From the NCBI GenBank assembly GCA_003576945.1, contig QEVC01000009.1:1-32250 (forward strand): a DNA stretch of 32,250 nucleotides, in the 5' to 3' direction. The DNA is from Candidatus Microgenomates bacterium (GTDB taxonomy: Bacteria; Patescibacteriota; Microgenomatia; UBA1400; UBA12108). Position 1 is the stretch's first letter. Each line of letters opens with the position of its first letter. Positions 1 to 32,250 of this stretch are shown piece by piece. The notes beneath the pieces are model-generated. The model worked only from the letters and a program-made list of their open reading frames with translations. It searched no databases and was not told the DNA's origin. A program made the position numbers and the translations under genes.

Positions 1-32
1 CTGCATAGTTATGTATTAAGAAAGGATTAGGT

Positions 33-620
33 ATGAATCTAAATACTATTTTGTTATTAGTAGGTGGCGGATTAGTGCTCTATGTTATTTCGCTCTACAA
101 CTTCTTTGCTACTGCACTAACACGGATCAAAGCGAGTGTTCAGGAGATAGGTAACCAGCTCAAAAGACAGGCCGATTTAATCCCCAATCTCGAGGCCAGT
201 GTCAAAGGCTATCTCAAACACGAAAAGGATATTCTCACCATGCTCTCTGATGCCAGAAAAGGCGTAGCAGCTGCGAGTAAGAGTGGTAGTCTCAATAAGC
301 AAACTGCTGCAGCTAGTATGCTAGGCGACATCCTCCCACGTCTATCAGTGATAGTCGAGAGCAACCCAGAGTTAAAAGGCAACACTGTTGTCCAAAACCT
401 CATGGAAGAACTAAGAGATACCTCTGACAAAGTCATGTACTCCAGGCGTACACTCATCGATTTAACAGCCGACTTTAACGTTAAAGTTGTCACGTTCCCA
501 AGTAACTTAGTTGCCAAAATGTTTGGTTTTGGTGAGCAAGAAGGTCTTAAGGTTGCGGACATGGATGCGGCAACCAGCGTTACCGCTGCCGAGACCAAGT
601 CGCCCAAGATCTCTCTATAA
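33..620 (+). CDS. lemA: LemA family membrane protein
   Basis: 195-residue LemA-family protein. One hydrophobic segment at about residues 5-25 is followed by a long helical region, with the family's typical RQADLIPNLEASVKGY stretch at residues 45-60. LemA proteins are anchored by their N terminus with a helical soluble domain; their molecular role is poorly defined. The start is supported by an AAAGGA Shine-Dalgarno site 6-7 nt before the ATG, one of few in this window. The stop lies 3 nt before htpX, and the lemA-htpX pairing is common in bacteria, which suggests a shared role in envelope protein quality control. Family assignment is firm, function is not. Confidence 0.93.
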   Translation: MNLNTILLLVGGGLVLYVISLYNFFATALTRIKASVQEIGNQLKRQADLIPNLEASVKGYLKHEKDILTMLSDARKGVAAASKSGSLNKQTAAASMLGDILPRLSVIVESNPELKGNTVVQNLMEELRDTSDKVMYSRRTLIDLTADFNVKVVTFPSNLVAKMFGFGEQEGLKVADMDAATSVTAAETKSPKISL

Positions 621-623
621 AGT

Positions 624-1529
624 ATGCAAAATATCTACGAGCAAATAGATAGTAACAAAAGGAAGAGTTGGGTAATCATTGCTGGATTTACCCTGTTTAT
701 GATCGCTTTTGGCTACTTCTTCAGCTATCTCTATGGCTATGATTACAGCTACCTAATTCTTGCTCTCGTAATCTCTGGGGTTGGTAGTTGGATCAGTTAC
801 TACAACTCTGACACAATAGCCCTGTCCCTAGCTGGAGCGCGCGCGGTGACACATAAATCACATCCACAATACGCTAATATTACCGAGAACTTGAGTCGAG
901 TTGCAGGGATACCCACTCCGCGGATTCATGTCATTGATAGTCCAGCCCTAAATGCCTTTGCAACAGGTAGGGATCCAAAACATGCGGCCATTGCCGTTAC
1001 CCAGGGTTTGCTCGATACCTTAAACCGCACCGAACTAGAAGGTGTAATAGCCCATGAGCTCTCTCATATCAAAAATTATGACACCCGACTCATGACTATC
1101 GTGGCGATCTTGGTTGGGAGTATTGCAATGGTCCTAGATTGGTCTTGGCGTCTGTCCTGGCACAGTAGGGGAGATAATGATAATCGTGGTAGCAATCCCA
1201 TTATCCTGATTATTGGTGTACTTTTTATTATCCTTGCGCCGATTATTGCCAGCCTGATCCAACTTGCGATCTCTCGTCGCCGTGAGTTCTACGCCGATGC
1301 GAGCGCCGCTCATATTACCAGACAACCTTCAGGCTTAATTAACGCCCTCAAAAAAATCGCCTCGTACGAGCATATTAAGCTAGAGAATGCCAATACCGCT
1401 ACCGCCCACCTTTATATCGATGATCCTGTAACTACCGAAACTCATGGCAATTTCTTGGCAAAACTCTTTTCCACCCACCCGCCAATCGTTGAACGCATCG
1501 CGGCGCTAGAGGGTAAGTTAGCCTCTTAG
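624..1529 (+). CDS. htpX: HtpX-like membrane zinc metalloprotease
   Basis: 301-residue M48 family protease. Hydrophobic segments lie at about residues 15-35, 41-58, 153-171 and 192-216. The zinc site is HELSH at 144-148 with Glu221 in REFYAD as third ligand, all intact. HtpX degrades misfolded membrane proteins, with its active site facing the cytoplasm. It begins 3 nt after the lemA stop and has no Shine-Dalgarno site of its own, so it is probably co-transcribed and translationally coupled with lemA. Length is normal for the family. Confidence 0.95.
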   Translation: MQNIYEQIDSNKRKSWVIIAGFTLFMIAFGYFFSYLYGYDYSYLILALVISGVGSWISYYNSDTIALSLAGARAVTHKSHPQYANITENLSRVAGIPTPRIHVIDSPALNAFATGRDPKHAAIAVTQGLLDTLNRTELEGVIAHELSHIKNYDTRLMTIVAILVGSIAMVLDWSWRLSWHSRGDNDNRGSNPIILIIGVLFIILAPIIASLIQLAISRRREFYADASAAHITRQPSGLINALKKIASYEHIKLENANTATAHLYIDDPVTTETHGNFLAKLFSTHPPIVERIAALEGKLAS

Positions 1530-1561
1530 CACTCACCAAGACAGCTTGTCCACCGAGCGTA

Positions 1562-1607
1562 ATCAGATAACAAATCGGCAGAATATGCAGATTTTGTTAC
1601 ATCTGAT
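1562..1607. repeat. Imperfect inverted repeat after htpX
   Basis: ATCAGAT (1562-1568) is the exact reverse complement of ATCTGAT (1601-1607). The inner arms AACAAATC (1569-1576) and GATTTTGTT (1590-1598) also pair with one bulged T. The result is a hairpin of about 15 bp with a short loop. No T-run follows, so it is not a standard intrinsic terminator. It could protect the 3' end of the htpX mRNA or be a relic. It sits in the 183-base gap before clpB. Confidence 0.55.
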
Positions 1608-1627
1608 ACACTGGCGGAACTGCTAAT

Positions 1628-1656
1628 TTGCTTTTATACTTTTACCGTACTATAAA
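1628..1656 (+). promoter_or_regulatory. Predicted clpB promoter
   Basis: -10 TATAAA at 1651-1656 with a weak -35 TTGCTT at 1628-1633 (17-nt spacer). The predicted start is near 1663, just before the heptad repeats begin at 1667, so those repeats would make up most of the 5' UTR. Confidence 0.5.
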
Positions 1657-1666
1657 AAAACTGTGT

Positions 1667-1708
1667 ACTAAGTACCATCTACTAAATACTAAATACTAAA
1701 TACAACAA
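1667..1708 (+). repeat. Heptanucleotide leader repeat before clpB
   Basis: Six consecutive 7-nt units in one register: ACTAAGT, ACCATCT, ACTAAAT three times, ACAACAA, ending 4 nt before the clpB ATG at 1713. No Shine-Dalgarno site is present. This is the most regular of the ACT-type leader repeats in the window. Confidence 0.8.
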
Positions 1709-1712
1709 CCGT

Positions 1713-3785
1713 ATGACCGACCAAAAATCAGCTATTTCTCTCTACACAACCAATCTAACAGCACGCGCCAAAGAAGGAAAAATAGATCCTGTCATCGGAC
1801 GTGACAACGAAGTCCGCCGGGTCATGCAAGTCCTCTCCCGTCGCACTAAAAATAACCCGGTCTTAGTCGGGGATCCCGGTGTCGGTAAAACCGCAATTGT
1901 TGAAGGTCTCGCCAGTCGCATCGTCTCAGGCGACGTCCCCGATAGTTTAAAAGACAAAGAGCTCCTTGTTATCGACATCAGTACCATACTCGCTGGTGCC
2001 AAGTTTCGCGGTGAGTTTGAAGAACGACTAAAAGCCCTGCTCAAAGAAATCGATGATGCTGCTGGCAAATACGTCCTTTTTATCGACGAACTACACACAA
2101 TTGTGGGGGCTGGAGGCGCCGAAGGAGCAGTCGACGCAGGCAACATGCTTAAGCCAGCACTAGCCAGGGGTCAGCTCCACATGATTGGCGCCACAACTCT
2201 CAATGAGTATCGCAAATACATCGAAAAAGATGCAGCCCTCGAGCGTCGTTTTCAACCAGTTATGGTCGAAGAACCAAGTCTCGAAGATAGTATTGCCATC
2301 CTGAGGGGTCTAAAAGAAAAGTATGAGATTCATCACGGCATCAGGATCACCGACGATGCCCTGATTTCAGCCGTGACTCTGAGCTCTCGCTACATCGCCG
2401 ATCGCTTTCTCCCCGACAAAGCCATCGATCTGGTTGATGAGGCCGCAAGTGCCTTAAAGATAGAAACTGAGAGTCTGCCTACCATCCTAGATATTAAAAA
2501 ACGCTCTCTTACCCAAAAGGAAATCGAGCTAACCGGCCTCAAAAAAGAAAAATCCGAAAGTAGTAAGGCAAAAGCCACCGAACTGGCCGTTGAGATTGCT
2601 AGTCTTAAGGCCGGACTCGATCAAGAACTAAAATCTTGGCAGGAACAGAAAGAACTTCTAAGCTCGCTAGTCAAGCTACAAAAAGAAAAGGATGTTTTAA
2701 AGCTCGAGCTCGAAACTGCCGAAAGAGAGGTAAATCTCCAGAAAGCTGCCGAAATTAAATATGGCAGATTACCAGATCTAGACAAAAAATTAACCGAAGC
2801 TGAACAAGCTTGGAAAAAAGTACCCACCGACAAACGATTAATCAAAGAAGAGGTAAGTGAGGATGATATCGCCTCAGTCGTATCTCGTTGGACAGGTATC
2901 CCGGTTACTCGCCTGGTAAAGAGCGAAACCGAAAAACTCCTTAACCTCGAAACAGTCTTATCTGAGCGAGTAATCGGTCAATCCGAAGCAACAAATGCCG
3001 TCGCTCGTGCCATTCGTCGCAGCCGCTCCGGCATTAGTGATAGTAATCGCCCGATCGCAACTTTCCTCTTTTTGGGTCCAACCGGTGTCGGTAAGACCGA
3101 AACGGCCAAGGCACTAGCAACTGAACTGTTTGGTACAACTGACGCAATCGTGAGGCTCGACATGTCCGAATACAGTGAAGAGCATAATATCGCGCGCTTG
3201 ATAGGTGCCCCGCCAGGATATATTGGCTACGAAGAGGGTGGCCAGCTCACCGAAGCTGTGAGGCGTCATCCCTATAGCGTTGTCCTCCTTGATGAGATCG
3301 AAAAAGCTCATCCTACTATCTACAACACTTTTCTGCAGATTTTTGATGATGGCAGGCTGACCGATGGTAAAGGTAGAACTATAAACTTCACCAATACCAT
3401 AATCATCATGACCAGCAACCTCCCTGAGCCCGAGCTCAAAAACTACTTTAGACCCGAGCTCTTAAACCGACTTGATCAAGTCATTGTATTTAATCGTTTG
3501 AAACCCGCAGATATGGATAAAATCGTGGAAAATGAACTCTCTCGTGCTTTAGCTAATGTCGAGAGTAGTGGAATAAAGATCAACATAGATGATCAAGTGA
3601 AAACATATCTAGCGAAAAAAGGGTATGATGCTACTTATGGCGCCAGACCCCTCAAGCGACTAATTCAAAATGAACTATTAGACGAACTCGCTCTTAAGCT
3701 CCTCGACTCGTCGCGAGTGCAAAATCCTAGTTATCAGGTGTCACTGGATTCAAAATCTGGTAAACTAATCGTTCATGATGCCTAA
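1713..3785 (+). CDS. clpB: ClpB-type disaggregase lacking the N domain
   Basis: 690-residue double AAA+ unfoldase. AAA-1 has Walker A GDPGVGKT at 53-60, Walker B FIDE at 123-126 and a pore loop GAKFRGEFE near 95-103. A middle coiled coil spans about 250-370, with [16 protein letters not shown] at 345-360, a hallmark of ClpB rather than ClpC. AAA-2 has GPTGVGKT at 455-462 and LLDE at 525-528. The protein begins directly at AAA-1, so the usual N domain of about 150 residues is absent, and the 179 bases upstream do not code for one. Between TSN (567-569) and FRPE (579-582) only nine residues remain, where relatives have about 30, and no IGF/IGL-type ClpP-docking loop is seen. It is therefore likely a DnaK-coupled disaggregase rather than a ClpP partner. 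It overlaps gatC by 11 nt. Confidence 0.88.
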
Positions 3786-4089
3786 AAAATTAATCCTTAC
3801 TGACGATGCTTTTGCGACTTTAATCAAGCAGGCCAATGTTTTCTTGAGCGATGAAGAGGCAAAAAACATTAAAAATCAGCTATCCGAAGCGCTCGATGCT
3901 GTTTCAATCCTCAAGGAACTCCCAACTGATCAAGTTGGCAAAACCAGCTCTGCTTCTGGATTAAGTAATGTTCTAAGGGAAGATGTAGCGCAACCCTCAC
4001 TTACTCAAGAAGAAGCCTTAAGTAACGCCAGTGTTGCTCACGATGGCTATTTTATTGTCAATTCTGTTTTTGAAAGTCAGGATAACTAA
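3775..4089 (+). CDS. gatC: Asp/Glu-tRNA amidotransferase subunit C
   Basis: 104-residue GatC, the small belt subunit that wraps around GatA and GatB in the GatCAB amidotransferase. That enzyme converts mischarged Glu-tRNA(Gln) and Asp-tRNA(Asn) to the correct amidated forms. Recognised from its length, the SDEEAKNIKNQLSEALDAV helix near residues 25-43, the LREDV motif near 70, and position directly before gatA. Two adjacent ATGs (3775 and 3778) are possible; both overlap the end of clpB. This implies translational coupling of the chaperone and amidotransferase genes. Confidence 0.92.
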   Translation: MMPKKLILTDDAFATLIKQANVFLSDEEAKNIKNQLSEALDAVSILKELPTDQVGKTSSASGLSNVLREDVAQPSLTQEEALSNASVAHDGYFIVNSVFESQDN

Positions 4090-4092
4090 GCC

Positions 4093-5508
4093 ATGAAATA
4101 TAATCAGCTCTCTATCACTCAGGCTCAGGAATTACTCAAAAAAAAAGAGGCAACTAGTCTCGATCTCACTAAAGACTGTCTCGAAGCAATCAACACACTA
4201 GAACCCAAACTCAACGCCTTTGTCACGGTGTTTAAGGTAGAGGCCGAGGCTGCTGCAAAACTTGCTGATAAAAATTTAAAAAGTGGTATTTGGACCTTTG
4301 CATCACACCCACTCGCTGGTATTCCGATTGCACTTAAGGACAACTTTTCAACTGCAGGCATGAAAACTACCGCTAGCTCTAAGGTGCTAGATAACTTTTA
4401 CCCCCCCTACGATTCAACCGTTGTAAAAAAACTTAAAGAGGCAGGTGCCATTATTCTTGGTAAAACCAATATGGACGCCTGGGCACACGGTAGTTCCACC
4501 GAAACTTCAGATTATGGTAGTACCAAAAATCCTTACGATGTTGGTAGGCTCGCCGGTGGTAGCTCCGGTGGTAGTGCCGCCGCCGTTTCCAGTCACGAAG
4601 TAATTGCTGCCATTGGTAGTGAAACCGCCGGGAGTATTAGGCAGCCCGCAAGTTGGTGTGGCGTCGTTGGTATGAAGCCTACCTATGGTCGCGTTAGTCG
4701 CTACGGGGTTGTTGCCATGGGTAGCTCACTCGATTCACCCGGACCCATGACCAAAACAGTAGCTGATAGCGCCCTCTTACTCTCTGTCATTGCAGGTCTA
4801 GACCCAAAAGACGCAACCACCTCTCCCAATCCAGTTCCCAACTATCTCCAAGAACTAGCCCAGACATCGATAAGTGGTTTAAGAATTGGTATTCCTAAAG
4901 AGTATTTTCTTAAAGATGCTCAGCCTGGAATTAATAATCTTATAATTGAGGCCAGCAAACAATTAGAGAAAGCTGGGGCTAAACTTATCGAAATCTCGCT
5001 CCTCGACCCAAAATATAGCATTGCCGACTACACCATCATCCAGCGCGCCGAGGTGAGTAGTAATCTCGCTAGGTATACTGGGGTTAGGTATGGTGGAGGA
5101 CGCGAACTCTTAGGCGCCGAAGCCAAACGTCGAATTATGCTCGGCACCTATGCGCTTTCCTCTGGTTACTACGATGCTTACTATAAAAAAGGCGAGGCCG
5201 TCAGACAACTTCTTAAAGATGATTTTTCGCGTGTCTTTGAGAGTGTTGATCTTATTCTCGCTCCCACTACTCCAACCACTTCTCTACCCGTTGGTGCTTC
5301 TGCGGATTCTGCTATGTTTGGTGAGCTCGCCGACGTCCTGGTCGAAGCCAGTTCCTTAGCTGGTTTAACCGGCATCAATATCCCCGTTGGCTTTGTTGGT
5401 GGACTACCTGTGGGTATGCAGTTGATTGGTCGCCATTTTGCAGAATCTACAGTTCTTGCCGTTGCCCACGCCTACGAGCAAAGCGTCAATTGGAAGGATA
5501 ACCACTAA
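4093..5508 (+). CDS. gatA: Asp/Glu-tRNA amidotransferase subunit A
   Basis: 471-residue amidase-signature protein. The catalytic triad is intact: Lys82 (ALKDNF), Ser157 (GGSSGGSAAAV) and nucleophile Ser181 (ETAGSIRQPA), with spacing as in characterised GatA. It releases ammonia from glutamine and passes it to GatB. It starts 3 nt after gatC and shares one base with gatB (TAATG). Full length, nothing odd. Confidence 0.97.
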   Translation: MKYNQLSITQAQELLKKKEATSLDLTKDCLEAINTLEPKLNAFVTVFKVEAEAAAKLADKNLKSGIWTFASHPLAGIPIALKDNFSTAGMKTTASSKVLDNFYPPYDSTVVKKLKEAGAIILGKTNMDAWAHGSSTETSDYGSTKNPYDVGRLAGGSSGGSAAAVSSHEVIAAIGSETAGSIRQPASWCGVVGMKPTYGRVSRYGVVAMGSSLDSPGPMTKTVADSALLLSVIAGLDPKDATTSPNPVPNYLQELAQTSISGLRIGIPKEYFLKDAQPGINNLIIEASKQLEKAGAKLIEISLLDPKYSIADYTIIQRAEVSSNLARYTGVRYGGGRELLGAEAKRRIMLGTYALSSGYYDAYYKKGEAVRQLLKDDFSRVFESVDLILAPTTPTTSLPVGASADSAMFGELADVLVEASSLAGLTGINIPVGFVGGLPVGMQLIGRHFAESTVLAVAHAYEQSVNWKDNH

Positions 5509-6818
5509 TGAATAGTTCTAAAAACAAGTACCAACTAATCTGTGGTGCCGAGATCCATGTTGAGCTAAATACCAAAAGTAAGATGTTTTGTGGTTGTAAG
5601 AACGATCCTTTTGGGGCAGACAAACCAAATATCTATACCTGTCCGGTCTGCTTGGGTATGCCCGGCGCACTTCCAGTTCCTAATAAAAAAGCTATTGAAG
5701 ACTGTATCCTGATCGGACTCGCCTTGAGTTGCAAAATTGCATCCGTCAGCAAATTTGATCGCAAGCATTATTTCTATCCTGACCTCCCTAAGGGTTATCA
5801 GATTAGTCAGTACGATGAACCGCTTTGCTATGACGGGTTAGTCGAGACTAGTTATGGACCTGTCAGGATAACTCGTGTCCACATGGAAGAAGATACCGCC
5901 AAGATGCACCATGCTGTAGTGGATGGCAAAAAAGTCTCACTCATTGATTTTAATCGCTCCTCTGTGCCCCTCGTCGAGATTGTCACTGAACCAGATATTA
6001 AATCACCTGAACAAGCTAAGGAGTTTTTAAAGAAAGTTAGAGATATTATCCGCGCGCTCGGCGTTTCCTCCTGTGATATGGAAAAAGGGAGCATGCGACT
6101 TGAGGCCAATATCTCACTTTCATCCGATGGCAATCTCCCAAACTACAAGGTCGAAATAAAAAATATCAATTCCTTCCGCTTCTTTGCCAATTCACTCGAG
6201 TTTGAATACAAAAGACAATCTGACATCTTAGACAATGGAGAGACCCCAGTTCAGGAGACAAGGGGGTATCGCGACGGTCGAGGAACAGTCAGTCAAAGGA
6301 AAAAAGAAGGTGCTGCCGACTACCGCTATTTCCCCGATCCCGACATTCCACCACTTGTAGTTGATGATATCTGGCTCTCAAGCATTAAATCTCGCTTACC
6401 TAAACTGCCAGATCAGATAGCCGCTGACTTAGTGAAAGCTGGAGTGATTGAAAGCGCTGCCAAAATCATTGTGAATAATCCGGATTACTTTAGTTTTATC
6501 ACCGCTATTCTGACACTCGAGCCTAGTATGGTTAAAATTGCGGCCAATGATCTGGTCAACAAAAAAATTGATGTAAATACTATTCCCGAGCAATATCTTA
6601 AAGCGAAAAAAGCCAAAGCTGACGATAAAATTACTGATGAAACAATTCTTAAACCCATCATCGAAAAGCTAATGACTGAAAACCAAGCACTGGTAGAGCA
6701 GTACAAAGCAGGCAAGACTGGAGTCCTCGGTTTCTTTGTTGGCAATGTCATGAAAGCCACCAGTGGCAAGGCCGATGCTAGGGTCGCCAACAAACTAATT
6801 TTGTCTCTGCTAAACTAG
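5508..6818 (+). CDS. gatB: Asp/Glu-tRNA amidotransferase subunit B
   Basis: 436-residue GatB, which phosphorylates and then amidates the glutamyl or aspartyl group on mischarged tRNA. Zinc ligands Cys28, Cys30, Cys45 and Cys48 (FCGC, CPVC) are present. The kinase core carries DFNRSSVPLVEIVTEPDI and DYRYFPDPDIPPL. The C-terminal YqeY-like tRNA-binding domain ends in ARVANKLILSLLN. It is somewhat shorter than the roughly 475 residues usual for the family, with the loss mainly in the helical region after the core. The start overlaps the gatA stop by one base. Confidence 0.96.
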   Translation: MNSSKNKYQLICGAEIHVELNTKSKMFCGCKNDPFGADKPNIYTCPVCLGMPGALPVPNKKAIEDCILIGLALSCKIASVSKFDRKHYFYPDLPKGYQISQYDEPLCYDGLVETSYGPVRITRVHMEEDTAKMHHAVVDGKKVSLIDFNRSSVPLVEIVTEPDIKSPEQAKEFLKKVRDIIRALGVSSCDMEKGSMRLEANISLSSDGNLPNYKVEIKNINSFRFFANSLEFEYKRQSDILDNGETPVQETRGYRDGRGTVSQRKKEGAADYRYFPDPDIPPLVVDDIWLSSIKSRLPKLPDQIAADLVKAGVIESAAKIIVNNPDYFSFITAILTLEPSMVKIAANDLVNKKIDVNTIPEQYLKAKKAKADDKITDETILKPIIEKLMTENQALVEQYKAGKTGVLGFFVGNVMKATSGKADARVANKLILSLLN

Positions 6819-6851
6819 AAATACTGCCTCTCATTATTTTATTACCTAATA

Positions 6852-6873
6852 ACTAGGTACTCGGTACTTATGA
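6852..6873 (+). repeat. Heptad leader repeat running into the dnaE start
   Basis: Units ACTAGGT (6852-6858), ACTCGGT (6859-6865) and ACTTATG (6866-6872). The last unit contains the dnaE ATG, and the next codon is ACT. No Shine-Dalgarno site is visible. I could not place a convincing -10/-35 pair upstream. Confidence 0.75.
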
Positions 6874-9800
6874 CTCCCATCGACTTTAACCATCTCCACG
6901 TCCATACGCAATACAGTCTCCTCGATGGACTGAGCAAAGATGAGGATCTTGCCACAGCTGCCAAGAGTTATGGCATGGATGCAGTTGCCTTAACTGATCA
7001 TGGCGTCATGTATGGTGCCATCCATTTTTACAATGTTATGCGCAGCAGTGGCCTCAAGCCCATTATTGGGATGGAGGCCTATTACACAACTGGTAGTCGC
7101 CATGACAAAACCAAAGAGCACAAAACTCATCATCAACTTTTGCTTGCTAAAAACTTAAAGGGTTATCACAATCTTCTCAAGCTTGCGAGTCACGCTCATC
7201 TCGAAGGATTTTACTACAAACCCAGAGTAGATTGGGAAATTCTCGAAAAATATCATGAAGGTTTAATCGCCACCAGCAGCTGTCCTCAAGGTGAAGTCCC
7301 ATGGTTACTGGGTAAAGGTGAGGTAGTCAGAGCCGAAGAACGCCTCAAAGAATACTTACGCATTTTTGGGGACGACTACTACATCGAGATCCAGCGCCAT
7401 GACGGCCTAGAAAATCTCCTAAAACCGCTCAATGAGCAGCTGCTTGCTCTCTCTCGCAAATATGGTATTCCATTGATTGCCACAAATGACGTGCACTATG
7501 TCAGGAAAGACGACGCAAGAGCTCAGGACGCACTCCTTGCCATCCAGACACGTACCACACTCGATGATAAGAATCGCTTTACCATGATTGATTCCCCAAC
7601 CTTCTATTTTAAGAGTCAAGACGAAATGAGTGATCTCTTTAGCGACCTCCCCGAAGCCCTTACTAATACTAGGAAGATCGTGGACAAAATAGATCTAGTT
7701 ATCCCAACCGGCAAAATGATCTACCCAAAGTATCCTGTACCCGAAGGCACTACGCCCGAGAGCTACCTCCGCCAACTGGTAATGGAAAAGTTGTCTGATC
7801 GCTATCCCAATGCAGGAGCTGATATCTTAGAGCGCATTGATTATGAGCTCGGGGTTATCTGTGACAAGGGATATGCCAGTTACTTCCTCATTGTTCAGGA
7901 TTTTATTAACTGGGCCAAGAGTAACGGGATCCGCATCGGTCCTGGCCGAGGGAGTGCCGCCGGCGCGATCATTAGTTACATCCTCCGTATCACCTCCATC
8001 GATCCGCTCTATCATGGTCTGCAGTTTGAGCGGTTCCTCAATCCTCAGCGTCCCAGCCCTCCCGATATCGACGTTGATATTGCCGACGTGGGTAGGGACC
8101 GCGTAATTGAATATGTCACCCAAAAGTATGGCGAAGATAAAGTGGCGCAGGTTATCACCTTTGGAACCATGGAAGCCAAAGCTGCGGTGCGTGATATTGG
8201 TCGCGTACTAGGTATGCCCTACAGCGAGCCAGATATGATCAGTAAGCTAATCCCAATGGGTAGTAGCCTCGACGAAGCCTTAACTAGCGTAGCTGAATTA
8301 ACCGAGCTCTATAAGAATCCTAAGTACAAAGAGCTAATTGATTTAGCTAAACGCGTGGAAGGCAGTGCCAGGCACAGTAGTGTTCACGCCGCGGCTGTTA
8401 TCATCGCCGATGCACCCCTTACCAACTACACCCCCCTTCAGAGAGACACCAAAGAGGGTAAGGTCACGACACAGTACGATATGTACGCGCTCGACTTAAA
8501 CGTTAAACCTGATGCCATTGGTCTACTCAAGATGGATTTTCTAGGCCTGCGCAATTTAACAATCCTTCAAAACGCCATTAAGCTAATCCAAGAAACTCGT
8601 GGTGTTCGCGTCGATCTATCTGGTCTAGCGCTCGATGATAAAAAAGTCTTTGAACTCTTGTCTCGTGGCGAGACTACTGGTATTTTTCAAATGGAGTCAG
8701 GGGGGATGCGAAGGCTCGCCAAGCAGCTAAAGCCCGACGTCTTTGGGGACATTGTCGCTTTGATCGCCCTCTATCGCCCGGGTCCGATGGCGCTTATTCC
8801 AGAGTTCGTCAAAGGTAAGCTCGAGCCAGATAGTGTCAAGTACCTGCATCCTGATCTCAAACCCATCCTGGGCGAAACCTATGGCATCGCAGTCTACCAA
8901 GAGCAGGTCTTAAAGATCGCTAACGTCATGGCAGGCTACAGTCTGGGCGAGGCTGATATCTTAAGGCGTGCCATGGGCAAAAAGAGTGTCGAGACCATGA
9001 AGAAGGAACACACCAAATTTATCAAAGAAGCAGTTAAGCATGGCTATACCGAAGATCTAGCTGAGAAAGTCTGGTCCTTTATTGAGCGCTTTGCCGGCTA
9101 TGGTTTTAACAAGGCACACGCCACCAGCTACGCTATGATCGCTTATCAAACAGCCTATCTCAAGGCCCACTATCCAGTCGAGTACATGACTGCCCTAATG
9201 TCTGCAGAATCAGGTCGTGAAGACAAGATGACACTGTGTCTAGAGGAGTGTCGCAGTATGGGGATCATAGTATTGCCTCCAGATATTAATAAAAGCCAGA
9301 ACGACTTTAGTGTGATCGAAGATGCCAAATCACTTGATAAAAAGGCGATCCGTTTTGGCTTTTCCGCCATCAAAAATGTCGGTACTGCAGCCATCGACAA
9401 TATTTTGCTCGAACGTACGGGAGCGGGCGATTTTCAGAGCTTTACCGACTTTATTAAACGCGTTGACAATCAAAAAGTTAATAAAAAAGTTCTAGAGAGC
9501 TTGATTAAGGTTGGGGCCTTTGACGCTTATGGCAAACGAGCCGTAATTCTCGATGAGATCGAGCGAGTTAGACAAAAAGTTGGCAAAACAGGCAGCGAAA
9601 AGAATAGTAACCAAGGTGGACTCTTTGATAGCTTGATCGACGAAAAGGTAAGCATCGTCGACAAGTGGGAGAGTACCAAAGAAGAGTTTAGTAGTCGCGA
9701 GCTCATGGAGATGGAGCGCGAACTGTTGGGGATTTATCTGAGAGAACACCCCTCACAAAAGATTCTCAAAAAAGCCAAGAATGAGTGGACTACTAACATC

Positions 9801-10331
9801 GCCAATATCGATGAGAAAAAAGGTCAAAAAGCCACAGTTGCTGCCATCATCAAAACTGCCCGCACCGTGGTTACCAAGACCAAGCAGCAGGAAATGGCCT
9901 TCCTTCTCTTAACTGATGAAGGTGGCGAGATAGAGGCCGTCGTCTTCCCCAAAACATATACTGAAGTTAAGAGCGTCTTAATCCCTAATAGTGTCGTCAT
10001 GGTCAAAGGCAAAGTTGAGGAAAGAGAAGACAAGCTCTCCTTAATCGTCGACTCTATAACTCCAGTTACCGAGCAGGCAGACACTACTGAATCAACAGAT
10101 GCCAAGCCTGCCGACCCCAACACTATTATTATTCCTCAGGGTACCTCCAAAGCGACACTATTCGAGCTTAATAAGCTTCTCCAGGAAAATCGAGGTGATG
10201 ACCAAGTCACTCTGATCTTCCAAAATGGTCGCAGTAATCGCGAGCTCAAGTTGCCGTTTGGGGTTAATTTAACCAGTGCTCTGCGTGCTTCCATCTCCAA
10301 GTTGATTCAGACAAAACCTATCGCTGAATAA
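6870..10331 (+). CDS. dnaE: DNA polymerase III alpha subunit (DnaE type)
   Basis: 1153-residue replicative polymerase. The N-terminal PHP domain has intact motifs: HLHVHTQYSLLDG at 8-20, LTDHG near 41-45 and IGMEAY near 66. The polymerase core carries GPGRGSAAGA near 358-367 and catalytic aspartates in PDIDVDIAD near 396-403. A tandem helix-hairpin-helix region lies around 830-890 and an OB-fold domain around 985-1070. Length is normal for the DnaE1/E3 group. The well-kept PHP metal residues are compatible with a working PHP phosphoesterase, unlike E. coli; this is inference. It is a single gene bounded by a heptad leader upstream and a separate promoter downstream. Confidence 0.96.
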   Translation: MTPIDFNHLHVHTQYSLLDGLSKDEDLATAAKSYGMDAVALTDHGVMYGAIHFYNVMRSSGLKPIIGMEAYYTTGSRHDKTKEHKTHHQLLLAKNLKGYHNLLKLASHAHLEGFYYKPRVDWEILEKYHEGLIATSSCPQGEVPWLLGKGEVVRAEERLKEYLRIFGDDYYIEIQRHDGLENLLKPLNEQLLALSRKYGIPLIATNDVHYVRKDDARAQDALLAIQTRTTLDDKNRFTMIDSPTFYFKSQDEMSDLFSDLPEALTNTRKIVDKIDLVIPTGKMIYPKYPVPEGTTPESYLRQLVMEKLSDRYPNAGADILERIDYELGVICDKGYASYFLIVQDFINWAKSNGIRIGPGRGSAAGAIISYILRITSIDPLYHGLQFERFLNPQRPSPPDIDVDIADVGRDRVIEYVTQKYGEDKVAQVITFGTMEAKAAVRDIGRVLGMPYSEPDMISKLIPMGSSLDEALTSVAELTELYKNPKYKELIDLAKRVEGSARHSSVHAAAVIIADAPLTNYTPLQRDTKEGKVTTQYDMYALDLNVKPDAIGLLKMDFLGLRNLTILQNAIKLIQETRGVRVDLSGLALDDKKVFELLSRGETTGIFQMESGGMRRLAKQLKPDVFGDIVALIALYRPGPMALIPEFVKGKLEPDSVKYLHPDLKPILGETYGIAVYQEQVLKIANVMAGYSLGEADILRRAMGKKSVETMKKEHTKFIKEAVKHGYTEDLAEKVWSFIERFAGYGFNKAHATSYAMIAYQTAYLKAHYPVEYMTALMSAESGREDKMTLCLEECRSMGIIVLPPDINKSQNDFSVIEDAKSLDKKAIRFGFSAIKNVGTAAIDNILLERTGAGDFQSFTDFIKRVDNQKVNKKVLESLIKVGAFDAYGKRAVILDEIERVRQKVGKTGSEKNSNQGGLFDSLIDEKVSIVDKWESTKEEFSSRELMEMERELLGIYLREHPSQKILKKAKNEWTTNIANIDEKKGQKATVAAIIKTARTVVTKTKQQEMAFLLLTDEGGEIEAVVFPKTYTEVKSVLIPNSVVMVKGKVEEREDKLSLIVDSITPVTEQADTTESTDAKPADPNTIIIPQGTSKATLFELNKLLQENRGDDQVTLIFQNGRSNRELKLPFGVNLTSALRASISKLIQTKPIAE

Positions 10332-10333
10332 GC

Positions 10334-10363
10334 TTGACATTCGTCCTTTATTCGGTTTATAAA
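10334..10363 (+). promoter_or_regulatory. Strong promoter, leaderless start of the 86-aa ORF
   Basis: Perfect -35 TTGACA (10334-10339), 18-nt spacer, -10 TATAAA (10358-10363). Transcription is predicted to begin at about 10370, which is the A of the start codon. The spacer holds CCTTTATTCGGT, closely matched upstream of ruvC. Confidence 0.72.
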
Positions 10364-10369
10364 TAAGTA

Positions 10370-10630
10370 ATGATCCAAATAATATCCGAACCAGTCTCGG
10401 TTACAACCTCTTTTGACGCCAATAAACGTGCTACTCGCCCCATTAGTCTCCAGTGGGGTAACCAGAGTTACGAAGTGACTCAACTAGGCTTAAGACATAG
10501 TTACAAAGAAGGAAATGTCAGACATCATATTTTCTCGGTCGTCTCAAACAATCTTTTCTTTCGTCTCAACCTAAATACTGACACCCTTCACTGGACACTC
10601 GAAGAGGTTAGCGATGGTCTCCCAGATTAA
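10370..10630 (+). CDS. Hypothetical protein upstream of dinB
   Basis: 86-residue soluble protein that I do not recognise. It has no signal peptide, membrane segment, cysteine or known motif. It looks beta-rich, with alternating polar and hydrophobic residues (SLQWGNQSYEVTQLGLRH; NLFFRLNLNTDTLHWTLEEV) and two tryptophans, which could suit a small barrel or nucleic-acid-binding fold (inference). A strong leaderless promoter directly upstream and a position 81 nt before the Y-family polymerase suggest a real gene, perhaps a dinB partner. Confidence 0.75.
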   Translation: MIQIISEPVSVTTSFDANKRATRPISLQWGNQSYEVTQLGLRHSYKEGNVRHHIFSVVSNNLFFRLNLNTDTLHWTLEEVSDGLPD

Positions 10631-10641
10631 GTCGTGTAGCA

Positions 10642-10711
10642 GTCAATCCGTCAATCCGTGATCCCGTAGCTCACGGCTAAACTGATATACGGCTATACGG
10701 ATATACAAAAT
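10642..10711 (+). repeat. Octanucleotide ladder before dinB
   Basis: The whole 81-nt gap falls into an 8-nt register. GTCAATCC occurs twice (10642-10657), then GTGATCCC, GTAGCTCA, CGGCTAAA, CTGATATA, CGGCTATA, CGGATATA (10698-10705) and CAAAAT before the ATG at 10712. Within it CCGTGA (10656-10661) pairs with TCACGG (10671-10676) as a small hairpin. It resembles the 7-nt leader repeats but with a different unit and sequence. Confidence 0.65.
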
Positions 10712-11899
10712 ATGACTTTCAACCCAAACAAGCCAAATGTCATGTACATCGACCTCAACTCTTGCTTTGCCAGTGTCGAACAGCAGGCCAACCCGCTCCT
10801 GCGCCACCGGCCCGTGGCCGTCGTCCACTCCGATGCCCCTTATGGCTGTATCCTGGCCCCTAGTGTCGAAGCCAAGCTCTGGGGAGTCAAAACCGGTATG
10901 AGTCTAAAAGAGGGTCAGGACAAATGTCCGCTCCTTATCGCGCGGACTGCTGATCCGCCTAAATATCGCGAGGTTCACCACCGTTTTGCCGCACTACTCT
11001 CAGACTATAGTAGTAATCCACTCGCCAAATCGATCGACGAATTTGTGTTAATCCTCCCTACAGGGTGTAACCCCGTAGGGGTAGTCCAGGAGATTAAATC
11101 TCGAATTAAATCAGAAATTGGCGATTATCTGCGAGTTTCGGTGGGCATTAGTACCAACCAAAATCTAGCCAAGCTCGCCTCAGGCCTGCACAAACCAGAC
11201 GGGTTAGATGTAATAGATCAAACAAATTATCTAGAGATCTACGAAAAGATTGTCCTTCAGGACTTTTGTGGCATTAACGTAAGAAATGAAGCGCGTCTCA
11301 ATCGAGTTGGCATTTTTACTCCAACTCAGTTTTACCAGGCATCTCCTCAGCTACTCCACTCAGCCTTCCAGTCTATTCTTGGAGATTATTGGTATTCTCG
11401 CCTGCGTGGATATGAAGTAGACGATGTTACTTTTCAGACTCGTAGTTTTGGCCAGTCCTATGTACTGCCTCATCCCATGGATCGAGCAGAGTGGTACCCC
11501 ATCATGGCCAAACTAGTAAGTAAAGCGGGCAGACGTATGCGCCAAGATGGCTATAGTGCCAGTGCCACCCATATTAGTCTCCATTACTCTGACCATACCT
11601 CATATAAGCTCAGTCACAAACTCAAAACGTCACTTCAGTCAGAGCATGATCTAATCGCAGCCGTCAACTCACTTACTCCAAAATCAAACAAAAAGGTGAA
11701 AAAAGTGGCAGTTACACTCTTTAGTATCGGTCACGATGACAATCAGGAGAGCTTGTTTATAGACAAAGTCAAAGAAAAGAGGTTGGTAGCTGCACTAGAC
11801 AGTCTCAATACTCGCTATGGCGAATATACTATCTCCTATGCGTCGCTCCTCGGCTCTGTTGGCCATGTCAAAGATGCCATAGCCTTTGGAAAAATTTAA
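10712..11899 (+). CDS. dinB: Y-family DNA polymerase (DinB/ImpB type)
   Basis: 395-residue translesion polymerase. Metal-binding Asp14 lies in YIDLNSCFASVEQQ (12-25), and Asp109-Glu110 lie in KSIDEFVL. The VGISTNQNLAKLASGLHKPDG motif near 147-167 begins the thumb/HhH region, and a little-finger domain follows to the C terminus. It copies past damaged bases in the cytoplasm. Residues 117-124 (TGCNPVGV), just after the catalytic SIDE strand, are encoded by a 22-nt palindromic repeat that also occurs between genes at 30114. It overlaps the end of a minus-strand gene by 3 nt. Whether it is pol IV or another Y-family branch is not clear. Confidence 0.9.
   Translation: MTFNPNKPNVMYIDLNSCFASVEQQANPLLRHRPVAVVHSDAPYGCILAPSVEAKLWGVKTGMSLKEGQDKCPLLIARTADPPKYREVHHRFAALLSDYSSNPLAKSIDEFVLILPTGCNPVGVVQEIKSRIKSEIGDYLRVSVGISTNQNLAKLASGLHKPDGLDVIDQTNYLEIYEKIVLQDFCGINVRNEARLNRVGIFTPTQFYQASPQLLHSAFQSILGDYWYSRLRGYEVDDVTFQTRSFGQSYVLPHPMDRAEWYPIMAKLVSKAGRRMRQDGYSASATHISLHYSDHTSYKLSHKLKTSLQSEHDLIAAVNSLTPKSNKKVKKVAVTLFSIGHDDNQESLFIDKVKEKRLVAALDSLNTRYGEYTISYASLLGSVGHVKDAIAFGKI
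11061..11082. repeat. 22-nt palindromic repeat, copy A, inside dinB
   Basis: Identical over 22 nt to 30114-30135. It holds two overlapping hairpins, GGGT-GTA-ACCC and ACCCC-GTA-GGGGT. In this copy the flanks extend the symmetry, with CCCTAC upstream facing GTAGGG. It is read in frame as Thr-Gly-Cys-Asn-Pro-Val-Gly-Val in dinB. Confidence 0.8.
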
Positions 11900-12093
11900 C
11901 CAAAGTTGTGCATTGCATAATCTTGCTGTAGCAACTCTCTAGCCAAATCTAATGAATCTCCAAGAGACCCTGTGTAAACATAGTAGCTAATAACAATATT
12001 ATAAACATAGGTAGGCCATTTCTCAGAAATGGCAATTATCATTTGATGGCCTGCTCTGTATGCAGGAGAGTGTTCTGGTTGTGCTACTGGCAT
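11896..12093 (-). CDS. Small hypothetical protein, minus strand
   Basis: 65-residue protein I do not recognise (begins MPVAQPEHSPAYRAGHQ, ends DYAMHNFG). It has a hydrophobic, Tyr-rich centre (YVYNIVISYYVYTG, about 29-42) followed by an acidic helix. It is probably real rather than a shadow: it fills a gap with no other gene, ends back to back with dinB (the two stops overlap), and has a good promoter, -35 ATGACA, 17-nt spacer, -10 TATACT, with the ATG 9 nt after the -10. No function is proposed. Confidence 0.55.
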   Translation of the reverse strand: MPVAQPEHSPAYRAGHQMIIAISEKWPTYVYNIVISYYVYTGSLGDSLDLARELLQQDYAMHNFG

Positions 12094-12102
12094 ATACCCT
12101 AT

Positions 12103-12131
12103 AGTATACCACGAGTTATACTAGATGTCAT
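12103..12131 (-). promoter_or_regulatory. Promoter of the minus-strand small gene
   Basis: On the minus strand, -35 ATGACA (12126-12131), 17-nt spacer, -10 TATACT (12103-12108). The start codon at 12093 follows 9 nt after the -10, so the mRNA would be leaderless or nearly so. It overlaps the divergent ygjP promoter. Confidence 0.6.
12117..12122 (+). promoter_or_regulatory. -10 box of the YgjP-like gene
   Basis: TATACT ends 7 nt before the ATG at 12130, placing transcription start at or next to the start codon. No good -35 is seen. It lies head to head with the minus-strand promoter, so the two may compete. Confidence 0.45.
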
Positions 12132-12642
12132 GTCACATCAGTATACCCTCATCCGCTCATTTAGACACACAGTCAGTCTCCAGGTCAAAACAGGAGGGGA
12201 GCTAGTAGTGCGCGCTCCACGTCTATATCCCAAATATCTCATTGATAAATTTGTCGTAAGTAAGCGTAGGTGGATTGCAAAGAGGCTAAAAGAACAGGAT
12301 AAAACCGTGGTAAAACCTGTGTCATTCTGTAGTGAGGAGGAGTTAAAAGTCCTAATTAATAATTGTGTCTCACATTACTCAATTGTCATGTCCCTAACTC
12401 CTCGCTCTCTTCGCTTTACCCATGTGCGCACCTACTGGGGTAGCTGTGCACCAACTGGGGTAATCTCTTTTAATCTCAAGCTCGTCGAGACCAGTCCTGA
12501 AGCTGTTGAGTACGTGGTTGTCCACGAGCTCGCTCACCTTAGATGGCGCGGCCATGGTATCCGGTTTTGGGATTTAGTCAAAAAGTATTATCCAAAAACG
12601 AATGAAATCAGGGCCTATCTGCGACAGCTTCCTCGTGACTAA
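12130..12642 (+). CDS. YgjP-like (DUF45/WLM-type) zinc metallopeptidase
   Basis: 170-residue protein from the ATG at 12130. An earlier in-frame ATG at 12043 would add 29 Cys/Trp-rich residues unlike the family and would start upstream of the predicted promoter. Zinc motif HELAH at 132-136 with His142 in GHGIRFW, plus WGSC at 103-106, matches the YgjP/DUF45 pattern (WGSC ... HELAHL ... H..FW). The family is SprT-like; substrates are mostly unknown. At 170 residues it is shorter than the usual 220-240, with the loss in the N-terminal half. A tiny membrane-protein ORF overlaps its stop. Confidence 0.85.
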   Translation: MSHQYTLIRSFRHTVSLQVKTGGELVVRAPRLYPKYLIDKFVVSKRRWIAKRLKEQDKTVVKPVSFCSEEELKVLINNCVSHYSIVMSLTPRSLRFTHVRTYWGSCAPTGVISFNLKLVETSPEAVEYVVVHELAHLRWRGHGIRFWDLVKKYYPKTNEIRAYLRQLPRD

Positions 12643-12814
12643 CCTTAGTATAGAAAACAAACATCTACTTAAGCTTAGATTATTTTTAGAAAAAATTAAA
12701 CCCAAAGTAGAGCTCGATCCACAGTACGCACTGGCAACTGCCATAATTGGTGGTGGCATTATTCTTCCAGCCTTATGTCTTGGTGCAATCGCAGTTACCG
12801 AATGGCTAAACTAA
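12635..12814 (+). CDS. Possible tiny membrane protein
   Basis: 59 residues if started at GTG 12635, which overlaps the ygjP-like stop by 8 nt; ATG 12602 would give 70. A basic N-terminal helix (KHLLKLRLFLEKIKPK) is followed by one hydrophobic segment (ALATAIIGGGIILPALCLGAIAV), typical of a single-pass protein with the N terminus inside. It ends 3 nt before the convergent glycosidase gene. I do not recognise it. The coupling and clear membrane segment favour a real gene; the start is uncertain. Confidence 0.45.
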   Translation: MTNLSIENKHLLKLRLFLEKIKPKVELDPQYALATAIIGGGIILPALCLGAIAVTEWLN

Positions 12815-12817
12815 ACC

Positions 12818-14014
12818 CTATCTAACTAAAACAATTGCCGTTGGTAACGCTCTACCTGGTCCAACTTTATAACTCCCATCCATCCAGAGTGCGCTTGATC
12901 CACCCCCGTCTAAGTTTATGGCATTCTGCAAACCCAGTGTCTTTAAGACTTCCGCAGTGTCTGCTAGGCTTGCAGCAAAGACATGTCCGATGACAATCGC
13001 TCCATCCTTAACACCAATAAAACCCCTCGTCCCCTTACTTCCATCATCTCCCGTAGCTACATTGCCATCTCTGAGTAGTCGTGGAAAGTTGGCAAGCGCT
13101 CCGTTACTCCCTGTATCTACTCCCCACTGCATTGTTTGATCATAAAAAGAGAGTGAGTTGCCATACATTGCAACCAAGGGAACTGTCGAATAAACATTAT
13201 TCGCTCTATTGTGTACCGATTTAGTCCGTCCATTAACGGCTAAGGTATCAAAACTATTTACTTTACCCTGACATCTTGGGTAGTCTGGAGGGCAAAAATA
13301 GGCGCCATTAATCCCCGCAAATCCGCCTGATGCTGCCACGTGCTCAGCTAACGATTTTGTCGGGCAGTTATCACCGCAGTCTGAGTCACTAGCCGTCTCG
13401 ACAATCGCCCTAGCACCAGGTGCAACTATCAGTGAAATCACAAATTCTCCTCGCGCCGTACTAACCTTTTGGCGGCCATACCCTGATCCAGGTGCAGCAT
13501 TACTACTTGCGGCAGTTACGGGTGTCGAGACTTTAGGTATAGAGGCAGCGATTACCTTCTCAATTTCTGCTCTTACTTTGAGACCTTGTTCATTTACCTC
13601 ACTCCATTTCTTCTGCCCTAATAATCCCAAAAACTTAGCCAGTGCTAGATCTACCGCGCTCGTCTTACCGCCAGTGATCACTAAGTCTGATCTATCCTCA
13701 AATAATTGTTGGGCGGCAAGGTATGATTTTTCTATGTTCGCAATCTCAGCCGAAAGACTAGCATTCTTAATCACTTGATCATCATTCTTAAGAGTTGTTA
13801 ACTCACTTAGTTTATCTTCGAGCTGCGTATCTAAGGTACTAACCAATACTTCCTTAGAATCTATTTCTGCTACAAGTTCATTCTTGGCTTGTGTCGCTTC
13901 CCACCAGGAAAGTCCTAGTCCACCAATAATTGCAATCAGGTACGATGCAATTAACATCCTAAAAGCAAAGCTGCTGTAAAATTTAAAAAATATTAATTTG
14001 ATTCTCTGTCTCAT
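12818..14014 (-). CDS. Membrane-anchored phosphodiester glycosidase (NAGPA domain)
   Basis: 398-residue protein. A basic N terminus and one membrane segment at about 18-36 are followed by a coiled coil at about 40-105 (EIDSKEVLVSTLDTQLEDKLSELTTLKND) and a NAGPA-type domain from about 190 to the end. Key motifs are GINGAYFCPPDYPRCQG near 233-249 and INLDGGGSSALWMDG near 367-381. This family cleaves GlcNAc-1-phosphodiester or related sugar-phosphate bonds and in bacteria is often surface-attached. Cysteines in the catalytic region (SDCGDNC, CPPDYPRC) may form disulfides outside the cell (inference). It is divergent from the nuclease gene, with only 38 bases between the two starts. Confidence 0.88.
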   Translation of the reverse strand: MRQRIKLIFFKFYSSFAFRMLIASYLIAIIGGLGLSWWEATQAKNELVAEIDSKEVLVSTLDTQLEDKLSELTTLKNDDQVIKNASLSAEIANIEKSYLAAQQLFEDRSDLVITGGKTSAVDLALAKFLGLLGQKKWSEVNEQGLKVRAEIEKVIAASIPKVSTPVTAASSNAAPGSGYGRQKVSTARGEFVISLIVAPGARAIVETASDSDCGDNCPTKSLAEHVAASGGFAGINGAYFCPPDYPRCQGKVNSFDTLAVNGRTKSVHNRANNVYSTVPLVAMYGNSLSFYDQTMQWGVDTGSNGALANFPRLLRDGNVATGDDGSKGTRGFIGVKDGAIVIGHVFAASLADTAEVLKTLGLQNAINLDGGGSSALWMDGSYKVGPGRALPTAIVLVR

Positions 14015-14015
14015 A

Positions 14016-14050
14016 ACTTTATACTTTCAACTTTCTACTTTATACTACCA
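14016..14050. repeat. Heptad repeat between two divergent genes
   Basis: Five 7-nt units in register: ACTTTAT, ACTTTCA, ACTTTCT, ACTTTAT, ACTACCA, ending 2 nt before the plus-strand ATG at 14053. Read on the minus strand the same array gives AGTATAA-type heptads leading to AGTTATG, the start of the glycosidase gene. One array therefore forms the upstream region of both genes. Confidence 0.75.
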
Positions 14051-14052
14051 TT

Positions 14053-14919
14053 ATGCCAGATAAATTTAGTGCCGTATGGCTCTCCCACAGTAGTATTAAT
14101 AACTTCAAAAACTGTCCTCGTGCCTACTATCTAAGCAGTATTTACCGTGATCCGCGCACTGGTCACAAAATTACCCTAGTGACTCCTAGCATGTCCCTTG
14201 GTTCAGCTGTCCACGAAGTGCTAGAGTCACTCTCCTTTCTTCCTACCTCCGATCGTTTCAAAGTTTCTCTAATCGAGCGTTTTCAAATCGCCTGGAAAAA
14301 AGTCTCAGGACAAGTAGGCGGCTTTCCAGACGAAGAAACCGAGGCAAAGTACAAAGCTAGAGGGGAAGAGATGTTGAGACGAATCATGACTCACCCGGGA
14401 CCTTTAGCATCTAAAGCAGTCAAAATTAAAATGGATCTCCCACAGTACTGGCTATCCGAAGAAGACAATCTCATGCTTTGTGGCAAACTAGACTGGCTCG
14501 AATATAACGAGGCAGACGATTCTATCAGTATCCTAGATTTCAAAACTGGGCTAGGGGAGGAGAGTGTGGACTCACTCCAGCTCCCGATCTACTATCTCCT
14601 CGCCCACAACTGCCAAACTAGAGATGTCAAAAAAGCTAGCTATTGGTACATCGGCCGGGATGACATGCCTATCGAAAAGAAGCTCCCAGATCTCGATCAT
14701 TCATACAATCTAGTTCTAAAGGTAGGTAAAGAAATTAAGCTCGCCAGGTCACTTGAAAGATTTAAATGTCCCGCAGGCGACACAGGATGCAAACACTGTC
14801 AACCACTCGAAAAAATAATTAGGGGTGAGGCGGTATTTGTCGGTAATGGCGAGTACGGCACCGATCTCTATGCCCTCTTCAAATCTAATGCTGCCTTGCC
14901 CGAGAGTGAGATTCTATAG
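14053..14919 (+). CDS. RecB/Cas4-like Fe-S PD-(D/E)XK nuclease
   Basis: 288-residue nuclease of the PDDEXK_1 group. Catalytic residues are visible: His54 (GSAVHEVLE), Asp147 (GKLDW), Asp162-x-Lys164 (LDFKTG) and the QxxxY motif Gln176-Tyr180. Four cysteines, Cys21 (NCPRAYYL) and Cys239, Cys246, Cys249 (CPAGDTGCKHC), form the split 4Fe-4S ligand set of the AddB/Cas4 nucleases. There is no helicase domain and no CRISPR locus nearby, so it is a stand-alone nuclease, probably in DNA repair or recombination (inference). It ends 11 nt before pyrG. Confidence 0.88.
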   Translation: MPDKFSAVWLSHSSINNFKNCPRAYYLSSIYRDPRTGHKITLVTPSMSLGSAVHEVLESLSFLPTSDRFKVSLIERFQIAWKKVSGQVGGFPDEETEAKYKARGEEMLRRIMTHPGPLASKAVKIKMDLPQYWLSEEDNLMLCGKLDWLEYNEADDSISILDFKTGLGEESVDSLQLPIYYLLAHNCQTRDVKKASYWYIGRDDMPIEKKLPDLDHSYNLVLKVGKEIKLARSLERFKCPAGDTGCKHCQPLEKIIRGEAVFVGNGEYGTDLYALFKSNAALPESEIL

Positions 14920-14925
14920 TAGAAT
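14896..14925 (+). promoter_or_regulatory. Predicted pyrG promoter, leaderless
   Basis: -35 TTGCCC (14896-14901), 18-nt spacer, -10 TAGAAT (14920-14925). The pyrG ATG is at 14931, 5 nt after the -10. The promoter overlaps the end of the nuclease gene. Confidence 0.5.
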
Positions 14926-14930
14926 AGCCT

Positions 14931-16592
14931 ATGCCGCTTAACAAACTTTCAAGCTTCAAAATACAAAATACTAAATACATTTTTGTCAGCGGTGGTGTGC
15001 TTTCCTCTCTCGGTAAGGGTATTACAACTTCCTCACTCGCCATGCTCCTGCAAGCCAAAGGCTACCGGGTTACCGTCGTCAAATGCGAAAACTACCTCAA
15101 CATTGATTCTGGCCTGATCAATCCTCTCGAGCACGGAGACGCTTTCTTATGTGAAGATGGCACCGAGACTGATATGGATCTCGGCAACTATGAGCGTTTC
15201 CTTGATCGTAACCTTGGTAGTCACAACTTTGTCACGATGGGTCAAATTTACAAAGCAGTTATCGATCGTGAGCGCGAGAATGGTTATGGAGGTGAGGATA
15301 TCGAAGCCATTCCCCACGTCACGGATGAAATCATTAGTCGTATTAAGACTGCTGCCGAAAAAGATCAAGCAGAGATTGTCTTGGTCGAGCTCGGTGGGAC
15401 GGCTGGAGAGTATCAAAATGTCCTCTACTACGAAGCCTCGCGTATCATGAAACTCAGGGGTAATGATACTGTGGTCCACGTCCACGTCAGCTACCTCCCC
15501 ACCCCCGCGCACGTTGGTGAACCTAAGACCAAGCCTACTCAGCTCTCAGTCAAACAGCTTAATGCCATGAGCATCCAGCCCGACTTTCTCGTAGCCCGTA
15601 CCGAAGCCGACCTCGATGAACGTAGACGTGATCGTCTGGCCCTCTTTTGCAACATGCACTCCGACGATGTGATCGTAAACAAAGATCTACCTAGTATCTA
15701 CCAGGTGCCTCTCAATTTCCACGAACAAGAATTTGATAAAAAAGTTCTGGCCAAGCTAGGTCTACCTGACAAACCCTCAGATCTTGATGCTTGGGATAGT
15801 TTTGTCAAAAAAGCGTTAGCAAAAAAAGAACACAAAATCACTCTTGCGATCGTGGGTAAGTACTTTAAGACTGGGGACTACAACCTCAAAGACAGTTATC
15901 ATGCACTCTTTGAGGCTCTCGATCATGCCAGTATTCACAGTGGTGTCGAGCTAGATATCAAAAGCATTAATTCTGAGATCATCGAAAAAGAGGGGAGTAA
16001 GCAGCTAGAAGGGGTAGACGCCATTATTGTCCCGATTGGTTGGGGGGCAAGGGGAACTGAGGGAAAAATCGCTGCGATTACTTATGCGCGAGAACACAAA
16101 ATCCCCTATCTCGGACTGTGCTATGGTCTCCAGCTCGCTGCAATCGAGTATGCTCGAAATGTAGTAGGACTCGAAGGGGCCAGTTCTACCGAGATCGATC
16201 CAGCCACCAAATATCCGATCGTTCATGACATTCCCTTTGATCCCAAATATCAGCGGATAAAAGGAAACGGGGTAAGCATGCGACTAGGCGGCTATGCATG
16301 CTACCTAAAAGAGGGTAGTCTCGCAGCTAACATATATGGCACAACCGAGATTAATGAAAGACATCGTCACCGCTACGAGGTAAATAACGAATATCGCAAA
16401 CAACTCGAAGATGCAGGGTTAGTCATCTCCGGTACCTCACCCGACAATTTCTTTGTCGAAATGATCGAGCTCCCCAAGGATGTCCATCCTTTCTTCCTCG
16501 CCACTCAAGCACATCCCGAGTACAAATCTCGCCCCCTTACCCCACACCCCGTCTTTACTACTTTTCTTAACGCGGCCATTGCGGGGAAATAA
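14931..16592 (+). CDS. pyrG: CTP synthase
   Basis: 553-residue enzyme converting UTP, ATP and glutamine to CTP, the last step of pyrimidine nucleotide synthesis. The synthetase domain starts [21 protein letters not shown] (16-36), followed by [24 protein letters not shown]. The C-terminal glutaminase has nucleophile Cys in [11 protein letters not shown] and His/Glu in [10 protein letters not shown]. The N terminus is about 12 residues longer than usual, and those codons include the ACT-type heptads (14963-14983) that elsewhere lie in leaders. No start nearer the P-loop exists, so the repeat appears to be translated here. Confidence 0.96.
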
Positions 16593-16607
16593 TTATCCTG
16601 GTAAAAT
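16579..16607 (+). promoter_or_regulatory. Extended -10 promoter of rplS, leaderless
   Basis: TG (16599-16600) one base before TAAAAT (16602-16607), with a weak -35 TTGCGG (16579-16584) at 17 nt. The rplS ATG at 16615 follows 7 nt after the -10, so the mRNA probably starts at the start codon. Confidence 0.6.
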
Positions 16608-16614
16608 AACACGC

Positions 16615-16944
16615 ATGGCTAATAAACTAACCCACAACGACGTATCTTTTCGTGTAGGCGACACCATTCGCGTCCACCAGAGTATCAAAGAAGGGGATAA
16701 ATCACGTATCCAGGTTTTTGAAGGTGTTGTTATCGCCATCCACGCCAAAGATGATCCTACCTTTGTCGTTCGCAAAATTGCGAGTAACAGTGTTGGTGTC
16801 GAAAAAATCTTTCCACTCTACGCTCCAGTTGTTAGTAAGATCGAAGTCAAAAAGACCAGTTTCACTCGTCGCGCCAAGCTCTACTACCTCAGAGACCTCA
16901 TCGGCAAAGCTGCCACCAAGATCCGCGAAGCCAAAAAAGCTTAA
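16615..16944 (+). CDS. rplS: Ribosomal protein bL19
   Basis: 109-residue large-subunit protein bL19, located at the subunit interface. Recognised by [30 protein letters not shown] near 12-41, the conserved [19 protein letters not shown] stretch, and the tail [22 protein letters not shown]. The ATG at 16615 is chosen; the open frame extends upstream to 16480, but that part overlaps pyrG and is unlike bL19. It lies between pyrG and the tRNA pair with its own promoter. Confidence 0.96.
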
Positions 16945-16975
16945 ATACTCTTATCTCCTCAAAATCAATTCACCG

Positions 16976-16984
16976 TGATAAAAT
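16976..16984 (+). promoter_or_regulatory. Extended -10 promoter before tRNA-Lys
   Basis: TG-A-TAAAAT (16976-16984) predicts a start near 16991, about 22 nt before the tRNA. A perfect TTGACA follows at 16992-16997, but its matching -10 would fall inside the tRNA, so the extended -10 is preferred. Confidence 0.45.
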
Positions 16985-17012
16985 AATGTTCTTGACAAGT
17001 ACTCTTATTGTG

Positions 17013-17087
17013 GGGCCTATAGCTCAGCCTGGTTAGAGCACCTGCCTTTTAAGCAGGGTGTCCTGGGTCCGAATCCCAGTGGGCCCA
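17013..17087 (+). tRNA. tRNA-Lys (anticodon TTT)
   Basis: Complete cloverleaf. Acceptor GGGCCTA (17013-17019) pairs with TGGGCCC (17080-17086), with one G-T pair. The D arm is GCTC/GAGC. Anticodon stem CCTGC/GCAGG encloses CTTTTAA with anticodon TTT at 17048-17050. T stem is CTGGG/CCCAG. The discriminator base is A, and CCA is not encoded. The T loop reads TCCGAAT, so position 55, normally T (pseudouridine), is C. Confidence 0.96.
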
Positions 17088-17109
17088 CATATATACATGT
17101 TAAATGCCT

Positions 17110-17184
17110 GGCCCCATCGTCTAGCCCGGTCTAGGACGACAGGTTTTCATCCTGTTAACCCCGGTTCAAATCCGGGTGGGGTCA
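17110..17184 (+). tRNA. tRNA-Glu (anticodon TTC)
   Basis: Complete cloverleaf. Acceptor GGCCCCA (17110-17116) pairs with TGGGGTC (17177-17183). Anticodon stem ACAGG/CCTGT encloses TTTTCAT with anticodon TTC at 17146-17148. T stem CCCGG/CCGGG encloses the normal loop TTCAAAT. CCA is not encoded. With GatCAB in the same window, the organism probably makes Gln-tRNA by the indirect route (inference). It lies 22 nt after tRNA-Lys and is likely co-transcribed. Confidence 0.96.
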
Positions 17185-17240
17185 CAAGTAGATCATAATA
17201 TATCAATTGCAAAATAGTTATTGTGCATTAACTATGTAGC

Positions 17241-17249
17241 TGTTATCAT
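17241..17249 (+). promoter_or_regulatory. Possible extended -10 promoter of the atp operon
   Basis: TG-T-TATCAT (17241-17249) lies 10 nt before the chosen atpB ATG at 17260. The -35 region is weak. A very short or leaderless transcript for the eight-gene operon is implied. Confidence 0.4.
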
Positions 17250-17259
17250 AAGTACCCGT

Positions 17260-18012
17260 ATGGCACTACATATCTCTATCAATGCGGAACCAGTAACAAA
17301 TATCTTCGGTGTATCGATCACCAACTCTCTAGCTACCTCTGCAATTATTACAATACTCCTCCTTGTCAGTGTCTATCTAGGTACCCGTAATCTCAAACTC
17401 AGCGGCAAGTTAAGTAGACTCCAAATGTTTTTTGAAGTTATGATCGAGGGACTCTATGGCATCGTCGAATCTATCGCAGGCACTACCAAGGCTCGTCTAT
17501 TCTTCCCTATGGTTATGAGTTTCTTTATCTTTATCGTTCCCTCCAACTGGTCCGGCCTCCTCCCTGGGGCTGGTTCTGTCGGCTTTACGGCCCTCCTACA
17601 TGGCCAAGAGACCTTTATCCCGATCCTCCGCGCCCCAACCGCCGACATCAATACCGCCCTCGCGCTCGCCTTGATCACCATGGTCACTGTCCAATACTAC
17701 GGATTTAAGTTCTTAGGCTTCGGTTACCTCAAAAAATTCTTTAACTTTACTAATCCCATCAACGGCTTTGTTGGTATCCTCGAGCTCGTTTCCGAGTTTA
17801 GCAAAATCATCAGCTTTACTTTTCGTCTCTTTGGCAATATTTTTGCTGGCGAAGTCCTAATCTCAGTCATGGCCTTCTTAATCCCCCTCGGTCTCCCGAT
17901 CCCGTTCTACGCGCTCGAAGTGTTTGTTGGCCTGATCCAGGGTCTAGTTTTCCTCATGCTCTCGACCGTCTTTATGAACACTGCGACTCACGCCCACGAG
18001 GCCGAACATTAG
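17260..18012 (+). CDS. atpB: ATP synthase Fo subunit a
   Basis: 250-residue membrane subunit forming the proton half-channels next to the c-ring. Several membrane segments are visible from about residue 22 onward. The essential Arg is in SFTFRLFGNIFAGE near 185-198, and the C-terminal helices are intact. The ATG at 17260 is preferred over the TTG at 17221 because the extra residues do not fit the family and the -10 box lies between the two. First gene of the atp operon; no atpI precedes it. The C terminus is His-rich (ATHAHEAEH). Confidence 0.95.
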   Translation: MALHISINAEPVTNIFGVSITNSLATSAIITILLLVSVYLGTRNLKLSGKLSRLQMFFEVMIEGLYGIVESIAGTTKARLFFPMVMSFFIFIVPSNWSGLLPGAGSVGFTALLHGQETFIPILRAPTADINTALALALITMVTVQYYGFKFLGFGYLKKFFNFTNPINGFVGILELVSEFSKIISFTFRLFGNIFAGEVLISVMAFLIPLGLPIPFYALEVFVGLIQGLVFLMLSTVFMNTATHAHEAEH

Positions 18013-18045
18013 TAAATTAGTTATAAAAATAATAGGAGAAAAACT

Positions 18046-18354
18046 ATGTCAGACGTTGCCACTGCTACACAAGCTGTTCAAGCTGCAGGTGAAGTCGCCC
18101 AACAGGTTGCGACACTCGCCCAAAATTCTAATATGATGGTCGACAGCAATATCGCTGTAGGTCTCGCCATGGGTCTAGGTGCGATCGGTCCTGGTATCGG
18201 TATCGGTCTAGTTGGGCTAGGTGCCATGCAGGCCATCGGTCGTAACCCCGATGCCGCCAGCAAAATTCAGACCAACATGATCCTTGGCTTTGCCTTTGCC
18301 GAAGCTGTCGCTATCTACGCTCTAGTTATTGCTCTTATTCTTAAGTTTGTTTAA
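18046..18354 (+). CDS. atpE: ATP synthase Fo subunit c
   Basis: 102-residue c-ring subunit. Two membrane helices (about 36-60 and 76-101) flank the polar loop AIGRNPDA. The ion-binding Glu is in GFAFAEAVAIYALV. It is followed by Ala, and the first helix has GPGIGIGLVG without the Gln typical of sodium-binding rings, so proton coupling is likely (inference). An N-terminal extension of about 33 mostly polar residues (MSDVATATQAVQAAGEV...) makes it longer than the usual 70-90. A clear AGGAG site lies 7 nt before the ATG. Confidence 0.95.
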   Translation: MSDVATATQAVQAAGEVAQQVATLAQNSNMMVDSNIAVGLAMGLGAIGPGIGIGLVGLGAMQAIGRNPDAASKIQTNMILGFAFAEAVAIYALVIALILKFV

Positions 18355-18366
18355 GGAGCCAATAAT

Positions 18367-18837
18367 ATGGAAATCAATTTTTATCAAATCCTCTTCCAAA
18401 TCCTCAATTTTGGGGTAGTCATGTACCTTCTTAACAAGGTTCTTTATAAACCTGTTATGAAAATGCTCGACGATCGCGCCAAAAAAATCAATGAGGGCAT
18501 GAGTCAAGCAGAAAAGAATCTCAAAGCTGGTGAAGAAATCGAAAAGACCAAAAAAGCCGAAGTAAGCAAAGCCCGTAAAGAGGCTAGCGCTATTATTACT
18601 GCCGCCGAAGTCGACGCCAAAAAGAAGGCTGATGAGATTGTTAAAAAAGCTCATGAAAAAGCTAAAGAAGAAGTCGCTAGCATAATCAAGGCCGCAGAAA
18701 AAGAAATAGAAAATGCCAAAGCTAAACTTCAAAAAGAATCAGCCACTATTGCCGCTGCTATGGCTAAAAAAGCTCTCGAAGACGCACTGACTACCAAGGA
18801 AATTGAAGCTATAACCAAAAAATTACTAGCTTTATAA
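18367..18837 (+). CDS. atpF: ATP synthase Fo subunit b
   Basis: 156-residue stator subunit. One membrane helix at about 6-24 is followed by a long Lys/Glu/Ala-rich coiled coil that forms the peripheral stalk. The length equals that of ordinary b subunits, and no extra domain is fused at the C terminus, which matters because the next gene encodes only part of delta. AAGGAG at 18353-18358 overlaps the atpE stop and lies 8 nt before the ATG. Confidence 0.94.
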   Translation: MEINFYQILFQILNFGVVMYLLNKVLYKPVMKMLDDRAKKINEGMSQAEKNLKAGEEIEKTKKAEVSKARKEASAIITAAEVDAKKKADEIVKKAHEKAKEEVASIIKAAEKEIENAKAKLQKESATIAAAMAKKALEDALTTKEIEAITKKLLAL

Positions 18838-18838
18838 A
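18833..18838 (+). promoter_or_regulatory. Possible internal -10 box before atpH
   Basis: TATAAA overlaps the atpF stop codon. The predicted start near 18845 coincides with the first leader heptad at 18846. No good -35 is seen. It could supply extra transcription inside the operon. Confidence 0.3.
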
Positions 18839-18845
18839 CTTTATA

Positions 18846-18866
18846 ACTAGGTACTAATAACTAAAT
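18846..18866 (+). repeat. Heptad leader repeat before atpH
   Basis: Units ACTAGGT, ACTAATA and ACTAAAT in register, then T and the ATG at 18868. No Shine-Dalgarno site is present, although atpE, atpF and atpA around it each have one. Confidence 0.75.
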
Positions 18867-18867
18867 T

Positions 18868-19080
18868 ATGAACTACACAATTACCAGCGCGACCAAACTA
18901 AGTAGCAGTAATTTAAAAACTGCCCAGGATGTCGCTAAAGCTAAACTTGGTGCCAGTGGGACCCCCAAACTAGAGGTAGATTCTAGCCTTATTGCTGGAG
19001 TTCGTATCCTCTATGGCAGCTCATTGCTTGATCTCTCGCTTGCTGCTCGCATAGATAGTATCAAAAACTCAATTAGCTAA
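18868..19080 (+). CDS. atpH: ATP synthase F1 subunit delta, C-terminal domain only
   Basis: 70 residues, against about 180 for a full delta subunit. The sequence VDSSLIAGVRILYGSSLLDLSLAARIDSI (37-65) matches the delta C-terminal signature (D..LIGGV.I..G....D.S...RL..L), and the part before it fits the helix that normally precedes it. The N-terminal six-helix domain that caps the alpha subunits is missing. It is not fused to atpF or atpA, and the 30 bases upstream cannot hold it. The gene sits in the normal delta position between b and alpha, which supports the call despite its size. It is probably functional rather than broken, as it has its own leader and no frameshift remnant is seen. Confidence 0.85.
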   Translation: MNYTITSATKLSSSNLKTAQDVAKAKLGASGTPKLEVDSSLIAGVRILYGSSLLDLSLAARIDSIKNSIS

Positions 19081-19092
19081 AGGAACAGGTAT

Positions 19093-20610
19093 ATGGCAGA
19101 TGCAACGCTACTTTCAAAAATTAACTCCTGGAGTGAGTCTGTCAAACCAGTGAGTATTGGTACCATTACCAAAATTGGGGATGGTGTAGCGCACCTTTCT
19201 GGCTTAAATGACGCCATGATGAGTGAACTCATCGAATTTCCTGGCGGCACCTATGGCCTAGCCCTCTCCCTTCACACCGAAAGCGTTGGTGTCGTCTTGC
19301 TCGGTGAATATAGTCATCTCAAAGAGGGAATGACTGCGACTGCCACCGGTAAAATCTTAAGTATCCCCGTAGGTCCCAACTTCCTCGGCCGTGTCGTTAA
19401 CCCCCTTGGCGAGGCATTAGATGGTCAGGCTAATCCAGAAGGCGCAGCAATCTATCCTATCGAAAATATCGCCCCTGGTGTTATTACCCGCCAGCACGTT
19501 AGTCAGCCTCTCCAGACTGGTATTATCGCAATCGACGCTATGATCCCAGTTGGTCGTGGCCAGCGTGAGCTTATCATTGGTGACCGTGGTGTTGGTAAAA
19601 GTAGTATTGCTATAACCACTATTATCAATCAGGCCAAAGAAGGCATTAAGTGTATCTACGTCACGATCGGTCAAAAAAGAAGTTTTGTAGCTCAACTCGT
19701 TAATACTCTCGAGCAATTTGGGGCTATGAAATACACAACTGTCGTGGCTGCTACCGCTAGCGACCCGGCCTCTATGCAATATCTAGCTCCTTACGCAGGC
19801 GCCAGTCTCGGTGAATACTACGCCAAAAATGGCCAAGATGCGCTCATTATCTACGATGATCTTAGTAAGCACGCTTGGGCTTACCGCGAAATCTCGCTCC
19901 TTTTGCGTCGACCTTCTGGCCGCGAAGCCTATCCGGGAGACGTTTTCTATCTCCATTCCCGCCTATTAGAGCGCGCCTGTCGCCTAAACAAAGAATATGG
20001 GGGTGGTAGTTTGACCGCTCTTCCAATTATCGAAACCCAAGCTGGCGACGTCTCCGCCTACATCCCAACCAACGTCATTAGTATTACCGATGGACAGATC
20101 TATTTAGAAACTGACATGTTTAACTCAGGCTTTAAGCCCGCCGTTAACGTCGGCTTATCAGTCTCTCGTGTCGGTGGTGATGCCCAAATTAAAGCGATGA
20201 AAAAAGTGGCAGGACGTCTCCGCTTAGATCTCGCGCAGTATCGAGCGCTCGCCGCTTTCTCTCAATTTGCCTCAGATCTCGACGTCAAAACCAAAGCTCA
20301 ACTAGACAAAGGCTCGCGCGTTTCCGAGATCCTCAAACAGGGTTGGGATGAGCCACTACCAGTCGCGCAGCAAGTTATGCTCATCTGGGCAGTTACCGAA
20401 GGCTATGCTGATAAAGTAGAACTCAAAAACATGATTGAGTGGAAAAATGTACTCCTGAGCTACATAACCACCAATCAAGATGGAATCGCTTTTTCAGACA
20501 AGCTTAAAAAGGAAGGCGCTCTCTCCGATGAGCTCTTATCCACAATGAAGATGCTTGTAACTAATGTAAATGCCTCATGTGCTCATCTTATGACGAGCGA
20601 AAGTGAGTAA
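19093..20610 (+). CDS. atpA: ATP synthase F1 subunit alpha
   Basis: 505-residue non-catalytic nucleotide-binding subunit. P-loop GDRGVGKS is at 163-170; the usual form is GDRQTGKT. The arginine-finger segment [17 protein letters not shown] and the C-terminal helical domain are present. The N-terminal tail before [10 protein letters not shown] is about 22 residues, slightly shorter than in E. coli, and this is the part that normally binds the delta N domain, which is absent here. An AAAGGA site precedes the start by 8 nt. Confidence 0.97.
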
Positions 20611-20612
20611 TA

Positions 20613-21461
20613 ATGGCTAGCCTTATCGGGATTAGACGTCGTATTAAGTCAGCTAAGAACATTGCTCAGATCACCAAGGCTATGGAAATGGTCTCTGCCA
20701 GTAAAATGAAAAAAGCCCAAGATGCCGCGCTCGCGACTCGACCCTTTACCCTCAAGCTTAAAGAAATGATGGATAAAGTCAGCGGGGGACTAAAGGGGAG
20801 TACCCACCCACTCACCCTAAACTCGAAGAATCCTAATATCTTAGTTATCCTAATTTCCACCAACAAGGGACTCTGTGGTGCCTTAAACGTCAATCTTTAT
20901 CGTTCCCTCCTCGAATTTGCAGGTAATCACGTAGGTTCTAAAATTATGATCGCCACAGTTGGCAAAAAAGCCAAATACATAACACCAACTGGCAATACTG
21001 AGCTAAGTGCAAAGTTTAATAATCTTGGCGAGACTGTCACCTTTGCCGAGACCAGGAGTGTTAGTGCCTACGCGATAGAGCAATATAGTCAAGGGGTGGT
21101 TGGTAAAGTCTATTTGGCTTATCCACGCTTCATCAGTACTCTCCAAAATGACATTACTTTTACCAAGATCTTGCCATTTAGCACCGACTCCACTGACTCG
21201 GTGAGTAACTATACAATTGAACCAAGTTCTACTGAGCTCTTAGATACCCTCCTTCCTTATCAAATCGAAATGTCCGTATACCAAACCATCCTCGAAGCTC
21301 GGGCTACCGAACACAGTGCCCGCATGGTCGCGATGAAGAATGCATCTGATAACGCCAAAGAGTTAATCGGCAACTTGACGCTTGACTACAACCAAGCCCG
21401 TCAGAGTTCCGTTACCAACGAACTCTTAGATGTAACAACCGCTCGCATGGCGATAGAATAA
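20613..21461 (+). CDS. atpG: ATP synthase F1 subunit gamma
   Basis: 282-residue rotor shaft. N-terminal helix MASLIGIRRRIKSAKNIAQITKAMEMVSASKM and C-terminal helix TEHSARMVAMKNASDNAKELIGNLTLDYNQARQSSVTNELLDV are the conserved coiled-coil parts. The central globular region is ordinary (STNKGLCGALN). It begins 2 nt after atpA, so it is probably translated by coupling. Confidence 0.96.
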   Translation: MASLIGIRRRIKSAKNIAQITKAMEMVSASKMKKAQDAALATRPFTLKLKEMMDKVSGGLKGSTHPLTLNSKNPNILVILISTNKGLCGALNVNLYRSLLEFAGNHVGSKIMIATVGKKAKYITPTGNTELSAKFNNLGETVTFAETRSVSAYAIEQYSQGVVGKVYLAYPRFISTLQNDITFTKILPFSTDSTDSVSNYTIEPSSTELLDTLLPYQIEMSVYQTILEARATEHSARMVAMKNASDNAKELIGNLTLDYNQARQSSVTNELLDVTTARMAIE

Positions 21462-21464
21462 TAA

Positions 21465-22913
<1,449 letters not shown>

Positions 22914-22919
22914 CAAAAT

Positions 22920-22950
22920 ATTAGGTACTCGGTACTAAGTACTTATGACT
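22920..22950 (+). repeat. Heptad leader repeat running into the atpC start
   Basis: Units ATTAGGT (22920-22926), ACTCGGT, ACTAAGT and ACTTATG (22941-22947), the last containing the ATG, followed by ACT. No Shine-Dalgarno site is present. Confidence 0.78.
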
Positions 22951-23379
22951 AATAAATTAACGCTCGACATTGTTACACAAGAGAGACGGCTCTTAACAGT
23001 CGAAGTAGGTAGTGTCACAGCTCAGACTGCCGAAGGAGAGATTACCATTCTCCCCAATCACGTCCCGCTCTTAACTAGATTAACTGAAGGCCTCCTGCGA
23101 TACAAAGATAGTACTGGGAGCGAAGAGACGGTAGTTATCTTTGGCGGCTTCCTCGAAGTCGATGCCCTTGGCAACATAAATATCTTGGCAGACAGTGCCG
23201 TTCGTGCCGGCGATCTCGACGAAGCCAAGATCAAAGCAGCAGAGGCCGAAGCCAAAGCAACTCTAGCCGATAAAACTCGCGAACTTGAGTTTGCCGAGGC
23301 CGAGAGTTCACTGCGAAGAGCCTACCTTGAGCTTAAAGCGCTTAACAAAGGTAGTAAGCCACGCCACAGCCAGAACTAG
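22945..23379 (+). CDS. atpC: ATP synthase F1 subunit epsilon
   Basis: 144-residue subunit with both usual parts: an N-terminal beta-sandwich (TAEGEITILPNHVPLLTRLTEG near 29-50; FGGFLEVD) and a C-terminal helical pair rich in Ala/Glu/Lys that can inhibit ATP hydrolysis. Last gene of the operon. The second codon is ACT, part of the leader repeat. Spacing of 31 nt from atpD is larger than elsewhere in the operon. Confidence 0.94.
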   Translation: MTNKLTLDIVTQERRLLTVEVGSVTAQTAEGEITILPNHVPLLTRLTEGLLRYKDSTGSEETVVIFGGFLEVDALGNINILADSAVRAGDLDEAKIKAAEAEAKATLADKTRELEFAEAESSLRRAYLELKALNKGSKPRHSQN

Positions 23380-23391
23380 TAATTCTAACAT

Positions 23392-23420
23392 TTGCCTTTA
23401 ATTCGGTAACTCTCTATAGT
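23392..23420 (+). promoter_or_regulatory. ruvC operon promoter
   Basis: -35 TTGCCT (23392-23397), 17-nt spacer, -10 TATAGT (23415-23420). The predicted start near 23427 is just before the heptad leader at 23431. CCTTTAATTCGGT at 23395-23407 resembles CCTTTATTCGGT in the promoter upstream of the 86-aa ORF and dinB. Confidence 0.6.
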
Positions 23421-23430
23421 ATTGAGTATT

Positions 23431-23461
23431 ACTAGGTGCTTACTACTCGGTACTTATGACT
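23431..23461 (+). repeat. Heptad leader repeat running into the ruvC start
   Basis: Units ACTAGGT, GCTTACT, ACTCGGT and ACTTATG (23452-23458), the last containing the ATG, then ACT. With the promoter at 23392-23420 the 5' UTR would be almost entirely this repeat. Confidence 0.78.
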
Positions 23462-23935
23462 ACTATTCTCGGGATTGATCCAGGCACACATCGTCTGGGT
23501 TGGGGCGTTGTAAGCGGCAGTCCTTCTAAACAGTCTTTCATTGCCAGTGGCTGTATCGAAAACAAACCCGGAACTACTCCTGACATCTACCTCCCCAAAA
23601 TTCACCAAGAAATAAGCTCGATTATTGCCGAATATAATCCAGATCTCATTGGTCTCGAATCACTCCTCTTTCAAAAAAATGTCAAAACTGCGATCCCCGT
23701 TGCCGAAGCGCGAGGGGTAATCCGCCTGATCGCCGGCTCGCACAACCTTTCAGTTATTGAAAGTGCTCCTAATACGATCAAACTCTCAGTTGCCGGTAGT
23801 GGTAGTGCAAGCAAATTTGAGGTTATACGTATGGTAGGATTACTACTGGGAATAAAAATATCTCAAAAACGCGACGACGAGCTCGATGCGCTCGCCGTTG
23901 CAATCTCAACCATCGTAACTAATAAAAATCTATGA
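23456..23935 (+). CDS. ruvC: Holliday junction resolvase RuvC
   Basis: 159-residue endonuclease that cuts four-way DNA junctions. The acidic active site is complete: Asp in GIDPGTHRLGWG (5-16), Glu in GLESLLFQKNVKTA near 69, and Asp residues in KRDDELDALAVAI near 139-151. It ends with TGA in an ATGA overlap with ruvA. First gene of ruvC-ruvA-ruvB. Confidence 0.96.
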   Translation: MTTILGIDPGTHRLGWGVVSGSPSKQSFIASGCIENKPGTTPDIYLPKIHQEISSIIAEYNPDLIGLESLLFQKNVKTAIPVAEARGVIRLIAGSHNLSVIESAPNTIKLSVAGSGSASKFEVIRMVGLLLGIKISQKRDDELDALAVAISTIVTNKNL

Positions 23936-24492
23936 TAGCTTATCTAAAAGGAACCATACTCACACATACACCACATGGAGCTATTGTCCAAACAGGTGAC
24001 ATAGGCTATGACTGTATCGGAGGGTGGTTAACCAGTCTGACAATAGGGTCTGCTGTAGAGCTATATTGCTACCACTATCTCGAAAACCAAAGTATTCCCA
24101 GACTTCTCGCTGTTTCTAGCCTCGAAGCCCGCTCCCTCGTAATCTCACTCCTTGATGTTTCAGGGGTCGGACCAAAGATGGCTGGGCGGATTCTCGACTA
24201 CCTAACACCTGAGAGTCTAATTGCCGCGATCACTTCTGGAGATTTGGATACTCTGAGTCGAGTTAAGGGACTCGGCAAAAAAACAGCCCAAAAGATTATT
24301 CTCGAACTGGGTCGGACTCTTGTCATGGATACTACTTCCAATTCTCCTTACAGCGAGGCACTCCTTTCCCTCGGCTTCACTAAATCCGAAATCGACACAG
24401 CCCTCAAAAACACCAACGTTTCAGGTCTTACCGAATCGCAGGCATTATCTGCCCTTATGCGTAATTTAGGGAGTCATCATGGCAACAAATGA
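23932..24492 (+). CDS. ruvA: Holliday junction DNA helicase subunit RuvA
   Basis: 186-residue junction-binding protein. An OB domain (about 1-62) is followed by two helix-hairpin-helix motifs (VSGVGPKMAGRIL and VKGLGKKTAQKIILELG) and a C-terminal three-helix domain (SEALLSLGFTKSEIDTAL) that contacts RuvB. A little shorter than the usual 195-205, mainly in the linker. It overlaps ruvC by 4 nt and ruvB by 14 nt. Confidence 0.95.
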   Translation: MIAYLKGTILTHTPHGAIVQTGDIGYDCIGGWLTSLTIGSAVELYCYHYLENQSIPRLLAVSSLEARSLVISLLDVSGVGPKMAGRILDYLTPESLIAAITSGDLDTLSRVKGLGKKTAQKIILELGRTLVMDTTSNSPYSEALLSLGFTKSEIDTALKNTNVSGLTESQALSALMRNLGSHHGNK

Positions 24493-25480
24493 TCGTGTAA
24501 TCACCGGGAGTCTCTTAACCGAAGAGCCTAGCTTTGATGAATCCTTAAGACCTCAGACCCTGGAGCAGTTTGTCGGTCAGCCTCGTCTTAAAAAATCATT
24601 AGATATCGCGCTTCGCGCTGCCAAGAGTAGGCATCATAGTGTAGACCATACCTTGCTCTATGGCCCGCCAGGACTAGGTAAGACTACTCTGAGCCATATT
24701 ATCGCCATAGTTCAGGGTGGCAGCATTCATGTTACTGCTGGCCCAGCCTTAACGAGAGTCGGGGATGTTGCCTCACTTTTGACCAATCTCGAAACTAATG
24801 ATGTTCTTTTTATTGATGAAATTCATAGGTTGCCCAGTAGTGTTGAAGAAACTCTCTATAGCGCGATGGAGGACGGTAGGCTAGACATCGTGCTAGGCAA
24901 AGGTCCAGCTGCCAGGAGCGTCAGTTTGGAGCTTAAACCTTTTACCTTGATTGGAGCCACTACCAAACTAGGGGCGCTCAGCTCCCCTCTGCGCTCACGT
25001 TTTGGTATCATTGGCAAACTTGAATATTATCAAGAGAGCGATTTAAGTCATGTCATCAAAAGAAGTGCCAGTATCCTGAGCATAAGATTAGAAGATTCTG
25101 CAGTCCATGAACTTGCTATTAGGAGTCGTGGTACTCCCCGTATCGCCAATCGACTCCTCAGACGCGTCCGTGACATGGGCCACATCAAAAATGTCGAAGT
25201 AATAACCAAAGATATTGTTAAAGAAACTACCGATCTTCTCGAAATTGACTCGCTAGGATTAGATGCGGGTGACCGCGATCTCTTAAGAACCATCATTACC
25301 CACCATCATGGTGGGCCAGTTGGCCTCTCGACACTTTCTTCCGCTCTTTCTGAGGATGATTCAACTATCGAAGATGTCTACGAACCCTACTTAATGCAAA
25401 TAGGATTACTCTCACGCACCAAAGCAGGCCGGATTGTAACCGACGCCGCTTATGCTCACCTTGGCCTAAAAAAACCATGA
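24479..25480 (+). CDS. ruvB: Holliday junction DNA helicase motor RuvB
   Basis: 333-residue AAA+ motor for branch migration. Walker A GPPGLGKT is near 62-69, Walker B FIDEIHRL near 111-118, sensor region LIGATTKLGALSSPLRSRFG, and a winged-helix end (GPVGLSTLSSALSEDDSTIEDVYEPYLMQIGLLSRTKAGR). It starts inside ruvA and ends in an ATGA overlap with the next gene, so the secreted fusion protein downstream is translated from the same message. Confidence 0.97.
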   Translation: MATNDRVITGSLLTEEPSFDESLRPQTLEQFVGQPRLKKSLDIALRAAKSRHHSVDHTLLYGPPGLGKTTLSHIIAIVQGGSIHVTAGPALTRVGDVASLLTNLETNDVLFIDEIHRLPSSVEETLYSAMEDGRLDIVLGKGPAARSVSLELKPFTLIGATTKLGALSSPLRSRFGIIGKLEYYQESDLSHVIKRSASILSIRLEDSAVHELAIRSRGTPRIANRLLRRVRDMGHIKNVEVITKDIVKETTDLLEIDSLGLDAGDRDLLRTIITHHHGGPVGLSTLSSALSEDDSTIEDVYEPYLMQIGLLSRTKAGRIVTDAAYAHLGLKKP

Positions 25481-26949
25481 AGATTCGATCTGTTATTCTT
25501 TTCACTATTACCTTTCTCCTTTCAACTTATGCACGAGCCCACGCGCTTTATGATCCCAATTCTGTGCCTAACAACAAAATGGGAGTTCATATTCTTCACC
25601 CGAGTGAAGTCGAGACAGCCGCCAAACTAGTCAATAGTAGTGGTGGTGACTGGGGCTACGTTACTGTCCCGATTCAACCAGTCGATCGCGACCTTTTTAA
25701 GTGGCAAGAATTCATGAAGAAGTGCAGTAAACTACATTTAATCCCCATAATCAGGATTACCACCATTCCAACCGGGGGAACTTGGGATAGTGCACAGGCG
25801 ACTGATCTTGTTGACTTTGCCAATTTTTTAAATGAGCTAGAGTGGCCTACCGAGAACCGCTACATCATTCTCTTTAACGAAGTCAACCAGAGTAGGGAGT
25901 GGGGCGGAATAGTAGATCCACGCAAATACACCGATATTGTCAAGAATGCTCGTACTATTTTCAAAGAGAGATCAGAGCATTTTTTCCTCCTCGGTCCCAG
26001 TCTCGACGATGCCTTACCAGATAGCGCTACCTCAATGTCTGCCAAGAGATATCTCACAGCTATGTACGCTCACGATAACTCTGTGTGGTCCTACTTTGAT
26101 GGTTTTTCCACACATAGCTATAGCAACCCAGGTTTTGCTCAGCCTCCTCGCAAAAATACTTTTCCAGGGATCACTTCATATAACTATCTCTTCACGCAAT
26201 ATAAGTTAGCTGCTAAACCAATCTTTATCACCGAGACTGGTTGGGATCAAACTAAAGTTAGTGAACCAAAGCTGAGGGAATACTGGAACACCGCTTGGGG
26301 TATCTGGGGCAGTGATCAGCGGGTCGTCGCCATTACCCCTTTTGTATTAAATGGAGGAGAAACATTTCCTACTCTTTCTCTCACCCGTAGCAATGGTGAT
26401 CTAAGCGTGAGTGGCCAAGCAATTAAAGAGATCATTAAAATTAAAGGTGAACCTAAACCAGCTCCATCAGACTCAAAGGATGATAAGACAAAAAATAGCT
26501 CACATCTCTCAGGTGACCTTGCGCACTCCTACAAAAAAGTTCGCGCCCTCCACAAGCTCGAAAATATTTTTCGCGTGATCATGGGTCTCCCTATCAAATC
26601 CTTAATCACACTTGGTGCCCACGAGCTAGTCGTCGAGATGGCCCAGACTCCCGCTCAGTGGGAAAAAGGTTTAAGCGGTAGAAACACGCTCCAAGGTATT
26701 GATGGCATGTTATTTATCTTTCCCCACTACCATATCCCACTTTTCTGGATGAAGGATACTTATCTCCCACTAGATATGATCTGGATCAAAGATAATCAGA
26801 TCGTTGAGTTAACCGAAAATGTCCAACCAAACGACAGTACTACTCCTCCCACCTACTCACCCAGTCAGACGATTGATACCGTACTCGAAGTTCCCGCCGG
26901 CTGGAGTAAAGCCAATAATATCCAAATCGGTGACCAATTATCCATATAA
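25477..26949 (+). CDS. Secreted GH-A-like glycosidase fused to DUF192
   Basis: 490 residues with two domains. The signal peptide is about residues 1-23 (hydrophobic 6-18, cleavage after AHA). Residues 30-325 resemble a clan GH-A TIM barrel, with candidate acid/base Glu135 (LFNEVNQ) and nucleophile Glu253 (ITETGWD). A Pro/Lys/Ser linker follows at about 325-345. Residues 380-490 are DUF192: VEMAQTPAQWEKGLSGR, DGMLFIF, FWMKDTYLPLDMIWI and VLEVPAGW. Substrate is unknown. It overlaps ruvB by 4 nt, an unusual neighbour for recombination genes. Domain calls rest on motifs; the glycosidase family is not determined. Confidence 0.82.
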   Translation: MKIRSVILFTITFLLSTYARAHALYDPNSVPNNKMGVHILHPSEVETAAKLVNSSGGDWGYVTVPIQPVDRDLFKWQEFMKKCSKLHLIPIIRITTIPTGGTWDSAQATDLVDFANFLNELEWPTENRYIILFNEVNQSREWGGIVDPRKYTDIVKNARTIFKERSEHFFLLGPSLDDALPDSATSMSAKRYLTAMYAHDNSVWSYFDGFSTHSYSNPGFAQPPRKNTFPGITSYNYLFTQYKLAAKPIFITETGWDQTKVSEPKLREYWNTAWGIWGSDQRVVAITPFVLNGGETFPTLSLTRSNGDLSVSGQAIKEIIKIKGEPKPAPSDSKDDKTKNSSHLSGDLAHSYKKVRALHKLENIFRVIMGLPIKSLITLGAHELVVEMAQTPAQWEKGLSGRNTLQGIDGMLFIFPHYHIPLFWMKDTYLPLDMIWIKDNQIVELTENVQPNDSTTPPTYSPSQTIDTVLEVPAGWSKANNIQIGDQLSI

Positions 26950-26950
26950 T
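26945..26950 (+). promoter_or_regulatory. -10 box of holA
   Basis: Perfect TATAAT overlapping the stop codon of the preceding gene. The predicted start near 26957 is one base before the heptad leader (26958). No -35 match is seen at normal spacing. Confidence 0.45.
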
Positions 26951-26957
26951 CTTAATA

Positions 26958-26980
26958 ACTAGGTACTATGTACTTATGAC
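26958..26980 (+). repeat. Heptad leader repeat running into the holA start
   Basis: Units ACTAGGT, ACTATGT and ACTTATG (26972-26978), the last containing the ATG, followed by AC. Same arrangement as dnaE, atpC and ruvC. Confidence 0.78.
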
Positions 26981-27656
26981 AACATATCTCTTCCACGGTG
27001 ACGACAATGCGTCTTCACGCAACAATCTTTTTGAGCAAAAAAAGAAGCATGTCGACATCCGTGAGCTAAATGGCGATAAATTGCTCCCAAAGGATCTTGC
27101 ATCAACTCTGGGTACTGAGAGTCTCTTTGGCAACGAAACACTGCTAATTGAAAATCTCTTCTCTCGTCCAAGATCAAAAGATAAAGATGCCTGTGTCCAA
27201 TTACTTATAAATTATAGTGGTAACCGCGACATTTTAATCTGGGAAAAAAAGACTCTAACTAAACTGACTACTAATAAGCTACCAAAAACCTGGATAGTTA
27301 AAGAGAGCAAACCTCCCGCGCTACTCTACAATTTTTTAGACACCATAGTTCCTGGTAACTATCAACAAGCCACAAAAATACTAGTTACCTTACGCAAAAA
27401 CACTGATGATGGGCTAACCTATATTATGTTATCTCGTCATATTTCGACTCTTATCCAAGCCAAAACAGCCACTAATCTCAAACTCCCGCCTTGGCAAATC
27501 GGCAAACTTAAACGCCAAGCTAGTAGCTGGGAAATCTCACAGCTACTGTTTTTCTACGATGAACTCTACAAAATAGATAAAAAAATAAAAACTGGTACTA
27601 CCAAATTAGATCTTGGTAGTCAACTTGACATCTTATTACTACAAGTTTTAGGATAA
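26976..27656 (+). CDS. holA: DNA polymerase III delta subunit-like (HolA)
   Basis: 226-residue protein resembling HolA, the clamp-loader wrench that opens the sliding clamp. It starts YLFHGDDNASSRNN, as HolA starts with a YLxxGxD strand, has LFGNETLLIENLF near 50-62 (HolA: SLFGxxRLVxLxn), and a C-terminal helical domain (SSWEISQLLFFYDELYKIDKKIKTG, HolA: L..a...L...D..lK.G). The family usually has 320-345 residues, so it is strongly reduced, chiefly in the AAA-like middle. No Walker A is present, as expected for delta. Confident of relationship, less of full function. Confidence 0.75.
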   Translation: MTTYLFHGDDNASSRNNLFEQKKKHVDIRELNGDKLLPKDLASTLGTESLFGNETLLIENLFSRPRSKDKDACVQLLINYSGNRDILIWEKKTLTKLTTNKLPKTWIVKESKPPALLYNFLDTIVPGNYQQATKILVTLRKNTDDGLTYIMLSRHISTLIQAKTATNLKLPPWQIGKLKRQASSWEISQLLFFYDELYKIDKKIKTGTTKLDLGSQLDILLLQVLG

Positions 27657-27669
27657 AGGCCTTAGTACT

Positions 27670-27674
27670 GGAGG
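27670..27674 (+). promoter_or_regulatory. Shine-Dalgarno site of the phosphohexomutase gene
   Basis: GGAGG 8 nt before the ATG at 27683. This is the strongest ribosome-binding site in the window and contrasts with the Shine-Dalgarno-less neighbours. Confidence 0.75.
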
Positions 27675-27682
27675 ATAACAAC

Positions 27683-29035
27683 ATGAAGGTAGATCATTCA
27701 ATTTTTAAGGCTTACGATATCCGTGGTGTGTTTCCTTCAAATATTGATAATGACTTGGCCTATCAAGTAGGGTTAGCTTATGCAGCCTATGTTAAGCCTA
27801 ATGGACAGGTGTTGGTAGGTGAGGACGTTCGCATCCATTCACACGAACTAAAAGAAAGTTTGATCAAAGGATTGCTTGATGCTGGTGTAGATGTGCTAGA
27901 TGTAGGTCCAATCTCAACAGACATGTACTATTTTGGCGTCGGTAACTACAGGCTTGCAGGTGGTATTCAAGTTACTGCCTCCCACAATCCTCCAGAGTGG
28001 CATGGTTTTAAAATGGTCAAAGCCGGACCAATAGCTATGACACTAGAAGATGGCATCGGTCAAATCAGAGATCTTATTGAAAAAGGAGATCTCAAACCCA
28101 GTGACAAAAAAGGGGTGCTCACAAAAAAAGACATTCTTGATGATTTTACCAAAAATATCTTAAGTTGGGTCGAAGGTAGGACCATCAAGCCGATGAAAGT
28201 GGTAATTAACCCCAACTTTGGTTTAGCCGGAAAAATATTTGAACATATTGTAAAAGCAGGCAACTTACCCATAGACATCGTTGCTATCAACAACGAGCCA
28301 AATGGCAACTTCCCTAAAGGTAGACCAGATCCTTTTATCCCAGAGAATCGAACAGAATTGTGTGAACGCGTTAAATCAGAGGGTGCAGACTTGGGTATCA
28401 CCTGGGACGCCGATGCTGATCGTGTCTTCTTTATTTCTGACAAGGGTGAGTTTATCGACGTCTACTATACCAACACGCTCTTAATTGCAGAGATGCTTAA
28501 AAAGTATCCAAAAGCTAAAGTAATCTATGACCCTCGTTATACTTGGGCGCTCATTGAAGCCATTAACAATAACGGAGGCGAACCAGTAATCTGTGTCGTC
28601 GGCCACTCCTATATTAAACAAAAAATGCGCGAAGTTGATGCTGTCTTTGCTGGTGAATCAAGCGGCCACACTTACTACAGAGACTTTTGGTATGCCGATT
28701 GCGGCATGATTCCACCTATGCAAATGTTTGCCTACTTATCAGATACCGGTAAAAAACTATCCGATGCTGTGGCTCCTGTTATGAGTAAGTACATTATCTC
28801 TGTCGAAACAAATTCAGAAATTGTCGACAAAGAAGGCAAAATGACCGAGATAGCAGAGCGTTATAGTGATGGTCAAATATCAAGATTAGATGGTGTATCG
28901 GTAGAATATAATGATTGGAGATTCTGTGTCAGACCTTCAAATACTGAGCCATTACTACGCCTGACATTAGAGGCAAAATCACAAGAGTTAATGGAACAAA
29001 AACGTGATGAAGTATTAGCAATTATTCGGAGTTAA
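27683..29035 (+). CDS. manB: Phosphomannomutase/phosphoglucomutase
   Basis: 450-residue alpha-D-phosphohexomutase interconverting hexose 1- and 6-phosphates. Phosphoserine Ser100 is in TASHNP, metal loop Asp242-Asp244-Asp246 in WDADADRVFF, sugar-binding GESSGH at 324-329 and phosphate-binding RPSNTEP near the C terminus. It is followed 2 nt later by the phosphoglucose/phosphomannose isomerase, so the pair links fructose-6-P, mannose-6-P, glucose-6-P and their 1-phosphates for glycan precursors. Its codon choice looks more AT-rich and less CTC/GAC-biased than neighbours (visual impression only). Confidence 0.93.
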   Translation: MKVDHSIFKAYDIRGVFPSNIDNDLAYQVGLAYAAYVKPNGQVLVGEDVRIHSHELKESLIKGLLDAGVDVLDVGPISTDMYYFGVGNYRLAGGIQVTASHNPPEWHGFKMVKAGPIAMTLEDGIGQIRDLIEKGDLKPSDKKGVLTKKDILDDFTKNILSWVEGRTIKPMKVVINPNFGLAGKIFEHIVKAGNLPIDIVAINNEPNGNFPKGRPDPFIPENRTELCERVKSEGADLGITWDADADRVFFISDKGEFIDVYYTNTLLIAEMLKKYPKAKVIYDPRYTWALIEAINNNGGEPVICVVGHSYIKQKMREVDAVFAGESSGHTYYRDFWYADCGMIPPMQMFAYLSDTGKKLSDAVAPVMSKYIISVETNSEIVDKEGKMTEIAERYSDGQISRLDGVSVEYNDWRFCVRPSNTEPLLRLTLEAKSQELMEQKRDEVLAIIRS

Positions 29036-29037
29036 AT

Positions 29038-30108
29038 ATGCCTTCAATACTCGATTCACGAGATCAAATCAAAAAACTAGACAAGAGCAACCTCTTGGGT
29101 AGTGTCGAAGCATTATCTCAACAGATCGAAGACGCGCTAGAGCAGACATCCAGCATCGTAATAGATAGTAGTTATAAAACAGGTATTAAAAATATTGTCG
29201 TCGCCGGTATGGGTGGCAGTGTGCTAGCAAGCTACATCATCAAAAACCTCTACAAATCAGAGCTTCAGGTCCCATTCGAAGTAGTTTCACATTATGATCT
29301 ACCAAGTTATGTGAGCAACGACTCGCTAGTCATCCTCTCGAGTTACTCTGGCACTACCGAAGAGGTCTTGGCTGCCGCCGAGCAGGCACAGGCAAAAAAT
29401 GTCAAGATTATGGCGATCGCAAGCGGTGGACCGCTACTAGATATGGCATCAAAAAATAACTGGCCAGTTTACAAGATCGAGCCCAACTTTAATCCTAGCA
29501 AGCAGCCTAGACTAGCCATAGGCTACGCTGTTGTCGGTCAACTGGCACTCCTAAGTCATGCAGGACAACTAAGAGACCTAAGTAGCGAACTAAAATTAGT
29601 ATCGTCTAATCTACAAAAGATGGTAAAAGAACTCTCACTTGAGGCTCATGACAACATCGCCAAGACTCTCGCCTTTAGTTGTTATGACAAGCACATAATC
29701 CTAGTTGGAGCCGAGCACTTAATCGGGGCAGCTCATGTCTTTAATAACCAAATTAATGAAAACGCAAAGGCTCTGACTAGCGAGTGGCACTTACCCGAGT
29801 TTAACCATCACTACATGGAAGCACTCAGTTTCCCCAAACTTGCTAAAGAAACTACGCTCTTTATTTTCTTTAACTCCGCCCTATATAATGAACGTGTTCA
29901 AAAGAGAGTACTACTTACGAAAAGCTTAGTAGAACAAAAAGGCTACGAAACCCAGATGTTCTTAGCCACTTCAAAAACCAAGCTCGAGCAAGTGTTCGAA
30001 GTAATCCAACTTGGTGAATTTGTAGCTGCCTATTTGCCTATACTCTATGGCATCGACCCATCAGCTATCCCTAATGTAGACTGGTTTAAGAATGAGATGG
30101 CCAAGTAA
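29038..30108 (+). CDS. Bifunctional phosphoglucose/phosphomannose isomerase
   Basis: 356-residue SIS-domain isomerase of the archaeal/actinobacterial PGI/PMI type. GMGGSVLAS (57-65) and SSYSGTTEEVL (101-111) form the sugar-phosphate site; EWHLPEFNHHYMEAL near 253-267 supplies the catalytic Glu/His region. It converts glucose-6-P or mannose-6-P to fructose-6-P. The classical PGI family is unrelated in sequence detail. Tightly coupled to the mutase gene. The end is followed after 5 nt by a palindromic repeat. Confidence 0.92.
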   Translation: MPSILDSRDQIKKLDKSNLLGSVEALSQQIEDALEQTSSIVIDSSYKTGIKNIVVAGMGGSVLASYIIKNLYKSELQVPFEVVSHYDLPSYVSNDSLVILSSYSGTTEEVLAAAEQAQAKNVKIMAIASGGPLLDMASKNNWPVYKIEPNFNPSKQPRLAIGYAVVGQLALLSHAGQLRDLSSELKLVSSNLQKMVKELSLEAHDNIAKTLAFSCYDKHIILVGAEHLIGAAHVFNNQINENAKALTSEWHLPEFNHHYMEALSFPKLAKETTLFIFFNSALYNERVQKRVLLTKSLVEQKGYETQMFLATSKTKLEQVFEVIQLGEFVAAYLPILYGIDPSAIPNVDWFKNEMAK

Positions 30109-30113
30109 ACCTT

Positions 30114-30135
30114 CAGGGTGTAACCCCGTAGGGGT
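30114..30135. repeat. 22-nt palindromic repeat, copy B, between genes
   Basis: Identical to 11061-11082 in dinB. Here AACCCC-GTA-GGGGTT gives a 6-bp stem (30122-30136) followed by TACTT. It could act as a weak terminator for the isomerase, but the T-run is poor. Confidence 0.8.
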
Positions 30136-30163
30136 TTACTTAGTTCACTATACAACATATATT
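30135..30163 (+). promoter_or_regulatory. Predicted ppsA promoter, leaderless
   Basis: -35 TTTACT (30135-30140) at the edge of the palindromic repeat, 17-nt spacer, -10 TATATT (30158-30163). The ATG at 30171 lies 7 nt after the -10, so transcription should start at or next to the start codon. Confidence 0.5.
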
Positions 30164-30170
30164 AGTACAT

Positions 30171-32250
30171 ATGCCCAAAAATAAATTTGTTCTCTGGTTT
30201 CACGAAATAGATAAAGAAGACGTTGAGATAGTAGGGGGAAAAGGCGCCAATCTCGGTGAGATGACTCAAGCAGGTTTTCCTGTTCCCGGTGGTTTTGTGG
30301 TTACCTCTGCCGCCTATAAACACATGATCGAGGAGAACCAGCTCGCCGACAAAATTAAGGATCTACTCAAAGGCTTAGATGTCGAAGATCCAGATGCACT
30401 AAATCGTGCGAGTCGTAATGTCCAAAAAGTCATTGAGAGTTCACCTTTTCCCAAAGCCATTGAAGAGCAGGTCTTTAAAGCCTACGACAAACTGGGCAAA
30501 GATCCTTTGGTTGCTGTCCGCAGTAGTGCCACCGCCGAAGATCTCCCTCAAGCCAGTTTTGCCGGTCAACAAGAGACTTATCTAAATGTGCGCGGGGACG
30601 CAAGTCTTTTAGTTCACATCAGGAAAGCTTGGGCCTCGCTCTTTGAGCCCCGCGCCATCTACTACCGCGTCCAACAGGGTTTTGATCACTTTAAAGTAGC
30701 CTTAGCTGTTCCTGTTCAAAAAATGGCACAGTCAGACGTCTCCGGCATCATGTTTACCATTAACCCCGTGACCAACGACAAAAGTAAAATCATTGTGGAA
30801 GCTATCTGGGGCTTAGGTGAAAAAATCGTTCAGGGCGCGATTACTCCTGATCACTACGAAGTCGACAAAAATACCTTTGATATCGTCAGTACCAAAACCG
30901 TTCATCAAGATATCGAAATGGTCAGAAGTGGTGACGGTAACATTGATCGCAAAGTTCCAAAAAGTCGTCAAACAAAGCGCAAGTTAACCGATAAACAAAT
31001 TGTCGAAATTGCTAAGTTAGGCAAAAAACTTCAACAACACTATTTCTTCCCCCAGGATATCGAATGGGCCATGGAAGACGGTAAGATGTTTATCGTTCAG
31101 ACCAGACCCATTACCACAATTCAAGCAACCACCGAAAAGAGCGTTAGTAGTGTCAAAGCTGTCAAAGCCATCTCCGGAAAATTAATTCTCAAAGGAGAGC
31201 CAGCAAGCCCCGGTGTTGCGACCGGCATCGTTAATATCCTCAAATCAGCCAAAGAAATTGGCAAAATTAAGCGCGGCGATATCCTCGTTACCGACATGAC
31301 CACCCCCGACTTCGTTCCCGCCATGAAAAAAGCCGTCGCAATTGTTACCAACAAGGGCGGTCAAACCAGCCACGCGGCCATTGTCAGCCGTGAGCTAGGT
31401 GTGCCATGTGTCGTTGGCACAAAGACGGCAACAACGACGCTTAAGCAAGGTCGGGTTATCACTGTCGACGGCGCTGCCGGATCTGTCTACGAAAGTAATC
31501 TCAAGCCAAGCTCAGTCATCACCAACATCCAAGAACCAGCCTATCATATGCCTGAAAGCACTCACAAGACTGCCACCAAAGTCTACGTTAATCTTGGTGA
31601 GCCAGAATTAGCCGAAGACATCGCCAAACGCAATGTGGATGGCGTCGGACTCTTGCGCGCCGAGTTTATGATGGCCGGCATTGGCGTTCACCCCAAAAAA
31701 CTTATTCACGAAAAGAAGGGACATATCTTTGTCGACAAACTAGCTGAAGGTCTGAGTAAAATCGCCAAAGCCTTTGGTGATCGTCCAGTCGTCTATCGTG
31801 CCTCAGACTTCAAAACGAACGAATATAGTCATCTCAAAGGTGGTGAAGCCTATGAGCCCAACGAGCCCAACCCGATGCTTGGGTACCGCGGCGCTTTCCG
31901 CTACATCCACGATCCCGACGTCTTTGAGCTCGAGCTCGAAGCGATCAAAAAAGTGAGGAATGTTATGGGGTTAAAAAATCTTCACCTTATGATTCCCTTT
32001 GTCCGTAACGTCAAAGAGATGCAGGAAGTAAAGAAGTTAGTAGTCGCCGCAGGTCTTTCACGCAACGCGAGCTTCAAACTCTGGATGATGGTAGAGATCC
32101 CCGTAAACGTCATCTTACTCGATAGCTTTATTGATATCGGAATCGACGGGATCTCCGTCGGCACCAATGATTTAACCATGCTTATGCTCGGAACCGATCG
32201 TGACAACGAAACTGTCGCCGCCGACTATGACGAGCGTAACCCCGCCATTC
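30171..32250 (+). CDS. ppsA: Phosphoenolpyruvate synthase (partial, runs off window)
   Basis: 693 residues visible of an expected 750-800; open to the window end. The N-terminal ATP-grasp-like domain has GGKGANLGEMTQAGFPVPGGFVVT (23-46) and VAVRSSATAEDLPQASFAGQQETYLN. The swivelling domain carries phospho-accepting His401 in GGQTSHAAIVSRELG. The C-terminal PEP/pyruvate barrel shows GVGLLRAEFM, FKTNEY, NPMLGYRG and ISVGTNDLTML. PEP synthase makes PEP from pyruvate with ATP giving AMP, a gluconeogenic step that fits the hexose-phosphate genes upstream. Pyruvate phosphate dikinase is less likely because the N-terminal motifs follow the PpsA pattern. Confidence 0.95.
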   Translation, partial: MPKNKFVLWFHEIDKEDVEIVGGKGANLGEMTQAGFPVPGGFVVTSAAYKHMIEENQLADKIKDLLKGLDVEDPDALNRASRNVQKVIESSPFPKAIEEQVFKAYDKLGKDPLVAVRSSATAEDLPQASFAGQQETYLNVRGDASLLVHIRKAWASLFEPRAIYYRVQQGFDHFKVALAVPVQKMAQSDVSGIMFTINPVTNDKSKIIVEAIWGLGEKIVQGAITPDHYEVDKNTFDIVSTKTVHQDIEMVRSGDGNIDRKVPKSRQTKRKLTDKQIVEIAKLGKKLQQHYFFPQDIEWAMEDGKMFIVQTRPITTIQATTEKSVSSVKAVKAISGKLILKGEPASPGVATGIVNILKSAKEIGKIKRGDILVTDMTTPDFVPAMKKAVAIVTNKGGQTSHAAIVSRELGVPCVVGTKTATTTLKQGRVITVDGAAGSVYESNLKPSSVITNIQEPAYHMPESTHKTATKVYVNLGEPELAEDIAKRNVDGVGLLRAEFMMAGIGVHPKKLIHEKKGHIFVDKLAEGLSKIAKAFGDRPVVYRASDFKTNEYSHLKGGEAYEPNEPNPMLGYRGAFRYIHDPDVFELELEAIKKVRNVMGLKNLHLMIPFVRNVKEMQEVKKLVVAAGLSRNASFKLWMMVEIPVNVILLDSFIDIGIDGISVGTNDLTMLMLGTDRDNETVAADYDERNPAI

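Follow-up and report, generated by a model that had tools for sequence, protein, structure and literature searches.

A predicted delta subunit consisting of the C-terminal domain in the ATP synthase operon of a Microgenomates bacterium

In the ordinary FoF1 of Bacillus PS3, the C domain of the delta subunit binds the b dimer and contacts the N-terminus of one alpha subunit, and the N domain, seated in the central concavity, engages the N-termini of the other two alpha subunits (PMC12229609). What joins the stalk to the head when the delta gene encodes only 70 residues? The question was raised by 32,250 nucleotides of DNA from a Candidatus Microgenomates bacterium (GCA_003576945.1, contig QEVC01000009.1), referred to as the window throughout. 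The host genome (Microgenomates, Patescibacteria) measures 825 kb and is 98% complete. One F-type ATP synthase operon was found in the window in the order a-c-b-delta-alpha-gamma-beta-epsilon, with none of its eight subunit genes missing or disrupted:

17257 to 18012, + strand: atpB, subunit a (PF00119); the open reading frame opens at 17221 and the start is uncertain
18046 to 18354, + strand: atpE, subunit c, 102 aa, a single hairpin with an N-terminal extension (PF00137)
18367 to 18837, + strand: atpF, subunit b, 156 aa, of normal length and without an extra domain, the expected partner of the delta C domain (PF00430)
18838 to 18867, + strand: spacer of 30 bases from the b stop to the delta start, too small for an N domain, with a GTACT-type repeat inside and no clear Shine-Dalgarno site
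18868 to 19080, + strand: atpH, free-standing delta C-terminal domain, 70 aa, without the N domain (open reading frame, Pfam OSCP match, predicted fold and dN/dS)
19093 to 20610, + strand: atpA, subunit alpha, 505 aa, with an N-terminal tail of 22 aa (TIGR00962, 732.7 bits)
20613 to 21461, + strand: atpG, subunit gamma, 282 aa (TIGR01146)
21513 to 22913, + strand: atpD, subunit beta; the open reading frame opens at 21471 and the start is uncertain
22945 to 23379, + strand: atpC, subunit epsilon, 144 aa (PF02823)

The c, b and alpha genes are preceded by AGGAG/GGAG/AAGGA-type sites, and no clear Shine-Dalgarno site was seen at 18843-18867 ahead of delta. Seven-base GTACTNN repeats were observed at 18848-18864, 22922-22952, 6854, 23447 and 26960, several of them right ahead of start codons (delta, epsilon and a gene at 23456). 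With TAGGTACTNNNNACTAA as the pattern, 10 matches were obtained when 0.73 were expected; GTACTNNGTACTNNGTACT occurred at 20 places in the whole genome, and the backwards control at 0.

Residues 3-68 of the window delta aligned with positions 105-171 of the 172-position Pfam OSCP profile (PF00213; E 2.5e-10), and the score of 41.1 bits was above the curated cut-off of 22.3 bits. The gene also occupies the place expected of a member of this family, with b before it and alpha after it in an F-type operon. When compared with TIGR01145, the equivalog for full-length delta, the protein reached 28.2 bits and fell below the cut-off of 57.5, with a match limited to positions 106-171 of 172. As read from the profile alignment, the Pfam match is the C domain exactly and nothing more, which bears out the sequence-only reading of a delta reduced to its C-terminal domain with the N domain absent. 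Ordinary bacterial delta and mitochondrial OSCP (PF00213, TIGR01145) share this C domain and the gene position; however, of their N domain, about 105 residues long, the window protein retains nothing. The last segment of the mycobacterial b-delta fusion (NF009961) matched the window delta weakly. That protein is a long fusion which keeps the delta N domain, an arrangement different from that in the window.

An assembly error, a missed frameshift, a wrong start or a decaying pseudogene could in principle produce so short a gene, and the weak ribosome-binding signal ahead of the delta ATG is a point in favour of such an artefact. However, L062, a record labelled Candidatus Woesebacteria, was the closest relative identified, with an alpha 93% identical to that of the window, and it also has a 70-aa delta gene, separated from b by a spacer of 6 bases. 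Since the gap in the window is 30 bases and the N domain has about 105 residues, an N domain hidden upstream is impossible, and the frameshift that the sequence-only reading had named in advance as its refutation was not found. The two deltas were 74% identical in amino acids with a dN/dS of approximately 0.08, comparable to that of b (0.06) and alpha (0.04) between the same genomes, with dS near saturation in these comparisons. The same length and place in independent genomes, the lack of upstream room and the dN/dS together argue that the short delta is real, leaving the artefact with a negligible probability; on these sequence comparisons, the gene is a working one under purifying selection, neither debris nor a sequencing error.

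The missing domain might instead come from another subunit or from a separately encoded protein that has diverged strongly, the sequence-only reading having suggested that the domain could be encoded elsewhere. A genome-wide search with the Pfam OSCP profile gave a single place in the genome. The match there could be extended to profile positions 7-171; this extension crosses three stop codons into the coiled coil of b and was rejected as an N domain. Fusion of the N domain to b or alpha was also ruled out; as had been read from the sequence, neither carries an extra domain, and both hold the usual domains only. We searched the host genome with a profile of N domains from Chloroflexota and Patescibacteria deltas (alignment A1, seven rows), and no match was obtained at E values up to 10. 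The same profile recovered the deltas of G250, G254 and G054, all three represented in A1, as well as that of G077, which is not part of A1 (E 1.4e-5). Its sensitivity is limited, however: it is small, and it overlooked G104, a true full-length delta. A separate ordinary N domain elsewhere in the genome is unlikely on this evidence, and the supply of that domain by a diverged protein or another subunit is improbable, although slightly favoured by the missed G104.

The OSCP profile gave a match in 35 of the 53 relatives searched. Several families of the same order apparently have no F-type enzyme and gave only weak matches to the alpha profile; similar weak matches also occur elsewhere in genomes with a full operon. 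Among the 36 distinct Microgenomates operons that were read, none had a full-length delta, and no relative of the same order was found with one in this operon; the presence of such a relative was listed in the sequence-only reading among the results that could overturn it. A free C domain of 67-81 aa was present in 16 operons. Two operons had tandem C domains without the N domain (128 and 143 aa in L156/L020 and L165/L023, with two OSCP stretches each; L156:1078-1464, 128 aa, and L023:1486-1917, 143 aa; genomes G025 and G051). In two operons of family f9, of the same order, the C domain was joined to the N-terminus of alpha (L152:1321-2952, genome G024; L154:1336-2979, genome G013); no separate delta gene was present, and the gap between b and alpha was -8 and 1. 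By inspection only, the C domain in f9 appears to pass straight into the alpha barrel, and its last helix and the separate alpha tail helix look shortened, merged or lost. The remaining 16 operons kept a short N-terminal stretch: three deltas were intermediate (96-103 aa) and 13 were of 112-119 aa, in which the Pfam match begins near position 57-65, so that the end of the N domain is retained. One of these 13, L086, was counted from the frame read; it was taken at first to have no delta, and this was rejected when a delta of the 112-aa kind was found in another frame. The longer form occurs even in the window's own family, where L064 and L065 retain a delta of 112-115 aa.

Outside Microgenomates, the delta of Patescibacteria was usually 125-138 aa long, with a minority of 171-182 aa, and that of the Chloroflexota and Bacillota outgroups was about 174-188 aa. 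When deltas of 125-138 aa (G119, G221) were compared with the N-domain profile, the first 19-22 and the last 37 positions matched and the middle was absent. Other deltas of this length beyond Microgenomates (e.g., L036, L042) likewise seem to lack the middle of the N domain and to keep both ends. Three more Patescibacteria families had b, then a delta of 71-80 aa, then alpha. Judged from these lengths, delta forms a graded series from about 180 to 125-138, 112-119 and 67-81 aa, with the window at its end point. In a tree of 123 alpha rows, Microgenomates formed one branch together with one long-branch Patescibacteria row (SH-aLRT 97), and the C-domain-only state, whether free, tandem or fused, required at least five state changes. 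As traced on this tree, loss of the N domain is recurrent within the lineage and a lineage-wide trait. The sequence-only reading had overlooked this trait, the graded series, the tandem and alpha-fused versions, and the limit to one stalk that has been reported for the lost half.

Of the 119 Bacillota genomes searched, 102 gave an OSCP match, nearly all of them to a full-length delta, and no free-standing C-domain-only delta of 67-81 aa was found among the matches listed. The C domain lay inside a frame of 600-660 aa in six genomes; five of these frames were read, and all were fusions of the C domain with alpha directly after b. Short open reading frames of 137-166 aa in G361 and G443 were set apart in this count as a different case.

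Several further observations were made during this survey. Some Microgenomates have a second F-type operon that is divergent and encodes a full-length delta (about 196-200 aa); it was present in L014 and L024 (genomes G006 and G019), and OSCP matches resembling those of the second operon were seen in G010 (C32), G021 (C12) and G029 (C62). In the c subunit of this divergent operon, the c hairpin is preceded by at least 200 extra N-terminal residues that gave no Pfam match. A contig titled Thermoplasmata archaeon (L067, QMSR01000070.1) carries an atp operon of the Microgenomates type, closest to L066, and is probably misbinned. A 6-kb stretch of a Bacillota genome (L176, G361:C7:40500-46500) holds three open reading frames of 111-160 aa with a delta-like C-domain match in each; matches to b, c, a and alpha were not found in it.

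Delta C domains without an N domain have precedents. In the engineered FoF1 of Bacillus PS3 (Ueno et al. 2025, PMC12229609; PDB 9jc1), residues 2-104 of delta were deleted and residues 105-178 were fused to alpha. The resulting enzyme had up to three stalks and three a subunits, with an H+/ATP ratio of 5.8, i.e., doubled; cryo-EM showed that the delta C domain alone, covalently fused, holds the stalks, and the authors concluded that the N domain limits the number of stalks to one (PMC12229609). The covalent fusion was used because the designers doubted that a truncated delta would bind stably. The window delta is cut at the same place (OSCP positions 105-171), and the N domain is absent in both. 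However, the C domain is fused to alpha in the engineered enzyme, where several stalks were proven, and is encoded by a separate gene in the window; fusion to alpha was found in L152 and L154. Natural fusions of this kind had already been pointed out in Acidaminococcus fermentans (PMC12229609). Like the window protein, these fusions (A. fermentans and the six of 119 Bacillota) keep the C domain and lack the N domain; unlike it, they carry the C domain at the head of an alpha of about 600-650 aa, without a separate delta gene between b and alpha.

Another precedent is the b subunit of N-ATPases (TIGR03321), in which b is joined to a delta-like C domain without the N domain. When the window b and delta were read as one chain, residues 1-236 aligned with positions 1-245 of 246 of this model at 73.7 bits; apart, b and delta scored 56.7 and 12.9 bits. 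By this profile comparison, N-ATPase b comes closest, among natural precedents, to a delta C domain that lacks the N domain. A published survey describes N-ATPase delta as absent or fused with b, and the gene order as beta-epsilon-X-X-a-c-(b delta)-alpha-gamma, with two extra genes (PMC11738941). The window differs in its gene order and in its separate b and delta. Its alpha reached 591.7 bits with the alternate-type model TIGR03324, below the cut-off of 750.5, and 732.7 bits with the ordinary F-type model TIGR00962, above the cut-off of 484.45. Membership of the N-ATPases was rejected on the gene order, the separate b and delta, and these alpha scores.

We conclude, with a probability of roughly 0.8, that the window delta is a genuine, selected subunit, stripped of its entire N domain and acting as a bare adaptor. 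The sequence-only reading went too far in requiring some other attachment of the stator: in known enzymes, contacts with the b dimer and with one alpha N-terminus are already made by the C domain (PMC12229609), and half of the normal attachment, used alone, is therefore the likeliest arrangement. The C domain alone most likely joins the b2 stalk to alpha. As the C domain does in the ordinary enzyme, it would hold the b dimer at the dimer's C-terminal helices and would rest on the N-terminal region of alpha. We infer both that the load falls on the C domain alone and which alpha surface this domain contacts; in the f9 enzymes at least, the fusion places the C domain next to the alpha tail. The second contact, made by an N domain on the threefold axis that grips the other alpha tails, would be gone, and the axis would be free, so that one, two or three adaptors with their stalks could fit on each head.

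The tail of the window alpha ahead of the first conserved glycine is 22 residues long and retains its helix-forming stretch; it is slightly short, as had been noticed from the sequence, in that full-length-delta operons had tails of 26-35 residues (median 28). C-domain-only operons had tails of 21-36 residues (median 25.5). The tail helix was less amphipathic in C-domain-only operons, with a median hydrophobic moment of 0.46 compared with about 0.6; the rank test gave P = 0.0005 against full-length and 125-138 aa operons pooled, with relatedness ignored. As far as sequence comparison goes, this pattern fits the loss of one partner with some use kept. The lower moment counts against the bare adaptor, as does the covalent fusion to which the designers of the engineered enzyme resorted.

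The genes for b, delta and alpha share a reading frame, which allowed residues 92-156 of b, delta and residues 1-96 of alpha to be folded as one chain, with the stops read as glycine. Joint alignment A2 misplaced fragments, and A3 was used instead. The model had a pLDDT of 86.6 and a pTM of 0.68, its pose being partly imposed by the 5-residue linker. The predicted delta fold was beta-alpha-beta-beta-beta-alpha, with pLDDT mostly above 90. Among solved structures, the predicted b-delta-alpha arrangement was closest to the delta-alpha fusion chains of the engineered PS3 enzyme (9jc1 I, K and J; 167 columns, rmsd 3.3 to 3.7 Å). When the relative L151 was modelled without b and with a linker of about 18 residues, both domains folded well, their relative placement was of low confidence (pTM 0.42), and the rmsd to 9jc1 was about 21-23 Å over both parts; the pose of the first model was not reproduced. 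Modelling thus shows a predicted delta fold that is intact and compatible with the canonical pose, compatibility not implying that the pose is adopted.

How many such adaptors a head carries can be read in two ways. In one, which we hold to have about an even chance, the enzyme keeps a single stalk with a weakened clamp: a domain that was not essential would have been trimmed in ordinary genome reduction, with a single C domain sufficient for each head, perhaps because the enzyme works mainly as an ATP hydrolase under low load. The streamlined genome, the graded shortening of delta through the phylum and the weaker alpha helix are consistent with this. So are the results for respiratory-chain markers: cytochrome oxidase and complex I, as well as H+-pyrophosphatase, were searched for in the host genome and none was found, which suggests that the enzyme probably works in hydrolysis or at a low gradient. 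However, the C domain is under purifying selection, the remaining subunits are not reduced, and tandem duplication of the C domain and its fusion to alpha are unlike simple decay.

In the other, every alpha could be served by a separate delta C domain, b dimer and a subunit, so that the natural enzyme would have two or three stalks and a raised H+/ATP ratio. We regard this as possible but less likely than not. The engineered deletion and fusion that gave up to three stalks left the fragment that the window encodes in free form; f9 has the fusion naturally, with one C domain per alpha, and the tandem deltas of G025 and G051 provide two per chain. A fermentative setting of low force is plausible given the same marker results, and more ions per ATP would be expected to help at a low gradient. 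However, the vacated sites may stay empty, gene reduction by itself accounts for a smaller subunit, and the many relatives that retain a short N-terminal stretch (112-119 aa) suggest that part of the N domain is useful.

No description of a short free delta in CPR, Patescibacteria or Microgenomates was found in the open-licence literature, in which deltas made of the C domain only, standing free and spread across a bacterial group, appear to be unreported. A single stalk has been treated as a fixed feature of F-type enzymes, and the delta N domain has been argued to enforce it (PMC12229609). With the N domain lost repeatedly and the C domain duplicated or fused, the question of natural multi-stalk enzymes now has named genomes, and this lineage is a natural place to seek ATP synthases with several stalks. 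The finding also bears on how fermentative, genome-reduced bacteria keep up their proton gradient.
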